DNA of 64,000 nt from Lachnospiraceae bacterium (GTDB lineage: Bacteria > Bacillota > Clostridia > Lachnospirales > Lachnospiraceae). Under the pieces are notes generated by a model, which had not been told where the DNA came from, did no database searches, and saw nothing but the letters and a program-made list of their open reading frames with translations. Positions within the stretch are counted from its first letter, which is position 1; each line of letters begins with the position of its first letter. Below, in pieces: positions 1 to 64,000 of this stretch. Location of the stretch: assembly GCA_029225065.1 (NCBI GenBank), contig JAQXVT010000035.1, positions 1-64,000 of the forward strand. Reading direction: 5' to 3'. Made by a program: the position numbers and the translations under genes.

Positions 1-1
1 A

Positions 2-475
2 GGATATCAGGCGTATTTTGATATCGAGCGGTGTGAAGGGGAGAGGGAAGATGAACTTCCGCTTATGGCGCACTGCCGGTTTTACGTTCATTCTGAGAAG
101 TATGTGCTGGTGAAGAAAGCGAAGCTCTGGGATGCAGACAGCAACGAATATGTCTATATCTTTTCTGTGCCGGAGCTGACAAAGGAAATTTTCGAGAAAT
201 GCAAGGATTATGCCTATGAAGAGGGCATGAAGCTGATCGATCCGAAGCCGGGGCATATGTACAGTTACATTACGCCGGTGTTTATCTGCGACACGTGCAC
301 AAAAGAGGCAGAGAAGGCGCTTACGAAGTGCCGCATTTACAAAAGTTTTCATTTTTCGTGGTATGGATGGATGAACGTCCATACAGCAGCGGTCATCCGG
401 GAGGGCAATCGTGTTATCACGAACCGGATGGGACGCGGCAACGCGAAATTTATGAAAAATATACTAAATTCATGA
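2..475 (+). CDS. Unrecognised protein, 5' end cut by window
   Basis: The reading frame is open from base 2 through the first internal ATG at 65, so the true start lies before the window; 157 codons are visible. I do not recognise the family with confidence. The visible part is soluble, has no membrane segment, and carries a CxxC pair (FICDTC, about residue 99) that could bind a metal, followed by an aromatic stretch (HFSWYGW). The stop is only 25 bases before cstA, so the two are probably co-transcribed. No function is assigned. Confidence 0.6.
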   Translation, partial: GYQAYFDIERCEGEREDELPLMAHCRFYVHSEKYVLVKKAKLWDADSNEYVYIFSVPELTKEIFEKCKDYAYEEGMKLIDPKPGHMYSYITPVFICDTCTKEAEKALTKCRIYKSFHFSWYGWMNVHTAAVIREGNRVITNRMGRGNAKFMKNILNS

Positions 476-500
476 AAGAGAAAAATAAGGAGGGCAAAAC

Positions 501-2228
501 ATGAATGCAGTAGTAATCTTACTTGTAGGATGTGCGATTCTGATTGCCGGCTACGTTTTCTACGGAAAATGGCTTGCTGAGCAGTGGGGCGTTGACCCGA
601 ACAGAACAACACCTGCACATGAACTGGAAGACGGAAATGATTATGTACCAGCCAAAGCACCGGTACTGATGGGACATCACTTCTCATCAATCGCAGGTGC
701 AGGCCCGATCAACGGACCGATCCAGGCAGCAGTATTCGGATGGGTTCCGGTTATGCTGTGGGTTCTGATCGGTGGTATTTTCTTTGGTGCAGTGCATGAC
801 TTCGGTGCGCTGTTCGCTTCTGTCCGCAACAAAGGTCAGTCAATCGGTGAGGTTATCGCTGAGAGTATTGGACCGCGTGCAAAGAAGCTGTTTCTGACCT
901 TCTCCTACCTGACCCTGATCCTGGTAGTCGCTGCATTTGCTTCTATCGTTGCAAATACATTCAAGGCTACATACGATGAGGCTGGCGTGCTGGATAAGGT
1001 AGCAAGCTCCGCAAATGCATCTACCGCTATGATTTCAATTCTGTTCATCCTGATCGCGATCGTTTTCGGTATGATGGTATACAGAAGAAATGCATCTTTG
1101 GTTGTTTCAACGGTAATTGGTGTCGCAGCAATCGTACTGTGCATGGTAGTTGGATATAACTGGCATCCGATCTATTTAAGCGGAACCACCTGGATGATCA
1201 TCGTAGGTATCTACATTGCGATCGCATCTGTTACACCGGTATGGATTCTGCTTCAGCCACGTGATTACCTGAGCTCTTTCCTGCTCTATGGTATGATGAT
1301 TATCGCAGTTGTTGGTATCGTAGGAGCGCATCCGACACTTTCTATTCCGGCATTTACCGGATTTATAGACAAGGCTGAGTACGGTTCAGGCGTTTCTCTT
1401 GGAAGCCTGTTTCCGGCGCTGTTCGTAACCATCGCCTGTGGCGCAATCTCCGGTTTCCATTCACTCGTTGGTTCCGGTACGACTGCAAAACAGCTGGATA
1501 AAGAGGGAGATGCCCGTCCGATCGCTTACGGCGGAATGCTGATTGAGTGTGCACTGGCTCTGATTTCTCTGTGCGCAGTAGGCTATATCTGGTCTGAGTA
1601 TGTTCCGGGCGGAATCACCACTCCGACCGCTGTATTTGCAACTGGTATTGCACGTATGTGCGCAACAATTCCGTTCCTTGCAGGTGCTGAGAATGTTATT
1701 TACTCCATGCTGATTCTTGCTGTATCTGCATTCTGCCTTACTTCTCTGGATACAGCAACCCGTCTTGCACGTTACATGTTCCAGGAGTTCTGGCTTGAGC
1801 CGGGACAGACGCATAAGGATGCAACAGGCTTCAAGGCAATTGTTACAAATCCGTATGTTGCAACGATCATTACAGTTGCGCTTGGTATCGCACTTGGTAT
1901 GACTGGATATGCAAAGATCTGGGCTCTGTTTGGAGCAGCAAACCAGCTGCTTGCAGCACTTGGTCTTCTGGCTGTTGCTGCATGGCTCGGAACGATGGGT
2001 AAGAATAACAAGATGTTCCTGTTCCCGATGGCATTCATGCTGATCGTAACGATCGTATCTCTGTGCCAGACAATTATGACCAACTTCAACACTGCAATGG
2101 CAGGCACAGGCGAGACTGTTTGGTGCTGGATCCGTGCAGGTATCGGTACACTGCTCGTAATCCTTGCAATTGTACTGGCAGTTGAGGGTGTTCAGACAAT
2201 CGCAGGCAAGAAAAAAGCTGCAAAATAA
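501..2228 (+). CDS. cstA: Carbon starvation protein CstA family peptide/pyruvate transporter
   Basis: A 575-residue polytopic membrane protein with many hydrophobic segments from residue 3 onward, matching the CstA family in order of motifs: the N-terminal YGKWLAEQWGVDP segment, the LMGHHFSSIAGAGPINGP signature at about residues 52-70, and the FHSLVGSGTTAKQ loop in the middle. The family imports peptides, and some members pyruvate, when carbon is short. The start at 501 follows AAGGAGGGC at a normal distance. A strong hairpin terminator lies just downstream. Lachnospiraceae commonly hold one such gene; the substrate here cannot be told from sequence. Confidence 0.93.
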   Translation: MNAVVILLVGCAILIAGYVFYGKWLAEQWGVDPNRTTPAHELEDGNDYVPAKAPVLMGHHFSSIAGAGPINGPIQAAVFGWVPVMLWVLIGGIFFGAVHDFGALFASVRNKGQSIGEVIAESIGPRAKKLFLTFSYLTLILVVAAFASIVANTFKATYDEAGVLDKVASSANASTAMISILFILIAIVFGMMVYRRNASLVVSTVIGVAAIVLCMVVGYNWHPIYLSGTTWMIIVGIYIAIASVTPVWILLQPRDYLSSFLLYGMMIIAVVGIVGAHPTLSIPAFTGFIDKAEYGSGVSLGSLFPALFVTIACGAISGFHSLVGSGTTAKQLDKEGDARPIAYGGMLIECALALISLCAVGYIWSEYVPGGITTPTAVFATGIARMCATIPFLAGAENVIYSMLILAVSAFCLTSLDTATRLARYMFQEFWLEPGQTHKDATGFKAIVTNPYVATIITVALGIALGMTGYAKIWALFGAANQLLAALGLLAVAAWLGTMGKNNKMFLFPMAFMLIVTIVSLCQTIMTNFNTAMAGTGETVWCWIRAGIGTLLVILAIVLAVEGVQTIAGKKKAAK

Positions 2229-2245
2229 GAAATAAATAAAAATTG

Positions 2246-2296
2246 AAGAGAGCTCGAAATTCCATGTACTTGCAGGAGTTTCGGGCTCTTGTTTTC
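2246..2296 (+). terminator. Rho-independent terminator after cstA
   Basis: An imperfect stem of about 15 bp pairs GAGAGCTCGAAATTCC with GGAGTTTCGGGCTCTT, followed by GTTTTC. It sits 18 bases after the cstA stop. Confidence 0.75.
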
Positions 2297-2460
2297 GCCA
2301 GTCAGAATTAAAGCGTATATTTACAATCACGCGTGGGACTTTCCTGATTCTGGGCGTGGAAAGGAAGATGGGATTATTTTGAGCGCCGGAAGTATCTTGC
2401 AGAAAAATAAAAATGAAGGTTTTTCTGAAGTGCAAGCGTTTACGCTCTGAAAACAGATAC

Positions 2461-2489
2461 TTGCGAATCCGCAGAGATTAGGGTATAGT
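2461..2489 (+). promoter_or_regulatory. Putative sigma-A promoter for the DUF1700 gene
   Basis: TTGCGA and TATAGT are separated by exactly 17 bases. The site is in the 435-base gap between cstA and the DUF1700-type gene, about 175 bases before the latter's start. The remainder of that gap holds the cstA terminator and a short copy of the dispersed repeat at about 2595-2612. Confidence 0.5.
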
Positions 2490-2663
2490 AGGGAAAAACG
2501 ATTACACGACAGGATATCGACAGCAATTTATGAAAAATGCAGCCAGAATGGGTTGACGAAATGGAAGTATATTTTGGGGACGCAGATAAGTGACTGCGAA
2601 TATCCGCTTTGAGCCCAAATTGCTGTCATGCATTATAATCATTATAATAAGGAAAGGAAGCAT

Positions 2664-3140
2664 ATGTCAAAACAGGAATTTCTGGATACATTGCGGAAGG
2701 TGCTGGCACGGGAGCTGTCAGAGAGTGAGGTCGCAGATAATATCAATTATTACTGGAATTATATTGAGCAGCAGATCGCTTCTGGAAAGACGGAGGAGCA
2801 GGTACTGCAGGAGCTTGGCGATCCGCGGCTGATTGCGCGGACGATTCTTCAGGTGGATGAGAAACGGGAAGAGGAGCCTTACCAGGAGGCGACCGTTTAT
2901 ACGGAAGAGGACGGTACGTATCGGGAGGATACGCCGGAGTCGGATTACACAGATCCGTTTACCGGCGCACACGTTGAGGTGCACCGCATGACGGCAGGCG
3001 ACTGGGCGAAGATCGTACTGGTGATTGTGATTATCTGTATCGTGCTCGGCACGGTATTTCATATTTTGTGGAGGCTGCTGCCGGTACTGCTTGTGATCGC
3101 GGCAGTGTTGTGGATTTACCGGAAGTTTACACAGAGGTAA
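2664..3140 (+). CDS. DUF1700/HAAS-domain membrane protein
   Basis: A 158-residue protein. Residues 1-70 carry the HAAS pattern (MSKQEFLDTLRKVL, then SEVADNINYYWNYI, then LQELGDPRLIARTIL) seen in DUF1700 proteins. An acidic linker follows, and then two hydrophobic segments near the C-terminus (about residues 113-135 and 136-152) that place it in the membrane. The start at 2664 is preferred to an upstream in-frame ATG at 2628 because GGAAAGGAAG lies just before it. HAAS proteins often act with PadR-type regulators, but none is adjacent here. Exact role unknown. Confidence 0.75.
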   Translation: MSKQEFLDTLRKVLARELSESEVADNINYYWNYIEQQIASGKTEEQVLQELGDPRLIARTILQVDEKREEEPYQEATVYTEEDGTYREDTPESDYTDPFTGAHVEVHRMTAGDWAKIVLVIVIICIVLGTVFHILWRLLPVLLVIAAVLWIYRKFTQR

Positions 3141-3321
3141 AGTACCACGCGGCAAGACCAGCTGATGCAGGATTTTTGCGCTGCGTATAAATATAGCAGT
3201 TTCAGCATCTGGTGTGTTTCAGCAGATGGAAAATATAGAGTTCGCAGCGTTCATACAGGCGTATGGGTAAAATTTCACAAAGTCAGGGGAGTGGATTTCT
3301 TGTATATGCGCGACTTGCAGG

Positions 3322-3350
3322 TTGCGAAATATGCTGGAAAATGCTATACT
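3322..3350 (+). promoter_or_regulatory. Putative sigma-A promoter for apt
   Basis: TTGCGA, 17-base spacer, then TATACT; about 65 bases before the apt start. It probably drives apt, and perhaps relA and the genes behind it. Confidence 0.6.
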
Positions 3351-3414
3351 AAAAGATATTTGTGCTATCCACTTTGATAGGACGGCCAGAATAATTCGCA
3401 AAGGAGCGGGAAAA

Positions 3415-3939
3415 ATGAAGAAGATTGAAGAGTATGTCAGAAGTATTCCGGACTTTCCGGAGCCGGGAATTATTTTCAGGGATGTGACGAGCATCCTGCA
3501 GGATCCGGATGGATTGAAGCTTTCGATTGATCTGATCCAGGAGAAACTGGAAGGACTTGATTTTGATGTGATTGCAGGAACCGAGTCAAGAGGATTTATC
3601 TTCGGCGTTCCGGTCGCTTACAATCTGCACAAGGCATTCGTTCCGGTGCGCAAGAAAGGAAAACTTCCGTGTGAGACTGTTTCCATGGACTATGATCTGG
3701 AGTACGGCAAAGCGACGATCGAGATGCACAAGGATTCGATCAAGCCGGGACAGAGAGTCGTTCTGATTGATGACCTGATCGCGACCGGCGGTACGATTGA
3801 AGCTGCAATCAAGCTGATCGAGCAGCTTGGCGGTGTAGTGGTAAAGGTAGTATTCCTGATGGAGCTGGCAGGCCTGAAGGGCCGCGAGAAGCTTGCGGGA
3901 TATGATGTAGATTCTGTTATCTGCTACGAAGGTAAGTGA
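3415..3939 (+). CDS. apt: Adenine phosphoribosyltransferase
   Basis: A 174-residue cytosolic enzyme that makes AMP from adenine and PRPP (purine salvage). The N-terminal YVRSIPDFPEPGIIFRDVT signature and the PRPP-binding loop VVLIDDLIATGGT (about residues 115-127) are intact, and the length is typical. ATG 3415 is chosen over the longer open frame from 3322 because AAAGGAGCGGG precedes it and homology starts at MKKIEEYV. The order apt then relA/spoT is usual in Firmicutes and links purine salvage to alarmone control. Confidence 0.97.
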   Translation: MKKIEEYVRSIPDFPEPGIIFRDVTSILQDPDGLKLSIDLIQEKLEGLDFDVIAGTESRGFIFGVPVAYNLHKAFVPVRKKGKLPCETVSMDYDLEYGKATIEMHKDSIKPGQRVVLIDDLIATGGTIEAAIKLIEQLGGVVVKVVFLMELAGLKGREKLAGYDVDSVICYEGK

Positions 3940-4149
3940 TCTTTTATGTAACGAAACAGAGCGCGAATATATGTCCTGCCTGTTTCAGGATGATGGGAAA
4001 ATGATGGAATTGCTTCTGTAAGAAAGCGAACAGGCTGTGAAGCGGCGATAAGGGACACGGTTGACGAAAATGCTGCCGGGAGAAAATCTTTTCTGACTGG
4101 CGGAAGAGATGCTGCAAAGGGCACAGAAATTACGGAGATGGTGAGACAG

Positions 4150-6453
4150 ATGCCGATGGATACGAGAACAAAACAGGAAAAAATTGATGAGATCAAACGG
4201 GCGGATGCCAATGTCAAGACGATGGAGGATTTTACGAGCCCGGATAAATTGTATCAGGAGCTGATTGCTGGGATTCGCAAGTATCATCCGTCAGATGATA
4301 TCTCACTGATTGAGAAGGCTTACAGGACGGCTTATGAGGCACACAAGGATCAGAAACGGAAATCGGGAGAGCCGTACATCATCCATCCACTTTGCGTGGC
4401 AATCATTCTGGCGGATCTGGAGCTCGATAAGGAGACGATCGCGGCCGGACTTCTGCACGATGTTGTCGAGGATACGGTGCTGACGACTGAGCAGGTAAAG
4501 GAAGAGTTCGGTGCGGAGGTAGCGCTGCTGGTGGACGGTGTCACGAAGCTGACACAGCTGTCATATTCGGCTGATAAGCTGGAAGTGCAGGCGGAAAATC
4601 TCCGAAAAATGTTCCTCGCGATGGCGAAAGATATCCGGGTTATCCTGATCAAGCTTGCGGACCGTCTCCACAATATGCGTACACTGAAGTATCAGTCACC
4701 GGCAAAGCAGAAGGAAAAAGCGCGTGAGACAATGGATATCTATGCGCCGATCGCACACCGGCTTGGTATTTCAAAGATTAAGGTAGAGCTGGATGACCTT
4801 TCCCTGAAGTATCTTGAGCCGGAGGTTTATTACGATCTGGTGGAAAAGATTGCATTGAAAAAAGATGCACGCCAGGAATTTGTCAATGAGATTGTAAAAG
4901 AGGTCAGCGAGCATATCGAGGCGGCCGGAATCAAAGCGCAGATTGACGGGCGCGCAAAGCATTTTTTCAGCATTTACAAAAAGATGGTCAATCAGAATAA
5001 AACACTTGACCAGATCTACGACTTGTTTGCTGTCCGTATCATCGTTGATACAGTCAAGGACTGTTATGCGGCGCTCGGTGTCATCCATGAAATGTATAAG
5101 CCAATCCCGGGGCGTTTCAAGGACTACATTGCAATGCCGAAGCAGAATATGTATCAGTCCCTGCACACAACCTTGATTGGGCCGAATGGTCAGCCGTTTG
5201 AGATTCAGATTCGTACGTTTGAGATGCACCGGACTGCGGAATACGGTATTGCGGCGCATTGGAAGTACAAGGAGAGCGCGGACGGAAAGAAAGGCGGCAC
5301 GAAGAGCGAGGAAGAGAAGCTCAGCTGGCTGCGTCAGGTGCTTGACTGGCAGATGTCGGACAACCGCGAGTTTATGAGCCTGTTAAAGAGTGATTTCGAC
5401 TTGTTTTCCGAGAGCGTTTACTGCTTCACTCCGGCAGGCGATGTGAAAAATCTTCCGGCAGGTTCTACGCCGATTGATTTTGCGTACAGCATCCACAGCG
5501 CAGTTGGTAACCGGATGATCGGAGCGCGTGTCAACGGCAAGCTGGTGACTATCGATTACGTGATCCAGAACGGTGACCGGATCGAGATTATCACCTCACA
5601 GAATTCCCGCGGACCGAGCCGTGACTGGCTGAAGATTGTCAAGAGTTCTCAGGCGAAGAATAAGATCACACAGTGGTTCAAACAGGAATTAAAAGAGGAC
5701 AACATCGTAAAGGGCAAGGAGCTGCTTGCCAATTACTGTCGGGCAAAGGGTATTGTCCAGTCGGATATTTTAAAGCTGGAGTACATCGAGCGCGTGCTCA
5801 CAAAGTACGGATTCCGGGACTGGGATTCGGCGCTGGCGGCACTTGGCCACGGCGGCTTAAAAGAGGGCCAGGTAGTCAATAAGCTGCTGGAAGGCTACGA
5901 ACTCGATCACAAGAAGACGATCACGGACGAGCAGATTATTGAGGCGGTACAGGCATCGAAGGATGCGGCGCCGGTACAGATCGCGAAGTCCAAGGGCGGC
6001 ATTACCGTGCAGGGAGTGGACGATGTGAGCGTCCGGTTTGCAAAATGCTGCAGTCCGATTCCGGGCGATGAGATCGTCGGATTCGTGACGCGCGGACGCG
6101 GCGTGACGGTACACCGCACGGATTGTATCAACATCATCAATCTTCCAGAGGAAGAGCGGGCACGCATCATCGATGCGGAGTGGCAGCAGGAAGCGCAGAA
6201 GGGCGAAAAGGGTCTGTATATGGCAGAGATTATCATTTATGGGCATAACAGGACCGGTCTGCTGGTTGATATCACAAAGATCTTTACGGAACGGAAAATT
6301 GATGTGAATTCTGTCAATTCGCGTACAAGCAAACAGGGACTGGCGACGATTGCGATGGCATTTGAGGTGCCGGATAAGGCAGTACTCAATTCCCTGATCG
6401 AGAAAATCCGCCAGGTGGAGAGCGTCATCGACATTGAGCGTACCACAGGCTGA
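4150..6453 (+). CDS. relA: Bifunctional (p)ppGpp synthetase/hydrolase, RelA/SpoT family
   Basis: A 767-residue long RSH enzyme that makes and degrades (p)ppGpp in the stringent response. Domains in order: HD hydrolase with HDVVEDT at about residue 102 (intact, so hydrolysis is expected), synthetase with GRFKDYIAMPKQNMYQSLH at about 315, TGS (about 420-485), a helical/zinc-finger-like part with FAKCCSPIPGDEIVGF, and a C-terminal ACT domain (about 690-767). In-frame ATGs lie at 4138, 4150 and 4156; 4138 has a Shine-Dalgarno-like GGAG with no spacing, so 4150 is taken, but the choice is uncertain. The next gene begins 11 bases after the stop. A separate small synthetase lies at 42997. Confidence 0.96.
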   Translation: MPMDTRTKQEKIDEIKRADANVKTMEDFTSPDKLYQELIAGIRKYHPSDDISLIEKAYRTAYEAHKDQKRKSGEPYIIHPLCVAIILADLELDKETIAAGLLHDVVEDTVLTTEQVKEEFGAEVALLVDGVTKLTQLSYSADKLEVQAENLRKMFLAMAKDIRVILIKLADRLHNMRTLKYQSPAKQKEKARETMDIYAPIAHRLGISKIKVELDDLSLKYLEPEVYYDLVEKIALKKDARQEFVNEIVKEVSEHIEAAGIKAQIDGRAKHFFSIYKKMVNQNKTLDQIYDLFAVRIIVDTVKDCYAALGVIHEMYKPIPGRFKDYIAMPKQNMYQSLHTTLIGPNGQPFEIQIRTFEMHRTAEYGIAAHWKYKESADGKKGGTKSEEEKLSWLRQVLDWQMSDNREFMSLLKSDFDLFSESVYCFTPAGDVKNLPAGSTPIDFAYSIHSAVGNRMIGARVNGKLVTIDYVIQNGDRIEIITSQNSRGPSRDWLKIVKSSQAKNKITQWFKQELKEDNIVKGKELLANYCRAKGIVQSDILKLEYIERVLTKYGFRDWDSALAALGHGGLKEGQVVNKLLEGYELDHKKTITDEQIIEAVQASKDAAPVQIAKSKGGITVQGVDDVSVRFAKCCSPIPGDEIVGFVTRGRGVTVHRTDCINIINLPEEERARIIDAEWQQEAQKGEKGLYMAEIIIYGHNRTGLLVDITKIFTERKIDVNSVNSRTSKQGLATIAMAFEVPDKAVLNSLIEKIRQVESVIDIERTTG

Positions 6454-6464
6454 AAGGAGAAACG

Positions 6465-7091
6465 ATGAGTAAGATGAAACTGGAAAGTATGGTGCTTGGG
6501 CCGATACAGACGAACTGTTATCTGGTGCTGAATCGGGAGAGCGGAGAATTGCTGATCGTGGATCCGGCCGATGACGCGATGCGGATTCGGGAGCGGATTG
6601 CGGCAATGGGCGGACGACCAGCGGCGATTCTGCTGACACACGGTCATTTTGATCATATTGGCGCGGCGGAGGAGTTAAAAGCCTATTACAATGCGCCGAT
6701 CTATGCGATGGCAGAAGAAAAAGAGATTCTGGAAAATACGCAAAATAACCTTTCGGGTCTTTACGGCAGAGGTTATACGGTATGTGCAGATTGTTTCCTG
6801 AAGGACGGAGAGGTTCTGCAGCTTGCAGGTTTTGAGATCCATGTGCTTCACACACCGGGACACACGGTCGGCGGCGCCTGTTATTATTTCCCGGAAGCGA
6901 AAGTCGTTTTTTCCGGTGATACGCTGTTTCACGGAAGTGTCGGCAGGACGGATTTTCCGACCGGAAGCATGGGCATGCTGCATGAGTCCCTGCACAAAAA
7001 GCTTTTCGAGCTGCCGGATGATACCGCGGTATATCCGGGACACGACGCATCGACTGACATAGCATATGAAAAACGGTATAATCCGTACTGA
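6465..7091 (+). CDS. MBL-fold metallo-hydrolase (glyoxalase II-like)
   Basis: A 208-residue metallo-beta-lactamase-fold hydrolase. The metal motif THGHFDH is at about residues 57-63, with further ligands at HTPGHTVGG (about 128-136), SGDTLF and the C-terminal PGHDAST. The size and motif set match the short glyoxalase II-like hydrolases often found between relA and hemZ in Clostridia. The substrate is not known. It is packed 11 bases after relA and 14 bases before hemZ, so it is part of one transcription unit. Confidence 0.9.
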   Translation: MSKMKLESMVLGPIQTNCYLVLNRESGELLIVDPADDAMRIRERIAAMGGRPAAILLTHGHFDHIGAAEELKAYYNAPIYAMAEEKEILENTQNNLSGLYGRGYTVCADCFLKDGEVLQLAGFEIHVLHTPGHTVGGACYYFPEAKVVFSGDTLFHGSVGRTDFPTGSMGMLHESLHKKLFELPDDTAVYPGHDASTDIAYEKRYNPY

Positions 7092-7105
7092 AGCAGGATA
7101 AGAAT

Positions 7106-8710
7106 ATGATAATCGTACAATTAAACAGACAGATTTTTGAATATGACGTCCACTCTCTGGTAAAGTCGTTTTACCCGGGGGAGGACGTAAAAATTGTGTA
7201 TGAAACTTCGCCGGAAGAGACGGAGGCGCAGCTGGTATGTGTGCTTTCGTTTTTGAAATCAGGCGGCGAAAATGGAAACGCGGGTGAATTTCCGAAAGCA
7301 GGAGATACTTCGAAGTCAGAAACAGATTTGGCAGAAGAAAAGGCGGTAAACAATCTTAAGTCCGAGGAAATTTTTACGGAACAGGATTGTGAAAAGAAAC
7401 AGGTCTCTACTCCGTATATCCGCTTCCAGATCAGAAAAGACGGCAAAACTCAGTCCGAGGAAACCACCGTCTGCACGCAGCCGGACAACCGCAAGGAACT
7501 GAAAAACGAGGTGAAGCGTCTCGTTTACCGTCAGCTCTCATCTTACACAGGGCAGAAGCTGCCATGGGGCAACCTTACAGGAATCCGTCCGACGAAGATT
7601 CCAATGGCAATGCTCGAACAGGGATATCGGAATGTCGAGATCGCGGACTACATGCGAAAGACGTATTATACGAGCAACGAGAAGACATCGCTTGCGATCG
7701 CGATTGCAAACCGGGAGCGCCATCTGTTAAAGGATATCAACTACCAGAATGGATACAGCCTGTACGTTGGTATTCCGTTCTGTCCGAGTATTTGCCTGTA
7801 TTGTTCATTCAGTTCAAGTCCGATCGGTGTCTGGAAAAATCAGGTGGATGCGTATCTGGATGCACTGTGCAAGGAAATTGATTATGCGTCAGATGCATTT
7901 GCAGGAAAAGAACTGAATACGGTATATATCGGAGGCGGTACGCCGACGACACTGGAGCCGGCTCAGCTGGAACGGCTGCTTTCGAAGCTGGAGGAGCGGT
8001 TTGACTACAGCCGACTGCTTGAATTTACGGTCGAAGCGGGACGGCCGGATAGCATCTCGCGGGAGAAGCTTGCGGTGCTGCGTGCACATGGAATCTCACG
8101 CATTTCAATCAATCCGCAGACGATGAACCAGAAGACACTTGATCTGATCGGCCGCCGCCATACGGTGGAGCAGACGAAAGAGGCGTTCCATCTGGCACGG
8201 GAGATGGGTTTTGACAATATCAATATGGATTTGATTGTCGGGCTTCCGGGAGAGGATAAGGCAGATGTGGAGCACACACTGCAGGAGGTAACGGCACTGG
8301 ATCCAGACAGCATCACGGTGCATTCCCTTGCGGTTAAACGTGCGTCACGCCTGAAAATGTTCCACGATGAATATAAGGAAATGACGTTTACAAACAATCG
8401 CGAGATCATGGATATGGCGGCAGAATATGCGGCGAGGGCAGGACAGAGTCCATATTACCTGTACCGACAGAAGAATATGGCCGGCAATTTTGAGAATGTC
8501 GGTTATTCCAAAGAGGGAAAGGCAGGTATTTACAACATCCTCATCATGGAGGAGGTACAGAGCATTCTGGCACTCGGCGCAGGTGCATCAACAAAGATGG
8601 TCTGGGCGAGCGACCGGATTGAACGAATCGAGAACGTAAAGGATATCCGGAATTACATTGACCGGATTGATGAGATGATCGAAAGAAAGAGGTCGGGAAT
8701 CCATGAGTGA
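7106..8710 (+). CDS. hemZ: Coproporphyrinogen dehydrogenase HemZ-type radical SAM enzyme
   Basis: A 534-residue protein with a long, poorly conserved N-terminal region and a radical SAM core beginning at about residue 220. The 4Fe-4S cluster motif CxxxCxxC is present as Cys226, Cys230 and Cys233 (PFCPSICLYCSF). The TVYIGGGTPTTLE and INPQTMNQKTLDLIGR segments are typical of HemZ/HemN relatives. The family is annotated as oxygen-independent coproporphyrinogen III dehydrogenase, but in haem-poor Clostridia the true role may differ. Residues about 50-110 are an acidic, low-complexity stretch. Its stop overlaps the next start by 8 bases. Confidence 0.88.
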   Translation: MIIVQLNRQIFEYDVHSLVKSFYPGEDVKIVYETSPEETEAQLVCVLSFLKSGGENGNAGEFPKAGDTSKSETDLAEEKAVNNLKSEEIFTEQDCEKKQVSTPYIRFQIRKDGKTQSEETTVCTQPDNRKELKNEVKRLVYRQLSSYTGQKLPWGNLTGIRPTKIPMAMLEQGYRNVEIADYMRKTYYTSNEKTSLAIAIANRERHLLKDINYQNGYSLYVGIPFCPSICLYCSFSSSPIGVWKNQVDAYLDALCKEIDYASDAFAGKELNTVYIGGGTPTTLEPAQLERLLSKLEERFDYSRLLEFTVEAGRPDSISREKLAVLRAHGISRISINPQTMNQKTLDLIGRRHTVEQTKEAFHLAREMGFDNINMDLIVGLPGEDKADVEHTLQEVTALDPDSITVHSLAVKRASRLKMFHDEYKEMTFTNNREIMDMAAEYAARAGQSPYYLYRQKNMAGNFENVGYSKEGKAGIYNILIMEEVQSILALGAGASTKMVWASDRIERIENVKDIRNYIDRIDEMIERKRSGIHE

Positions 8711-9317
8711 AACGGGGCATGAGTACCGGAAACAGTATCCGATCATCAGGCCGAGCGTATTGAAAGAGCTGGCGCACGGAATCTGTGTCAGCAATCTGGC
8801 GTTTCATACGGGAAAGCAGATGAACTGTAGTGAAGAAATGTGCCACAAGCTGGCGATAGCCGGATTTCTGCATGACATCGGAAAGCTGGAGCTGGCAAAG
8901 TACGTAAGAGGTCATGAGGATGAGACGCTGATCATCGAGGAAATGAAGTATGTGAGGCGTCATTCCAAGCTGGGCGCGGATTTCCTTCAGAGAATCGGCT
9001 ATTCGGAGGAGATCGTGGAGATGGTCCGGTTTCATCATGAAAACTGTGACGGCTCTGGCTACCCAAATAACCTGACAAGAGATGAGATTCCGCTCGGAGC
9101 CAGAATCATTCGTGTCTGTGACGTGTTTGCAGCACTGACGGCTGACCGTCCGTATCGGAAAGCGTTTGATGTGGATGCGGCGATGGAACTGATGATCGAT
9201 GAGTCGAGGTATTATGATATCGAAGTGTTTCTTGCATTTATGCGGGTCGTGAACGAGGACGGCCTGAAAAATATGATGGATAACGAAGAACTGGAGAATG
9301 CGCTGCGTTTACTGTAG
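8703..9317 (+). CDS. HD-GYP-like domain protein
   Basis: A 204-residue stand-alone HD-domain hydrolase. HDIGKL with the HD pair is at residues 57-58, a second metal His is in RRHSKLGADFL (about 83), and HHENCDGSGYP (about 110-120) matches the HHE..DGxGYP part of HD-GYP c-di-GMP phosphodiesterases. There is no membrane segment or receiver domain. Translation is coupled to hemZ by an 8-base overlap. Cyclic dinucleotide hydrolysis is inferred from family, and the diguanylate cyclase at 20222 would be a possible source of substrate. Its 3' end overlaps the convergent next gene by 9 bases. Confidence 0.85.
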   Translation: MSETGHEYRKQYPIIRPSVLKELAHGICVSNLAFHTGKQMNCSEEMCHKLAIAGFLHDIGKLELAKYVRGHEDETLIIEEMKYVRRHSKLGADFLQRIGYSEEIVEMVRFHHENCDGSGYPNNLTRDEIPLGARIIRVCDVFAALTADRPYRKAFDVDAAMELMIDESRYYDIEVFLAFMRVVNEDGLKNMMDNEELENALRLL

Positions 9318-10610
9318 CGCATTTTCTGCGTCTGTATCGTCGAATTCAGTGAGTGCAGCAGAGAGGTCGCCCATGAGTGCATTGGTAAAATCTTCAGCAA
9401 GAGAAATTTCCCACGTTTTGCCGTTGTTGGAAAAGGAAAGGGAAAGATCAGTCGTGTGAGTTCCGGTTGTGTTTTTCAGCGTTTCCAGCAAAAGACGGGC
9501 TGTTTCATTTGATTGTGCCACCGGATCGTCACGGATTGATTTTCCAGTGGAAGCGTAAGAGAGCAGCGCTTCTCTATAGGTATGCACAGCGGCAGCCATA
9601 TCGGGACCGGTGATGCGGATGTCCGCGTCTGCATGATCGTCATCTTCATGACAGGTCAGAATTTCCCAGTCGTAGCTGTCAGCAAGCAGGGAGGAAAAGG
9701 CGTCATCGATCTGTGCGGCATACGTTTCATTATAGGTAGAAAAGACATCGTTTAAGTTCAGGTAATCTTTCCATCCGGCAGCATCAAGCGCAGTCAACGC
9801 ATCAAGATGCACACCGAGCACTGTTTTTGCGGGGAGAATATAGGGATCATTCATGTACGAGATAAATCCTCCGACGAGTGCGTCCTCCAGTTCATCGTCG
9901 ACAAGGACCGTCCATCCCTGTTCCTGTCGGGTAAGATGAAACCAGGCAGTCGTTACGACTTCGTCATAGGAATTTTCAGAAAGGGTGTCACAGAGCAGCT
10001 GGTAATAATCTGCGGTAGTCATGGGAGTGGAGAAAATGGAGACGGAACGTTTTAAAATTTCACGGCAGAGATCCTGTGCCAGCGCATACATGTCGATGTT
10101 TGTGAGTGTTGCGCTGACCTCAGCCGTGTCACCGTCAATTTTTTCGTTGTGGATGTGATACTGAAAATGCTGAAAAAAGAGTGCAGCAGCTTTGGCGGCA
10201 TCCTCACCGGGTGAGTCGGCGGCAGGATTTGAAGTGATCAGATTTTCATATGAGACAAAAGACTGGATTGTGGCATCGTCGAGCTCTTCAATGCGTGAGA
10301 GTTCCTGTTCGACAGCAAGAGAAGGCTGATCGAGCCGTCGCTCATTCCAGAAAAAAAGAGCACCGACGAGCAGCAGCTGAAGTGCGAGAATGGCCGGAAT
10401 CCCAAGGCGGAACGACAGATGTCTTGTTTTGTGACGGAACACGTACATGCCCGTAAGGATGCCGATGCTGCCGAAGAAAAAAGCAGTACCAAACAAAACA
10501 CGCTCCGGAACACGCCACCTGTGACGAATCGCACGGCGCTTGTCTATCCCCATGACGGCAAAGCCAAACAGGTTAATCAGGATCAGATATAGAATAAGGA
10601 ATAGTTTCAT
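9309..10610 (-). CDS. DUF1294-like membrane domain fused to an unknown extracytoplasmic region
   Basis: A 433-residue protein. Residues 1-85 resemble DUF1294: a first membrane segment (LYLILINLFGFAVMGIDK), the RHRWRVPE motif, then two further hydrophobic segments ending near ALQLLLVGALFFW. DUF1294 proteins are normally about 80-130 residues with nothing attached. Here some 330 mostly acidic, helical residues follow and are predicted to lie outside the cell. I do not recognise this part. The gene is convergent with the HD gene and overlaps it by 9 bases. Function unknown. Confidence 0.65.
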   Translation of the reverse strand: MKLFLILYLILINLFGFAVMGIDKRRAIRHRWRVPERVLFGTAFFFGSIGILTGMYVFRHKTRHLSFRLGIPAILALQLLLVGALFFWNERRLDQPSLAVEQELSRIEELDDATIQSFVSYENLITSNPAADSPGEDAAKAAALFFQHFQYHIHNEKIDGDTAEVSATLTNIDMYALAQDLCREILKRSVSIFSTPMTTADYYQLLCDTLSENSYDEVVTTAWFHLTRQEQGWTVLVDDELEDALVGGFISYMNDPYILPAKTVLGVHLDALTALDAAGWKDYLNLNDVFSTYNETYAAQIDDAFSSLLADSYDWEILTCHEDDDHADADIRITGPDMAAAVHTYREALLSYASTGKSIRDDPVAQSNETARLLLETLKNTTGTHTTDLSLSFSNNGKTWEISLAEDFTNALMGDLSAALTEFDDTDAENALQ

Positions 10611-10949
10611 ATTAAAATATAACTCCGTTCTTTCAAAATAAACTTCATTTTTAATAGATTGTACATGAAAAGCAGAAATATGTCAACGAAATGGAATATG
10701 TGACTATAGAATGATGTTTTGTGCGGTAAAAAATGACAGTAAACGACATTCTGAGAAGAACGGCTCTATCCAAAAGAAGTATGATACAATTCGGGTTTTT
10801 AGATAAGCATGCAGCGATTCGGAAAATGTGAAAAAACAATGACTTTTGGAAGTATTAAGAAAATATCTCTTTCTTTTGCAAAAAGTTGTGGTATTATGTT
10901 AAAAGTTAAAACGATAAAATTAAGATTCGGATTAAAGGGGAATTGATTC
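10611..10949. other. AT-rich intergenic region between divergent genes
   Basis: 339 bases between the leftward DUF1294-fusion gene and the rightward efflux cluster. It must hold both promoters. A possible rightward -10 (TATTAT at about 10892) lacks a convincing -35. No repeat, RNA gene or small gene was recognised. Confidence 0.4.
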
Positions 10950-12485
10950 ATGAAAAAAGCAGTAATCGCGTTTCTGGTAATTGGTATTGTCGGAGCGGGC
11001 GGATACGGTGTCTATCATCATTTCTTTGAAAATACAGCGCAGCAGCGTGTGTCTTCCACAAGCGAAGATGCGGTCTATGTAGACCAGGTATCAGTGATCA
11101 CAGGATATGGAAGTACGGGAAGTACAGTGGCAGACCGCTATGCAGGTGAGGTGGAACCGCAGGCTACACTGGAAGTAAAACTTGAAAATGAGCGCACGGT
11201 AAAGCAGTGTTTTGTAAAAGAGGGACAGGAAGTCAAGGAAGGGCAGCGTCTGTTTGTATATGATACAAAGGATGACGAAGATAAGCTTGCTCAGGCAGAG
11301 ATTGATATTGAGCGTGCTCAGGGTGATATTGAACTGCTGAATAAGAGCATTGCACAGAATGAAAAAGATAAAAAGAATGCGAGCGCTGATGATCAGCTTT
11401 CTTATACAACGCAGATTTTAAGTGATCAGAATGAGATTAAGCAGAAAGAATACGAGATCAAATCAAAGCAGCTCGAAATTAAAAATCTGAAAGAGACCAT
11501 TTCAAGTGCGACCGTGACGGCAGAGATGGCCGGTATCGTACAGTCAATCACAGATCCGAACAGTTCTTCTGACTCTTATTCTTATTCCTCTTCAGGTGAT
11601 TCTACGGTGTATATCAAGATTCTTGCGGCAGGGGATTACAGGATTAAAGGAAGCGTGAATGAGCAGAATCTGCAGAATCTGCAGGCACTCTATGATTCCG
11701 CGACGCCGGTGCTTGTGCATTCCCGCGTGGATGCGACTAAGACATGGAATGGTACGATTTCAGAGATTAAAACGGACAAGGCAGAGGACAACAGTGATTC
11801 CTCTTATATGTGGGGAAACAGCTCAGATTCGGGAAGCTCCAATTATACGTTTTATGTGGAACTGGACACATCGGAAGGACTGATTCTTGGACAGCATGTT
11901 TATATGGAAGCGGATGAAGGCCAGCAGGAAGTAAAGACCGGCATGTGGCTTGGTGAGTACTATATAGAGCAGGATGATGACGGTACAGCGTATGTATGGC
12001 TGGCAAACAAAAATAATGTGTTGGAGAAACATCCGGTTACGCTTGGCGAATATGATGAAGATCTGATGGAGTATGAGATTACGGATGGACTGTCTGAAGA
12101 TGACTATATTACGGTTGTACAGGAAGACCTGACCGAGGGAACGCCAGTCATTTATAATGATTACAGTTCAGATGGAACGATGGACTTTGACAGCATGGAT
12201 AATTCTGGTGAGATGCTGGATAATTATGGAGATGACAGTGCGGACATGTCAGCATATGACAATGGTTCGATGGATAACGGGGATTACAGTTCCTACGATG
12301 AAAATTCAATGGACGGAGCAGACTATAGTTCCTATGATGAAAATTCCGCAGATGGTTTTGATGACGGCTCATATGATGATACAGGTTATGATATCTATGA
12401 TGCGGATCAGGAAGACGGAACTTATATAGATGACTCAGACAATGTTCTGTTAAACGGAGCAAATTCGCTCGGAACAGTTGGATGA
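10950..12485 (+). CDS. Efflux transporter periplasmic-type adaptor subunit (HlyD/MacA-like) with acidic tail
   Basis: A 511-residue adaptor of the membrane-fusion protein family, anchored by an N-terminal membrane segment (about residues 4-25). A lipoyl-like half-motif (VKEGQEVKEGQRLFVYD) leads into an alpha-hairpin of about 65 residues, then the second lipoyl half (TVTAEMAGIVQSI) and beta-barrel parts. From about residue 404 to 495 the protein is a low-complexity tail rich in Asp, Ser, Tyr, Met and Asn, with a 13-residue duplication based on YSSYDENS. Acidic tails of this kind are not usual for MacA. ATG 10950 follows AAAGGGG. It is first in a four-gene ABC transporter cluster; the exported substrate is unknown. 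Confidence 0.85.
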   Translation: MKKAVIAFLVIGIVGAGGYGVYHHFFENTAQQRVSSTSEDAVYVDQVSVITGYGSTGSTVADRYAGEVEPQATLEVKLENERTVKQCFVKEGQEVKEGQRLFVYDTKDDEDKLAQAEIDIERAQGDIELLNKSIAQNEKDKKNASADDQLSYTTQILSDQNEIKQKEYEIKSKQLEIKNLKETISSATVTAEMAGIVQSITDPNSSSDSYSYSSSGDSTVYIKILAAGDYRIKGSVNEQNLQNLQALYDSATPVLVHSRVDATKTWNGTISEIKTDKAEDNSDSSYMWGNSSDSGSSNYTFYVELDTSEGLILGQHVYMEADEGQQEVKTGMWLGEYYIEQDDDGTAYVWLANKNNVLEKHPVTLGEYDEDLMEYEITDGLSEDDYITVVQEDLTEGTPVIYNDYSSDGTMDFDSMDNSGEMLDNYGDDSADMSAYDNGSMDNGDYSSYDENSMDGADYSSYDENSADGFDDGSYDDTGYDIYDADQEDGTYIDDSDNVLLNGANSLGTVG

Positions 12486-12504
12486 ATACGGGGAGGTAAC
12501 AGTT

Positions 12505-13188
12505 GTGATCCTGAAACTGGAGCATATTTATAAGGATTATATTCAGGGGAAGATGACAGTCCCGGTACTCAAAGATGTCAGTCTTTATGTGGAGGAAGGA
12601 GAGTATGTGGCAATCATGGGACCGTCTGGTTCCGGTAAGTCTACACTGATGAATATTATCGGATGTCTGGATTTGCCGACTTCCGGCAGCTATGAACTTG
12701 CCGGAAGTGACGTTCTTTCTTTAAATGAAAATAAACTGGCAGATCTGCGGCTCGGCACGATCGGATTTGTATTTCAGAATTTTCAGCTGCTTCCGCGTAT
12801 GTCGGCGCTGGAAAATGTGGCACTTCCGCTTGTGTATGCCGGAGTACGCAAAAAGGTGCGCAGAGAGCGGGCAAGGGAAGCTCTTGTGCGGGTTGGACTT
12901 GAGGATCGTACGGCGTTCAATCCGACACAGCTTTCGGGAGGTCAGAAGCAGCGTGTGGCAATCGCGCGGGCTATGGTGAACAAGCCGAAGATTCTGCTTG
13001 CAGATGAGCCTACCGGAGCACTGGATTCCAAGTCGAGTGCACAGGTTATGGAATTGTTTCAGAAGCTGAATGAGGAAGGTGTAACGGTAGTTATGATTAC
13101 GCATGATCCGGGAATTGCACATCACGCAAAGCGAATTGTGGATATTTTTGACGGAGAGATTTCAGAACACAGGGAGGCGGTTCAATGA
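12505..13188 (+). CDS. ABC transporter ATP-binding protein, MacB/LolD type
   Basis: A 227-residue ATPase. Walker A GPSGSGKST, Q-loop FVFQNFQLLP, signature LSGGQKQR, Walker B ILLADEPTGALD and the H-loop THD are all present. The sequence is of the MacB/LolD/FtsE-like class that pairs with FtsX/MacB-fold permeases. GTG 12505 is chosen because GGGAGG lies 8 bases before it; a TTG at 12478 would overlap the preceding gene. The stop overlaps the next start as ATGA (13185-13188), which couples translation of ATPase and giant adaptor. It presumably forms one complex with the permease at 16638. Confidence 0.94.
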   Translation: MILKLEHIYKDYIQGKMTVPVLKDVSLYVEEGEYVAIMGPSGSGKSTLMNIIGCLDLPTSGSYELAGSDVLSLNENKLADLRLGTIGFVFQNFQLLPRMSALENVALPLVYAGVRKKVRRERAREALVRVGLEDRTAFNPTQLSGGQKQRVAIARAMVNKPKILLADEPTGALDSKSSAQVMELFQKLNEEGVTVVMITHDPGIAHHAKRIVDIFDGEISEHREAVQ

Positions 13189-16100
13189 AAAAGGCAGGAA
13201 TGGTAGTAATCAGCCTTGTAGTGACGGCGGCTCTGGTCGGTGGAGTCGGATACGGCGCGTATTATACAATGCAGGGGAAAAAGGAGCCGGTAGAGGTAGT
13301 ACCGGTTATCAATGTGAATTCCGGCTACTGGGGAGACGATGAAACCGTATATGGAACAGTTACTTCACAGGTGGCACAGACCATCACGCTGAATGAAGAA
13401 TATCAGATTGATAAGATTTATGTTTCTGCGGGCGATACAGTAAAGGAAGGAACACCGCTTTTTTCCTATGATATGACACTTCCGGAGCTCGAGCTTGAGA
13501 TGGCGGAGCTTGATCTGCAGGCAAAGGAACTGGAAAAGGTTAAGCTGGAAAAAGATCTGGATAAACTGAAAAAGACAAAGACTTCCGCATCACTGGAACA
13601 TGACAGCATGGTAAAGACCGCTTCCGCAGATGAAGTGATTCTTGATGACGGAAATGATGCACCAGTACCAGCTGGAAATGATCCGGCAGAAAACCAGACG
13701 GAGCCGGCAGCAGCTGATGTGACTTCCGGCGGCAGCATTTCTGTAGACGGTGTAGAAGCGGTTGACAGCGTACCGGAAGCAGCGAAAACAGAGAACCAGA
13801 GCGGAGAAGAAAGCGGCAATGGTACAGTAAATACACAGGACAGTACGGTGATCGATGCCGTTTCGAGTTATGAAACCCTGGTATCCATGATAGATGTGCT
13901 GTTTCAGGCGCATGGTGATTCACTGACGGCTGAAGAAATTGGCGGGGCAGTGAAAGACTGCGTGGCATATTACCGGAAAAATCTTGCAGATAAAAAAACT
14001 GTGTCCGATGGGACAGAGAAAATTTCTTATGTGCTGAAAGACAGTGTGAAGGAAGCACTTGGGGAAGACGGGACAAAGGAACTGGAAGAGAGTGCAAAAC
14101 TGATGGAAAAATATCAGATCCGTTATGTGGAGCTTTTAATCCGGGAACTGGATCCTGAAAATCCAGGTGATTTTTCACAGGCAGTGCAGGAGGCCCGGGA
14201 ACAGTATGAGGATCTGACGGCGGATGCAAAGACGGAGGTGTCCAATTTTGACCGTCTGACCGAGATGGAAACGAAGACAGCATCGCAGGAGACGCTTCCG
14301 GAGAATCAGACAGAAGATCCGAACGGCAATTCCGATCCGGTTGAAACAGAGCTTCAGACTGAGATGGAGACGGAAAGCGAAGCAGGAACCGAAACCGAGA
14401 CGGGAACGGAAGTACAGACGGAAACCGAAACCGAGACGGAAACGGAAGTACAGACAGAAAACGAGACGGGAACGGAAATACAGACGGAAACCGAAACCGA
14501 GACGGAAACAGGAGCACAGACGGAAACCGAGACCGAAACGGAAACGGGAGCACAGACCGAACCCGAGACAGAGACGGAAACGGGAGTGCAGACGGAAACC
14601 GAGACAGAAACAGAAACGGGAGCACAGACGGAAACCGAGACAGAGACGGAAACGGGAGCGCAAACCGAAACTGAAACAGAGACGGAAACGGGAGCACAGA
14701 CCGAAACTGAAACAGAAACAGAAACGGGAGTGCAGACCGAAACAGAGACGGAAACCGAGAGCGAGACAGAGGCACCGCTTCTGTATCCGGTAACGATTAC
14801 GAACGGGCGTATCAATGAGGAAGAGGCTGAAACAGTGGAGCTTCCGGCAAGTGTCACAGTTACCATTACGGCTGTGCCGGAGGATGGTCAGCAGACATTT
14901 ATGGGATGGAAAGTGACACCGGCGGATGTGGAACTGGCAGATCCTACGGCAGAGACGACAACGTTTGTGATGCCGGAGCACGCGGTTGAGATAGAAGCGC
15001 TTTTTTCAGAAAAGATAGATTCACGGATCAGTGCCTTTCTTTCTCTTGCGGAGACAGCACTTGGAGCAGACGGAGTGACACTGGATCATTATGATGCGGC
15101 AGCGTTGGAAACAGCACTCATTTATTATCAGGCAAATCTTGCAGTTGCCACGGATGATATCGTGGATGGAACTGTTACGACGATGGAAGAGTATCAGCTG
15201 GCGCAGGTCGTACAGAATTATCTGAAGGAAGCAGGAAAAGAAGAGCAGATTGCATATCTGCGGGGAAGATACAAACAGCTGTGTCAGATGTTCGTAAAAA
15301 CGCTGGTTGATGATCTGGAAACGGTTTTGAAAAACGATGGTATATCGCTGGTATCGAAACGAGAGGCATTTGAAAAGGCAAAGAAGGCATATGAGAATCT
15401 CGGTGATACCTGGCGGGACGAACTGGATCAGAGCGTATACAGCGATACAGGCAATGAGACAGAACCATCTGATGGAAGCTGGAGCCATAATGGCGAGACG
15501 ACACCGATTCAGGACAGTATGGATTCGACGGAGAGCCAGACAGGGGATGTTTCGGAGAGTGAGACAGAAGCGCCGACTGTGACAGTGCTTACCTACGGAG
15601 AACGACTGGCAGTATATGAGGTTGTTCTGATGATTCAGGAACTTGATCCGACGATTCAGGAGGATCTTTTGATTGAAAAGCTGAAAGAAGTAAGAGATGC
15701 TTATCTGGCATTGAGCGACGGACAGAAAGCGGCAGTCTGGAACAGTGATACGCTGATTTCTTTGCTGAAGCAGTACGGTTTGTGGTCGGAAGAACCGCAG
15801 ACGGAGCCGGGAGAACCGGATTTCCCGGATGACGTCGGCGGAGGATTCGACGATGGAGGGGATTTGGACTATACAGCAGAGGAATTAAAAGACCTGATCG
15901 ATGACAAAGAGCGGGAAATCAAGACATGTGATCTTGATATCCGTGAAAAGGAGCTGAAACTGGAGCAGAGCAAACGGATCGTAGACGGAAAAGTAGTCAA
16001 GAGTACGATGGACGGCATGGTGATCAGCATTGGATCTGCTGACGGGACTTCAGATACGGACGGGTATTTTGCAAAAGTGGCCAACACTTCCGGACTTTAT

Positions 16101-16619
16101 CTGAAAGGTACGATCGATGAACTTTCGGTCAGCAATCTGCATGAAGGCGATACGGTAACGGGCAATTCAGCAAACGGAATGAGCTTTACGGCTGTGATTA
16201 AGGAGGTTTCCCAGTATCCGGACCCGAATGGGGCAGAAAACCTGATGTATTACAGTGGATCACAGAATACGAATGTTACCTATTATCCGTTTTATGCACT
16301 GATTGAAGATTCGGAAGGAATTGAGGAGGGTCAGGCGACATTCCAGTTTACCGGAAGCGGCGAGGATTCCTCGAGCGATATTTATCTGCCGAAGTATCTT
16401 GTGCGTGAGGAGAGCGATGGAAGATCTTACGTATACAAGGATGATAATGGTAAGCTGAAGAAACAGTATGTAGGAACCGGAAAGACAGTTTATGATTATG
16501 CGATTCAGATAAGCTCCGGCCTTTCCATGGACGATAAGATTGCATTTCCATATGGTGATGATGTGACAGAGGGTGCACAGACGAAGGAAGTGGATAATCT
16601 TACTGCGCTGTCGGAGTAA
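13185..16619 (+). CDS. Giant membrane-fusion adaptor with surface-protein insertion in its hairpin
   Basis: 1144 residues, against about 350-500 for normal adaptors. Residues 1-130 hold a membrane anchor (VVISLVVTAALVGGVGYGAYY), the first lipoyl half (IYVSAGDTVKEGTPLFSYD) and the ascending helix. Residues about 900-1144 hold the descending helix (EREIKTCDLDIREKELKLEQ), the second lipoyl half (VVKSTMDGMVISIG) and the barrel domains. Between them, at the hairpin tip, lie: a Thr/Ser-rich linker; a helical unit; a Thr/Glu 12-residue repeat tract (about 390-527); an InlB-like repeat with FMGWKVTP and TFVMPEHAVEIEALF (about 533-608); and more helical units, two of which share ELDP and a later Val-x-Asn motif. 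In Gram-negative adaptors the tip meets TolC, which is absent here, so the insertion probably reaches into or beyond the cell wall. Confidence 0.85.
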   Translation: MKKAGMVVISLVVTAALVGGVGYGAYYTMQGKKEPVEVVPVINVNSGYWGDDETVYGTVTSQVAQTITLNEEYQIDKIYVSAGDTVKEGTPLFSYDMTLPELELEMAELDLQAKELEKVKLEKDLDKLKKTKTSASLEHDSMVKTASADEVILDDGNDAPVPAGNDPAENQTEPAAADVTSGGSISVDGVEAVDSVPEAAKTENQSGEESGNGTVNTQDSTVIDAVSSYETLVSMIDVLFQAHGDSLTAEEIGGAVKDCVAYYRKNLADKKTVSDGTEKISYVLKDSVKEALGEDGTKELEESAKLMEKYQIRYVELLIRELDPENPGDFSQAVQEAREQYEDLTADAKTEVSNFDRLTEMETKTASQETLPENQTEDPNGNSDPVETELQTEMETESEAGTETETGTEVQTETETETETEVQTENETGTEIQTETETETETGAQTETETETETGAQTEPETETETGVQTETETETETGAQTETETETETGAQTETETETETGAQTETETETETGVQTETETETESETEAPLLYPVTITNGRINEEEAETVELPASVTVTITAVPEDGQQTFMGWKVTPADVELADPTAETTTFVMPEHAVEIEALFSEKIDSRISAFLSLAETALGADGVTLDHYDAAALETALIYYQANLAVATDDIVDGTVTTMEEYQLAQVVQNYLKEAGKEEQIAYLRGRYKQLCQMFVKTLVDDLETVLKNDGISLVSKREAFEKAKKAYENLGDTWRDELDQSVYSDTGNETEPSDGSWSHNGETTPIQDSMDSTESQTGDVSESETEAPTVTVLTYGERLAVYEVVLMIQELDPTIQEDLLIEKLKEVRDAYLALSDGQKAAVWNSDTLISLLKQYGLWSEEPQTEPGEPDFPDDVGGGFDDGGDLDYTAEELKDLIDDKEREIKTCDLDIREKELKLEQSKRIVDGKVVKSTMDGMVISIGSADGTSDTDGYFAKVANTSGLYLKGTIDELSVSNLHEGDTVTGNSANGMSFTAVIKEVSQYPDPNGAENLMYYSGSQNTNVTYYPFYALIEDSEGIEEGQATFQFTGSGEDSSSDIYLPKYLVREESDGRSYVYKDDNGKLKKQYVGTGKTVYDYAIQISSGLSMDDKIAFPYGDDVTEGAQTKEVDNLTALSE
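14396..14765 (+). repeat. In-frame 36-bp tandem repeat encoding Thr/Glu-rich units
   Basis: About ten units, most of 36 bases, encode variants of TETETETETGAQ; unit ends vary as GAQ, GVQ, EVQ and EIQ. The DNA alternates GAAAC/GAGAC steps with synonymous changes between copies, so the protein repeat is kept while the DNA has drifted. The reverse frames give long but meaningless SV-repeat open frames. Copy number is likely to vary between strains. Confidence 0.9.
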
Positions 16620-16637
16620 AAGAAGGGGGAAAGGAAA

Positions 16638-17894
16638 TTGTTAGAGAATGTGAGACTGTCCTTTCAGGGCATCTGGTCGCATAAAATGAGATCGTTTCTG
16701 ACGATGCTCGGTATCATCATCGGTATCGCGGCGATCATTTCGATTGTATCGACGATTAAGGGAACAAACGAGGAGATCAAAAACAGCCTGATCGGAGCTG
16801 GAAACAATGCGGTGAATGTTCAGATCAATCAGCAGGGCTATGCACTGACAATTTATTCTTCATCAGATATCCCGTTTGGAATCCCGGAGGTGACCGACGA
16901 GACGAAGCAGGAAATTCTGGATCTCGATACGGTGGAGAATGTTACAAGCTACAAGGAGCGGCAGAGCCCGGATGGCATTTTTTATCAGGACAAAGCGATG
17001 TCAAGCGGCTGCATCCGTGGAATTGATGAGAACTATTTTGCAACTTCCGGCTATGTGATTAAGACAGGGCGGAATTTTGTGGAAGAGGATTATGCGGAGT
17101 TCCGCAAGGTGCTGATTATTGATACGAACGCGGCGAAAGCACTTTTTGAGGATGAATCGCCGATCGGTAAGACGATCGAGATCAGCAAGCAGCCGTACAC
17201 CGTTATCGGCGTTGCGGCTCAGGCCAACTCGTACGAGCCGACAATCACGAATCTGACACAGTACGACAGCTATGCGAGCAGCAAAATCAGCTATCTGTTT
17301 ATGCCGAAGACCTGCTGGCCGATCAGCTACTCATATGATGAGCCGGAAAATGTGATCGTAAAGGCAAAGAGTACCGATGATATGGAGAGCGCCGGCCAGA
17401 GCGTGGAGAAAATTTTAAATGCGACGATTTCTTCTACGCAGACGAATGCAAAATACAAGGCAGACAATCTGCTTGAGCAGGCGAGAAACATGCAGAAGTT
17501 AAGTGCGGCGACGAACAACCAGCTGATCTGGATTGCGAGCATTTCACTTCTGGTCGGCGGTATCGGCGTTATGAACATCATGCTGGTATCCGTTACCGAA
17601 CGAACGAGCGAGATCGGTTTGAAAAAGGCGATCGGCGCGAGAAAGAATACGATCCTCGGCCAGTTCCTGACGGAGGCGGCCGTGCTGACAAGCATGGGCG
17701 GAATCCTCGGTGTGATCGCAGGTATTATCATGGCGCAGGTGATCAGCAGGATATCGGGCGTCACGGTGGCTATCAGCGTCCCGGCGGCGGTGATCGCGGT
17801 GCTGTTCTCGATGCTGATCGGAATCGTCTTCGGACTGCTGCCGTCGATCAAGGCGGCGAACTTGAATCCGATTGATGCGCTGCGAAGAGAGTAG
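16638..17894 (+). CDS. ABC transporter permease, MacB/FtsX fold
   Basis: A 418-residue permease. One membrane helix near residue 20-42 (FLTMLGIIIGIAAIISI, the MacB N-terminal signature) is followed by an extracellular MacB periplasmic-core-like domain. Three C-terminal helices (about 295-410) make the FtsX-like core, including the RTSEIGLKKAIGARK motif between the first two. The start is TTG 16638 behind AGAAGGGGGAAAGGA, and no ATG fits better. It is last in the cluster, 18 bases after the giant adaptor. Together the four genes form a MacAB-like exporter with two adaptors; antimicrobial peptide, toxin or surface-molecule export are all possible. Confidence 0.93.
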   Translation: MLENVRLSFQGIWSHKMRSFLTMLGIIIGIAAIISIVSTIKGTNEEIKNSLIGAGNNAVNVQINQQGYALTIYSSSDIPFGIPEVTDETKQEILDLDTVENVTSYKERQSPDGIFYQDKAMSSGCIRGIDENYFATSGYVIKTGRNFVEEDYAEFRKVLIIDTNAAKALFEDESPIGKTIEISKQPYTVIGVAAQANSYEPTITNLTQYDSYASSKISYLFMPKTCWPISYSYDEPENVIVKAKSTDDMESAGQSVEKILNATISSTQTNAKYKADNLLEQARNMQKLSAATNNQLIWIASISLLVGGIGVMNIMLVSVTERTSEIGLKKAIGARKNTILGQFLTEAAVLTSMGGILGVIAGIIMAQVISRISGVTVAISVPAAVIAVLFSMLIGIVFGLLPSIKAANLNPIDALRRE

Positions 17895-17899
17895 GGCGG

Positions 17900-17945
17900 C
17901 AAGCGTTTTACGCCTGCTTTATGAAATTTTACTTGGCTCTGAACG
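17900..17945 (+). repeat. Half copy of the palindromic intergenic element
   Basis: About 45 bases match the right half of the 26544-26638 element, sharing GCGTTTTACG, GCTTT, AAATTTTAC and CTCTGAAC in the same order and spacing. It lies just after the permease stop. Confidence 0.6.
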
Positions 17946-17966
17946 GTAAATAAAATATAGCAAAAA

Positions 17967-17992
17967 AGGGGCTTGTCAGATGACAGCCCCTT
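17967..17992. terminator. Hairpin between the efflux cluster and rpsB
   Basis: GGGGCTTGTCA pairs with TGACAGCCCC around a 2-base loop, with one bulged T. An A-run lies to the left but no T-run to the right, so it would work better on the minus strand. The -35 box of the rpsB promoter lies inside it. Confidence 0.4.
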
Positions 17993-18002
17993 ATGCTATA
18001 AT
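17973..18002 (+). promoter_or_regulatory. Promoter of rpsB-tsf
   Basis: TTGTCA, 18-base spacer, TATAAT with an extended TGC just before the -10. It lies about 105 bases before rpsB, which fits a strong ribosomal-protein promoter with a leader. Confidence 0.75.
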
Positions 18003-18023
18003 ACGAGAGTTGCAGATTAAACA

Positions 18024-18078
18024 CGTATGTGGATTTCGGAGACGGTGCCTTATGGTTCCTCCGAACATGAGACATACG
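18024..18078 (+). promoter_or_regulatory. Structured 5' leader of rpsB
   Basis: Two nested perfect helices: CGTATGT (18024-18030) pairs with ACATACG (18072-18078), and TTCGGAG (18035-18041) pairs with CTCCGAA (18059-18065). The stem ends about 16 bases before the AAAAGGAG ribosome binding site. This layout suits autogenous control by S2, but that is inferred. Confidence 0.55.
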
Positions 18079-18106
18079 GAAGAAAACAACCAAAAGGAGA
18101 AAAGAC

Positions 18107-18850
18107 ATGAGTGTAATTTCAATGAAACAGTTACTTGAGGCAGGCGTTCATTTCGGACATCAGACCAGAAGATGGAACCCGAAAATGGCTGAGTACATCT
18201 ACACAGAGAGAAACGGCATCTACATCATCGACCTTCAGAAGTCTGTAGGTAAAGTAGATGAGGCTTACAAGGCAGTTGCTGATATCGCAGCAGACGGCGG
18301 CACAATCCTCTTCGTAGGTACAAAGAAGCAGGCTCAGGATGCAGTACAGACCGAGGCAGAGAGATGCGGTATGTACTACGTAAACGAGAGATGGCTTGGC
18401 GGTATGCTGACCAACTTCAAGACCATCCAGAGCAGAATCAAGCGCCTCAAAGATATTGAGACCATGCAGGAAGACGGAACCTTCGACGTACTGCCGAAGA
18501 AAGAAGTCATCGCTCTGAAGAAAGAGATGGAGAAACTGCAGAAGAACCTTGGCGGAATCCAAGACATGAAGAAGATCCCGGACGCAATCTTCGTAGTAGA
18601 CCCGAAGAAAGAGAGAATCTGCGTACAGGAAGCTCATACACTGGGAATCAAACTGATCGGTATCTGCGATACCAACTGTGATCCGGAAGAGCTGGATTAT
18701 GTGATCCCGGGCAACGACGATGCAATCCGTGCCGTAAAACTGATCGTTTCCAAGATGGCAGACGCTGTTATCGAGGCAAAGCAGGGCGCAGAGGAAGAAG
18801 TTGCAGAAGTATACGATGAGGAAGCTCCGGTAGAGCCGATCGCTGAGTAA
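18107..18850 (+). CDS. rpsB: 30S ribosomal protein S2
   Basis: A 247-residue S2 protein with the canonical start [27 protein letters not shown] and the conserved block [14 protein letters not shown] at about 97-110. It binds the neck of the 30S subunit. An acidic C-terminal tail (from about residue 225, rich in Glu and Ala) extends the core. Codon use is strongly biased, as expected for a highly expressed gene. AAGGAG lies 9 bases before the start; tsf follows after 22 bases. Confidence 0.99.
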
Positions 18851-18872
18851 TCAAAACCAGGAGGAACGAACA

Positions 18873-19949
18873 ATGGCTATCACAGCAGGAATGGTAAAAG
18901 AGTTAAGAGAGACAACTGGCGCTGGTATGATGGACTGCAAAAAAGCCCTGACTGAGACCAACGGTGATATGGAAGCAGCTGTAGAGCTTCTGAAGAAGAG
19001 CGGCGCAGCTAAGATGGCAAAGAAAGCTACAAGAATCGCAGCAGAGGGTATCTGCCGTGTTGCAGCTGACGGAGCAAAGGCTGTTGTAGTAGAAGTTAAC
19101 TCCGAGACAGACTTCGTTGCAAAGAATGAAGTATTCCAGGCATTTGTTCAGTCTGTTGCTGACAAGGCACTGGCATCCGGCAAAGAAGGCGGAGCAAACG
19201 GTGAGGACGTACAGGCACTTTTGGATGACGGTCTGACCGAAGAGTTCGCTGACAAGACTCTGAAGATCGGCGAGAAGCTTTCCTTCAGAAGATTTGAGAA
19301 GGTAGAAGGCGACTGTGTAGCTTCCTACATCCATGGCGGCGGAAGAATCGGCGTTCTGGTAGCAGCTGAGGGTGCATCTGATGACGCTGCAAAAGAGGCT
19401 CTTACCAATGTTGCAATGCAGATCGCAGCAATGAACCCGCAGTATATCGCAAGAGAGGATATCTCTGCAGAAGAGCTGGCTAAGACAAAAGAGATCACGA
19501 TCGACAGCGCACTGAACGATCCGGCATCCCTTCCGAAGCCGATCCTGAACAGCCTGTTTGCAAAAGCTGTAGAGGGCAACGTATTTAACGCAGAGGATGC
19601 TGCTGCATACGAAGAGCAGAAGACCAACAAATATCTGTTCAATTTCCTTTCTGAAGCTGCAAAGAAGAGCCTTGCAGAGCTGGCAATGGCTGACAAGGCT
19701 GCAATCGCTGAGAACAAGATCTTCGCTGGCCTTGTAGAGGGACGTATTGCAAAGCAGCTCAAAGAGATCACACTTCTTGAGCAGGCTTATGTAAAAGCAG
19801 ATGACGGAAAGCAGACTGTAAAGGCTTACCTTGCATCCGTAAACAAAGCCCTGAAGCTGACCAAGATGGTTCGTTTCGAAGTTGGCGAGGGTATGGAGAA
19901 GAAGAACGAGGATTTTGCAGCTGAGGTTGCTGCTCAGATGAACGCTTAA
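18873..19949 (+). CDS. tsf: Translation elongation factor Ts
   Basis: The 358-residue nucleotide-exchange factor for EF-Tu. The N-terminal UBA-like domain ([20 protein letters not shown]) and the core motif [15 protein letters not shown] (about 71-85) are intact. It is longer than the usual 290-310 residues, the extra length lying in the C-terminal half, where about residues 205-330 are Ala/Lys/Glu-rich helices. It ends with a terminator and forms the standard rpsB-tsf operon. Confidence 0.98.
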
Positions 19950-19972
19950 TCTTACGCTTCGAGAATTGTCAT

Positions 19973-20010
19973 TGATTCGACCGAAGACAGAATGCGAGTA
20001 AGTCGAATCA
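19973..20010 (+). repeat. Inverted repeat after tsf
   Basis: TGATTCGAC (19973-19981) and GTCGAATCA (20002-20010) are exact inverted repeats 24 bases after the tsf stop, upstream of the terminator proper. It may be an RNA-stabilising stem. Confidence 0.45.
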
Positions 20011-20036
20011 GTGAAAGAACTGAAAAGTCAGAAAGG

Positions 20037-20078
20037 ATCCCGGATTTCCTGCAAAAACAGAAGTCCGGGGTTTTTTTC
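20037..20078 (+). terminator. Terminator of rpsB-tsf
   Basis: TCCCGGATTTCCTG pairs with CAGAAGTCCGGGG around an A-rich loop, followed by seven or more T. It is a typical strong intrinsic terminator. Confidence 0.85.
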
Positions 20079-20221
20079 GTTCGGAAAAGCGTATGATGTA
20101 AGAGATAGTACGTTTGCTACGCATATTCGCTGAAAAACAACCTGAAAAAACATATAGAAGCCATCTTATAAAAGCAGTGCAGTATGGTATAATAAATTCC
20201 TATGATACAGGAGGACGAAAA

Positions 20222-21904
20222 ATGTCAACGCAGAAGTTTATCAATATCAGCCTGCTGAGTTGGGGCTTCCTTTTTTGTGTAGTGGGAGCAATATGTATGA
20301 TCCTGAGTAAAAATTTTGCGAAGGAAAAACGAAAATGGATAATTTTTATGCAGACTGGTGCGGCAATCCTGCTGGGAGCGGAAGCGCTGGCATGGATATT
20401 TCGGGGAGAACCGGGAACCGTCGGTTTTTATATGGTTCGGATCACAAATTTTATTGTGTTTGTGGAGTCGGATCTCGTACTCTTCTTTTTTCACCACTAT
20501 CTTTGTGCCTATCTGTTTCCGGATGAGGGAAAGGATCGACCGCTTCGTGTCAGAGCAGTGAGCCTGCTTTGCGCTGCGGGAGTTGCACTGGTCGTTTTGT
20601 CCCAGTTCACCGGACTGTATTATACGTTTGACGAAAAAAATTTCTATCAGAGAGGCGAAGCATATGTGGTGTCGGCACTGATTCCGCTTGTGGCAATGCT
20701 GATGGATCTGTCGCTTCTGATCCAGTACCGCAGCCGGATCAAAAGAAAAGTAATGTTTGCGCTGGCAGGATATATCCTGTTTCCGCTTACGGCACTTGTG
20801 GCTCAGACAATCTGGTATGGATTTTCTCTCAATGACATGGCAGTTACAATTTCGATGGTGCTGCTGTTTATAGCGGCCGTCGGAGAGCAGAATGAATCAC
20901 TGGATCTCGTTTCGCGCAGAGAGGTGATGATGCGGGAACGTCTGGAAATTGAATCCATGCTGAACCGCTGTGTAAAAGAGCTTTCCTCGGATACCGATAT
21001 CGATGTCTCAATCAACAACCTGTTGGGCATTATTCAGGATTATTTTGAATCAGATCGAACGTATATTTTTGAGTATAATTTCGAACGGAAGATTCTGACG
21101 AACACGTACGAATACGTAAAGGGTCAGGTCACCCAGCAGCTGGATAATCTGCAGGAGGTTCCGCTTGAGGTGGTGGCGGTCTGGATGGAAGCATTTGAAA
21201 GGGATAATTTTTTCTATATTTCCGATCTGGAGCAGGAAAAGGATACCGATTATTATGAGATTTTGCGCGTGCAGGACATTCAGCAGCTGCTGGCTGTGCC
21301 GCTTCGGAAAAGTGATCAGATTATCGGATTTCTCGGTGTAGATAATCCAAGGGCGCACAATGAGGACCCGACGCTTCTGTCCTCGCTGCAGTATTTTGTG
21401 ACGAACATTCTGGAACGGAAACGGAAAAAAGAATACCTGAAAGCAATGAGCTACCAGGATATGCTGACCGGACTGTACAATCGCAACCGCTATATGGAAG
21501 TGATAGACAGCGAGGCCTCTCATTATTTCATGTGCGTCGGAGCGGCGTATATTGATCTGAACGGTCTGAAAAGGATGAACGATGAGTGCGGGCATGAGGC
21601 CGGAGATGAACTGATTCGCAGATGTGCCGCCGTTCTTTCGGAAATTTTCCCGAAAAAGTGCTATCGGGTGGGCGGGGATGAGTTTGTGATTCTTGTGCCG
21701 GGCATAAATGAGTGCACATTTTATGAGAAGATAAAGCTGATCCGCGAAAAAATGCAGGAGCGCGATGTCAGCATTTCGCTGGGTGCCCTGTGGCAGGAGA
21801 AGCCGGACAATCTGGAGCGGATGCTGAGGGACGCAGACGAGCGGATGTACGTGGAAAAAGAGCGGTATCACAGAGAAAATACGAGAAGAAGGAACTGCGA
21901 ATGA
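20222..21904 (+). CDS. Membrane diguanylate cyclase (seven-helix sensor, GAF, GGDEF)
   Basis: A 560-residue predicted c-di-GMP synthase. Residues about 8-235 form a membrane sensor of roughly seven hydrophobic helices, residues about 265-410 look like a GAF domain, and the C-terminal 150 residues are a GGDEF domain with an intact GGDEF at 484-488. I see no clear RxxD inhibitory site. ATG 20222 follows CAGGAGGACG; the longer frame from 20114 is not supported. The stop overlaps the next start as ATGA. The GAF and membrane parts suggest control by an unknown ligand. Confidence 0.9.
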   Translation: MSTQKFINISLLSWGFLFCVVGAICMILSKNFAKEKRKWIIFMQTGAAILLGAEALAWIFRGEPGTVGFYMVRITNFIVFVESDLVLFFFHHYLCAYLFPDEGKDRPLRVRAVSLLCAAGVALVVLSQFTGLYYTFDEKNFYQRGEAYVVSALIPLVAMLMDLSLLIQYRSRIKRKVMFALAGYILFPLTALVAQTIWYGFSLNDMAVTISMVLLFIAAVGEQNESLDLVSRREVMMRERLEIESMLNRCVKELSSDTDIDVSINNLLGIIQDYFESDRTYIFEYNFERKILTNTYEYVKGQVTQQLDNLQEVPLEVVAVWMEAFERDNFFYISDLEQEKDTDYYEILRVQDIQQLLAVPLRKSDQIIGFLGVDNPRAHNEDPTLLSSLQYFVTNILERKRKKEYLKAMSYQDMLTGLYNRNRYMEVIDSEASHYFMCVGAAYIDLNGLKRMNDECGHEAGDELIRRCAAVLSEIFPKKCYRVGGDEFVILVPGINECTFYEKIKLIREKMQERDVSISLGALWQEKPDNLERMLRDADERMYVEKERYHRENTRRRNCE

Positions 21905-22104
21905 AACTGGTATTTAAGCAGCGTATTTTTTCCTGGCTGGACTGCTATGATATCTATGACGATACGGGAGATACCGTCTATACAGTAAAGGGACAGCTGT
22001 CATGGGGCCATTGCCTGAAAATCTTTGATTTGTACGGAAACGAGCTTGGCATGGTAAAGGAGCGTGTGCTGACGATCGACGCGGAGAAGTGCTCGAGGAA
22101 CTGA
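21901..22104 (+). pseudogene. Truncated LURP-one-related protein
   Basis: A 67-codon frame overlapping the GGDEF gene by 4 bases. Residues 1-52 match the start of LURP-one-like proteins (MKLVFKQRIFSWLDCYDIYD, then LSWGHCLKIFDLYGNELG), which are normally about 160 residues. After KERVLTI the similarity stops and a TGA follows, and no other frame carries on the family. The break is next to a short copy of the dispersed intergenic repeat. It may be a remnant, or a short protein that is still made. The AUGA overlap suggests it is translated with the cyclase. Confidence 0.6.
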
Positions 22105-22446
22105 ACGCAGGTAGCGAAGCGGATTGTTACGAAAGCGGAAGTCTGAAAGATGCCTGTGAATAGTAGCAGGCAAAGCGAAAATTGTAAAAATCCATGACAG
22201 GGAGGTAGACAATCCAAAGTAGATTGTTTATAATAAAAAGAAAACGATAAATAACTGACGGCTTTCTGAAATCCAGAGTAAAGAGCGGAGATCAGAGAGC
22301 TGTTTTTTGTTGAGTGAACGCAGACAGCGAATGCGAATGCCGCTGTCGTGAAACCTGGCAAGATCCTGCTGGCAGGGGAGAACTGCACAGAATGGTGAAA
22401 TGGTTATGCCGGGCTTTGAATCAGACGGTGTGAGGGTTGAAAAGAG
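22105..22446. other. Intergenic region with degenerate repeat fragments
   Basis: 342 bases. At 22106-22135 lies a degenerate copy of the GCGAAGCGGATTG repeat module seen elsewhere in the window, with a second weak match at about 22318-22345. A hairpin made of CAGGTTTCACGACAG-like bases is possible but weak. No convincing gene was found; promoter for the histidine kinase not identified. Confidence 0.35.
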
Positions 22447-24447
22447 ATGGACGAATTACAGATTTTACGTGCACTTGATGCAAGCTATTTTTGCAGTATT
22501 CTGGTTGATGTAAAGCGGAACCGGTATGAGTGTCAGAAAGAGACGGAGCGGCTGCCGCAGCTTGACAGAGAAGGATGCTATACAAAGTTGTTGGAGGAAT
22601 TGACGCAGGAGGCTGTGACAGAGGGGGAGCAGAAAACATTTCAGGAAAAGTTTTCTCTGGAATATATGAAAAAGATGTTGTGTGGGCCGGAGGTGGCGAA
22701 GGGATACCGGAGCTACTACACCGACTGTCATGTGGTGCTTGGCGGGGAACGGAAATGGTGCAGGATGTCGGTCGTGCTTGTCGATTCGGACGAAAACGGA
22801 GATCCAAATCACGTGTTGATCCTTGTGCAGGATGTCACGCGGCAGAAGGAAAAGGATGTAGAATACGAAAAAAAACTGCAGGAGGCGTATGAACTGGCGG
22901 AGCGGGCAAATCAGGCCAAGACAACGTTTCTCAACAATATGTCCCACGATATCCGCACGCCGATGAATGCGATCATCGGATTTACGTCCCTGGCAGCGAC
23001 GCATCTAGACGAGCGGGAGCTTCTGAAGGACTATCTCGGAAAGATCATGATCTCAAGCAATCACCTGCTCTCTCTGATCAATGATGTACTGGATATGAGC
23101 CGCATCGAGAGCGGAAGGGTCAAGATTGAGGAGAACGAGTGCAGCATTCCGATTGTGATGCATGATCTTCGGAACATTCTGCAGACCGATATCAAGGCGA
23201 AGCGGCTTGACTTTTTCATCGATACGGTAGATGTGGTCAATGAGGATGTGATCTGTGACCGGCTGCGCTTGAATCAGATTCTTTTAAATTGTATGAGTAA
23301 TGCGATGAAATACACGAAGGCAGGCGGCACGGTCGGCATCCGGATTATTCAAAAAGAGCATGCGCCGGAGGGCTATGCGGACTATGATTTCGTGGTCAGA
23401 GATACCGGAATCGGCATGAGCGAGGAGTTTGCAAAACATATCTTTGAGCCGTTTTCGAGGGAGGAGAATGCGACGGTTGGCCGGATTCCGGGCACGGGAC
23501 TTGGCATGTCAATCACGAAAAATATCGTTGACATGATGGGCGGCACAATTTCGGTGCGCAGTAAGATCGGAGAAGGATCAGAGTTTACGATTTCACTTCG
23601 TTTCAAGACGGCATCCACCTCACAGCGCCGCGGCGTGATTCAGGAGCTGAACGGATTCCGTGCACTGGTGGCGGATGATAACATGGACAGCTGCGTCAGC
23701 GTGGAGAAGATGCTGCGCACGATCGGACTGCGGCCGGAGTGGACGACATCCGGCAAGGAGGCGGTGTTCCGCGCCAGATATGCGACTGAGCAGAATGATC
23801 CGTTCCGTGTCTATATCATCGACTGGCTGATGCCGGATATGAACGGTGTTGAGGTTGTACGGCGCATCCGCACGGAGATCGGAGAGCAGGTACCGATTAT
23901 CATTCTGACGGCGTACGACTGGTCGGATATCGAGCAGGAGGCAAGAGAAGCGGGCGTGACGGCGTTCTGCGCCAAGCCTCTGTTCCTGTCAGAGCTGTAC
24001 GACGTGCTGCAGAATGCAAGCCAGACGGACGGCGTGCCGGAGCATCCGGTATTTGGAAAGGAAGAATTTAAGGGCAAGCGCGTGCTTCTCGTCGAGGATG
24101 TGGAGCTGAACCGTGAGATTGCGGAAACCATCTTAAAGGATGCCGGGATCGCCGTCGTGGCAGTGGAGAACGGCAAGCAGGCTGTCGATTATATGAGTCA
24201 GGCGGAGGACGACTTTATCGATCTGATTCTGATGGATGTCATGATGCCGGTGATGGACGGCTACGAGGCGACGCGCCGTATCCGTGCGATGAGCGGAGGA
24301 AAAAATGAGAGCGTGCCGATCATTGCGATGACGGCGAACGCATTCGAGGAGGACGTGCGCCATGCGCTCGATGCCGGCATGAACGAGCATCTCTCCAAGC
24401 CGATCCGCATCGAGGCACTGTATGATGTGATGAAGAAGTTCCTGTAA
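22447..24447 (+). CDS. Soluble hybrid sensor histidine kinase with two receiver domains
   Basis: 666 residues, no membrane segment. A PAS-like region (about 1-135) precedes a HisKA dimerisation domain with MSHDIRTPMNAIIG (phospho-acceptor His167), then a HATPase domain with MSNAMKYT, DTGIGMS and GTGLGMSI. Receiver 1 (about 400-525) has IIDWLMPDMNG with Asp459; its first acidic pair is ADDN. Receiver 2 (about 540-660) has VEDVELNRE and LMDVMMPVMDGYEA with Asp597. No HPt or output domain is attached, so the phosphate must pass to another protein. Such kinases are common in Lachnospiraceae. The signal is unknown. Confidence 0.93.
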   Translation: MDELQILRALDASYFCSILVDVKRNRYECQKETERLPQLDREGCYTKLLEELTQEAVTEGEQKTFQEKFSLEYMKKMLCGPEVAKGYRSYYTDCHVVLGGERKWCRMSVVLVDSDENGDPNHVLILVQDVTRQKEKDVEYEKKLQEAYELAERANQAKTTFLNNMSHDIRTPMNAIIGFTSLAATHLDERELLKDYLGKIMISSNHLLSLINDVLDMSRIESGRVKIEENECSIPIVMHDLRNILQTDIKAKRLDFFIDTVDVVNEDVICDRLRLNQILLNCMSNAMKYTKAGGTVGIRIIQKEHAPEGYADYDFVVRDTGIGMSEEFAKHIFEPFSREENATVGRIPGTGLGMSITKNIVDMMGGTISVRSKIGEGSEFTISLRFKTASTSQRRGVIQELNGFRALVADDNMDSCVSVEKMLRTIGLRPEWTTSGKEAVFRARYATEQNDPFRVYIIDWLMPDMNGVEVVRRIRTEIGEQVPIIILTAYDWSDIEQEAREAGVTAFCAKPLFLSELYDVLQNASQTDGVPEHPVFGKEEFKGKRVLLVEDVELNREIAETILKDAGIAVVAVENGKQAVDYMSQAEDDFIDLILMDVMMPVMDGYEATRRIRAMSGGKNESVPIIAMTANAFEEDVRHALDAGMNEHLSKPIRIEALYDVMKKFL

Positions 24448-24511
24448 AAAAATTAACCAGGCCAAACAAGCAGCAAATCCTTGTTTTGACTATGTGAGCA
24501 ATGCGAAAGGG

Positions 24512-24548
24512 CAGGCTGAATCAAGTTATTTTGAGGCAGCCTGTTTTT
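24512..24548 (+). terminator. Terminator after the hybrid kinase
   Basis: CAGGCTG (24512-24518) pairs with CAGCCTG (24537-24543), followed by TTTTT. It is 64 bases after the kinase stop. Confidence 0.65.
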
Positions 24549-24709
24549 GGTATGACAGATGCCCTCTGGCAGATAGAGTATGCCTTATGCTATCGTATAT
24601 GTCGGAGCAGCCCGCAGATTGGAGTGCGGTTTTTACATATAACAGATTGTATGATACGTTGTCAGTCCGGCATTCGCGGAAAAATGTCCACCATAAACGG
24701 AAAAAATAG

Positions 24710-24738
24710 TTGACGTATCTCAAAAAACGCGTTATAGT
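24710..24738 (+). promoter_or_regulatory. Promoter of the glycine riboswitch transcript
   Basis: TTGACG, 17-base spacer, TATAGT, placed so that transcription would begin just before the riboswitch. Confidence 0.7.
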
Positions 24739-24754
24739 ATACAACAGTGACAGA

Positions 24755-24938
24755 AAAACGAGAAGAAGTTTGCAGGAAAGAGGCGAAAGCCCGCCGAAGG
24801 AGTAAAACTCTCAGGTCCCTGGTTACAGGGGAAAACTGCAGATGGATCGTTCTCTGGAGACACCTGTATCATACAGGGGCCGAAGGTGCAAACGACGCGC
24901 AGCGTCTTGAATCTCTCAGGCAAAAGGACAGAGGATGC
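24755..24938 (+). promoter_or_regulatory. Tandem glycine riboswitch
   Basis: Two aptamers in a row, each with the conserved glycine-riboswitch core. The first has GCCCGCCGAAGGAGTAAA and ACTCTCAGGTCCC; the second has GGGGCCGAAGGTGCAAA and ATCTCTCAGGCAAAAGG, ending ACAGAGG. The order and spacing of GCCGAAGG and CTCAGG boxes match the family. It lies about 120 bases before an amino-acid:cation symporter gene rather than before a glycine-cleavage gene. No clear terminator was seen between aptamer 2 and the start, so the mode of control is not settled. Confidence 0.93.
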
Positions 24939-25059
24939 TTGATATTTTACAATTCTTATCAGTTCCATGTAAGCGGAGTTCTCCGTCTTCTTTCGAACGG
25001 TCTTTTGTATTTCCCGTATTGTTACGTTGCAAAACTTCATAAAGAGGAGAGATTTGGTT

Positions 25060-26478
25060 ATGTGGAACATGGTGAATCAGTTTCTGGTAAAGGTCGATGA
25101 TCTTGTGTGGGGCGTACCGCTTATGGTACTGATTCTGGCAGGAGGTATCCTTCTGACAGTACGTCTTGGACTGCTTCAGATGCGCAGGCTGCCGCTTGCT
25201 CTGAAGTGGATGTTTAAAAATGAGGAAGAGGGAGACGGTGAGATATCCAGCTTTGCAGCACTTTGTACGGCACTGAGCGCGACGATCGGTACCGGTAATA
25301 TCGTCGGCGTGGCGACAGCCGTCTGTGCAGGCGGACCGGGCGCACTGTTCTGGATGATTGTAGCCGCGTTCTTTGGAATGGCAACGAAATATGCAGAAGG
25401 TCTTCTGGCTGTCAAATACCGTGTGGTTGCAGAGGACGGACACAGCCTTGGCGGACCGTTCTACTACATTGAGCGTGGTATGGGAACAAAGTGGAAATGG
25501 CTGGCAAAAATCTTTGCATTTTTCGGTGTCTGCGTTGGTCTGTTTGGTATCGGTACTTTCAGCCAGGTAAACGGTATCTCCAGTGCGATTCAGAATTTCT
25601 TTGATCCGGAAAAAGTAAACTGTGTAACACTTCCGTTCCTCGGAACGTATTCCTGGGCGGTTGTGATTGCATCTTTGATTCTGGCATTCTGTGTTGGAGC
25701 GATTCTGATTGGCGGATTGAAGCGTATCGCGACGGTCAGCCAGATTGTCGTTCCGTTTATGGCAGTCATTTATTTTGTATTCAGTGTGGCATTGCTTCTG
25801 TTGAACATTACACACGTTCCGGCAGCAATCGTGACCGTAGTAAAGGGCGCATTTAATCCGTCCGCGGTAACAGGCGGTATTGTCGGCAGCATGATCGTGG
25901 CAATGCAGAAAGGTGTAGCACGTGGTATCTTCTCAAATGAGGCAGGACTTGGAAGTGCTCCGATTGCAGCGGCAGCGGCGCAGAGCAAAGAGCCGGTACG
26001 CCAGGGTCTGGTAAGTATGACCGGTACCTTTATTGATACAATTGTTATCTGTACCATGACCGGTCTGTCTATTGTTGTGACAGGTGCATGGCAGGTAGAA
26101 GGTCTGGAGGGAGTTCAGGTTACAACATACGCATTCCAGAACGGACTTCCGCTTCCGGCGCAGGTATCCGCCTTCGTTTTGATGATCTGTCTGGTATTCT
26201 TCGCATTTACAACGATTCTCGGATGGGATTATTACAGTGAGCGTTGTCTGGAATATCTGACAAACGGGCACAAAAAGACGATCCTTACTTATCGCTGGCT
26301 GTACATCTTCGCCGTATTTATCGGACCGTACATGACCGTAAGTGCTGTATGGACGATCGCCGATATCTTCAACGGCCTGATGGCGATCCCGAACATGATC
26401 GCGCTGTTTGCCCTCAGCGGTGTCGTTGTAAAGGAGACGAAGAGCTTCTTCGCAGCGAAGAAACATATTGAAAAATAA
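25060..26478 (+). CDS. Alanine/glycine:cation symporter family protein
   Basis: A 472-residue membrane protein of the AGCS family (sodium-coupled uptake of alanine or glycine). The family signatures SATIGTGNIVGVATA (about 75-89), GGPFYYIERGMG and FSNEAGLGSAPIAAAAA (about 298-314) are all present, with about ten membrane helices. ATG 25060 follows AAAGAGGAGAG. The tandem glycine riboswitch in its leader points to glycine as substrate or signal. Confidence 0.95.
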   Translation: MWNMVNQFLVKVDDLVWGVPLMVLILAGGILLTVRLGLLQMRRLPLALKWMFKNEEEGDGEISSFAALCTALSATIGTGNIVGVATAVCAGGPGALFWMIVAAFFGMATKYAEGLLAVKYRVVAEDGHSLGGPFYYIERGMGTKWKWLAKIFAFFGVCVGLFGIGTFSQVNGISSAIQNFFDPEKVNCVTLPFLGTYSWAVVIASLILAFCVGAILIGGLKRIATVSQIVVPFMAVIYFVFSVALLLLNITHVPAAIVTVVKGAFNPSAVTGGIVGSMIVAMQKGVARGIFSNEAGLGSAPIAAAAAQSKEPVRQGLVSMTGTFIDTIVICTMTGLSIVVTGAWQVEGLEGVQVTTYAFQNGLPLPAQVSAFVLMICLVFFAFTTILGWDYYSERCLEYLTNGHKKTILTYRWLYIFAVFIGPYMTVSAVWTIADIFNGLMAIPNMIALFALSGVVVKETKSFFAAKKHIEK

Positions 26479-26506
26479 AGAAAATACAAAGAAAAGTATA
26501 TATAAG

Positions 26507-26541
26507 ACTCCCCGTAAAGAAAAGTTTGCGGGGAGTTTTTC
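26507..26541. terminator. Terminator after the symporter
   Basis: ACTCCCCG (26507-26514) pairs with CGGGGAGT (26529-26536), followed by a T-run. Confidence 0.85.
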
Positions 26542-26543
26542 TG

Positions 26544-26638
26544 TGTTCAGAGTCAACCGCCGAATAAAATTTTAAAAGTGCTCTTAAAAACACAGGCGTT
26601 TTACGTGCGCTTTGTAAAATTTTACCTGACTCTGAACA
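26544..26638. repeat. 95-bp palindromic MITE-like element
   Basis: Perfect 12-bp inverted ends (TGTTCAGAGTCA and TGACTCTGAACA) enclose a second inverted pair (TAAAATTTTA and GTAAAATTTTAC). It has no coding capacity and lies directly behind a terminator. A related half copy is at 17900-17945, and a weaker match to its AAAATTTTAC part is near 30515-30535. Confidence 0.7.
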
Positions 26639-26824
26639 GACAAAAATGTACAAAAAACGCAATCACCCTTGTATACAGATGAAAGAAACGATATAATGAA
26701 AAAATATGATGTTAAAGTTAAAAGGTCCAAAGGCGGGACGCAGGTGCATGGAAGCGCCTTTGAATCTGAAATGCCGGAAACAGGACGCGGCGAATAAACA
26801 GGCAAAGAGCCGGAGGCAGAAGCG

Positions 26825-29800
26825 ATGCTTACAAAAAATGATATCATCCATTTTTATGATCGATATAAGAAAAATCTGAAAAAAGAAGAACGGATCATTG
26901 CACGGCTTCTGGAGGCAGAGGACCAGGAAGCATGGATGGAGAATCTGAAGAAAAAATCAAGGGTGATGCGCAGTCTTTATATCGAAAATGAAGCGCTGCT
27001 GAATATGTATGTCCGTCCGTTTCTGGAAAATGAAGATATTTTAAACGACGAGCTTGCGCAGGAGTTTTTGAATCAGATCATTTTGGCAGATGAGGAAGGT
27101 TACATGGATGATCTGGCCATGCGTGAGGTTATCGAATGTCTGGGATCGTATTTTGAGAAGAACAATTTGAGCGCCTATATCTGGACGCTCAATATGATTG
27201 GCCGTTTTTATAACCTCAATTCTGACAAAGAGGATGGAAAGCGAAGCGCGCAGTGCTATCGAAAGCTGCAGAAGCTGCGGGACCGGTATTTTGAAATTGA
27301 AGATTTTGAGGTACGCAAGAGAATTCTGTATTCTTTTTATAATTATCCGATCGTTCTGCTCAATTTCAGTATGATCGGTCCGAAGGAGATTGTCGAGGAG
27401 CTGGATCGTGCCCTTGCATTTTACACAGATGAGCGCGTTGTAGCACTGGACGGGGAACGGTTTGATTTTAAAGAGATCATCGAGGAACTGAATTACGATC
27501 TGCTTGGTAACTATCTGATTGGGAACGAACGGGATACGGTTGATCCTGAGCTTCTGGAACGGGCAGGCAAAGTGCTTGGAGCGTATTACCAGAAGTATCT
27601 GGATGACGGCTGTCAGCCATATGAGATGCCGGATGAAATATACTGCAATTATCACAGGTATCTTTTTTTCTCAGGGAAGCTGTCATTTACAGAATTTGTG
27701 GAAGACTATAAGCGTTTCTGTGATTACAGTGTCGCGCATGATACGATGGAGGAAGATGGTGATTTTATCGATAGCCGTCTGTTTCAGGTGGCGGTAAATC
27801 ATCTGACCAATATCATTTTCAGTCTGAAATACTATGAAAAAGAGTATGAAGGGGATCCGAATCTCGGAAGAGAGTGCATTGATCAGTATATACAGGTGCT
27901 GCGCAGTGTACCGCGCAGCGGAAACGCAACGTTTGTCAATGATGTGATGTACCGCTCTCTGTGCAGCCTTCTGGAGATTCTTACCGATGATGAGGAGGGC
28001 ACACGGGTGCTCACAAGTATCATGATGAACCGCGATGAGATTACGCTGATTCATTCATCGATGGTGGAGAAAATCTCACATCGGATTCTGGACGCGGTTT
28101 TAAAGCAGAGGCCCGGACTGCTTATTGGGGCACTGGAATGCACAAGTGTCATGGAGGTACTGGAACAGCAGGAAAAGTTTTTTAATTACATGGAGGAGTC
28201 CGCAAAGCTTTTTGATATCGGAAAGCTTCAGATTGCGGAGATTATTAATAAACAGTCGCGCAGGCTGACAAGCCGCGAGAAAAAATGCATCTACAATCAT
28301 CCCAAGGCAGGAGCAAAGGTTCTGGAGAATATTCCGTCTATGCAAAAGTACCAGGACATGATTCTCGGGCATCACAAATCGTGGGATGGAAAGATGGGCT
28401 ATCCGAGAGACTTTGACAACTGCAGCAGCCCGAATCGGGTGTTGATTGAGCTTTTGCGGCTCAGTGATTGTCTGGATGCGGCAACGGATTTTATTGGCAG
28501 AAGCTACGGCACAGCAAAGAGCTTTGCGCAGTGCCTGGAGGAGTTCGGACAGGGAAAGGGTACGTTGTACTGTGCGGAGCTGATTGAGCTTCTGGAGCAG
28601 GATGCGACGCTGCAGGATGATCTGAAGTACCTTCTGGAGGCCGGCCGTATCCGGACATATTATGAAGTTTTCTGGGGAATGATAAGCCCGGAAGAGGAAG
28701 CACGGGAAGAAAAACTGGAACGGCAGTGGATGCAGACGGAGCTGGACGAGCAGGATGAGCTGCTTGATATTCTTCATGAGAGCGGGCAGGAAAGTCGCAG
28801 CGTAATCCGTGCGCTGGCGCGCAATTCATTGCTGATTCTGTCGGTCAATATGCGAAGTGGAGACTACACTGTGACGTATCGCGGAAAAAGCCGTCTCTTC
28901 GCGGAGCTGGAGGACGGAAGCTACGAAAATCTGCTGCAGAATCATCTGGCACCCGCTGCAGATCCCTCTGACTGGGAGGAAGTGCGTTATAAGCTCCGGC
29001 TGAAATCACTTGCCAAGGCATTTGGCGAGCAGAGCGGAAGCTATGAGACGGAGCTGCGGATTCGAACGGATCATGTGATGCGTTGGGTGCGTTTTCAATT
29101 TGTACAGACGGATGAAATCAATGTCATTCCGAATCAGATGATCGTCATTTTGCAGGACGTGCACGATACGAGAAGCCGGAGTGAGCAGCTTAAGCAGGCG
29201 ATGAAGGAGGCATACGATACGGCGGAGAATGCCAATCGTGCAAAGAGTCTGTTCCTGACGAGTATGTCACACGATATCCGTACGCCGATGAATGGTATTA
29301 TGGGCATGACGCAGATCGCACGAAAGCATCTGGATGACACGGAGCGTGTGGAGGACTGTCTGCGAAAAATCGAGGAGTCCTCAAAGCACCTGCTTGGATT
29401 GATCAATGAGGTGCTGGACATGGCGAAGATCGAAAGCGGAAGTACACAGCTGAAAGAGGAAGCACTGTCACTGCCTGAGCTGGTAGAGGCAGTCGGAGAA
29501 GTATGCCGGACGGATGCAGAGCGGAAGCATCAGCAATTCGATGTGGTGGTTGGCGGTATTTCGCATGAGGAGGTTCTGGCAGATCCGGTAAAGTTGCGCC
29601 AGATCCTGACAAACCTGACGGCCAACTCGGTAAAGTATACGCCGGAGGGCGGTCATATCGAGCTGATAGCGGAGCAGCTGGCACTTCGAAAGGAAGGATA
29701 TGGAAGCTATCGCTTTACCGTGCGGGACAACGGAATCGGTATGTCGGAGGAGTTTCAAAAGCAGCTGTTCCAGCCGTTTTCCCGCGAGGACAACAGCATG

Positions 29801-30415
29801 ACAAATGTGACGCAGGGCACAGGTCTTGGACTTTCTATCGTAAAATCAGTGATCGATATGATGGAAGGCAGCATAGAAGTAAAAAGTGTACAGGGAAAGG
29901 GAAGTACGTTTACGGTATTGCTGCAGCTGGCACTGGCGGAAAAGCAGGAAGACGAAAAGGAAGAGGATGAGGAAGAGGAAATCCATTTCGACGGACGTCG
30001 GATCCTTCTGGTGGAGGATAATGAGCTGAATCGTGAAATTGCATGTGAGCTTTTATCAGAGATTGGTCTTCAGGTGGAGACGGCACAAAACGGGCAGGAG
30101 GCACTGGAATGCATTTTGCGCCGGCCGGATTATTATTATGAGCTGGTATTTATGGATATTCAGATGCCGTTGCTGAACGGCTACGAGGCGACAAGAAAAA
30201 TCCGGGCTATCGGCACAAGGTACACGGACAAATTACCGATTATTGCGATGACAGCAAATGTATTTCAGGATGACATTGTGGAGGCGCTCGAGAGTGGCAT
30301 GAACGATCATGTGACGAAGCCGATCGATATGAAGGTGATTACAGGAGTGCTGCGAAAGTGGCTGCATGGAAATAGCGGAGCAGGAAAAAAAGGGAAGAGC
30401 GGAATGCACAGGTGA
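26825..30415 (+). CDS. Hybrid signalling protein: HD-GYP-like domain, histidine kinase, receiver
   Basis: 1196 residues, no clear membrane segment. Residues 1-430 are helical and unrecognised. Residues about 455-610 resemble HD-GYP (HPKAGAKVLENI, then HHKSWDGKMGYP), but the HD pair is replaced by FD in KLFDIGKL, so phosphodiesterase activity is doubtful. A PAS-like segment follows (about 680-780). Then come HisKA with MSHDIRTPMNGIMG (His816), HATPase with DNGIGMS and GTGLGLSI, and one receiver with VEDNELNRE and MDIQMPLLNGYEA (Asp1111). ATG 26825 is preceded by GGAGG. A terminator closes the gene. It probably senses an internal signal and feeds a phosphorelay. Confidence 0.88.
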   Translation: MLTKNDIIHFYDRYKKNLKKEERIIARLLEAEDQEAWMENLKKKSRVMRSLYIENEALLNMYVRPFLENEDILNDELAQEFLNQIILADEEGYMDDLAMREVIECLGSYFEKNNLSAYIWTLNMIGRFYNLNSDKEDGKRSAQCYRKLQKLRDRYFEIEDFEVRKRILYSFYNYPIVLLNFSMIGPKEIVEELDRALAFYTDERVVALDGERFDFKEIIEELNYDLLGNYLIGNERDTVDPELLERAGKVLGAYYQKYLDDGCQPYEMPDEIYCNYHRYLFFSGKLSFTEFVEDYKRFCDYSVAHDTMEEDGDFIDSRLFQVAVNHLTNIIFSLKYYEKEYEGDPNLGRECIDQYIQVLRSVPRSGNATFVNDVMYRSLCSLLEILTDDEEGTRVLTSIMMNRDEITLIHSSMVEKISHRILDAVLKQRPGLLIGALECTSVMEVLEQQEKFFNYMEESAKLFDIGKLQIAEIINKQSRRLTSREKKCIYNHPKAGAKVLENIPSMQKYQDMILGHHKSWDGKMGYPRDFDNCSSPNRVLIELLRLSDCLDAATDFIGRSYGTAKSFAQCLEEFGQGKGTLYCAELIELLEQDATLQDDLKYLLEAGRIRTYYEVFWGMISPEEEAREEKLERQWMQTELDEQDELLDILHESGQESRSVIRALARNSLLILSVNMRSGDYTVTYRGKSRLFAELEDGSYENLLQNHLAPAADPSDWEEVRYKLRLKSLAKAFGEQSGSYETELRIRTDHVMRWVRFQFVQTDEINVIPNQMIVILQDVHDTRSRSEQLKQAMKEAYDTAENANRAKSLFLTSMSHDIRTPMNGIMGMTQIARKHLDDTERVEDCLRKIEESSKHLLGLINEVLDMAKIESGSTQLKEEALSLPELVEAVGEVCRTDAERKHQQFDVVVGGISHEEVLADPVKLRQILTNLTANSVKYTPEGGHIELIAEQLALRKEGYGSYRFTVRDNGIGMSEEFQKQLFQPFSREDNSMTNVTQGTGLGLSIVKSVIDMMEGSIEVKSVQGKGSTFTVLLQLALAEKQEDEKEEDEEEEIHFDGRRILLVEDNELNREIACELLSEIGLQVETAQNGQEALECILRRPDYYYELVFMDIQMPLLNGYEATRKIRAIGTRYTDKLPIIAMTANVFQDDIVEALESGMNDHVTKPIDMKVITGVLRKWLHGNSGAGKKGKSGMHR

Positions 30416-30428
30416 AAAGGGAAAGAGA

Positions 30429-30466
30429 AAATCCGGGCGGAGCAAACAAACTCCACCGGATTTTTC
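30429..30466 (+). terminator. Terminator after the HD/kinase fusion
   Basis: AAATCCGG..GGAG pairs with CTCC..CCGGATTT around CAAACAAA, followed by T residues. Confidence 0.8.
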
Positions 30467-30541
30467 TGTTTGTGAAGCAGATATAAGGACCACGCTGCCC
30501 TGCAGGGAAGGGCTTTGAAATAAAATTTTACATAATAGATC

Positions 30542-30569
30542 TTGCAATCTGTACGTATCTGTGTATAAT
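30542..30569 (+). promoter_or_regulatory. Promoter of the XRE-cupin gene
   Basis: TTGCAA, 16-base spacer, TATAAT; 60 bases before the start. Confidence 0.6.
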
Positions 30570-30628
30570 TAGAGTCGTTCGGTAATTTTAAAATAAAAAT
30601 TTAGTATTTGAAAACAGGAGGTGGAGTT

Positions 30629-31162
30629 TTGGATATCGGAAAGAAGCTCAGAGAATTGCGGCTGCAAAATGATCTTACGCTTGGAGATCTGGCGTCGCGC
30701 AGCGAGCTTACCAAAGGATTTCTGTCGCAGGTGGAACGGAATCTGACCATGCCGAGCATTGCGACACTGGAGGATATTCTGGAGGCACTCGGGACGAATT
30801 TGTCCGAGTTTTTCCATGAAGAACCGGAAAGCCAGATCGTGTTTACTACGCAGGAGTTTTTCGTCGATGAGCAGGAGGATTACAAAATCGAGTGGGTGAT
30901 CCCAAATGCACAGAAAAACAAGATGGAGCCGATCCTGCTGACACTCCACCCGCATAAAAAGAGCCAGGAAATGATCGCGCATAGCGGAGAAGAATTCGGA
31001 TATGTGCTGAAGGGGACGGTAACGCTGATTCAGGGCAGCAAACGGTATAAGCTGAAGGCGCACGAGACATTTTATCTGGAAGGCTCAAAGAGCCATTATC
31101 TGTACAACAGCGGAAGCACGGATGCGCGGATCCTGTGGATCACGACGCCTCCGATGTTTTAA
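30629..31162 (+). CDS. XRE-family regulator with cupin domain, likely polyamine-responsive
   Basis: A 177-residue regulator. Residues about 1-60 are a helix-turn-helix (DLASRSELTKGFLSQVERN), and about 105-175 are a cupin sensor (HSGEEFGYVLKGTVTL, then GSKSHYLYNSG). TTG 30629 is chosen because AGGAGGTGG lies 5 bases before it; an upstream TTG at 30608 would put that site inside the gene. PuuR-like proteins of this architecture control polyamine genes, and this one sits directly before potABCD. The operator is not identified. Confidence 0.9.
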   Translation: MDIGKKLRELRLQNDLTLGDLASRSELTKGFLSQVERNLTMPSIATLEDILEALGTNLSEFFHEEPESQIVFTTQEFFVDEQEDYKIEWVIPNAQKNKMEPILLTLHPHKKSQEMIAHSGEEFGYVLKGTVTLIQGSKRYKLKAHETFYLEGSKSHYLYNSGSTDARILWITTPPMF

Positions 31163-31174
31163 CTGAATCAAGCA

Positions 31175-31312
31175 AATGGCGAAGCGGATTGCAAATATCT
31201 GCTTTGACACAAGCCAGGCAAGTCCCCTTGTGGGCTGCGAGGAGCAATAAGCAGTGGAGGATGAGCAGGCAGTGAAGCGGATCCTGAAGATCCGCTGACC
31301 CTGATTACGGAA
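31175..31312 (+). repeat. Dispersed intergenic repeat, copy A
   Basis: Contains the GAAGCGGATTGCAAATATCTGCTTTG module, the core GGCAAGTCCCC...GAGGAGCAATAAGCAGTGG, and a perfect hairpin AGCGGATC/GATCCGCT (31276-31296). It fills the gap between the regulator and potA. Confidence 0.7.
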
Positions 31313-31325
31313 GGAGAAAAGGGAG

Positions 31326-32903
31326 ATGGAAGAAAAGAAACTGATCGAGTTTCGAAACATTGTCAAAAGCTTTGACGGCCAGATTGTATTAAAGGGAGTC
31401 AATTTGGACATCAACGAGAAGGAATTTGTGACGCTGCTCGGACCGAGCGGCTGCGGCAAGACGACGCTTCTTCGGATTCTTGGAGGATTCCTGGATGCGG
31501 ACGAGGGACAGGTGATTTTCGACGGGGAAGAAATCAGCAAGAAGCCGCCGTACGAGCGTGAGCTGAACACGGTTTTCCAGAAATATGCACTTTTTCCGCA
31601 TTTAAATGTGTATGAAAACATTGCTTTCGGACTGAAAATCAAAAAGATGAGCAAGGATATCATCGATCAGAAGGTCATGAAGATGCTCAAGCTGATCGGT
31701 CTGGAGGGATTTGAAAAGAAAAATACGACGCTGCTTTCCGGCGGTCAGCAGCAGAGAGTGGCGATTGCACGCGCGCTTGTAAATGAGCCGAAGGTGCTGC
31801 TGCTCGATGAGCCGCTGGCGGCGCTTGATTTGAAGCTGAGAAAGGAAATGCAGTACGAGCTGAAGCGGATTCAGCAGGAGGTCGGCATCACGTTTATTTT
31901 TGTCACGCATGACCAGGAAGAGGCGCTGACGATGTCGGACAAGATCGTGGTCATGAAGGGTGGCGAGATCCAGCAGATCGGCACGCCGGAGGAGATCTAC
32001 AATGAGCCGGCGAACCGCTATGTCGCAAATTTCATCGGCGAGAGCAATATCATTCCGGGCGTCATGCTGGAGGATTACAAGGTGCGCTTTGACGATATCA
32101 CCTTTGACTGTGTGGATTTCGGATTTAAGCCAAATGAGCCGGTGGACGTCGTCATTCGTCCGGAGGATATCGATATTGTGAAGCCGGAGGATGGAAAGAT
32201 GACCGGCGAGGTGCTCAGCGTGCTCTTTAAGGGCGTGCATTATGAGATCATGGTCGAGACGGTGCCTGGTACGCGCGTCACCGTAAATATGAGCGTGGTC
32301 AAGAATCAGGATGTGACCGGAGACGGCGGAAAAGAGAAGATGAGTGCCGGAAACTTCTATGTAGACATCGAGGATGTACCGGCACTTGACGATAAGGAAG
32401 TCATCGCAAGAGCCAACGCACAGGCGTGGAATCCGGAGACGGATGATTACATTTCAATCGCAAAGATCGAGTATGATATCAAGCCGGAGGTCGGCGAGTA
32501 TCCGGTGCGCTTCTCGACTGCGGCAGGCACGATGATCGAACGGAAAATTTTCGTCGTGAACCAGCCGTTTGTAAAGAACGAAAAGGCAAACGAGGGAGTT
32601 ATGGCGTTCAGCTTCACAAAGACCGTCGATGAGATCAAAGAGTCACAGGCGCTCGACACAGACCTGAAGACCTGGGCGAACGCGCAGGGCTGGAAGCTGA
32701 GCAACGAGGAACAGAGCGTGGACATTTATGTGGATTACGACTTTGAGCCGGAAAATATCAAAGAGGGTGTTTATCAGATCACATTCTCCACGGAGGGGCG
32801 CGAGTTCAAGATTCACACAACCGATTACTCAGAGGTGGGTGCAGAGGTCGGCCTGACCTTCTTCCCGGAGGACCTTCACGTTATGTCAAGGATGGTGTAC
32901 TAA
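31326..32903 (+). CDS. potA: Spermidine/putrescine ABC transporter ATPase PotA, with extended C-terminus
   Basis: 525 residues, against about 350-380 for usual PotA. The ATPase is complete: Walker [11 protein letters not shown]-loop [10 protein letters not shown], signature LSGGQQQR, Walker [18 protein letters not shown]_2 region begins at about 250. The usual TOBE end ([16 protein letters not shown]) is at the very C-terminus, but about 170 residues (roughly 325-495) are inserted before it. The insert holds two tandem units of about 65 residues that share ANAQ-W, a central YD-PE and a following FST; they look like beta-sandwich repeats. ATG 31326 follows GAAGGAGAAAAGGG. Confidence 0.92.
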
Positions 32904-33740
32904 ATGAAAAAATTTTCACAGCTTGCAGTGCCCTACATTGCATGGGCCGTGATGATGCTGATCCTGCCGATGGGGCTGATTGCGCTCTACTCGGTGACGG
33001 AGCAGGGAAACAGCATTATCTCCTTTACGTTTACACTGGAGCATTACGCCAAATTTTTTACCGATCCGGATTTCCTGATCGTTTTGTGGCGCTCCCTTCT
33101 GATTGCACTGAAAACGACGGTGATCTGCCTGCTGCTCGGCTATCCGATCGCCTATTTTATCTCAAGAAGCAGCGAAAAAGTACAGAATCTGCTCGTGCTC
33201 GTCATCACGATCCCGATGTGGATCAACATGCTGGTGCGCACGTATGCATGGATCGGGCTGCTCAGCGAGGGCGGCCTGATTCAGCGCCTGCTTTCGCTTT
33301 TTGGATTTGGCAGCGGCGAGCTTCTCTATACGGAGGGAGCAGTGCTGCTTGGCATGGTGTACAACTTCCTGCCGTTTATGGTATTGCAGATCAATACATC
33401 CCTTTGCAAGATGGATCATTCGCTTCTGGAGGCAAGCTCAGATCTTGGAGCCAACCCGCGCCAGACCTTTATCAAGGTGACACTTCCGATGTCGCTGCCG
33501 GGTGTCATCAACGGTATTACGCTTGTCTTTCTGCCGGCGGTCAGCTCCTTCTTCATCCCAAAGCTGCTCGGAGGCGGACAGTATTTCCTGATCGGTAACC
33601 TGATCGAGAATCAGTTTATTACCGTGGGTGAGTGGAACTTCGGAAGTGCGATCTCGATGATCATGGCGGTCATTATGATGCTTCTGATGATGGCAGTGCG
33701 CAGAGTGGAGATCCGCAACAATGGCGGAAAGGAGGACTAG
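32904..33740 (+). CDS. potB: Spermidine/putrescine ABC transporter permease PotB
   Basis: A 278-residue permease with six membrane helices and the EAA-type loop LLEASSDLGANPRQTFIKVTLP at about 175-197, which docks on PotA. The start codon directly abuts the potA stop. The stop lies inside the ribosome binding region of the next gene. Confidence 0.95.
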   Translation: MKKFSQLAVPYIAWAVMMLILPMGLIALYSVTEQGNSIISFTFTLEHYAKFFTDPDFLIVLWRSLLIALKTTVICLLLGYPIAYFISRSSEKVQNLLVLVITIPMWINMLVRTYAWIGLLSEGGLIQRLLSLFGFGSGELLYTEGAVLLGMVYNFLPFMVLQINTSLCKMDHSLLEASSDLGANPRQTFIKVTLPMSLPGVINGITLVFLPAVSSFFIPKLLGGGQYFLIGNLIENQFITVGEWNFGSAISMIMAVIMMLLMMAVRRVEIRNNGGKED

Positions 33741-33744
33741 ACTG

Positions 33745-35637
33745 GTGAAAAAAGAAAAAAGAACCCTTGGGAAGGTCCTGATGGCGCTTGTGATCGTGTT
33801 TTTTTACCTTCCAATCGTGTACATGGTTGTCTTTTCCTTCAATTCCGGAAAATCGCTGACCAGCTTTACCGGATTTTCCCTGCGATGGTACAAGCATATG
33901 ATGGAATCGCATACGATGATGGAATCCTTATCTACGACGTTCAGCATCGCGCTGATTGCGACTGCAGTTTCCACGGTAGTCGGTACGATTTCTGCGATCG
34001 GCCTTTCCAAGTCCAAGAAAATCGTTCAGAGGCTGATGGAACAGGTCAACAACCTGCCGATGATGAATCCGGAGATCGTGACGGCAATTGGCTTTATGCT
34101 GCTGTTTATCACCTTTAAAATTGAAAAGGGCTATGTGACGATGCTGCTGGCGCACATCGCATTCTGTATTCCGTACGTCATGCTCTCTGTTATGCCGAAG
34201 ATCCGCTCACTGGATCCAAATCTGGCGGATGCGGCGATGGATCTCGGTGCGACACCGTGGCGGGCACTGACAAAGGTCATTGTGCCGCAGATCATGCCTG
34301 GAATTGTTTCCGGTGCGCTGATTGCGTTTACGATGTCGGTGGATGATTTTATTATTTCGTATTTTGTCACCGGAGGCGGAGTGAAAAACCTGAGCATCAC
34401 GGTCTACACGATGAGCAAGCGTGTCAATCCGAGTATCAATGCAATTTCAACACTGGTGGTTGTGATCATCACGCTGGTTCTGCTCGTGATCAATCTGGCT
34501 CCGATTGTGATAGCGAAAAAAGAGAAGAAGACAGAAATCAGCAGAAAGAAGCAGGCAGTGCCGATTGCGGTGGCAGTAGTCGTTGCAGCAGTACTTGTGC
34601 TTGTGGCACGTCTTGGAAATAAAACGTCAACGCTTCCATATGCCGGGCAGACACTGCACGTGTATAACTGGGGTGAGTATACAGGAGAGAATATTCTGCG
34701 GGAATTTGAAGAAAAAACCGGTGCCAAGGTTGTAATGGAAAATTTTGATTCGAACGAGCAGATGTATATCAAGGTGGCGAACGGAGAGACGTATGATATT
34801 CTGGTGCCGAGTGATTATATGATTCAGCGTCTGATTCAGGAGGGATATCTGCAGAAGCTTGATCACAGTAAGCTGAACTGTATGGATAAGCTGTCAGAGG
34901 ATGTTCTGGGATTGCCGTACGATCCAGATAATGAATACTCGATTCCATATTTCTGGGGAACGGTCGGAATTGTATATGATAAAACGAAGGTTGATCTGGA
35001 GGATCTGGAGCGGGAAGGCTTTGCTATTTTCCTTGACCAGAAGTATAAGGGCCAGATTTATCTGTATGATTCAGAGCGGGATTCCTTTATGATGGCCTTA
35101 AAGACGCTTGGCTATTCGATGAATACGGAAGATGAGACGCAGCTGCAGGAGGCATATGAATGGCTGGTAAACTGCGTGCAGACGATGTCACCGGAGATCG
35201 TAACGGATGAGATCATTGATAATATGGCTCAGGGGCGCAAGGCACTTGGCCTGATTTATTCCGGAGATGCCAGCTACGTCATGGCAGAAAATGAAAATAT
35301 GGGTTACTATTTGCCGGAGAGCGGTACCAATCTCTGGTCAGACGCTATGGTAATTCCGGCGAATGCAAAAAATCCGGATCTGGCACATGAATTCATTAAT
35401 TTCGTCAGTGATTATGACGGCGCTTATGACAACTCAAGCTTTGTAGGATATACGTCTCCAAATCAGGAGGTAATGGATACGCTTTCCGGAGAAGGCGGAG
35501 AGTATGAGGGAATTGATGCTTACGTACCGCGCTCAGGCAACCAAAACGATGAGGTATTTGAGTACAATGAGAATACAAGAAAGCTGATTGCGAATCTGTG
35601 GAGCAAGGTCAAGATTGCGGCAAGCAATGCAAGCTAA
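33745..35637 (+). CDS. potC: PotC-PotD fusion: permease joined to polyamine-binding protein
   Basis: 630 residues. Residues 1-265 are PotC, with six helices and the EAA loop DAAMDLGATPWRALTKVIVP. A further hydrophobic helix (VPIAVAVVVAAVLVLVARLG, about 272-291) leads outside to a PotD-type binding domain (about 305-630), which starts LHVYNWGEY and includes the DILVPSDYMIQRL segment. The fusion removes the need for a lipoprotein anchor. GTG 33745 is chosen because GGAGG lies 9 bases before it; the ATG at 33721 lies inside potB. Such fusions are known in Firmicutes. Confidence 0.93.
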   Translation: MKKEKRTLGKVLMALVIVFFYLPIVYMVVFSFNSGKSLTSFTGFSLRWYKHMMESHTMMESLSTTFSIALIATAVSTVVGTISAIGLSKSKKIVQRLMEQVNNLPMMNPEIVTAIGFMLLFITFKIEKGYVTMLLAHIAFCIPYVMLSVMPKIRSLDPNLADAAMDLGATPWRALTKVIVPQIMPGIVSGALIAFTMSVDDFIISYFVTGGGVKNLSITVYTMSKRVNPSINAISTLVVVIITLVLLVINLAPIVIAKKEKKTEISRKKQAVPIAVAVVVAAVLVLVARLGNKTSTLPYAGQTLHVYNWGEYTGENILREFEEKTGAKVVMENFDSNEQMYIKVANGETYDILVPSDYMIQRLIQEGYLQKLDHSKLNCMDKLSEDVLGLPYDPDNEYSIPYFWGTVGIVYDKTKVDLEDLEREGFAIFLDQKYKGQIYLYDSERDSFMMALKTLGYSMNTEDETQLQEAYEWLVNCVQTMSPEIVTDEIIDNMAQGRKALGLIYSGDASYVMAENENMGYYLPESGTNLWSDAMVIPANAKNPDLAHEFINFVSDYDGAYDNSSFVGYTSPNQEVMDTLSGEGGEYEGIDAYVPRSGNQNDEVFEYNENTRKLIANLWSKVKIAASNAS

Positions 35638-35776
35638 GCTTTGCTGCCGGAGGGAGTTTGCAGGAAAAGCCTCAAAAATTGCAAGCTCAAAGTGCAGTCA
35701 AATCATAAGGTAAAGCAGGACAGCCGGAACATCGGAGGACAGAAGCGAGGTTCTGGCTGCCATAAAAGGAGTGCAG

Positions 35777-36391
35777 ATGATAAAAAATATTATTTTCGAT
35801 ATCGGAAATGTACTGGCAAGCTTTCGACCAAAAGCAGTGCTGGAAGAGATGGGGCTTGAGGAAGCGGAAGTAAATGCGATCCTTAGCGCAACCGTGCGCG
35901 GTCCATACTGGAGAGAGCTGGATCGGGGTGTGATGGAGGAAGCGGATGTGATTGCAGCAATGCGGGAGTGTGTACCGCATCCATATCTGGCTGATTTTGA
36001 CCATTTTTTTGCCGAGGAGACAGGAAAAATTGTCCAGTCGTTTCCGTATGCGGCTGACTGGCTGAAGGATTTGAAGGAGCGGGGCTATCGCGTGTATCTG
36101 CTCTCAAATTACCCGGCCCGGCTGTTTGAAATCCACAGTCAACATTTTACATTTCTGCGGTATACGGATGGGAAAATCGTATCCGGTTATGTGAAATGCA
36201 TCAAACCGGATGAACGGATCTATCGTTGTCTGCTGGAAACCTACAGCTTAAATCCGCAGGAGTGTGTTTTTCTTGACGACCTGGCCGAAAACGTGGAAGG
36301 AGCAGAAAGGCTTGGAATCCACGGGATCTGGTTCAGGGGATATGAGGATGCAAGTGTCAAGCTGGAGAAAGTGCTGGCGAAGACAGAGTAA
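35777..36391 (+). CDS. HAD-family hydrolase (YihX-like phosphatase)
   Basis: A 204-residue HAD subfamily IA enzyme. Motif I is FDIGNVL (nucleophile Asp near residue 8; the second Asp is replaced by Gly-Asn, as in YihX-type members), motif II LLSNYP, motif III Lys in CIKPDERIY, motif IV FLDDLAENV. Sugar-phosphate or nucleotide phosphatase activity is possible, but the substrate is unknown. ATG 35777 is taken, with AAAAGGA 6 bases before it. It follows potCD by 139 bases and may be read from the same operon. Confidence 0.9.
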   Translation: MIKNIIFDIGNVLASFRPKAVLEEMGLEEAEVNAILSATVRGPYWRELDRGVMEEADVIAAMRECVPHPYLADFDHFFAEETGKIVQSFPYAADWLKDLKERGYRVYLLSNYPARLFEIHSQHFTFLRYTDGKIVSGYVKCIKPDERIYRCLLETYSLNPQECVFLDDLAENVEGAERLGIHGIWFRGYEDASVKLEKVLAKTE

Positions 36392-36449
36392 AAACCTCTG
36401 ATGCGAAAGGCTGTCTGATGGAAAAATAAAGCAGAAAACAGAGAAAGAA

Positions 36450-36500
36450 AAGGGCACAGGTTCCGTGAATGAAAATGGAACCTGCGCCCTTATATTATTT
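36450..36500. terminator. Shared terminator between HAD gene and aspS
   Basis: AAGGGC.AGGTTCC pairs with GGAACCT.GCCCTT. The leftward strand has the better T-rich tail, so it mainly ends aspS. Confidence 0.75.
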
Positions 36501-36509
36501 ATATAGTTT

Positions 36510-38279
36510 TTAATCTTCCTTCTTTTCCGGCAGATCCAGCTTGATGTGTACATCAGAGAGCTGCTTCGGATCGACTGCTGACGGTGCGCCCATCATGACA
36601 TCCTGTGCCGTCTTGTTCATCGGGAACGGGATGATCTCGCGGATGCTGTCCTCACCGGCAAGCAGCATGACCATACGGTCTACGCCAGGAGCGATACCTG
36701 CGTGTGGCGGAGCGCCGTAGCAGAATGCGTTGTACATAGCCGGGAATTTTGCCTTCACATCGTCTTCACCAAGACCAACAAGCTTAAATGCCTCGACCAT
36801 GATCTCCGGATCGTGGTTGCGGACTGCACCGGAAGAGAGCTCTACGCCATTGCAGACCAAATCGTACTGATATGCATAGATATCGAGCGGATCTTTGTTT
36901 TCGAGTGCGTCGAGACCGCCCTGCGGCATGGAGAACGGGTTGTGACAGAATTCCAGCTCACCGGATTCCTCACCGATCTCATACATCGGGAAGTCCACGA
37001 TCCAGCAGAACTCATAGCAGTCAGTCTTCATATGACCCTCTGCAGCAGCGCCGAGGTATTTGCGGAGTACACCGGCTGTCTTCTGGGCAGCCTGCTTTTT
37101 GCCTGCGCATACGCCGACAAAATCGCCATTTTTCAGTCCGAGAGCTTCCTTGACTGCATCTGCGCGCTCCTGAAGGAACTTTGCGATGCCGCCGGTCAGA
37201 GCGCCGTTTTCATCGACCTTGAACCAGTAAGCCTTGTTTCCGGACTGTACTTCAATATCAGCCATCATCTTATCGATGACTTTTCTTGTGCCCTTGAAGC
37301 CGTCTGCCTTGACTGCCTTGATGACAGCGCCCTCAAACGGTCCGAATCCGCAGTCCGCCATGCACGCGGTTGCGTCCTGCACGGTGAGGTCGATGCGCAG
37401 ATCCGGCTTGTCCGTACCGTAAGTCTCCATCGCGTCATTGTAGGAGATGCGGCGGAACGGAGCGCGGGAAGCGGTCTTATAGGTGCCGAATTTTTCAAAT
37501 ACCGGCGGAAGCACGTCCTCAAGTACGGCGAAAACGTCTTCCTGGGAAGCAAATGCCATCTCCATATCGAGCTGATAGAATTCTCCCGGAGAACGGTCTG
37601 CACGTGCGTCCTCATCGCGGAAGCACGGTGCGATCTGGAAATAACGGTCAAAACCGGAGGTCATCAGCAGCTGTTTGAACTGCTGCGGAGCCTGCGGCAG
37701 TGCATAAAACTTACCAGGATGATTTCTGGACGGAACAAGATAGTCTCTTGCGCCCTCCGGAGAAGAGCAGGTCAGAATCGGAGTGGTGATCTCCAGGAAT
37801 CCGTGCTCCATCATGCTGCGGCGCAGCTCTGCGACAACGTTGCAGCGAAGAACGATTTTCTCCTTGACAGCCGGGTTGCGCAGATCCAGATAACGGTATT
37901 TCAGACGGGCATTCTCGTCTGCTTCCTTGGAACGGTTGATCTCAAACGGAAGCTCGTTGTAGATACATTTTCCGAGTACGGTGATTTTGGTCGGAACCAC
38001 TTCGATTTCACCGGTCGGAAGATTCGGGTTTTTGCTGGAGCGCTCACGTACGACGCCGGAGACGGAGATCGTGGACTCTGTATTGACACCGGCGATCTGC
38101 TCCATCATTTCTTCGGTCTCAATGACAATCTGCGTGGTCCCGTAGAAGTCACGCAGAATCAAAAAGCCGAGATTCTTGCTTACTCTTCGTAAATTTTCAT
38201 ACCAGCCTGCGAGCGTTATCTCTTTGCCTGCATCGCAAAGACGAAGTTCACCGCAGGTATGTGTTCTTGACTGTGTCAT
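36510..38279 (-). CDS. aspS: Aspartyl-tRNA synthetase
   Basis: A 589-residue bacterial-type class II synthetase. The OB-fold anticodon domain is at the N-terminus (THTCGELRLCDAGKEITLAGW), motif 2 is FRDEDARADRSPGEFYQLD, a GAD insertion domain lies in the middle, and motif 3 is GIAPGVDRMVMLL near the C-terminus. In many relatives hisS-aspS follow hemZ directly. Here aspS is about 27 kb away and hisS is not in the window. A 496-codon open frame on the opposite strand is a shadow. Confidence 0.98.
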   Translation of the reverse strand: MTQSRTHTCGELRLCDAGKEITLAGWYENLRRVSKNLGFLILRDFYGTTQIVIETEEMMEQIAGVNTESTISVSGVVRERSSKNPNLPTGEIEVVPTKITVLGKCIYNELPFEINRSKEADENARLKYRYLDLRNPAVKEKIVLRCNVVAELRRSMMEHGFLEITTPILTCSSPEGARDYLVPSRNHPGKFYALPQAPQQFKQLLMTSGFDRYFQIAPCFRDEDARADRSPGEFYQLDMEMAFASQEDVFAVLEDVLPPVFEKFGTYKTASRAPFRRISYNDAMETYGTDKPDLRIDLTVQDATACMADCGFGPFEGAVIKAVKADGFKGTRKVIDKMMADIEVQSGNKAYWFKVDENGALTGGIAKFLQERADAVKEALGLKNGDFVGVCAGKKQAAQKTAGVLRKYLGAAAEGHMKTDCYEFCWIVDFPMYEIGEESGELEFCHNPFSMPQGGLDALENKDPLDIYAYQYDLVCNGVELSSGAVRNHDPEIMVEAFKLVGLGEDDVKAKFPAMYNAFCYGAPPHAGIAPGVDRMVMLLAGEDSIREIIPFPMNKTAQDVMMGAPSAVDPKQLSDVHIKLDLPEKKED

Positions 38280-38318
38280 GGTATACCATCCTTTGCTTTA
38301 GCTTTTCTCAAGTATCTC

Positions 38319-38347
38319 ATTATACTCTGCATGCGCTGTTTTTGCAA
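38319..38347 (-). promoter_or_regulatory. Promoter of aspS
   Basis: On the minus strand TTGCAA, 17-base spacer, TATAAT; 40 bases before the aspS start and inside the 79-base gap behind the symporter gene. Confidence 0.7.
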
Positions 38348-38358
38348 CCAAAAGACGG

Positions 38359-39885
38359 TCAGACGCTCTCAAATTCTTCAACAATTTCGCGGGACGGAGC
38401 CGGTGTGAGCAGGCTGAATACGACGATCGCGACGCAGGAACACAAAAATGCCGGGAGCAGCTCATAGATTGAGAGGATTCCGCCCATCGGAGCGATGAGA
38501 TATTTCCAGACAAAGACCATGATACCGCCGGTCAGCATGCCTGCAAGTGCGCCGGCACGGTTCGTCCGTTTCCAGAAAAGAGAAAAGAGGACGATCGGTC
38601 CGAAGCTGGCACCGAAGCCTGCCCATGCGAAGGAAACAATCTTAAATACAGAGGAATTCGGATCGCGGGCAAGGAAAACACCGACCACTGCAATGGCGAT
38701 AACAGTCAGACGTGCCAGAACCATGGAAGATTTCCTCGAGAGCTTTACGCCGAGGCAGTCACCGATCAAGTTGTGGGAAACGCTGGAGGCCGCTGCGAGA
38801 AGCTGGGAATCCGCGGTTGACATCGTGCAGGCAAGAATACCGGAGAGAATCAGACCGGCCATGATAACAGCGAGTACGCCATGGTTGGAGAGCAGCAGTG
38901 CCACTTTGATAATCAGGGTTTCAGACTCTGAAGAACCGTTTAAGACGGAAATGACACCAGCCTTTGACATGCTGTAGCCGATGATTCCGATAAAGATAGC
39001 GACAAACATGGAGATGACAACCCATACAGTAGCGATCCGTCTGGACAGCTTCAGCTTGTTTTCATTCTCAATGCCCATGAAGCGAAGCAGAACATGCGGC
39101 ATACCGAAATAGCCAAGTCCCCAGGCCAGCGTGGAAGCGATTGTCAGGGCGCTGTATGGAGTGGCTGAACCGGTAGATACGTCGTGAGTGGCAAACATAC
39201 TCATGTATCCAGCCAGATTCTCGGCATTCGTAAGTACGACATCCAGTCCGCCTGCCTGGCTGATGCCGAAGAAGACAACAATCAGCAGTGCAAGTGTCAT
39301 GACGATACTCTGAATGAGGTCCGTTGTGCTCGCTGCGAGAAAGCCGCCGAGCGCGGTGTAAGCGACAATGATCACAGCGCTGAAAAGCATTGCCGGAATA
39401 TACGGGATATCAAACAGAGTGGAAAAGAGCTTTCCGCAGGCAGCAAAGCCGGATGCGGTGTACGGCACGAAAAAGATCACAATCAGAATCGCGGAGATTG
39501 CCATCAGCACGTGGCTCTTATCGTGGTAGCGGTTGGAGAAAAACTCCGGCAGCGTGATCGCGTTTCCGGCCTTGACGGTGTAGCGGCGCAGTCTTTTTGC
39601 GACGATTAGCCAGTTCAGATACGTACCGATCGCCAGACCGATGGCGGTCCAGCCTGCATCGGCAATGCCGGAGAGATAAGCGACGCCCGGCAGACCCATC
39701 AGAAGCCAGCTGCTCATGTCGGAAGCCTCGGCACTCATTGCGGTTACGATCGGTCCGAGCTTGCGGCCGCCTAAGAAAAAGTCGCCGACGTCATTTGTCT
39801 TTTTGGAACAGTAGTATCCGATCGCGATCATAAATAATAGATAAGCAATGATCACGATCAGGATTCCGGTGATAGAAGCGTTCAT
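38359..39885 (-). CDS. putP: Sodium/proline symporter PutP family
   Basis: A 508-residue sodium:solute symporter with about 13 membrane helices. The N-terminal DFFLGGRKLGPIVTAMS and SEASDMSSWLLMGLPG segments are characteristic of PutP. The start with AGGAGGAAAA 5 bases upstream is well supported; the longer open frame is not. The gene is leftward, upstream of aspS. A very long hairpin lies immediately before the ribosome binding site. Confidence 0.94.
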   Translation of the reverse strand: MNASITGILIVIIAYLLFMIAIGYYCSKKTNDVGDFFLGGRKLGPIVTAMSAEASDMSSWLLMGLPGVAYLSGIADAGWTAIGLAIGTYLNWLIVAKRLRRYTVKAGNAITLPEFFSNRYHDKSHVLMAISAILIVIFFVPYTASGFAACGKLFSTLFDIPYIPAMLFSAVIIVAYTALGGFLAASTTDLIQSIVMTLALLIVVFFGISQAGGLDVVLTNAENLAGYMSMFATHDVSTGSATPYSALTIASTLAWGLGYFGMPHVLLRFMGIENENKLKLSRRIATVWVVISMFVAIFIGIIGYSMSKAGVISVLNGSSESETLIIKVALLLSNHGVLAVIMAGLILSGILACTMSTADSQLLAAASSVSHNLIGDCLGVKLSRKSSMVLARLTVIAIAVVGVFLARDPNSSVFKIVSFAWAGFGASFGPIVLFSLFWKRTNRAGALAGMLTGGIMVFVWKYLIAPMGGILSIYELLPAFLCSCVAIVVFSLLTPAPSREIVEEFESV

Positions 39886-39911
39886 AAATTTTTTCCTCCT
39901 CATGTATAAAC

Positions 39912-39965
39912 TGTTCCCCTGAAATTTTCCTGTAAACAGCGGATACAGAAAAATTTCAGGGAACA
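39912..39965 (-). promoter_or_regulatory. Long hairpin in the putP leader
   Basis: A near-perfect stem of about 20 bp pairs TGTTCCCTGAAATTTT-CTGT with its complement, with one bulge and a loop of 9 bases. It ends 12 bases from the ribosome binding site. No T-run follows, so it is not a terminator. Confidence 0.6.
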
Positions 39966-40000
39966 TCTTCGGGCAGCTTTCATACTGCCGCATTTCCGCG

Positions 40001-40029
40001 AGTATACCACGAAAAAAAACAGACTACAA
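40001..40029 (-). promoter_or_regulatory. Putative promoter of putP
   Basis: Minus strand TTGTAG, 17-base spacer, TATACT. It would give a leader of about 110 bases that includes the long hairpin. Confidence 0.5.
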
Positions 40030-40155
40030 TACAGAACAAAGTTCATATCTAAAATAGAATAAAAATAATATAAAGCAGAAAAAACATGGAAAATAAAAGA
40101 AAAAATGAACAGGAAGAAAAATAGACTAAAATAAATACCAATTAAAAAATAAATA

Positions 40156-40190
40156 GAAAAAAACGCCCGTAATGGATGAGTACAGGCGTA
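40156..40190 (-). terminator. Terminator of the TetR gene
   Basis: On the minus strand ACGCCTGTA pairs with TACGGGCGT (one G-U pair), followed by seven T. The rest of the 369-base gap to putP is AT-rich and otherwise holds the putP promoter and hairpin. Confidence 0.75.
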
Positions 40191-40254
40191 ATCAAAGAGC
40201 GATACAAAGAAGAATTGTACGGGAAGAGCAGGCATTTCAGAAAAAATCCCGGTG

Positions 40255-40848
40255 TCAGGCCGGTTCCGCTTTGATCTTTGAAAGAAAGAGCGGCATCATG
40301 CGGTCTCCATAGCTGCGCAGGGAGTATTCTCCGCCGCAGATGCACCAGTCATAGAGCAGGGCGCGCTCTGAGATCGCGTACAGCTTGACCAGATCATTGA
40401 CGGTAAAATCCGTGCGAAATTCGCCGCTTTCCTGCCCGGCGAGGCAGATCCGCCGCAAAAGCCGGTAATAAAAACGGCTGCGGTCAAGCAAATGGCGCTC
40501 TCCTCTTGTGATGAGCTGGGTGGAGAGCAGTCGGGACAGCAGATCAATCGCGATCGTATTTTCAATCATGGTGAACAGCTCCTGGTTCAGAAAGATGAGC
40601 TGTTCAAAACACGTTTCAAAACGCGCAAGCTGCGGCTCCAGCTCCTCGTATTTTTCATCAAAGAGGAAGGAAAGCGATTCGAGAAGCGCATCTTTCCCAT
40701 CGAAATAATGGTAAAAAGAACCCTTCGAAGTACCGGATTCGAGGATGATCTCTTCCAGTGTTGTCTCTTCATATCCCTGTTCGTAAAACAGCTTCCAGGC
40801 TGCGGCAATGATCTTGCTTTTGGTATTGCGCGGCTTTTTTTTGCTCAT
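40255..40848 (-). CDS. TetR/AcrR family transcriptional regulator
   Basis: A 197-residue regulator. Residues about 10-60 form the TetR helix-turn-helix (AWKLFYEQGYEETTLEEI, then GTSKGSFYHYFDGKD). The remaining helices make the ligand-binding and dimer domain. The start MSKKKPRN is chosen because AAGGAA lies before it. It is upstream of putP in the same direction, but a terminator separates them. Ligand and targets unknown. Confidence 0.9.
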   Translation of the reverse strand: MSKKKPRNTKSKIIAAAWKLFYEQGYEETTLEEIILESGTSKGSFYHYFDGKDALLESLSFLFDEKYEELEPQLARFETCFEQLIFLNQELFTMIENTIAIDLLSRLLSTQLITRGERHLLDRSRFYYRLLRRICLAGQESGEFRTDFTVNDLVKLYAISERALLYDWCICGGEYSLRSYGDRMMPLFLSKIKAEPA

Positions 40849-41168
40849 GGTAAATTCCTTTCTATAATAAATGTCAGAATCAGTGTAATCGAAAAAAGGA
40901 AAAATGAAAACAGGAAAGTACAGAAAAATAAAAATTATGTGCAATCGTTTCGCTTATCCGTGTTTCAGGAACAACGAATTAAGGAAATATAAAAGAAAAC
41001 AGGGATAAAAAAAGATATAATGGCAGAGTTGGCAGCGGATGAAATGCTTATATATGTTTTACGAGAAGCACACGAGGAGAAAATTTCAGGATAAGCGATG
41101 CAGTGTGATACCTTAGCGTGTGAAAAAGAGAAATGATATTCTGGAATACGAGTTGGGAGGAAAAGCAG
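40849..41168. other. AT-rich divergent intergenic region
   Basis: 320 bases between the leftward TetR gene and the rightward carboxypeptidase. TATAAT at 41016-41021 is a possible rightward -10, with only a poor -35. Nothing else was recognised. Confidence 0.4.
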
Positions 41169-42590
41169 GTGGAAAGACGGGAAAATCCATATGATTCGAT
41201 AAAAAAACGGAAAAAGGAAGAGGATTTTGTGAAAAAACCGACGAATTCATATGGAGTGGATGGAAAAAGAGCCGAGGAAAAAACAGGAACACGGAGACGA
41301 TATGAGCCGGGAGATATGGGACAGAATCGTTACGAGCCGGGAAATATGAGACAGGATCGGTATGAACAGGGAAACAGCAGGAAAGGAAGATATCAGGATG
41401 GGGAACGGCGTAATGTACGGCGGGAGCGCATGACAGAGGAAGAGCGGATGCGGCGCAGGCGTGCACTTCGCCGAAAGCGGGAGCAGCAAAGACGAAGAAG
41501 ACTGATCGCGGCGGCAGCGGTGGCAGTGCTTGTGCTTGGAGGAGGCGCAGTGGGGATCGTGCATTATGTATTGCGTGATGTACAGACTGCAAATGTCGGG
41601 CTTTCGGCAAATAGCGGACAGGCTGGAAGCGATGGGACGATTACGGGAAGCCTGCAGGGAAACGGAGCGGGAAATGCGGCGGCATCCGATGATGGAAGCG
41701 GTGCAGCAGGAGACGGAACTGATTCAGCATCAGACGGGAATGGCACAGCAGCCAGACCTGATACGAACGGAACGGACATTTCATTTTCCGAGATCGCGCA
41801 GCTGGATACCCTGAACAGCCCATATGCGATTTTGATGGATGCTTCGACCGGAGAAGTCCTTGCGGAGCAGAATGCGGACACTCAGATGTATCCGGCATCG
41901 ATGACGAAGATGCTGACGGCAGTTACGGCGATGGAGAGCGTGAGCAGTCTGGATGAGACAGTCACAATGCCGTATGAGATTTATGCTGCGCTGTATGAGG
42001 AAGGGGCATCGATGGCCGGATTTGAGGCCGGGGAGCAGGCGAGTGTCCGTCAGCTTCTCTACGGTGTGATTCTGCCGTCCGGCGCGGAGTGCTGTATCAC
42101 ACTGGCAGATTTGATTGACGGTTCGGAGAGCGCATTTGTGCAGCGGATGAATGAAAAGGCGCAGGAGCTTGGCATGAGCAGCACGCATTTTGTGACGTGC
42201 ACCGGATTGCATGATGCGCAGCATTACTCTACCGTCAGAGATATCGCAGTGCTTCTGCAGTATGCGCTGCAAAGCAGTGATTTCCGGGAAATCTTTACAG
42301 CGCACAGCTACAGCGTGGCGCCGACCGCGCAGCACCCGGAAGGCTTTACATTTTACAGCACGATGTTCCAGAGCCTCGGAGATGCGTCTGTGACCGGAGG
42401 TGAGATTCTTGGCGGAAAGACCGGCTACACGGAGGAGGCAGGACTCTGCCTGGCCAGTCTTGCACAGGTGAACGGAAGAGAGTACATTCTCGTGACCGCA
42501 GGAGCGCCGGGCAGTCATGACACAGAACCGTTGCATACGATCGACGCGAAAGCGGTATACAATCGGATTGGAGAAGCTACAAAAAATTAA
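41169..42590 (+). CDS. D-alanyl-D-alanine carboxypeptidase (peptidase S11) with basic cytoplasmic tail
   Basis: 473 residues. A cytoplasmic region of about 110 residues is very rich in Arg, with four degenerate repeats around RYEPG, and ends in an Arg-rich block before a single membrane helix (about 111-134). After a Gly/Ser/Ala-rich linker comes the S11 peptidase: SxxK as Ser244-Met-Thr-Lys247, and KTG at 417-419. The middle motif reads SGA at 304-306 instead of SGN. GTG 41169 is chosen because GGGAGG lies 8 bases before it. It should trim peptidoglycan stem peptides. A terminator follows. Confidence 0.88.
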   Translation: MERRENPYDSIKKRKKEEDFVKKPTNSYGVDGKRAEEKTGTRRRYEPGDMGQNRYEPGNMRQDRYEQGNSRKGRYQDGERRNVRRERMTEEERMRRRRALRRKREQQRRRRLIAAAAVAVLVLGGGAVGIVHYVLRDVQTANVGLSANSGQAGSDGTITGSLQGNGAGNAAASDDGSGAAGDGTDSASDGNGTAARPDTNGTDISFSEIAQLDTLNSPYAILMDASTGEVLAEQNADTQMYPASMTKMLTAVTAMESVSSLDETVTMPYEIYAALYEEGASMAGFEAGEQASVRQLLYGVILPSGAECCITLADLIDGSESAFVQRMNEKAQELGMSSTHFVTCTGLHDAQHYSTVRDIAVLLQYALQSSDFREIFTAHSYSVAPTAQHPEGFTFYSTMFQSLGDASVTGGEILGGKTGYTEEAGLCLASLAQVNGREYILVTAGAPGSHDTEPLHTIDAKAVYNRIGEATKN

Positions 42591-42607
42591 TCTGACCATT
42601 GCAGTTT

Positions 42608-42656
42608 AGGGAGTGCAGGTATCTACTAAAATAGATATGCCTGCGCTCCCTTTTTC
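42608..42656 (+). terminator. Terminator after the carboxypeptidase
   Basis: AGGGAG.GCAGG.ATCTA pairs with TAGAT.CCTGC.CTCCCT around CTAAAA, followed by TTTTT. The rest of the gap to 42996 shows only a possible -10 (TATAAT at 42753) without a clear -35. Confidence 0.85.
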
Positions 42657-42996
42657 GTTTTTTGACAGGGATAGCAGAAGCTGGAATTTTATTATTGGGA
42701 TGCGAGCAGAGAAATATAAGAATCCGGACATGAATTCGACATATTTATAAAGTATAATCGTTGCAGTCTATGTGAAATGAATTTTAAGCGAGTCGGGTGC
42801 TCAACTGCTAATGGTCAGTGTGTAATGGACTGTATTGCAGGCGAGATAAATTCATCCATGGAAGAGGTATGAGATTGATTGTAAATGGTGGGTTTTGATA
42901 GAAAGGCAAAAGTGGGTACATGGCGTAGTAAAGGGTATATGTAATGGGATTATGGCCGCGAATGGCGGTGGAAATAGAAAGAGCGGAGGACAGGAT

Positions 42997-43623
42997 ATGA
43001 ATGACGAAGAATATTATGCCTTTATACGGCCGTATGAGGATGCGCGGCAGATGATGCTGACGCGGCTGGATGTGTTGAATCATACGCTGTATCAGGCGAC
43101 GGATGGACATCCGATTCACAATATTCAGGAACGGATCAAGAGCAAGAGCAGTATTGAGGGGAAGCTGATCCGAAAAAATAAAGAGGTTACGGTGGATAAT
43201 GCGAAGGATTATCTGCAGGATATTGCAGGAATCCGCGTAATCTGTTATTTTGTAGATGATGTCTACAATCTGGTCAGTATTTTGAAGCAGCAGAGCGACC
43301 TGATTATGATTCGGGAGCGGGATTATATCGCAAATCCGAAACCGAACGGCTATCGGAGCTTTCATCTAATCGTGGGGGTACCGGTGTATTGTCTGGATGG
43401 CATGGAGTATTTTCCGGTTGAAATTCAGTTCCGTACACTTTCGATGGATTTCTGGGCGAGCATGGAGCATCGGGTTTCCTATAAAAAGAATCGTGACGAC
43501 CGGGAGAGGCTCACAGAAGAGCTGCGCAATTACGCGGATATGCTGGTAAAGATCGAGAAGCGGTTTGAAGTCTATAATGAAAATGGAAAAATTTCGGCGG
43601 AGGGTGCTGCCGAAAGCGAGTAA
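42997..43623 (+). CDS. Small alarmone synthetase, RelQ-like GTP pyrophosphokinase
   Basis: A 208-residue single-domain RelA/SpoT synthetase with no hydrolase, TGS or ACT domain. The core shows KSSIEGKLIRK, DIAGIRVICYFVDDVY (about 73-88), ANPKPNGYRSFHLIV (about 110-124) and VEIQFRTLSMDFWASMEH, matching RelQ/YjbM. It makes (p)ppGpp independently of ribosome stalling. ATG 42997 follows GGAGGA by 6 bases; a longer open frame from 42895 begins with TTG and lacks a site. The next gene is 21 bases away. Confidence 0.93.
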   Translation: MNDEEYYAFIRPYEDARQMMLTRLDVLNHTLYQATDGHPIHNIQERIKSKSSIEGKLIRKNKEVTVDNAKDYLQDIAGIRVICYFVDDVYNLVSILKQQSDLIMIRERDYIANPKPNGYRSFHLIVGVPVYCLDGMEYFPVEIQFRTLSMDFWASMEHRVSYKKNRDDRERLTEELRNYADMLVKIEKRFEVYNENGKISAEGAAESE

Positions 43624-43644
43624 TCAGGACAGAAGATCCGGACT

Positions 43645-44040
43645 ATGGAGATTGGAAAAGCAATGGAAGAAATACAGGAAACATCAGAGACCAGGGCGGA
43701 ACAAAACGATCAGAAATTCAGAACTACGAAGCAGGAAACACTGCGTCTTCAGGCTGCGCTTACCGGTTTTTTTGAGGAAGACGAGTACGTGACGGCAAAG
43801 CAGAAAGAGGCATATGCAGCATATCTGAAAAAACGGATTCGCCCTGCGCTGCAGGCGCTTTTAAAGGAAAACGGGATCGATGAGATCAAGATGCTGAATG
43901 AGATGGGCTGGTTTGGAGCGGAAATTCTGGAGGAGCTGATCGTGAGGGCACAGGAGGAAGGGCGGCTTTCGGCGGTGATTCGGCTGATGCGTATAAAGGC
44001 AGCGAAGTACGGATATCGGGATCGGGATTTTGAGATTTAA
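43645..44040 (+). CDS. Small protein of unknown function
   Basis: 131 residues, soluble and mostly helical: a charged coiled-coil-like N-terminus (about 1-45), then a compact region with FFEEDEYVTAKQKEAY and EMGWFGAEILEELI. I do not recognise the family. It follows the alarmone synthetase by 21 bases and precedes the VWA gene, and may be co-transcribed with the former. ATG 43663 is an alternative start; neither has a strong binding site. Confidence 0.6.
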   Translation: MEIGKAMEEIQETSETRAEQNDQKFRTTKQETLRLQAALTGFFEEDEYVTAKQKEAYAAYLKKRIRPALQALLKENGIDEIKMLNEMGWFGAEILEELIVRAQEEGRLSAVIRLMRIKAAKYGYRDRDFEI

Positions 44041-44090
44041 CCGAGGCAGGCAGTGAAGCAAACGCGGAATATTCGCTTTGATTGGAGTCG
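44041..44090 (+). repeat. Dispersed repeat, degenerate copy of the GAAGC module
   Basis: GTGAAGCAAACGCGG followed by AATATTCGCTTTG resembles the GAAGCGGATTGCGAATATCCGCTTTG module. The remaining bases to 44328 hold no recognised feature. Confidence 0.45.
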
Positions 44091-44328
44091 GTCAAGTTCT
44101 CTGCGGGAATTGAGAGAAACAATATGATTTTGAGATATTAGTTATGAGATTATTTGTTTTGATTAAAACGAAGTAAATTCTTTGACAGGTAGCAGGGAAC
44201 AATACGTCGTGGCAGAAATGACAGATATTAGAGCCGTGGCGGAGATGAGAGAAGTCAGAAAATAAATTCGTGGAAAAATCGCATGAGAAGAATGAACCCG
44301 CGAAGATAATTTGAGAGAAAGAGTGGAA

Positions 44329-45849
44329 ATGGAAGAAAAAAAGAGTGAACACAGCATAAAGAAGACAGCAGATGCATCGAAAGAGCGCCTCGGACTGCGT
44401 ATCCTGAACTACTGCCGCAGTGAGCTGTATGCACAGTATCCGCAGATGGATCTTGCAGTTGCGGCACTTTCGGGGATACCATCCAAACGGACAGAGACGG
44501 TCGGAACAGATGGCAGCAGTCTCTTTTTTTTGCCTGATTTTCTGATCAAAGCGTATGCAGAGAATCCGCAGATGATTCTGCGAGGTTATTTTCATCTGCT
44601 GCTGCATTGCCTGTATTTTCATCTGCAAAGACCGCCACAGTGTGAAGAGCGGCTGTGGAATTTGGCGTGCGATATTGCAGTGGAGCAGATTGTGGAGCGA
44701 GAAATAAAAAAATGGGGAAATAGATATCACTTTAACAGCTGGAACGAAGAACGGCGGGAAGCAGGTGAGAAACATTTAACTTGGAAATGCGAGAAAACAA
44801 AAAGTCCAATTGAAGAAAAAAATGAAAAGAGCAGTCAGGCTACGAATGCAAATCAGCAAAGGAATGAAAAAAGCAATTTAAGCAAGGAAAAGGATTACCA
44901 AAGTATAAAAAAAGATCCAAATTTAAGATGGTCGCAGGCAGAAAAAATGAAAGAGATAGAAGAAATTCGCGGCTATGTATGGCAGCAGTTCACAGGGCAT
45001 GCGGCATCCGCGCAGGCAGTTTATGAATCACTGCAGGATGCCGTATTTCCATATGCGATCGAGCAGATGGAGGAAGCTTTTTGCTTCGATGACCACAGTC
45101 TGTGGAAGATTCCGGAGGAACAGCAGGCGGAAGTTCGCAGAAAATGGGAGAAGATCCGAAAAGAATCCGGGAGCGGGGGAAGCCGCATGGGCGGTACGTC
45201 GGCAGGCAGCGGGAACGGAAATTTTCAGGAGACGCTGGAGATAGCGAAAAAAAGCAGAGGAGATTACCGGAAATTCCTGCGGCAGTTTGCGGTGCTGCGG
45301 GAGGAACTGAAGCTGGATCAGACGAGCTTTGACTATATTTATTATAGCTATGGGATGGAGCATTATGGCAATATTCCGCTGATTGAGCCGCTGGAATACA
45401 GTGAGGTAAACCGGCTGGAGGAGCTTGTGATTGCAATCGATACGTCTGGCTCGTGCACCTCTAAGATGGTGGAGCAGTTTCTGGCGGAGACATATGGGAT
45501 ACTTTCCGAAAAGGAAAATTTTTTTGAAAAGATGAATGTCTATCTGATCCAGTGTGACTGCTGCATTCAGAATGTAAAGCACATCACGTCGCGCAGTGAC
45601 TGGGAGATGTGCGGAAAATGTGTGGAGATACATGGGCGCGGAGGCACAGATTTCCGGCCGGTATTTGGGTATATAGAAAAGCTGAAGCAGAAACGGGCGC
45701 TTAAAAATCTAAGAGCGCTGATTTATTTTACGGACGGAGACGGCATTTACCCGGAACAGCGGCCGGAATATGAGACGGCGTTTGTTTCGCTTGGAAAAAG
45801 CAAACGGCAGATTTATACTCCGGACTGGGTGTGGCGGATGTATATCTGA
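44329..45849 (+). CDS. VWA-like/DUF2201-type protein
   Basis: 506 residues, cytosolic. The N-terminal part (about 15-140) resembles the metallopeptidase-like domain of DUF2201 proteins (FHLLLHCLYFHL in place of a full HExxH, so probably inactive). A charged linker of about 70 residues follows. The C-terminal part (about 365-506) is a VWA-like domain with the metal-site motif DTSGSC (Asp371), GRGGTDFRPVF and YFTDGDG. Such proteins work with a MoxR-type AAA ATPase, here encoded at 46515. ATG 44329 is preferred to the TTG at 44311. The function of the pair is not established. Confidence 0.82.
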   Translation: MEEKKSEHSIKKTADASKERLGLRILNYCRSELYAQYPQMDLAVAALSGIPSKRTETVGTDGSSLFFLPDFLIKAYAENPQMILRGYFHLLLHCLYFHLQRPPQCEERLWNLACDIAVEQIVEREIKKWGNRYHFNSWNEERREAGEKHLTWKCEKTKSPIEEKNEKSSQATNANQQRNEKSNLSKEKDYQSIKKDPNLRWSQAEKMKEIEEIRGYVWQQFTGHAASAQAVYESLQDAVFPYAIEQMEEAFCFDDHSLWKIPEEQQAEVRRKWEKIRKESGSGGSRMGGTSAGSGNGNFQETLEIAKKSRGDYRKFLRQFAVLREELKLDQTSFDYIYYSYGMEHYGNIPLIEPLEYSEVNRLEELVIAIDTSGSCTSKMVEQFLAETYGILSEKENFFEKMNVYLIQCDCCIQNVKHITSRSDWEMCGKCVEIHGRGGTDFRPVFGYIEKLKQKRALKNLRALIYFTDGDGIYPEQRPEYETAFVSLGKSKRQIYTPDWVWRMYI

Positions 45850-45850
45850 A

Positions 45851-45960
45851 CAGGTTTACTTATGATAAAGATTATGAGCAAGCCGCGAAGCGGACTTGGA
45901 ATATCGTCGTTGATTTATAAGTAAGGAAAGCTTGCTTACGAAGGTGGTTTTGAAGTATTA
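45851..45960 (+). repeat. Dispersed intergenic repeat, copy E
   Basis: Contains a degenerate GCGAAGCGGACTTGGAATATCG module and the hairpin TAAGTAAGGAAAGCTTGCTTACGA, which matches the second hairpin of copies C and D. Confidence 0.6.
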
Positions 45961-46002
45961 TAAGAAAGAACTGTTTGCGGAATCTTGTAGGGGAGGAAAA
46001 AT

Positions 46003-46449
46003 ATGCTGACTTATCACAGCACAACAGAATCAGAAAAATATGAAATTGCAGCGTGGAATTACGACGGTGATTATGCCATTTATAATCTCAAACCATATGA
46101 GGAACAGAAGAAAACACACTCTGGGCTTGTAAATGAGAAGAATCTTTTTTATTCTTTTTATGATGATAAAACGTTGGTTGGTTTTATCAATCTCTATGAG
46201 GAGGAGACGGAAGTTTTCTTTGGGATCGGAGTGCTGCAGCAAAGGATACGGACAGGAGATGGCAAAGACGGCGAGAGAACTGTCTGCGCAGCTCTTCCCG
46301 GAAAAAGGGCTGTATCTGAAGTACGGACATGAAATAAAAGGGCAGTTCGGTGTTATGAAAAGGCAGGATTTCATGTCGCAGGAGCTCCGATTGTTCAGAC
46401 GACCGGATCAGGCGAAGAGGAATTTTACCGCATGGAGGCGGAAAAATAA
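46003..46449 (+). pseudogene. Broken GNAT-type acetyltransferase
   Basis: The frame from 46003 gives an N-terminal GNAT-like part (LVGFINLYEEETEVFFGIGV). The next block, CSKGYGQEMAKTAREL to KGLYL, is in the +1 frame, and the last block, NKRAVRCYEKAGFHVAG to MEAEK with a TAA at 46447, is back in the first frame behind a TGA at 46330. The lesions are therefore two frameshifts, near 46230 and 46317, and one nonsense codon where Trp is expected (RTWNKRA in relatives). It lies between the VWA and AAA genes. Confidence 0.8.
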
Positions 46450-46514
46450 CAGAAGCCAGAGGATAACCGGCGGCGTGCTGCCCAAAGAAATGAATGGTTT
46501 ACTGAAAGGATATC

Positions 46515-48050
46515 ATGAATATACAGGATGCAAAAGAAGAGATTATCCATACGCTGCAGGCGTATCACAGAAAAGACGCGGCGGGAAATTACTGTTTTCC
46601 GGTGACACGGCAGCGGCCGATTCTGCTGATGGGACCTCCGGGAATTGGAAAAACGGCCATCATGGAGCAAATTGCAGCGCAGTGCGGCATCGGACTCGTC
46701 GCTTATACGATCACACATCACACAAGACAGAGTGCGGTCGGTCTGCCGAAGATTGTGACAAGAACGTATGACGGGCAGGAAGTAAGCGTGACGGAGTACA
46801 CGTTAAGTGAGATCATTGCCTCGGTGTACGACTGCATGGAACGGACCGGAAAAAGGGAGGGAATCCTTTTTATCGATGAGATTAACTGTGCATCCGAGAC
46901 GCTGGCGCCTACGATGCTGCAGTTTCTGCAGAATAAAAAATTCGGAAGCCACAAAGTGCCGGAGGGCTGGATGATCGTCGCAGCGGGAAATCCACCGGAA
47001 TATAATAAATCGGTTCGTGAGTTTGATATTGTGACGCTTGACCGTGTGCGTCGGCTGGATTTGGAGCCGGATCTGGAAGCGTGGATGGCGTACGCCTGGG
47101 AGCAGGAGGTGCATGGAGCAATCCTTTCCTATCTGAATCTGAAAAAGGATCGCTTTTATCAGATCCATGCGGACGGAGAAGAAAAGCAGTTTGTGACGGC
47201 GCGCGGCTGGGAGGATCTTTCGGAGATATTGAAAAATTATGAGGCGATTGGTGTGTCGTGCGGACCGGAACTGGTGGGCCAGTATCTGCAGGAGCCGGAG
47301 ACGGCGCGTGAATTTGCCGCTTATTATCAGCTGTATCAGAAATATGGGATGGATTATGGAATACGGGAAATTCTGGATGGCGTGATTGCACCGGAAAAAG
47401 AGAGCGGGGCGCTTTACCGGCAGAGGGCAGAAATGGCCAAAAGCGCAGGCTTTGAAGAGCGGTGCACGGTAATCAATCTGCTGCTCGATGGTCTGTCGGA
47501 GACATTCGGATCGTTTGCCTGGCTGGATGACAGGGCGGTGAAAACGCAGGAGACGTTAAAACAGATGAAAAAGGAACTGGAGCAGGAAACGGATCTCGAA
47601 TATTTAGAAACATTTGTGGAAAAGAAACGGCAGCAGCTTCAGGTGAAAATACAGATGGAGCTTGGCACACAGCGGGAGCTGCGCCTGGAGCGGGAAGTCC
47701 TTGGGCTGCTTGAATTTTACCAAAATGAGGTGAAACTGGCGCATCTTCGAACGAAAGAAGAGGGAATGGAGTGGATTACGCAGCTCTTCAAGGAGACGGT
47801 GCAGCAGAGAATGGACGCACTTCAAAGAGGAAAAATGCAGCTCGCGAACGCATTCCGTTTTACCGCCGACTGCTTCGGGGAGGATCAGGAGATGATCCTG
47901 CTGGTTTCGGGCCTTACGAAAAATCGCCGCGCGATGGATTTTATCCGGGTGCATGGATGTCCGGAGTATTTAAAGTACGGCGAGGTGCTGGTGCCGGAGC
48001 GAGTAGAAACGCTGCGGGAGGCGTGCCTTAAGCAGCTGTGGCAGCAGTAA
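46515..48050 (+). CDS. MoxR-type AAA ATPase
   Basis: A 511-residue ATPase. Walker A GPPGIGKT (40-47), Walker B ILFIDEIN (about 117-124), sensor 1 VAAGNPPEYN and the RVRRLDLEPD arginine-containing segment are all present. The C-terminal 200 residues are helical. Proteins of this kind act as remodelling ATPases with VWA partners, and the VWA gene at 44329 is the obvious one, although the usual order is ATPase first. No obvious complex partner beyond these two is seen. Confidence 0.9.
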   Translation: MNIQDAKEEIIHTLQAYHRKDAAGNYCFPVTRQRPILLMGPPGIGKTAIMEQIAAQCGIGLVAYTITHHTRQSAVGLPKIVTRTYDGQEVSVTEYTLSEIIASVYDCMERTGKREGILFIDEINCASETLAPTMLQFLQNKKFGSHKVPEGWMIVAAGNPPEYNKSVREFDIVTLDRVRRLDLEPDLEAWMAYAWEQEVHGAILSYLNLKKDRFYQIHADGEEKQFVTARGWEDLSEILKNYEAIGVSCGPELVGQYLQEPETAREFAAYYQLYQKYGMDYGIREILDGVIAPEKESGALYRQRAEMAKSAGFEERCTVINLLLDGLSETFGSFAWLDDRAVKTQETLKQMKKELEQETDLEYLETFVEKKRQQLQVKIQMELGTQRELRLEREVLGLLEFYQNEVKLAHLRTKEEGMEWITQLFKETVQQRMDALQRGKMQLANAFRFTADCFGEDQEMILLVSGLTKNRRAMDFIRVHGCPEYLKYGEVLVPERVETLREACLKQLWQQ

Positions 48051-48100
48051 CTCGAGTCGTGAGATACAATAAGATATCATAATAGTGGGGATGAGATTGA

Positions 48101-48215
48101 TTTTAACCGAATCAGGCAAGCCCCCTGCTTCAATTGTACAAAGCAATAAGCAGTAGGTTATGAACAAGAAGTGAAGCAGACCTGAAATAGCTGCTTTGCC
48201 CTGTGCTTGGCAAAA
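48101..48215 (+). repeat. Dispersed intergenic repeat, copy B
   Basis: AACCGAATCAGGCAAG, CCCCCTGCTTCAATTG, AAGCAATAAGCAGTAGG and a GTGAAGCAGACC..TAGCTGCTTTGCC module, in the same order as in copies C and D. Confidence 0.7.
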
Positions 48216-48280
48216 ATTGCGGCATTTATGGGTGGAAAGAAAGTCAGAAACGTGAGAAGTAAGAAAGAGGAACAAATGTT

Positions 48281-50140
48281 ATGAATATTATCAACATCGA
48301 ACATATCAGCAAAATTTTTGGGGATAAAGTTATTTTTCAGGATGCTTCCTGTGGAATCCAGAGGGGAGACAAAATCGGAATTATCGGAATCAATGGAACC
48401 GGAAAGACTACATTTTTAAATATTCTGGCAGGAAAAGAGGATACGGACGAGGGCGGAGTGGTGCGCCAGAGCGGCATTCGTCTTGCCTACCTGACTCAGC
48501 ACCCGGAATATGCGAAGGATGACACGGTGCTGTCTTTTGCGTGCAAAGATACGGACGAGTCGGACTGGCAGGCAATGAGCGAGGTGAAAAGTATTTTAAA
48601 CCGCCTTGGTTTTACGGACTATGAGGAGAAGATGGAACATCTCTCCGGCGGGCAGAAGAAAAAAGCGGCGCTCGCAAGAACACTGGCCGGAAAATTTGAC
48701 GTCCTTTTGCTGGACGAGCCGACAAACCATCTGGATGAAGAGATGCTTCAGTGGCTGGAAGATTATCTGAATCGTTTTAAGGGAACGGTGATCATGGTAA
48801 CGCATGACCGGTACTTTCTGGATCGCGTCAGCAACCGGATTCTGGAAATTTCGCACGGAAGCATTTACAGCTATGAGGCGAATTATTCCAAATTTCTGGA
48901 GCTGAAAGCACAGCGCGAGGAAATGGAGCTTGCCAGTGAGCGGAAGCGCCAGAGTATTCTGCGCATCGAACTGGAGTGGGCAAAACGCGGCTGCCGCGCG
49001 CGTACCACGAAGCAGCATGCCAGACTTGACCGCCTGGAGGCGCTGAAAAACGAAAGTGCGCCGACAGCCGATGCGGTGACAGAGCTTGACAGCGTGGAGA
49101 CACGCATGGGCAAAAAGACGGTGGAGCTGCATCATGTGACGAAGAGCTACGGAGATAAAAAGCTGATCGAAGACTTTAATTATATTCTGCTGAAAAATCA
49201 GCGCCTCGGCATCATTGGGCCGAACGGCTGCGGAAAGTCGACACTTTTGAAACTGATTGCCGGAAAAATTCAGCCGGATGAGGGAGAGGTGGAGACCGGA
49301 GAGACGATCAAAATGGGATATTTTGCGCAGGATGTGCCGGATATGGGCAGCAATCAGCGCGTGATCGATTATATCCGTGATATCGCAGAGTATGTGCCGA
49401 CGCGCGACGGAAAAATCACAGCCTCTCAGATGCTGGAACGTTTTCTGTTTACGCCGGATATGCAGTATGCACCGGTATCAAGGCTCTCAGGCGGCGAGAA
49501 AAAGCGGCTGCATCTGCTCAGCATCCTGATGCAGGCACCGAATTTTCTGGCACTCGACGAGGTGACGAATGATATTGATATTCCGACGATGGCAATTCTG
49601 GAGGATTATCTGACGTCATTTTCCGGAATCATCGTAGCAGTATCGCATGACCGCTATTTTCTGGACAACATCGTAGACCGCATCTTTGCATTTGACGGAG
49701 AAGGGCATTTGCAGCAGTATGAGGGCGGATATACGGATTATCTGGAGGCAAAGAAAGCAAGAGAAGCGGCTTCTGAAAACGCGGTTGGAGCGGCAAAGCA
49801 GGGAATGGCCTCAAAAGCCGGAAGTACGACTGGAGCAGCTGGAGATGCACCGGCGAATTCGTCTCAGTCCTCTGCAAAAGATTGGAAACAGAACCGCCCG
49901 GTCAAACTGAAATTTACGTATAAGGAACAGCGCGAGTACGAGACGATTGACGACGAGATTGCGAAGCTGGAAGAAAAGGTCAGCACATTGGATGCAGATA
50001 TCCTCGCCAACGCGACGAATTCCGGAAAGCTGAACGAGCTGACAAAGGAAAAAGTGCAGGCGGAGCAGGAGCTGGAGGAGAAGATGGACCGTTGGGTGTA
50101 CCTGAATGATCTGGCAGAGAAAATCGCGGCACAGAAATGA
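48281..50140 (+). CDS. ABC-F family ATP-binding protein (Uup-like)
   Basis: 619 residues with two ATPase cassettes and no membrane domain. Cassette 1 has GINGTGKTT, LSGGQKKK and LLLDEPTNHLD; cassette 2 has GPNGCGKST and LSGGEKKR, but Walker B reads LALDEVTNDID. The Walker B glutamate is kept in both. A C-terminal coiled-coil domain of about 75 residues, with KLKFTYKEQREYETID, matches Uup-type members. These proteins act on the ribosome. Some protect against antibiotics, but the linker gives no clear sign of that here. It is followed by the tRNA-Gly promoter. Confidence 0.93.
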   Translation: MNIINIEHISKIFGDKVIFQDASCGIQRGDKIGIIGINGTGKTTFLNILAGKEDTDEGGVVRQSGIRLAYLTQHPEYAKDDTVLSFACKDTDESDWQAMSEVKSILNRLGFTDYEEKMEHLSGGQKKKAALARTLAGKFDVLLLDEPTNHLDEEMLQWLEDYLNRFKGTVIMVTHDRYFLDRVSNRILEISHGSIYSYEANYSKFLELKAQREEMELASERKRQSILRIELEWAKRGCRARTTKQHARLDRLEALKNESAPTADAVTELDSVETRMGKKTVELHHVTKSYGDKKLIEDFNYILLKNQRLGIIGPNGCGKSTLLKLIAGKIQPDEGEVETGETIKMGYFAQDVPDMGSNQRVIDYIRDIAEYVPTRDGKITASQMLERFLFTPDMQYAPVSRLSGGEKKRLHLLSILMQAPNFLALDEVTNDIDIPTMAILEDYLTSFSGIIVAVSHDRYFLDNIVDRIFAFDGEGHLQQYEGGYTDYLEAKKAREAASENAVGAAKQGMASKAGSTTGAAGDAPANSSQSSAKDWKQNRPVKLKFTYKEQREYETIDDEIAKLEEKVSTLDADILANATNSGKLNELTKEKVQAEQELEEKMDRWVYLNDLAEKIAAQK

Positions 50141-50188
50141 ACGATAAAAAGTCAGTGAAAAAGTCCTATAAAAAATTTAAAATTATGC

Positions 50189-50217
50189 TTGACAATTTCG
50201 CCAATGCATTGTATACT
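50189..50217 (+). promoter_or_regulatory. Promoter of tRNA-Gly
   Basis: TTGACA, 17-base spacer, TATACT; 45 bases before the tRNA. The -35 is a perfect match to consensus. Confidence 0.85.
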
Positions 50218-50261
50218 CTTATCGTTGCTTGAGAGAAAAGAAAAGTAATTCGATAAGAGAT

Positions 50262-50332
50262 GCGGGTGTAGTTCAATGGTAGAACATCAGCCTTCCAAGC
50301 TGAATACGTGGGTTCGATTCCCATCACCCGCT
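50262..50332 (+). tRNA. tRNA-Gly (anticodon TCC)
   Basis: 71 bases with a full cloverleaf: acceptor GCGGGTG/CACCCGC, D-arm with AATGGTA, anticodon stem TCAGC/GCTGA with loop CTTCCAA (TCC, reads GGA), and T-loop TTCGATT. CCA is not encoded. A T-run follows directly and serves as terminator. Confidence 0.97.
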
Positions 50333-50504
50333 TTTTTCATGCCCTGAAATAAGTGCTGCAGGAAAAAATACTTTTATCTGGTATTCCTGAAAAAAGAAAT
50401 TTACCATCTCCCGGATGAATTTACGATTCATACGGGATTAGAACAAGAAATAGAAAAACAGAATAAAAAAATAGAATGAAAAGAATGAAAAGAATGAAAT
50501 AAGA

Positions 50505-50555
50505 AAGAGAAGTTCCAGATTCATGATCGCATGAATCAGAGAACTTCTCTTTTTG
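50505..50555. terminator. Hairpin terminator behind tRNA-Gly region
   Basis: AGAGAAGTTC..ATTCATG pairs with CATGAAT..GAACTTCTCT, followed by TTTT. It separates the tRNA from repeat copy C and the leftward stator genes. Confidence 0.75.
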
Positions 50556-50558
50556 ATT

Positions 50559-50703
50559 TAACCGAATCAAGCAAGTCCCCTGCGGGGTTGCTCGGAGCAA
50601 TAAGCAGTGGGTAGGGACTTGCCTGTATCATAAGTAAGGCAAGCTTACTTACGATGGAGGTTATGCGCAAGTAGCGAAGCGGATTGCGAATATCCGCTTT
50701 GCC
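50559..50703 (+). repeat. Dispersed intergenic repeat, copy C (most complete)
   Basis: Three inverted repeats in a row: GCAAGTCCC.../GGGACTTGC (50571-50622), TAAGTAAG/CTTACTTA (50631-50651) and AAGCGGAT/ATCCGCTT (50677-50699). The core GGAGCAATAAGCAGTGGG lies inside the first. It ends 3 bases before the leftward gene's stop. Confidence 0.8.
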
Positions 50704-50706
50704 ACG

Positions 50707-51774
50707 TTACTGTGCAGCATTCGTCTCACTTTTCGTTTCCGTCGCAGCAAGGCTGCTCTCATCCAGAATATCCTTCAGCTCGTTGATCATTTCCTCGTCC
50801 TTCAGGCGAAAACGTACTTCCACTCGTCTGGAGGCATCCATGTCGACTTCGCCGTCTGTATAGACGGGATTGCTCATAGAGTGACCGTTGGAGGTCAGCT
50901 TTTCTTTGAGGCTTGAAAGTTCGTCGGCAGTCAGGTAACTGTCAGCATTTGCAAAGAGGTAATCCGCTACCGCGAGGGCGCGGGCCTGGGAGAGCTGCAG
51001 GTTGTAGAGGTAATCGCCGCTCGTGTCGGTGTAGCCGTCGATACTGAGCTCGGCAAGATAATCCTGATACTGAGGCTCCATCAGCACCTTGCAGTAGAGC
51101 GGGAGAACTTCACCGAGCATCTGGATACCCTCGTCGGTCAGCTCACTCTCGTTGTAGCCGAAGAGGACGTTGGAATCGAGTGCGATCGAGCCGGTCGCCT
51201 CATCAATGACGACGTTTAAATTGTGCTCATCAAATTGCTTTTTCAACGCGGCGATTAGGTCAGCTTTGACACCGATGATCTGCTCGATCTTTTTCTGCTG
51301 CTCGGCCATCAGCGTTTCCTGCTCCTCAAGGGCGGCCTGCTGAGACTGCATCAGCGCATTTTTTTCGTCGAGTTCCTTCTGCTGGCTGGCGACGAGCGCT
51401 TCCTGCGCCTCCAGATCCTTCTGTTGGGAGAGAACGAGCGCGCTCTTTTCGTCGAGTTCATCCTGCTGGCTTGCAACGAGAGCGGTTTGCTTGTCCAGAT
51501 CATCCTGCTGGCTGGCAATGAGTGCGCTCTGCTCATCGAGTGCTGCCTGCTTGGCGTTCAGCTCACTTTCCCGCTGCTGCAGTTCAAGCTGCAGCTGGCT
51601 CTGGGTCTGCTGATGTGCCGCCTCCTCCTGGAGTTTTTCCTGATAATTTTTCTGTGCCTCCATGAAAGAGATGCACATGACGAGGACAAAGAGGAGAAGA
51701 AGCCCGGCCATCATATCAGAATAAGAACGCCAGATGTTGTGGCGGTCATAATTTCTTTTGCGTTTTGAATACAT
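50707..51774 (-). CDS. MotB/ZorB-like protein with OmpA domain
   Basis: 355 residues. A short cytoplasmic N-terminus leads to one membrane helix (about 20-40) whose first residue is Asp20 in SYSDMMAGLLLLFVLVM, the place of the proton-binding Asp of MotB-type stators. Residues about 45-165 are a coiled coil of roughly eight 14-residue repeats (ASQQKELDEKNAL-like). Residues about 190-330 are an OmpA/peptidoglycan-binding domain (IDGYTDTSGDYLYNLQLSQARA). It pairs with the MotA-like gene just upstream, 70 bases away. No flagellar gene is in the window. Confidence 0.87.
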   Translation of the reverse strand: MYSKRKRNYDRHNIWRSYSDMMAGLLLLFVLVMCISFMEAQKNYQEKLQEEAAHQQTQSQLQLELQQRESELNAKQAALDEQSALIASQQDDLDKQTALVASQQDELDEKSALVLSQQKDLEAQEALVASQQKELDEKNALMQSQQAALEEQETLMAEQQKKIEQIIGVKADLIAALKKQFDEHNLNVVIDEATGSIALDSNVLFGYNESELTDEGIQMLGEVLPLYCKVLMEPQYQDYLAELSIDGYTDTSGDYLYNLQLSQARALAVADYLFANADSYLTADELSSLKEKLTSNGHSMSNPVYTDGEVDMDASRRVEVRFRLKDEEMINELKDILDESSLAATETKSETNAAQ

Positions 51775-51844
51775 GGAACATCATCCTTTCTGGATAGAAC
51801 CGGATCAGACAAGGGCTGTCTGACACCTTAAAACTGCGGCCGGT

Positions 51845-53305
51845 TTATTTCTTTCGGCGGCGGAACAGTACCGGCTGATCCATTTTTCTGGAAAGCTCAT
51901 CCAGCTTTGCAAGCGTGCGCTCGAGCATTTCCGCTGTCTGTTCGGAGGTGTCTTCGTCTGAGGATGGAAGCGACTGCTCATGCTGGATTTTCTGCAGCTG
52001 CTCGGAGATTTTTGCAAGCTGCAGGCGCATCTCGGCGGAGGACTGCACCGGTCCCATTTTTGCGATCTGATCGGAATAGCCCTTGATCTCCTCACTGTTT
52101 TTCTCCCAGATTTCAGAAAATTTTTCAATCGTCTGATACATGAAACGAATGTAATCCTGATAAGCCTCTTTCTGCTCCTGATTGACGCGGGAGGCATTTG
52201 TCTGTGCCTCGGCAAGCTTTTCAACGGAGTCCGTGAGGTAATTCTGTGTCTGCGTCATGGAATCCTGCAAGGAACCAAGCGTTTTCTGAATGCGCATGAT
52301 CGTGCGGTCCATGAAATCCGTGTAGCTGGCTTGTGTTTTTGTCAGTTCCTCGACGGTTTTGCTGATCTGGTTGAAATCGGAGAGCAGCTCGGTGCGCATC
52401 TGACGGGTAACGGTGTTGCAGACGTTGGTGAGAAGCTCTTCCTGACTGCTGGTAAAGGTATCCGCCACCTGCTGGAAGCCCTCAGTCATCCGGGCAAAGG
52501 CCGGTGTAATCGCCTGCTCAAAGCTGGCAGCCATCTGCTCGACGAAAATGCCGGTCAGATCGTGGACCATATCCTCCTGTGATTTCTGCTGGGAGAGCAG
52601 TTTGCCGAGTGAGTCGACCTCATAAGGAGGCTGCACATGAAGGTAATAGGCATCCAGAAATTCTTCAACGCGTGCGGACAGGTTGGAAAACTCACTGCGC
52701 AGGTTGAAGGAAAAGGAGAGTGAGAGTGCGATTCCGTAGATGGAGGTAATGAAAGCCACCTTGATACCGTTGATCAGCGGGGTGACGGAACCGGCCATCT
52801 GCTCATAACCGGACGGATCAAACTCACGCAGTCCCATAACAAGGCCGACGAAGGTGCCGAGAATACCAAGACTCGTCAGGATATCCGGAATATTTTCCAG
52901 AATGCCGCGGTGCACGTACGTCTCAATCGCCTCTTCATTGATAAAGCTGCGGATATCGCAGACACTGGATGGATTCTGCGCAGCCATGGAGCGGTACTGA
53001 TGGTAGCAGTCGTCAAGAAACGCGTTCTGAAAAAGCGGAGCGGACGGGTCGTCCCAGGCCGCTGCATTTTTGGATGTGGCCTGCCGGATTTTGTCGGAGG
53101 CACGTTTCAAGGCGCGGGTCGTCTGAATCAGGCGGCGCAGGCCGGAAAAACAGGCTGCTGCAGTCATGAGCAGCATGACGCTGAGAAAGACGAGGTTGAA
53201 AAGAATCGTGGTGAAATCTGCCTCGCGGCTGATATAGGTGATAAATACGCATACGCCGACGGACAGAGCCGCACCGAGGATCGAGATGGTTCTTCGCAGA
53301 TACAA
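51845..53305 (-). CDS. MotA/TolQ/ExbB-like proton channel protein (ZorA-like)
   Basis: 486 residues. Two N-terminal helices (about 5-27 and 33-57), a cytoplasmic loop, then two further helices (TSLGILGTFVGLVMGL, about 165-182, and IKVAFITSIYGIALSLSFS, about 208-228) match the MotA/TolQ core. About 250 residues of predicted coiled coil follow, with repeated KLDELSRK- and QDSMTQTQNYL-like segments, resembling the long cytoplasmic tail of ZorA. The TTG start follows AAAGGGGGAA; the longer frame to 53575 is not supported. It should form a stator complex with the MotB-like partner. Confidence 0.83.
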   Translation of the reverse strand: MYLRRTISILGAALSVGVCVFITYISREADFTTILFNLVFLSVMLLMTAAACFSGLRRLIQTTRALKRASDKIRQATSKNAAAWDDPSAPLFQNAFLDDCYHQYRSMAAQNPSSVCDIRSFINEEAIETYVHRGILENIPDILTSLGILGTFVGLVMGLREFDPSGYEQMAGSVTPLINGIKVAFITSIYGIALSLSFSFNLRSEFSNLSARVEEFLDAYYLHVQPPYEVDSLGKLLSQQKSQEDMVHDLTGIFVEQMAASFEQAITPAFARMTEGFQQVADTFTSSQEELLTNVCNTVTRQMRTELLSDFNQISKTVEELTKTQASYTDFMDRTIMRIQKTLGSLQDSMTQTQNYLTDSVEKLAEAQTNASRVNQEQKEAYQDYIRFMYQTIEKFSEIWEKNSEEIKGYSDQIAKMGPVQSSAEMRLQLAKISEQLQKIQHEQSLPSSDEDTSEQTAEMLERTLAKLDELSRKMDQPVLFRRRKK

Positions 53306-53446
53306 GATGATTCCCCCTTTTATAAAATTTTGTTCTAAAAAAACGCCATATTTATACTCATTATAAAAAAAGAAAACACGGTAGTAAAGCGATTCTGAAA
53401 ATATTAAGAAAAAATGTGCCGAAAGATTTCGAAAATACAGCAGATG

Positions 53447-53455
53447 TGCTATAAT
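53447..53455 (+). promoter_or_regulatory. Extended -10 upstream of the beta-lactamase-fold gene
   Basis: TGCTATAAT, an extended -10, with a weak TTTCGA at the -35 position. It would give a leader of about 140 bases; no structure was recognised in it. Confidence 0.45.
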
Positions 53456-53599
53456 CTTTCTGCTTGAACGCAGAAGTACGCGATGCCGAAGAAATGCGGC
53501 GCAGTCTGGCAGCGTGCATTGGATAGAAAAAGAGTCGGATGAAACGGCATTTTGCAGGAAAAGGAAGACTGACACAGAAAAGAAATGGAGTGGAACGGT

Positions 53600-54772
53600 A
53601 TGAAAGCAGAGACGATACAGCGAGTTGGGGAGATTTTAGAGGAAGCGATCGAGGACGGCGTGACAATGGGCGCCTCCGTCGGCGTGTGGCAGCATGGTGA
53701 GGAGCTTCTGTATGTGGAGCGCGGCCAGGCAGACCGGGAAAACGGAAAGAAGATAAAAAGGGATACAATTTTCAGATTGTATTCCATGTCAAAGCCGATC
53801 ACAGCGGCAGCTGCGATGATTCTGATGGAACGTGGATTGTTGGATTTTGCACAGCCGGTCAGTGATTTCCTGCCTGGATTTGCAGATGTGATGGTGGAAA
53901 CGGACGGCGGAGTGCAGAAATCGGAGACACCGGTTACTGTATTTAATCTTTTAAATATGACCTCTGGATTGACATATGGAGACGAAAAGACGACGGCCGG
54001 AAAGATGACGCTTTCCTATATTGAAGAGTGCATCGAGCGTCTTCACACGCCGCAGGCAGTGACGACAATAGAATTTGCCGAACATTTAAGCCAGATTCCG
54101 CTGAACTTCGCACCGGATACCTCCTGGCGTTACGGGCTGTCGGCGGATGTGCTTGGTGCGGTGATCGAGAAGGCATCCGGAATGCGGTTTGGCGAATTTA
54201 TGCAGAAAAATATTTTTGAGCCGCTTGGCATGAAAGATACCGGTTTCTGGGTACCACAGGAAAAGCAGGAACGCCTGGCACAGGCATATGAGCTTGCGGA
54301 TGGACCGATGAAGCTGTACACGGGGGACAACCTTGCTGTTTCAAATCGTCTGGAAACACCACCGGCCTTTGAATCGGGCGGAGCTGGACTTGTCTCTACA
54401 CTTGACGATTATGCGAAATTTGCGCAGATGCTGCTTGGAGGCGGAACCTTAAATGGCGTCCGCGTGATGAATCAGGCGACGGTGGATTATTTTACGGACG
54501 GCGGCCTGACACCGGAGCAGCAGAAGGCGTACCGGGCATGGGTCGGACTGGAAGGATTTACGTACTCCCATCTGATGCGCATCATGAAACATCCAGAGAT
54601 GGCGGCGTACCTTGGAAGCAAAGGCGAGTACGGTTGGGACGGATGGCTTGGCTGCTACTTTACGAATCTGCCGGAAAAGGATGCGACGATCCTTCTGATG
54701 CAGCAGCGGCGTGATTCCGGCACGATCCCGATGACGCGGAAAGTCCGGAACGTGATCCTTGGAGATCTGTAG
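53600..54772 (+). CDS. Serine hydrolase, beta-lactamase (class C) fold
   Basis: 390 residues, no signal peptide, so cytosolic. The SxxK motif is SMSK (Ser62-Lys65) and the second motif is in WRYGLSADVLGAVIE (about 182-196), as in EstB-type esterases and class C relatives. The family hydrolyses esters, peptides or beta-lactams, and resistance should not be assumed. ATG 53600 is preferred to the in-frame ATG at 53585, because GGAGTGG lies between the two. It is divergent from the stator pair and followed by a long hairpin. Confidence 0.88.
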   Translation: MKAETIQRVGEILEEAIEDGVTMGASVGVWQHGEELLYVERGQADRENGKKIKRDTIFRLYSMSKPITAAAAMILMERGLLDFAQPVSDFLPGFADVMVETDGGVQKSETPVTVFNLLNMTSGLTYGDEKTTAGKMTLSYIEECIERLHTPQAVTTIEFAEHLSQIPLNFAPDTSWRYGLSADVLGAVIEKASGMRFGEFMQKNIFEPLGMKDTGFWVPQEKQERLAQAYELADGPMKLYTGDNLAVSNRLETPPAFESGGAGLVSTLDDYAKFAQMLLGGGTLNGVRVMNQATVDYFTDGGLTPEQQKAYRAWVGLEGFTYSHLMRIMKHPEMAAYLGSKGEYGWDGWLGCYFTNLPEKDATILLMQQRRDSGTIPMTRKVRNVILGDL

Positions 54773-54788
54773 GGCGGAACCGGGCAAT

Positions 54789-54831
54789 CTCATAAGGAGG
54801 GACCCGCGTGCGCGGGAGGATTCCTTATGAG
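54789..54831. repeat. Hairpin repeat, copy F
   Basis: CTCATAAGGA..CCCGCG pairs with CGCGGG..TTCCTTATGAG around TG. A related hairpin (ATCATAGGAG...TTCCTTATGAT) is inside repeat copy D, so it is a module of the same family. Confidence 0.7.
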
Positions 54832-54940
54832 CCTATTAGATTGCGGGAATGATTTTTCAAACACGCTTCAGGAGGTACTTCTGGTAAAGCATGGAGCAGA
54901 GCAAAGTGGACAGCACCCTGAAAGAAAAATAAAATAAATT

Positions 54941-54988
54941 AAAAAAGAAAGCATACAGCCCGATGAAAAGCTGTATGCTTTCTTTTTT
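54941..54988. terminator. Bidirectional terminator before ldh end
   Basis: A perfect 19-bp stem, AAAAAAGAAAGCATACAGC with its complement around a 10-base loop, has an A-run on one side and a T-run on the other, so it works in both directions. It ends ldh on the minus strand. Confidence 0.92.
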
Positions 54989-55062
54989 AAAATTTTTATT
55001 CAGACGGATCAAACGCACCATTTTACTGCTGTAAAGCTTTGCGGCAGGTCCGAAAGGCGCGA

Positions 55063-56010
55063 TTAAAGCTCAATCTGTGCGATGATGCTCTTGAGCAGAT
55101 CAGCGCTTGCGCGAAGCTTTCCAACTTCTTCATCCGTAAGCTGTACCGGAAGTTTGCATCTTACGCCGTCCGGTCCGATCATGGTCAGGGTACTGATGCA
55201 GACGTCCTCGATGCCGTACTCGCCGTGCATCAGAGTAGAAACGGTCGCTACGGAGTCGCTGGATGCGGTCAGCAGGGAAACGAGCTGGCAAACAGAAGCA
55301 GATACTGCGTAGAATGTAGCGCCTTTGCGCTTGATAACCTCTCCGCCGGAAGTATGCACGTACTCAACCATTGCATCCTTGTCGATCGGGGTATAGTCTA
55401 CGGTATCTTTTACCAGTTCTGGATAGTGGTCGATGGAGGTTCCTGCCACATCAGCGATGGACCACGGAACGAAAGAGCTGTCGCCGTGCTCACCATATAC
55501 GTAAGCGTGGATGTTCTTCTGTGCGATCTTGCAGTGCTCGGACAGACCATAACGAAGACGTGCAGTGTCAAGGATGGTACCGGAACCGATGATCTGCTTT
55601 TCCGGGATACCGGAAATCTTTGTGAAGACGTAGGTCATGATGTCAACCGGGTTGCTTACGATCACATATTTTGCATTCGGAGCAACAGCAGTGATCTGCG
55701 GTGTGATCTGCTTGAGGATATTTACGTTTGTCTGAGTCAGCTCGATTCTGGTCTGGCCAGGTTTGCGGGCAATTCCTGAAGTAATGATGACGATATCGGA
55801 ATCCTTTGCGTCAGCATAATCGCCGCCAACGATCGATACCGGATTGCGGAAGAATGTACCCTGAGCGATATCCATAACCTCGCCAAGTACCTTTTCCTTG
55901 TTGATGTCGATCAGCACGATCTCTGATGCGCTGTCATTGTCCATTGCGAGTGTGTAAGCAATAGTAGAACCAACACTTCCGGCTCCGATGATTGTAATTT
56001 TTGTACTCAT
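55063..56010 (-). CDS. ldh: L-lactate dehydrogenase
   Basis: A 315-residue NAD-dependent enzyme that reduces pyruvate to L-lactate. The Rossmann motif IGAGSVGSTIA is at 8-18, the active-site region is GIARKPGQTRIELTQ (the Arg that picks out pyruvate), and the catalytic His is in GEHGDSS. The start follows GGAGAAGC; a longer frame to 56097 is not used. A consensus promoter lies 180 bases upstream and a perfect terminator downstream, so it is a single-gene unit. Confidence 0.97.
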   Translation of the reverse strand: MSTKITIIGAGSVGSTIAYTLAMDNDSASEIVLIDINKEKVLGEVMDIAQGTFFRNPVSIVGGDYADAKDSDIVIITSGIARKPGQTRIELTQTNVNILKQITPQITAVAPNAKYVIVSNPVDIMTYVFTKISGIPEKQIIGSGTILDTARLRYGLSEHCKIAQKNIHAYVYGEHGDSSFVPWSIADVAGTSIDHYPELVKDTVDYTPIDKDAMVEYVHTSGGEVIKRKGATFYAVSASVCQLVSLLTASSDSVATVSTLMHGEYGIEDVCISTLTMIGPDGVRCKLPVQLTDEEVGKLRASADLLKSIIAQIEL

Positions 56011-56191
56011 GTGCTTCTCCTTTGAAATGATCCCTGCTGTACTGCCGGGGTTCCTGAGCTTTCCGGCTTCCAAAAAGGAAGCAGAGCTTTGGAACACACG
56101 GCACTCCGTTACAGAAAGTTCTTGATTAAATTAATATGAATGGCTGGATACAGACGGGGTAAAACACCATCCGTTCTGCAACGCCAGAAGT

Positions 56192-56220
56192 ATTATAAGA
56201 GATGGATAATTTTTTGTCAA
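56192..56220 (-). promoter_or_regulatory. Consensus promoter of ldh
   Basis: On the minus strand TTGACA, 17-base spacer, TATAAT: a perfect match to sigma-A consensus. It gives a leader of about 175 bases. Confidence 0.85.
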
Positions 56221-56668
56221 TCGCTTTTCTTCAGAAATCTGATTTATATACAAAATACCAACATCCTTGAAAAAAGGCGAAATATGGCGTATTTCAGGCA
56301 AATAAGGATTTTTCTCAATAGCGGAATCGAGCCTCTTGAAAAGGAGCTTTTCCTGGAAAACAGGTGTAAATACGTGGAATTTGACGGAAAAAAGTGGCTT
56401 CAAAGGAAAAAGTTTGGCAATTATTTAACAGGAATAAGAAAAATGGAGAAAAAACCAGAAAAAATAAGAAACAGAGATAAAATCGGGAGAAAAAGAAACG
56501 CTATGGAGCAGGAACGAGGCGGTTGACAAACATCGGGGGAAATAGTAAACTACATGCGTGATTCGGAAGAAATAAAAAAATTCTGAATAAACTCAGAAAA
56601 AAATAAATAATTATGCAGGAAAAAGTCTGCAACGTCTTTATCCGGCATAAGGAAAAGAGAAAGAGATC
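56221..56668. other. Intergenic region between ldh promoter and ACT gene
   Basis: AT-rich DNA with an open frame at 56140-56526 that has no ribosome binding site or recognisable product and that crosses the ldh promoter. Only a rightward promoter was identified (56523-56551). Confidence 0.45.
56523..56551 (+). promoter_or_regulatory. Promoter of the ACT/malic enzyme genes
   Basis: TTGACA, 17-base spacer, TAAACT; about 118 bases before the ACT gene. Confidence 0.6.
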
Positions 56669-57082
56669 ATGATCAGACAGTTATCAGTATTTGTTGAAAA
56701 TAAACCGGGCAGTTTTTTAAGAGTTACAAGAGCGCTTCATGAAAGGAATATCGCGATTCAGGGCTTTTGTTCGGTTGATTCTCCGGAGTTCGGAATTCTC
56801 CGGATTATCGTGGACCGTCCGGAGGAGGCACAGCGGCTTCTTGATGAGGAAGGCTTCATGGCAAAATGCTATGATGTCATCGCTGTGGAGATCGGAGCAC
56901 AGGAGACGCTCGACGGACTTCTGAAGGCATGCTGTGAGAGCAACATCAGTGTCAACTATATGTATTCTGCGTTCGGTGACGGATGCAGCCATTCAGCAGC
57001 AATTCTGTACTCGGAATATCTGGACGAGACGGAAGAGATGCTCAGAGGAAAAGGATTTATCTGTTTAAACAAGCTGTCCTGA
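56669..57082 (+). CDS. Tandem ACT-domain protein
   Basis: A 137-residue protein made of two ACT repeats: residues 1-65 (MIRQLSVFVENKPGSFLRVT) and about 70-137 (VIAVEIGAQETLDGLLKACC). The family binds amino acids and regulates partners. This short form is often a stand-alone protein. It lies 131 bases before malic enzyme, in the same direction, and could be co-regulated with it. Confidence 0.88.
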   Translation: MIRQLSVFVENKPGSFLRVTRALHERNIAIQGFCSVDSPEFGILRIIVDRPEEAQRLLDEEGFMAKCYDVIAVEIGAQETLDGLLKACCESNISVNYMYSAFGDGCSHSAAILYSEYLDETEEMLRGKGFICLNKLS

Positions 57083-57213
57083 TGCCGGATGCAAAGGCAG
57101 AGGAAGCAAAACAATCGATAGCAGGGCGCAGCGCGCTTTCTATATAAGAAGTATCCATCATTTTTCATGCTGCTGATGCAGACAGGAAAACCAAATTTAA
57201 GGAGGAACATACT

Positions 57214-58386
57214 GTGGATTACGCAAAAGAATCACTGAGACTTCACTATGAGTGGAAAGGAAAACTGGAAGTAACTGCAAGAGCGGCAGTAGATAATAAG
57301 GAAGCACTGTCTCTGGCTTATACGCCGGGCGTTGCACAGCCGTGTCTGGAGATCCAGAAGGATGTAAACAAGAGCTATGAGCTGACCCGCCGCTGGAATA
57401 CCGTTGCAGTTGTGACAGACGGAACTGCAGTGCTTGGTCTTGGTGATATCGGACCGGAGGCAGGTATGCCGGTTATGGAAGGAAAATGCGTTCTTTTCAA
57501 AGAGTTTGGCGGCGTAGATGCGATTCCGCTTTGCGTACGCAGCAAAAATGTAGATGATATTGTAAATACAGTAGCTCTGCTCGCAGGCAGCTTCGGCGGA
57601 GTAAACCTGGAGGATATCAGTGCACCGAGATGCTTCGAGATCGAGAAGAAGCTGAAAGAGCGCTGCGATATCCCGATTTTCCATGATGACCAGCACGGTA
57701 CTGCAGTAATCACACTGGCAGGACTGATTAATGCGCTGAAATTCGTAGGAAAAGACATCCATGACATCAAGATCGTAACGAGCGGCGCAGGCGCAGCTGG
57801 TATCGCGATCATCAAACTGCTCATGAGCATGGGGCTTAAGAACGTCATCATGACCGACCGTACCGGTGCGATCTACAAGGGACGCGAGGGACTCAACCCG
57901 ATCAAGGAGGAGATGGCAGAGATCACAAACGCAAACTGCGAGAAGGGTACTCTGGCAGAGGTAATCAAGGGCGCAGACGTATTTATCGGCGTATCCGCAC
58001 CGGGCACACTGACCAAAGAGATGGTACAGACGATGGCGAAGGATGCGATCATCTTTGCATGCGCAAACCCGACTCCGGAAATCTTCCCGGACGAGGCAAA
58101 GGCAGGCGGAGCAGCAGTCGTATCTACCGGCCGCAGCGATTTCCCGAACCAGGTAAACAACGTACTTGCATTCCCGGGCATTTTCCGCGGTGCACTTGAT
58201 GTGCGTGCATCTGACATCAACGATGAGATGAAGGTAGCAGCAGCTTACGCAATCGCAGGTCTGGTAAGCGACGAGGAGCTGAACGCAGATTATATTCTTC
58301 CGGCCGCATTTGATTCCCGCGTAAAGGACGCAGTTGCGAAGGCGGTTGCAGAGGCAGCAAGAAAGAGCGGCGTAGCAAGGATCTGA
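57214..58386 (+). CDS. NAD(P)-dependent malic enzyme
   Basis: A 390-residue short-form malic enzyme that converts malate to pyruvate and CO2. The N-terminal SLAYTPGVAQPCLEI, the metal and active-site block IPIFHDDQHGTAVITLAGL (about 153-171) and the Rossmann segment TSGAGAAGIAI are intact. The GTG start is well placed after AAGGAGGAAC. A strong terminator follows. With ldh it governs pyruvate and malate flow. Confidence 0.96.
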   Translation: MDYAKESLRLHYEWKGKLEVTARAAVDNKEALSLAYTPGVAQPCLEIQKDVNKSYELTRRWNTVAVVTDGTAVLGLGDIGPEAGMPVMEGKCVLFKEFGGVDAIPLCVRSKNVDDIVNTVALLAGSFGGVNLEDISAPRCFEIEKKLKERCDIPIFHDDQHGTAVITLAGLINALKFVGKDIHDIKIVTSGAGAAGIAIIKLLMSMGLKNVIMTDRTGAIYKGREGLNPIKEEMAEITNANCEKGTLAEVIKGADVFIGVSAPGTLTKEMVQTMAKDAIIFACANPTPEIFPDEAKAGGAAVVSTGRSDFPNQVNNVLAFPGIFRGALDVRASDINDEMKVAAAYAIAGLVSDEELNADYILPAAFDSRVKDAVAKAVAEAARKSGVARI

Positions 58387-58417
58387 TCGAATATCCGCTC
58401 GGATCTCGGATAAACGC

Positions 58418-58446
58418 TTGCGCAGTAAAACGCACTGGTGTATAAT
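58418..58446 (+). promoter_or_regulatory. Putative promoter between malic enzyme and the terminator
   Basis: TTGCGC, 17-base spacer, TATAAT. Transcription would start about 13 bases before the terminator hairpin. Confidence 0.4.
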
Positions 58447-58465
58447 CAGCCTTACAAAACGTATG

Positions 58466-58505
58466 GGGCTGTCACAGACGGCAATCGTCTGTGACAGCCC
58501 TTTTT
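58466..58505 (+). terminator. Terminator after malic enzyme
   Basis: GGGCTGTCACAGACG and its perfect complement around GCAAT, followed by TTTTT. Confidence 0.9.
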
Positions 58506-58611
58506 GTCGGTGCAAAAGACAAGAGCATTCAAAAAAAGCAGGAGCGGTCTGGCAAAGGAGGTATCGCTTCGGCGGACAGACAGCAAATGGCGGGAAAACG
58601 GGGGAAAAAGA

Positions 58612-59535
58612 ATGCTGTATATAAAGAATCTTAAAGAGGGACTGGAAGTATTTAAAACGCTCGGGTCAGATGTGCGGATGCGGATCGTGGAGCTTTTATG
58701 CGAGCGCGGAGAAATGAATATGAATGAGATCGCGACGGCGCTGGATCTGACGAACGGTGCGCTGACCTCCCACATCCGCAGGTTGGAGGAGTGCGGAATC
58801 ATTCAGACGGTGACGGAGTGCACGGGTCATGGCAATCAGAAAATCTGCAGCATCAAGACGGATCAGATTCTGCTGACGGCGGGTGCGGAGGCAGAGGCGA
58901 AAGAGGTCGGTGTATATGACACGGAGGTGCGCGTGAGCCATTTCAGTGACTGCAGCATCGCGCCGCCGTGCGGACTGTGCAGCGGTTTCAGCCAGATCGG
59001 GCCGGAAAACGATCCGCGCATGTTTCACAATCCGGAGCGGCTGCAGGCGAGAATGCTGTGGTTTGCGGATGGGTATGTGGAGTACCGGATTCCGAATATG
59101 CTGACGGAAGATCAGAAGATGAGCCAGGTCACGTTCTATTTTGAAATTTCACAGGATCATATCGATTATACGGAGGAAAGTCTGGCAGATGTGGCATTTT
59201 ATCTGAATGGATACCGGATGGGGACGTGGCTGACGCCGCCGGAGTTTCGGCTGGAGCGCGGCATCTACACGCCGGCATGGTGGAATGGACAGGAAAAGCA
59301 GTCCGGTGTACAGAAGATGATCGTGGTCAACAGCTGGGGAACATACTTTGAGGGAGTAAAATGTTCGGATATCGGCCTGCGGGATCTTGGCCTGCAGGCC
59401 GGAGAGGATCTGCGCTTCCGTCTTGCAGTGGAGAACCGTGGAAATCACAAGGGCGGCATCGTGCTTTACGGCGCAGGCTTTGGCAATTACAATCAGGATA
59501 TTCGGGTGAGGATCCATTATACGATGGAAAAATAG
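58612..59535 (+). CDS. ArsR-type regulator with C-terminal beta-rich domain (1)
   Basis: 307 residues. Residues 1-75 are a winged helix of the ArsR type (LGSDVRMRIVELL, then LTNGALTSHIRRLEECGII). The remaining 230 residues carry paired features also seen in the paralogue at 60989: a Cys-containing part with CGLC, FADGYVEYRIP, VAFYLNGYRMGTW, YTPAWW and a final GAGFGNYNQDIRV. They look like a beta-sandwich, perhaps sugar binding. ATG 58612 follows GGGGG; the frame to 58504 is not used. It lies just before the GH43 gene and presumably regulates it. Confidence 0.85.
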   Translation: MLYIKNLKEGLEVFKTLGSDVRMRIVELLCERGEMNMNEIATALDLTNGALTSHIRRLEECGIIQTVTECTGHGNQKICSIKTDQILLTAGAEAEAKEVGVYDTEVRVSHFSDCSIAPPCGLCSGFSQIGPENDPRMFHNPERLQARMLWFADGYVEYRIPNMLTEDQKMSQVTFYFEISQDHIDYTEESLADVAFYLNGYRMGTWLTPPEFRLERGIYTPAWWNGQEKQSGVQKMIVVNSWGTYFEGVKCSDIGLRDLGLQAGEDLRFRLAVENRGNHKGGIVLYGAGFGNYNQDIRVRIHYTMEK

Positions 59536-59619
59536 AATCGGGACATCCGAATAATCCGGCAAATGTTGCAAAAAGAGTGTCGATATTCTGGCAATAAGTA
59601 CCAAAAAAATAAAAAAAGA

Positions 59620-59648
59620 TTGAAAAAGCACATCGTCTTGCATATACT
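59620..59648 (+). promoter_or_regulatory. Promoter of the GH43 gene
   Basis: TTGAAA, 17-base spacer, TATACT; 55 bases before the start, with an AAAGTATT direct repeat between it and the ribosome binding site. Confidence 0.6.
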
Positions 59649-59702
59649 GTTTAAAGATATATAAAGTATTTTAAAACAAATTAAAGTATTGGAGGACGAA
59701 AA

Positions 59703-60662
59703 ATGAGCGAGAATACAGAACTGAAATACAATGAACCATGGATTTTGCAGCGTGCGGATCCGTTTGTGTACCGTCACACAGACGGCATGTACTATTTCAC
59801 AGCATCGCTTCCGGAGTACAACGGCATTGCGCTTCGCAGAAGCAAAACGATCGCAGGATTAAAAGATGCAGAAGAAGTGATGGTGTGGAAAAAGCACGAC
59901 AAGGGCATCATGAGTGTGCATATCTGGGCACCGGAACTGCATTATCTGTTCGGTAAATGGTACATTTACTTTGCAGGCGGAGACATCGACGATATCTGGG
60001 CGATCCGTCCGTACGTGCTGGAGTGCGCGGATGAAGATCCGATCACAGGTACCTGGGTGGAAAAAGGAAAAATGCAGCGCAGCGACGATGATGAATTTTC
60101 GTTCGAGGATTTTTCGCTGGATGCGACGGTATTTGAGCACCGTGGCGAGTGGTATTACGTATGGGCAGAGAAAGTAAGCGTCGGACGCAAAATTTCCAAC
60201 CTCTACATCGCAAAGATGGAGAGTGCGTATAAACTGAAGACGGCGCAGGTACTGCTGACAACACCGGATTACGACTGGGAACGCATCGGTTTCTGGGTAA
60301 ATGAGGGACCATATCTCTTAAAACATGACGGAAAGCTGTTCCTGACGTACTCAGCAAGTGAAACCGGCATCGATTACTGCGTCGGTATGCTGACGGCAGA
60401 CGAGGATGCAGACCTGCTCGATCCGGCTTCCTGGAAAAAGTCCCGCTATCCGGTACTGCGCACGGATGCATCGAAGCAGATCTACGGTCCGGGCCACAAC
60501 TGCTTTGTAAAGTCTGAGGATGGCACAAAGGATCTGATGGTGTACCATGCACGTACCGAGACGGAGATCATCGGCGATCCGCTTTACAATCCGAACCGTC
60601 ATGCGATGGTAATGGAAGTGAAGTGGGCAGAGGATGGAACGCCGATCTTTTCTTACGATTGA
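59703..60662 (+). CDS. Glycoside hydrolase family 43 protein
   Basis: A 319-residue cytosolic enzyme, single five-bladed propeller domain, without signal peptide or carbohydrate-binding module. The three acidic residues fit GH43: base Asp19 in RADPFVY, Asp140 in FSLDATVF, acid Glu201 in NEGPYLL. It probably acts on short arabinose- or xylose-containing oligosaccharides brought in by a transporter such as the one at 62419, but the exact sugar cannot be told. The start follows GGAGGACG. Confidence 0.92.
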   Translation: MSENTELKYNEPWILQRADPFVYRHTDGMYYFTASLPEYNGIALRRSKTIAGLKDAEEVMVWKKHDKGIMSVHIWAPELHYLFGKWYIYFAGGDIDDIWAIRPYVLECADEDPITGTWVEKGKMQRSDDDEFSFEDFSLDATVFEHRGEWYYVWAEKVSVGRKISNLYIAKMESAYKLKTAQVLLTTPDYDWERIGFWVNEGPYLLKHDGKLFLTYSASETGIDYCVGMLTADEDADLLDPASWKKSRYPVLRTDASKQIYGPGHNCFVKSEDGTKDLMVYHARTETEIIGDPLYNPNRHAMVMEVKWAEDGTPIFSYD

Positions 60663-60785
60663 TTGATGGTGCATATTCTCAGGCAGAGCAGCTGTGAGAA
60701 TAAGGCAGACACTGCACAGCTATGGAAATTTTGAAGTAAAAAATACGCGGCAGATAAGCGAAAAATGAAATCTGCTGCGTATTTT

Positions 60786-60978
60786 TAACCGAGTAGGGCA
60801 AGTCCCCTGCTTCAATTGCGAGGAGCAATAAGCAATGTGTGGGGATTTGTTTGTATCATAAGTAAGGCAAGCTTACTTACGATGGAGGTTATGAAATATC
60901 ATAGGAGAGGCCGCTTGCGGGAGGGTTCCTTATGATTCTACAAGCAGCGAAGCAGATTGCGAATACCTGCTAAAACAC
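60786..60978 (+). repeat. Dispersed intergenic repeat, copy D (longest)
   Basis: All modules of copy C in the same order, namely the GGCAAGTCCCCTGC/GAGGAGCAATAAGCA core, the TAAGTAAG/CTTACTTA hairpin and the GCGAAGCAGATTGCGAATACCTGC module, plus an inserted hairpin like copy F. It lies between the GH43 gene and the end of the convergent regulator. Confidence 0.8.
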
Positions 60979-60988
60979 GCTCTGGAAC

Positions 60989-61921
60989 TCACGCCGGCGT
61001 GCTTCCCGGAATCGGGCTGTACTGCACCCGGAACTCAATGTCCTGATTATAATTTCCAAATCCGCGTCCGAAGACCGTGAGGCCGCCGATGTGTTTGGCG
61101 CTGTCCGGCACAGCCATTCGGAAATAGATTTTGTCGCGGTAATCCAGATGGAACTGGTCGATCGTGACATTGGAGATTTTCGTATTGTCGATGAAAACGC
61201 CGTTGTGGTTGATGATGAGCGTTTTTAACAGTCCGTACTGATTCCAGTTCGCAAACCACCATTCCGGTGTGAACAATCCTTTTGTGTCCGCAAAGTCACC
61301 CGGGCTTGTCCAGATACCGATAAACGTATCATTTAAATAAAAGTGAATGTCAGACGGCCAGATTTCGTTGCTGCCGGGTGCCTCGGAGGAGAGCTCGGCG
61401 GAGACGGAGATCTGGTCGATTTTGTTGTAAAACGGGATGACGCAGGGCACCTGGTACTCGACGTACCCCTTGGAGAACCATAAAATATCCGCCTCAAAAT
61501 GTTTCTGGTGTGCGAAATAGCGCGGATCGTCGACGATGCCGATGACCGACTCCGAGGTGGAAATGCCGCAGGTGGGGTAAACCTCATAGGAGGAATACTG
61601 GCCGGCCCGCAGGCTGGATTTGTGCTCATTGACCGATGGAAGCGTCCGGTTCAGCATAAAAAGGATCTTGTCAAGGTGCGGCTCACAGAGCTTCTGATTG
61701 CCGTGAAAGCTGGAATCGGAATTAATGCGGATCAGATCCGCCGCCTCGAGCTTTCGAATATGGTTTGTCAGTGCGCCGTTCGTGATATTCAGCCGCTCCG
61801 CAAGTTCATTCATGCTCATTTTTCCGTTCTGCAGAAGCAGAGTCAGAATTTCAACGCGGACATCGGAACCGAGCGCCTTGAAAATCTCAAGGCATTCCGG
61901 AAAAGTTTTGATATATCGCAT
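60989..61921 (-). CDS. ArsR-type regulator with C-terminal beta-rich domain (2)
   Basis: 310 residues, a paralogue of the protein at 58612. Residues 1-75 are the winged helix (LGSDVRVEILTLLL, then ITNGALTNHIRKLEAADLI). The rest shares FSKGYVEYQVP, IHFYLNDTFIGIW, FTPEWW and GRGFGNYNQDIEFR with the paralogue, but lacks its CGLC motif and instead has CGIST. The start follows AGGGAGGT. It is divergent from the sugar transporter genes and likely controls them. Confidence 0.87.
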   Translation of the reverse strand: MRYIKTFPECLEIFKALGSDVRVEILTLLLQNGKMSMNELAERLNITNGALTNHIRKLEAADLIRINSDSSFHGNQKLCEPHLDKILFMLNRTLPSVNEHKSSLRAGQYSSYEVYPTCGISTSESVIGIVDDPRYFAHQKHFEADILWFSKGYVEYQVPCVIPFYNKIDQISVSAELSSEAPGSNEIWPSDIHFYLNDTFIGIWTSPGDFADTKGLFTPEWWFANWNQYGLLKTLIINHNGVFIDNTKISNVTIDQFHLDYRDKIYFRMAVPDSAKHIGGLTVFGRGFGNYNQDIEFRVQYSPIPGSTPA

Positions 61922-62003
61922 AGAACCTCCCTGGATAAAAGGATGCCGGTTGGAGACATCAGATACCCATTGTTTCTTTATAGTTTGGTTAAAAAACGTT
62001 CAT

Positions 62004-62025
62004 AGTTTAGATAAAGTTTAGATAA
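62004..62025. repeat. Tandem 11-bp operator-like repeat
   Basis: AGTTTAGATAA occurs twice in direct succession (62004-62014, 62015-62025), with a related TAGTTTGGTTAA at 61981-61992. It lies 83 bases before the regulator start and could be its binding site. Confidence 0.5.
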
Positions 62026-62278
62026 AAATAAAATAGATTCGTCCCTTTGGCCGTAAAACAGGTGGAATGGGACGGAAATCCCTTATACTGTACAGCAAAC
62101 GGGTGAAAAAAGCAACGAATATTTTAAAAATGCATAAAAAACGAACGGATCATTTTACAAAAATGTAAAAGAAGAGAGGGGCAACTGTACAGGGTGCACA
62201 AAAAAGTGACGTTAAATACTGGAAAACAAGAGAAACTTTGTTGAATTATAGAAAAAGATAAAATAATTTAATCTATAA

Positions 62279-62307
62279 TTGACAGATACGAAAAAAAGTT
62301 GTATATT
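62279..62307 (+). promoter_or_regulatory. Promoter of the sugar transporter genes
   Basis: TTGACA, 17-base spacer, TATATT; a good sigma-A match, 112 bases before the binding-protein start. The palindrome GTGTAcaagaTACAC follows it. Confidence 0.75.
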
Positions 62308-62418
62308 ATGACCAGAAAGAAAAAACAAAGAAAAAAAAGTGTACAAGATACACAAAGGCCCGCCGCAGACCGGCGGCACACACACTGTGCAATATGTACC
62401 AAAAAGGAGGATAAAATT

Positions 62419-63777
62419 ATGAACAAGAAATGGCTCACAATGCTCCTCACTGCTTCTATGATAGCTTCCCTTGGAACGACCGTAGCTTTCGCAGAGGAAG
62501 AAACAGAAGCAGCTCCGAGCGCAGTCACAACAGTAGGTCCGGATGACGCAACACACTTTGAACTGTGGTCATTCGTAGACGTACACAACGAGTTCTACGC
62601 AAACATGGTAAATGAGTGGAACGAGCAGAACCCGGACAAGCAGGTTCAGATCACATTCAGTACCTATCCGTACTCTGATATGCACAACAAACTGATGATG
62701 TCCCTGCAGGCAGGCAGCGGCGCACCGGATATGTGCGATATCGAGATCGGCCAGTTCCCGAACTACGTTGGAGAGGACTGCCCGCTGTATGATATGACAG
62801 AGGCACTTGCTCCGTATGAGGATTCTCTTGTAAAGGCTCGTCTGGATGTATACTCCAGAGCAGATGGCGCAAGAATCGGTGTTCCGACACACGTTGGTGC
62901 TACGGTAATGTACTGGAATGCAGATATCTTTGAGCAGTATGGTCTTGATTACAAGTCTGTAAAGACATGGGATGATTATACCGCACTTGGCGAGCAGCTG
63001 AAGGAAGCTTCCAACGGCGAAGTGTACCTGACATCTGTTGATACAGGCGGAACAGACTGGCTGTGGCTGGCTATGGCTGAGTATGGCGAGGACTGGACCG
63101 GCGGCCTTGGCGAGGACGCAGAAGTAAATGTACAGCTTGATTCTGTTAAGAAGATGCTGACCATGCAGCAGCAGTGGCTGAACGATGGTATCGCAATGAT
63201 CTCTACTGACGGACATACCGATACAGACGGATGCCGTGCACAGATTGTTGAAGGAAAGATCGCTTCTTTCCCGAAGGCAATGTGGTACATGAGCCGTTTC
63301 ACATCCTATATGCCGGATGAGAAGGGCAAATGGGACATCACAACCTGCCCGGTATTCGAAGAGGGTCAGAAGAACTCCGTTGGTATCGGCGGAACCGGTA
63401 CAGTTGTAACAAACGAGTGCGAGAATCCGGAACTGGCAGCAGAGTGGCTTGCATGGGCTAAGTGCTCTGAGGAAGGTGAGCAGCACATCTGGAACGATCT
63501 TGGATTTGACGTTTGCAACGAGTCCCTGTGGTCAGATGAAGCATTCGCATACGATGAGTCCAACCAGTACAACACATTCTTCCGCGTAAAACCGTACGAA
63601 GTACTGAACGAGCTGGCTGCTAACGATGCAATCGGAACCATCTATACAACATCCAATTCTCCGACACTGAACGAGCAGATCAACACCTACACCCTGAACG
63701 AGATCTTCGTTGATGGTATGGACGTTGAGGAAGCACTTCAGGAGGCACAGGACGCAATCGACAGCGAGCTGGGCTGA
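62419..63777 (+). CDS. Sugar ABC transporter substrate-binding protein
   Basis: 452 residues. The first 25 are a Sec signal peptide that appears to end at AFA, cut by signal peptidase I, and there is no lipobox Cys. The mature part is a family-1 solute-binding protein (HFELWSFVDVHNEFYANMVNEWNEQNP, with later AGSGAPDMCDIEIGQF). The start at 62419 follows AAAGGAGG; the longer frame from 62299 is not used. The next gene is its permease, so the sugar, perhaps an arabino- or xylo-oligosaccharide, is a guess from the neighbouring GH43 gene. Confidence 0.92.
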   Translation: MNKKWLTMLLTASMIASLGTTVAFAEEETEAAPSAVTTVGPDDATHFELWSFVDVHNEFYANMVNEWNEQNPDKQVQITFSTYPYSDMHNKLMMSLQAGSGAPDMCDIEIGQFPNYVGEDCPLYDMTEALAPYEDSLVKARLDVYSRADGARIGVPTHVGATVMYWNADIFEQYGLDYKSVKTWDDYTALGEQLKEASNGEVYLTSVDTGGTDWLWLAMAEYGEDWTGGLGEDAEVNVQLDSVKKMLTMQQQWLNDGIAMISTDGHTDTDGCRAQIVEGKIASFPKAMWYMSRFTSYMPDEKGKWDITTCPVFEEGQKNSVGIGGTGTVVTNECENPELAAEWLAWAKCSEEGEQHIWNDLGFDVCNESLWSDEAFAYDESNQYNTFFRVKPYEVLNELAANDAIGTIYTTSNSPTLNEQINTYTLNEIFVDGMDVEEALQEAQDAIDSELG

Positions 63778-63822
63778 TAGAGAAATAAGCATGCATTGGT
63801 TTAGATAGTGAAATGATATGGG

Positions 63823-63851
63823 GAGGCCAGGGAATTGCATTCCCGGGTCTC
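63823..63851 (+). terminator. Intercistronic hairpin between binding protein and permease
   Basis: GAG.CC.GGGAAT pairs with ATTCCC.GG.CTC around TGC, with a T-rich tail. Such hairpins leave the binding-protein mRNA more abundant than the permease mRNA. Confidence 0.6.
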
Positions 63852-63930
63852 TCTCTTTCTGATGCAATACAGATTGATGTAATACATGTACTCCGGTACA
63901 TTTCCAGTCGAAAGAAAGGAGGAATACATT

Positions 63931-64000
63931 TTGAAAAAAGCAAAAAAATTACTGTATTCCCAGAAAATAGCACCTTACGTATTCGTACTTCCGTTCGTGC
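63931..64000 (+). CDS. Sugar ABC transporter permease, 3' end cut by window
   Basis: Only 23 codons are visible. The start is TTG 63931, 9 bases after AAAGGAGG. The visible residues (MKKAKKLLYSQKIAPYVFVL) match the cytoplasmic start of MalF/UgpA-type permeases, where the first membrane helix begins. It should pair with a second permease beyond the window. Confidence 0.8.
   Translation, partial: MKKAKKLLYSQKIAPYVFVLPFV

Follow-up and report, generated by a model that had tools for sequence, protein, structure and literature searches.

Why adaptors of Gram-positive bacteria keep a helical hairpin has been called puzzling or unexpected in reviews (excerpts of PMC4338810 and PMC4446572), because these cells lack an outer-membrane channel on which it could dock. 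The window analyzed here (the whole stretch of DNA, 64,000 nucleotides) raises this question anew, because one of its adaptors, P0001, carries a long insert between the two helices of the hairpin. What is this protein, and what might the insert do?

The exporter operon and the anatomy of P0001

P0001 is encoded by the third gene of a conserved operon with the order adaptor 1, ATPase, adaptor 2, and MacB-type permease (Table 1). The permease matches both MacB_PCD and FtsX and lies in one operon with the ATPase, as is the case for MacB-type exporters. The mechanical open reading frame of the ATPase begins at 12478, and the start given in Table 1 is an assumed TTG. Adaptor 1 (P0002) matched TIGR01730 (RND_mfp) over residues 61 to 400 with an E value of 1.9e-16 and 59.9 bits, and P0001 matched it in two stretches with 58.2 bits, both below the curated cutoff of 94.9. 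The four-gene order is complete in 74 of 89 loci; 8 have no ATPase between the adaptors, and 7 are cut by contig ends. The genes show P0001 to be the second adaptor of a predicted two-adaptor, MacAB-like ABC exporter. No OEP (TolC-family) gene was matched in the genome, and three sortase matches were found. The recurring neighbors of the operon, seen in short flanks, look like housekeeping genes.

Table 1. Features of the exporter operon and of the P0001 insert
Feature	Position	Strand	Evidence
Adaptor 1 (P0002, 511 aa) with ordinary hairpin; C-terminal tail acidic and rich in S/D/Y	10950..12485	+	TIGR01730; effective linker -12
ABC ATPase (P0003), TTG start assumed	12511..13188	+	ABC_tran 1.3e-35; MacB ATPase part of NF007826 2e-85
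Adaptor 2 with hairpin-tip insertion (P0001, 1144 aa)	13185..16619	+	profile and profile-profile matches
P0001 N half, residues 1-135: putative membrane anchor, first adaptor-core half, ascending helix	13185..13589	+	profile-profile match to adaptor 1, E 3.9e-17
Variable acidic linker, residues 136-220	13590..13844	+	gap fraction within the genus, median 0.50; charge
Helical unit A, residues 221-362	13845..14270	+	conserved in genus; homologous to B
Thr/Glu-rich linker, residues 363-533, net charge -55	14271..14783	+	tandem repeat 14387-14743
InlB-type repeat, residues 538-609	14796..15011	+	PF18998 5.7e-11 on fragment
Helical unit B, residues about 604-746	14994..15422	+	homology to A
Variable acidic linker, residues 747-800	15423..15584	+	alignment, charge
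Helical hairpin C, residues 801-866	15585..15782	+	matches end of A; motif also in L121, L122
Short acidic linker, residues 867-891	15783..15857	+	charge
P0001 C half, residues 892-1144: descending helix, second lipoyl half, beta-barrel, membrane-proximal parts	15858..16619	+	hhalign to adaptor 1, E 3.1e-31
MacB-type permease (P0004)	16638..17894	+	MacB_PCD 7.1e-33, FtsX 6.7e-21

The reading frame of P0001 has no internal stops. The original prediction placed two halves of one adaptor at residues 1 to 130 and about 900 to 1144, and profile-profile comparison with the operon's own adaptor 1 upheld this with slightly different borders. The N-half family profile mapped onto adaptor 1 residues 42 to 145 with a probability of 98.9%, and the C-half profile mapped onto residues 155 to 400 with a probability of 99.9%. 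Thus, about 10 residues of adaptor 1 correspond to about 750 in P0001 (748 between the profile matches, 756 by alignment); the large separation that had been predicted is there, but it exceeds the 700 residues proposed. The adaptor-2 family profile matched the Spr0693 structure (5xu0) with an E value of 3.4e-28, and the halves of P0001 also matched solved adaptor structures. Together, the two halves form the lipoyl, barrel, and hairpin core of the MacA type, and the ~750 residues stand where MacA has its short TolC-docking turn. In structure models of low confidence (mean pLDDT of 42.8 and 43.2), the ascending helix spans residues 98 to 129 and the descending helix residues 898 to 935; the N terminus is hydrophobic by reading, with a helix at residues 8 to 18 in a low-confidence model. 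E979 is invariant in both alignment sets, and Y1034 is invariant in one and conserved to at least 90% in the other. By alignment, they fall at Glu and Tyr positions of 4dk0; the ring-interface residues of the E. coli MacA barrel, E231 and Y276 (excerpts of PMC8277102), may be their equivalents. No LPXTG-type sorting signal was seen on reading the C-terminal end. P0001 is almost certainly a MacA/Spr0693-type adaptor that has been opened at its hairpin tip.

An assembly or annotation artifact, or a fusion of separate genes, deserves practically no credence: nothing was found in its favor, and the same arrangement recurs in independently assembled genomes of many genera. The gene was matched in all 35 other genomes of the genus and in 44 of 60 genomes overall (its own included), and an insert is present in each of the 81 complete adaptor 2 proteins measured.

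One adaptor with an insert, one without

Both adaptors are complete in 80 operons. In every one of these, the hairpin of adaptor 1 turns in the ordinary way (effective linker, -20 to 28 residues) and adaptor 2 has an insert (effective length, 57 to 1040 residues). This count leaves out 9 of the 89 loci, namely, the 7 cut by contig ends and 2 with an open adaptor 1 start (L039 and L062); L126, also cut by a contig end, is outside the linker counts. The 81st pair, L127, has effective linkers of -12 in adaptor 1 and 40 in adaptor 2. Among genomes of the order, 71 had a match. Of these, 59 were taken in: 4 that already belonged to the set (the window's own genome among them), 50 more, including L118 and L119 of the window's genus, and a further 5, including L126; the other 12 were left out. 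One genome-contig scan with the family gave L033 as its sole match, and viral contigs scanned with the family yielded no relative. The insertion point is the same throughout: in 81 of 81 adaptor 2 proteins, the match to the N-half profile ends at positions 98 to 110 of 111 and that to the C-half profile begins at positions 1 to 13 of 254. The homologues, then, behave as had been proposed, with an insertion that varies from 40 to 1040 residues between conserved halves.

When a tree is built from the halves, the two adaptors separate into a clade each (support, 0.991 for adaptor 1 and 0.970 for adaptor 2), which points to two old paralogues. The tip insertion is shown to mark the adaptor 2 paralogue in all 81 complete copies measured. 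Three single-adaptor relatives (L123 to L125) have effective linkers of 80 to 90 residues, read as longer coiled-coil hairpins, and therefore what sets adaptor 2 apart is the kind and scale of the extra tip length, not its mere presence.

What the inserts contain

The three kinds of repeat foreseen in the P0001 insert were recovered. The Thr/Glu tandem array has a period of 36 bp with 84% matches and a score of 413. The InlB-type fragment alone matched PF18998 with 42.7 bits (cutoff, 23.6), a match confined to the isolated fragment and absent from the listings of whole-protein scans. Helical unit A is homologous to unit B (E value of 1.3e-10 in hhalign), and the end of A matched hairpin C (1.2e-6); a direct comparison of B and C was not significant (E value of 0.045, probability of 1.2%). 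Two further surface-type open reading frames of the genus, L121 and L122, share the C motif, with E values of 2.4e-5 and 2.7e-4 in whole-genome searches and 2.8e-8 and 1.1e-7 in a small set of reading frames. Units B and C had no Pfam match above cutoff (best, DUF7020, with an E value of 6.9e-4 and 20.3 bits against a cutoff of 25), and the best PDB match of unit A had an E value of 0.055. Weak PDB profile matches of the genus family to sorting nexin-5 and huntingtin (E values of 0.016 and above) were taken as chance helical matches.

Across the 81 inserts, 35 have a "GSGT" domain, 30, all of this genus, have the helical units, and 16 have other or low-complexity sequence; Thr/Glu, Ser/Asp, and Pro/Glu repeats occur. 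The GSGT domain had no Pfam match above cutoff and no PDB match at an E value of 1. Judged by these searches, the inserted units (A, B/C, and the GSGT domain) look undescribed. The helical-unit profile matched all 30 complete members of the genus; on reading, L045 seems to keep unit A alone. If one adaptor's tip, with no TolC to dock on, merely accepted functionless drifting sequence, the range of insert lengths, the turnover of content, and the low-complexity linkers would all be accounted for. However, adaptor 1 took up no insert in the same setting (80 of 80 operons), the helical units are kept within the genus, and not one of the 81 adaptor 2 proteins is without an insert, which makes such tolerated bloat very unlikely.

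InlB-type repeats were found in 5 of 34 adaptor 2 proteins in whole-protein scans, and a Big_2 domain (L114) and an FctA-type isopeptide domain (L110) are also positioned within inserts. These domains and the C motif shared with two surface-type reading frames would suit a surface module that is carried along by the pump and serves as a receptor or for display (as an adhesin or in contact with phage or host). On the other hand, every match of the GSGT domain is in adaptor 2 (8 genomes with a match, 10 searched), as are 10 of 12 matches of the B/C profile in the adaptor 2 family (13 genomes searched), P0001 has no sorting signal by reading, and some inserts are very short. We consider this role distinctly unlikely, and a generic adhesin reading was set aside because the modules are confined, or almost so, to adaptor 2 in the 10 and 13 genomes searched.

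All 81 inserts are net negative, with a median charge of -57; the adaptor core, the only comparison made, is also acidic (median, -26). In up to 496 pairs within the genus, the median identity was 0.29 to 0.32 for the insert units versus 0.56 to 0.57 for the halves; the insert units therefore diverge faster. An acidic, flexible brush at the tube mouth might capture cationic peptides or prevent their re-entry, with modules tuned to the lineage. Such substrate handling would agree with the uniform charge, with the fast divergence, with module types that, in the genomes searched, are wholly or nearly confined to adaptor 2, and with the protection that a relative affords against the cationic peptide LL-37 (excerpts of PMC5768738), but the acidity of the core and the housekeeping-like genes in the short flanks speak against it, and we regard it as rather unlikely. 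In composition, the inserts resemble wall-spanning and surface regions, although no peptidoglycan-binding domain was listed among the Pfam matches in scans of 34 and 53 adaptor 2 proteins (those of the window, L033, and L070 being common to both).

A possible role at the cell wall

The pump core is already known from MacAB-like systems, Spr0693-0695, and YknXYZ; of the new exporter type that had been proposed, it is the tip insertion that survives, as a new variant. Spr0693-Spr0694-Spr0695 of Streptococcus pneumoniae (adaptor PDB 5xu0) has one adaptor per operon instead of two, and its hairpin turn has 22 untraced residues, Pro142 to Gly163 (excerpts of PMC5768738), compared with the ~750-residue insert of P0001. 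YknWXYZ of Bacillus, which protects from a peptide toxin, likewise combines a Gram-positive adaptor, YknX, with an ATPase and a MacB-like permease (excerpts of PMC8277102 and PMC4338810), but it has a single adaptor and the membrane protein YknW as its fourth component. MacAB-TolC shares the two-part adaptor core and the MacB fold, but there the hairpin tip docks on TolC, whereas here the tip bears the insert in a genome without an OEP match. Two different adaptors per transporter, as here, are found in TriABC-OpmH and in the fused double adaptor DSY0927 of Desulfitobacterium, for neither of which the excerpts of PMC4338810 and PMC4446572 mention a tip domain insertion; TriABC, however, belongs to the RND pumps and works with an outer-membrane channel. 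Module types of InlB-type and Big_2 surface proteins recur in some inserts, but here they are enclosed in an adaptor hairpin, and P0001 ends without a wall-sorting signal by reading. The adaptor 2 tip insertion has no description in the literature searched, and it sets the pump apart within the known MacAB-like core.

If the two adaptors co-assemble, which is assumed, they would form one six-membered tube on the permease, by analogy to MacA, YknX, and Spr0693, each of which forms one alone. The ordinary hairpins of adaptor 1 would build the tube, and those of adaptor 2 would end in the inserts. The apex would reach a height of about 15 nm over the membrane, close to the peptidoglycan's inner face (that of Spr0693 was modeled at 154 Å from the membrane, a distance similar to the inner wall space [excerpts of PMC5768738]), and the inserts would therefore extend into the wall, or across it, as acidic, flexible tethers bearing small folded modules. 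There they could dock the tube outlet in the wall layer or keep it steady, as a Gram-positive counterpart of the hairpin tip at TolC, and lineage-specific modules would recognize lineage-specific wall or surface partners. By analogy to Spr0693-0695 and YknWXYZ, the exported substrate may be antimicrobial peptides.

Docking or steadying in the wall is probably the likeliest role of the inserts, on a finely balanced judgment. The smallest inserts, with effective lengths of 40, 57, and 82 residues, count against a wall role, since they cannot span a thick wall, and the wholesale replacement of content between genera is not required by a fixed wall-docking role. More tentative, and rather to be doubted, is a full analogue of the TolC duct that faces the wall: one adaptor would form the tube, and the other would bear at the tube mouth a sleeve, swappable between lineages, that is anchored in the peptidoglycan or crosses it and passes the substrate to the outside.

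Since the tip is changed in one adaptor, in every copy measured, and never in the other, the question of the Gram-positive hairpin becomes directly testable. The insert may be how the pump of a gut-type bacterium reaches into the wall, in place of the docking on an outer-membrane channel by which other pumps proceed. A wall-facing duct, if true, would explain why the hairpin has been retained in Gram-positive adaptors.

Architecture of adaptor 2 and its paralogue

The adaptor 2 gene (13185-16619) is a stop-free open frame of 1144 residues (P0001) whose N terminus is a hydrophobic stretch. Pfam gave only a weak lipoyl signal, and the adaptor family model TIGR01730 matched two stretches, of which residues 906-1119 were the better, with 58.2 bits (cut-off, 94.9). 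This low score need not stem from the insert, since the insert-free adaptor 1 of the same operon (P0002) scored 59.9 bits. By reading, the last 100 or so residues of adaptor 1 (12150-12485) are an acidic low-complexity tail rich in S, D and Y. The Thr/Glu repeats, InlB-like repeat and helical repeats of the original prediction were all found within the insert of P0001 (see table). Profile comparison revealed that units A and B are homologous and that hairpin C is matched by the end of unit A; direct comparison of unit B with hairpin C was not significant.

Segments of the P0001 insert (residues) and a neighboring gene (window positions, with strand)
Feature	Position	Strand	Basis or remark
Acidic linker	136-220		genus alignment
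Helical unit A	221-362		genus alignment
Thr/Glu-rich linker	363-533		genus alignment; DNA tandem array 14387-14743
InlB-type repeat	538-609		PF18998, 5.7e-11 with fragment as query
Helical unit B	about 604-746		genus alignment
Linker	747-800		genus alignment
Helical hairpin C	801-866		genus alignment
Acidic linker before descending helix	867-891		genus alignment
Divergent membrane protein upstream of exporter operon	9309-10610	-	conserved neighbor, also in 12 other loci

An assembly artefact had been named as a possible refutation, but all 35 other same-genus genomes searched gave a match (44/60 genomes in all, the window's own included), and the insert was present in every adaptor 2 measured. 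Adaptor 2 proteins with an insert came from two families, f1 and f8, of the order and from Eubacterium sp. UBA3279 (locus L033). Thus, the insert is no artefact and extends beyond a single species. The C-terminal half was matched at 1e-6 in 71/393 genomes of the order, from which 50 additional operons were retrieved for comparison. The order adaptor-ATPase-adaptor-permease was seen in 74/89 loci, and 7 were interrupted by contig ends. In the other eight (L042, L045, L060, L078, L082, L084, L088 and L100), the order was adaptor-adaptor-permease with no ATPase frame found between the adaptors; their ATPase may be encoded elsewhere or borrowed.

Both adaptors were complete in 80 operons. There, the effective linker, i.e., the residues between the matches to the two half profiles, was -20 to 28 residues (median, -12) in adaptor 1 versus 57 to 1040 residues (median, 299.5) in adaptor 2. 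An extra pair (L127) had values of -12 and 40, and there is no overlap between the two ranges. The site of insertion is constant to within about a dozen profile positions. A tree of 165 adaptors (81 of each type and 3 single adaptors of other families) resolved the two types into separate clades, with FastTree support of 0.991 for adaptor 1 and 0.970 for adaptor 2. Hairpin lengthening also exists outside the two-adaptor group, since in three genomes more distantly related within the order (L123 to L125) a single adaptor precedes ATPase and permease, with effective linkers of 80 to 90 residues, which we read as a longer coiled-coil hairpin and neither a low-complexity nor a domain insert; the shortest adaptor 2 inserts are not longer than these. 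L123, L124 and L125 belong to other families of the order. At the phylum level, the adaptor 2 profile (1e-25) matched 6/299 genomes, and the four matches outside the class were open frames of 385 to 456 residues, too short for a comparable insert.

Divergence and turnover of the insert

Homologues in which the insert varies while the halves stay conserved were indeed seen. Within the window's genus, median pairwise identity (up to 496 pairs per segment; 78 for the linker at 747-800) was 0.56 to 0.57 for the halves, 0.29 to 0.32 for the helical units and 0.22 to 0.27 for the gap-rich linkers, with the short linker ahead of the descending helix (0.41) as the exception.

Profiles of units B and C matched 30/81 adaptor 2 proteins, every one in the window's genus; the unit A profile matched the same 30 and L033, whose sequence is among its training rows. 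The 313-residue insert of L045 seems, by reading, to retain unit A alone, and its matches to the B and C profiles may be unit A itself. A domain of about 90 residues with the signature GxGTxxxPY...GSFLN (GSGT domain) was present in 35/81 adaptor 2 and 0/81 adaptor 1 proteins; it had no match in the PDB at E <=1 and nothing better than E 0.11 in Pfam. The other 16 adaptor 2 proteins carry different sequence, in some nothing but low-complexity repeats. The inserts of L114 and L110 contain a Big_2 domain (3.7e-16) and an FctA-type isopeptide domain (1.5e-12), respectively. The longest adaptor 2 (L047:3614-7930; 1439 residues) has a unit B-aligned region of 420 residues, read as two B-like units.

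GSGT searches of 10 genomes gave 9 matches in 8 of them, all at the adaptor 2 place, and 10 of the 12 B/C matches in 13 genomes were in the adaptor 2 gene family; therefore, the folded modules are largely specific to that position. The other two were weak, partial matches in other surface-type frames, and the A/C end motif is therefore shared with surface proteins. These two frames (L121:1546-5001 and L122:1-4293) are large and belong to the window's genus.

Genomic setting

Matches to rpsB and tsf lay near the operon in at least 26/89 and 23/89 loci, respectively, both lower bounds because the flanks are short. A putative serine hydroxymethyltransferase gene, so read from its sequence, recurs upstream in 28 loci, and the divergent membrane protein, which we take to be of the DUF1294 type, in 13 loci of several genera, the window included. 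The position looks like that of a vertically kept housekeeping operon rather than a mobile immunity cassette. No match to OEP (the TolC family) was obtained in the genome. Sortase gave three matches. The genome's only other MacB_PCD match (L128:2963-7939, contig C64) is an FtsX-like permease of 1658 residues, with an ABC ATPase encoded ahead of it; by reading, several hundred of its residues form a coiled-coil-like stretch, and it would be a second exporter-type permease carrying a huge extracytoplasmic insert.

A possible role at the cell wall

The operon, the split adaptor, the insertion point and the asymmetry between the paralogues are established steps. In the likeliest mechanism, both adaptors would share one hexamer, whose apex would lie close to the inner face of the wall, as judged from the published Spr0693 model, which places the tube apex 154 Å above the membrane (PMC5768738). 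The insert would then dock, anchor or cross in the wall layer. With 300 residues, an unstructured loop tied at both ends could reach about 50 nm, and with 57 residues about 10 nm (calculated with 3.4 Å/residue); spanning of the wall is therefore possible for many inserts, not all. Net charge is negative in 8/8 insert segments of P0001 and sums to -134 over the 748 residues separating the half-profile matches; the main rival explanation is an acidic brush that captures or shields cationic substrates.

The predicted "new exporter type" stands only in part, since the engine is already known. One review describes adaptor hairpins that differ by heptads, a further helical section being present in some, as well as adaptors with additional N- or C-terminal domains (PMC4446572); another calls the hairpin of Gram-positive adaptors "puzzling" (PMC4338810). 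No description of a domain insertion at the hairpin tip of a Gram-positive adaptor was found in the parts consulted of the open-access literature, preprints and most subscription articles excluded. We file the tip-inserted adaptor as a variation on a known exporter engine.
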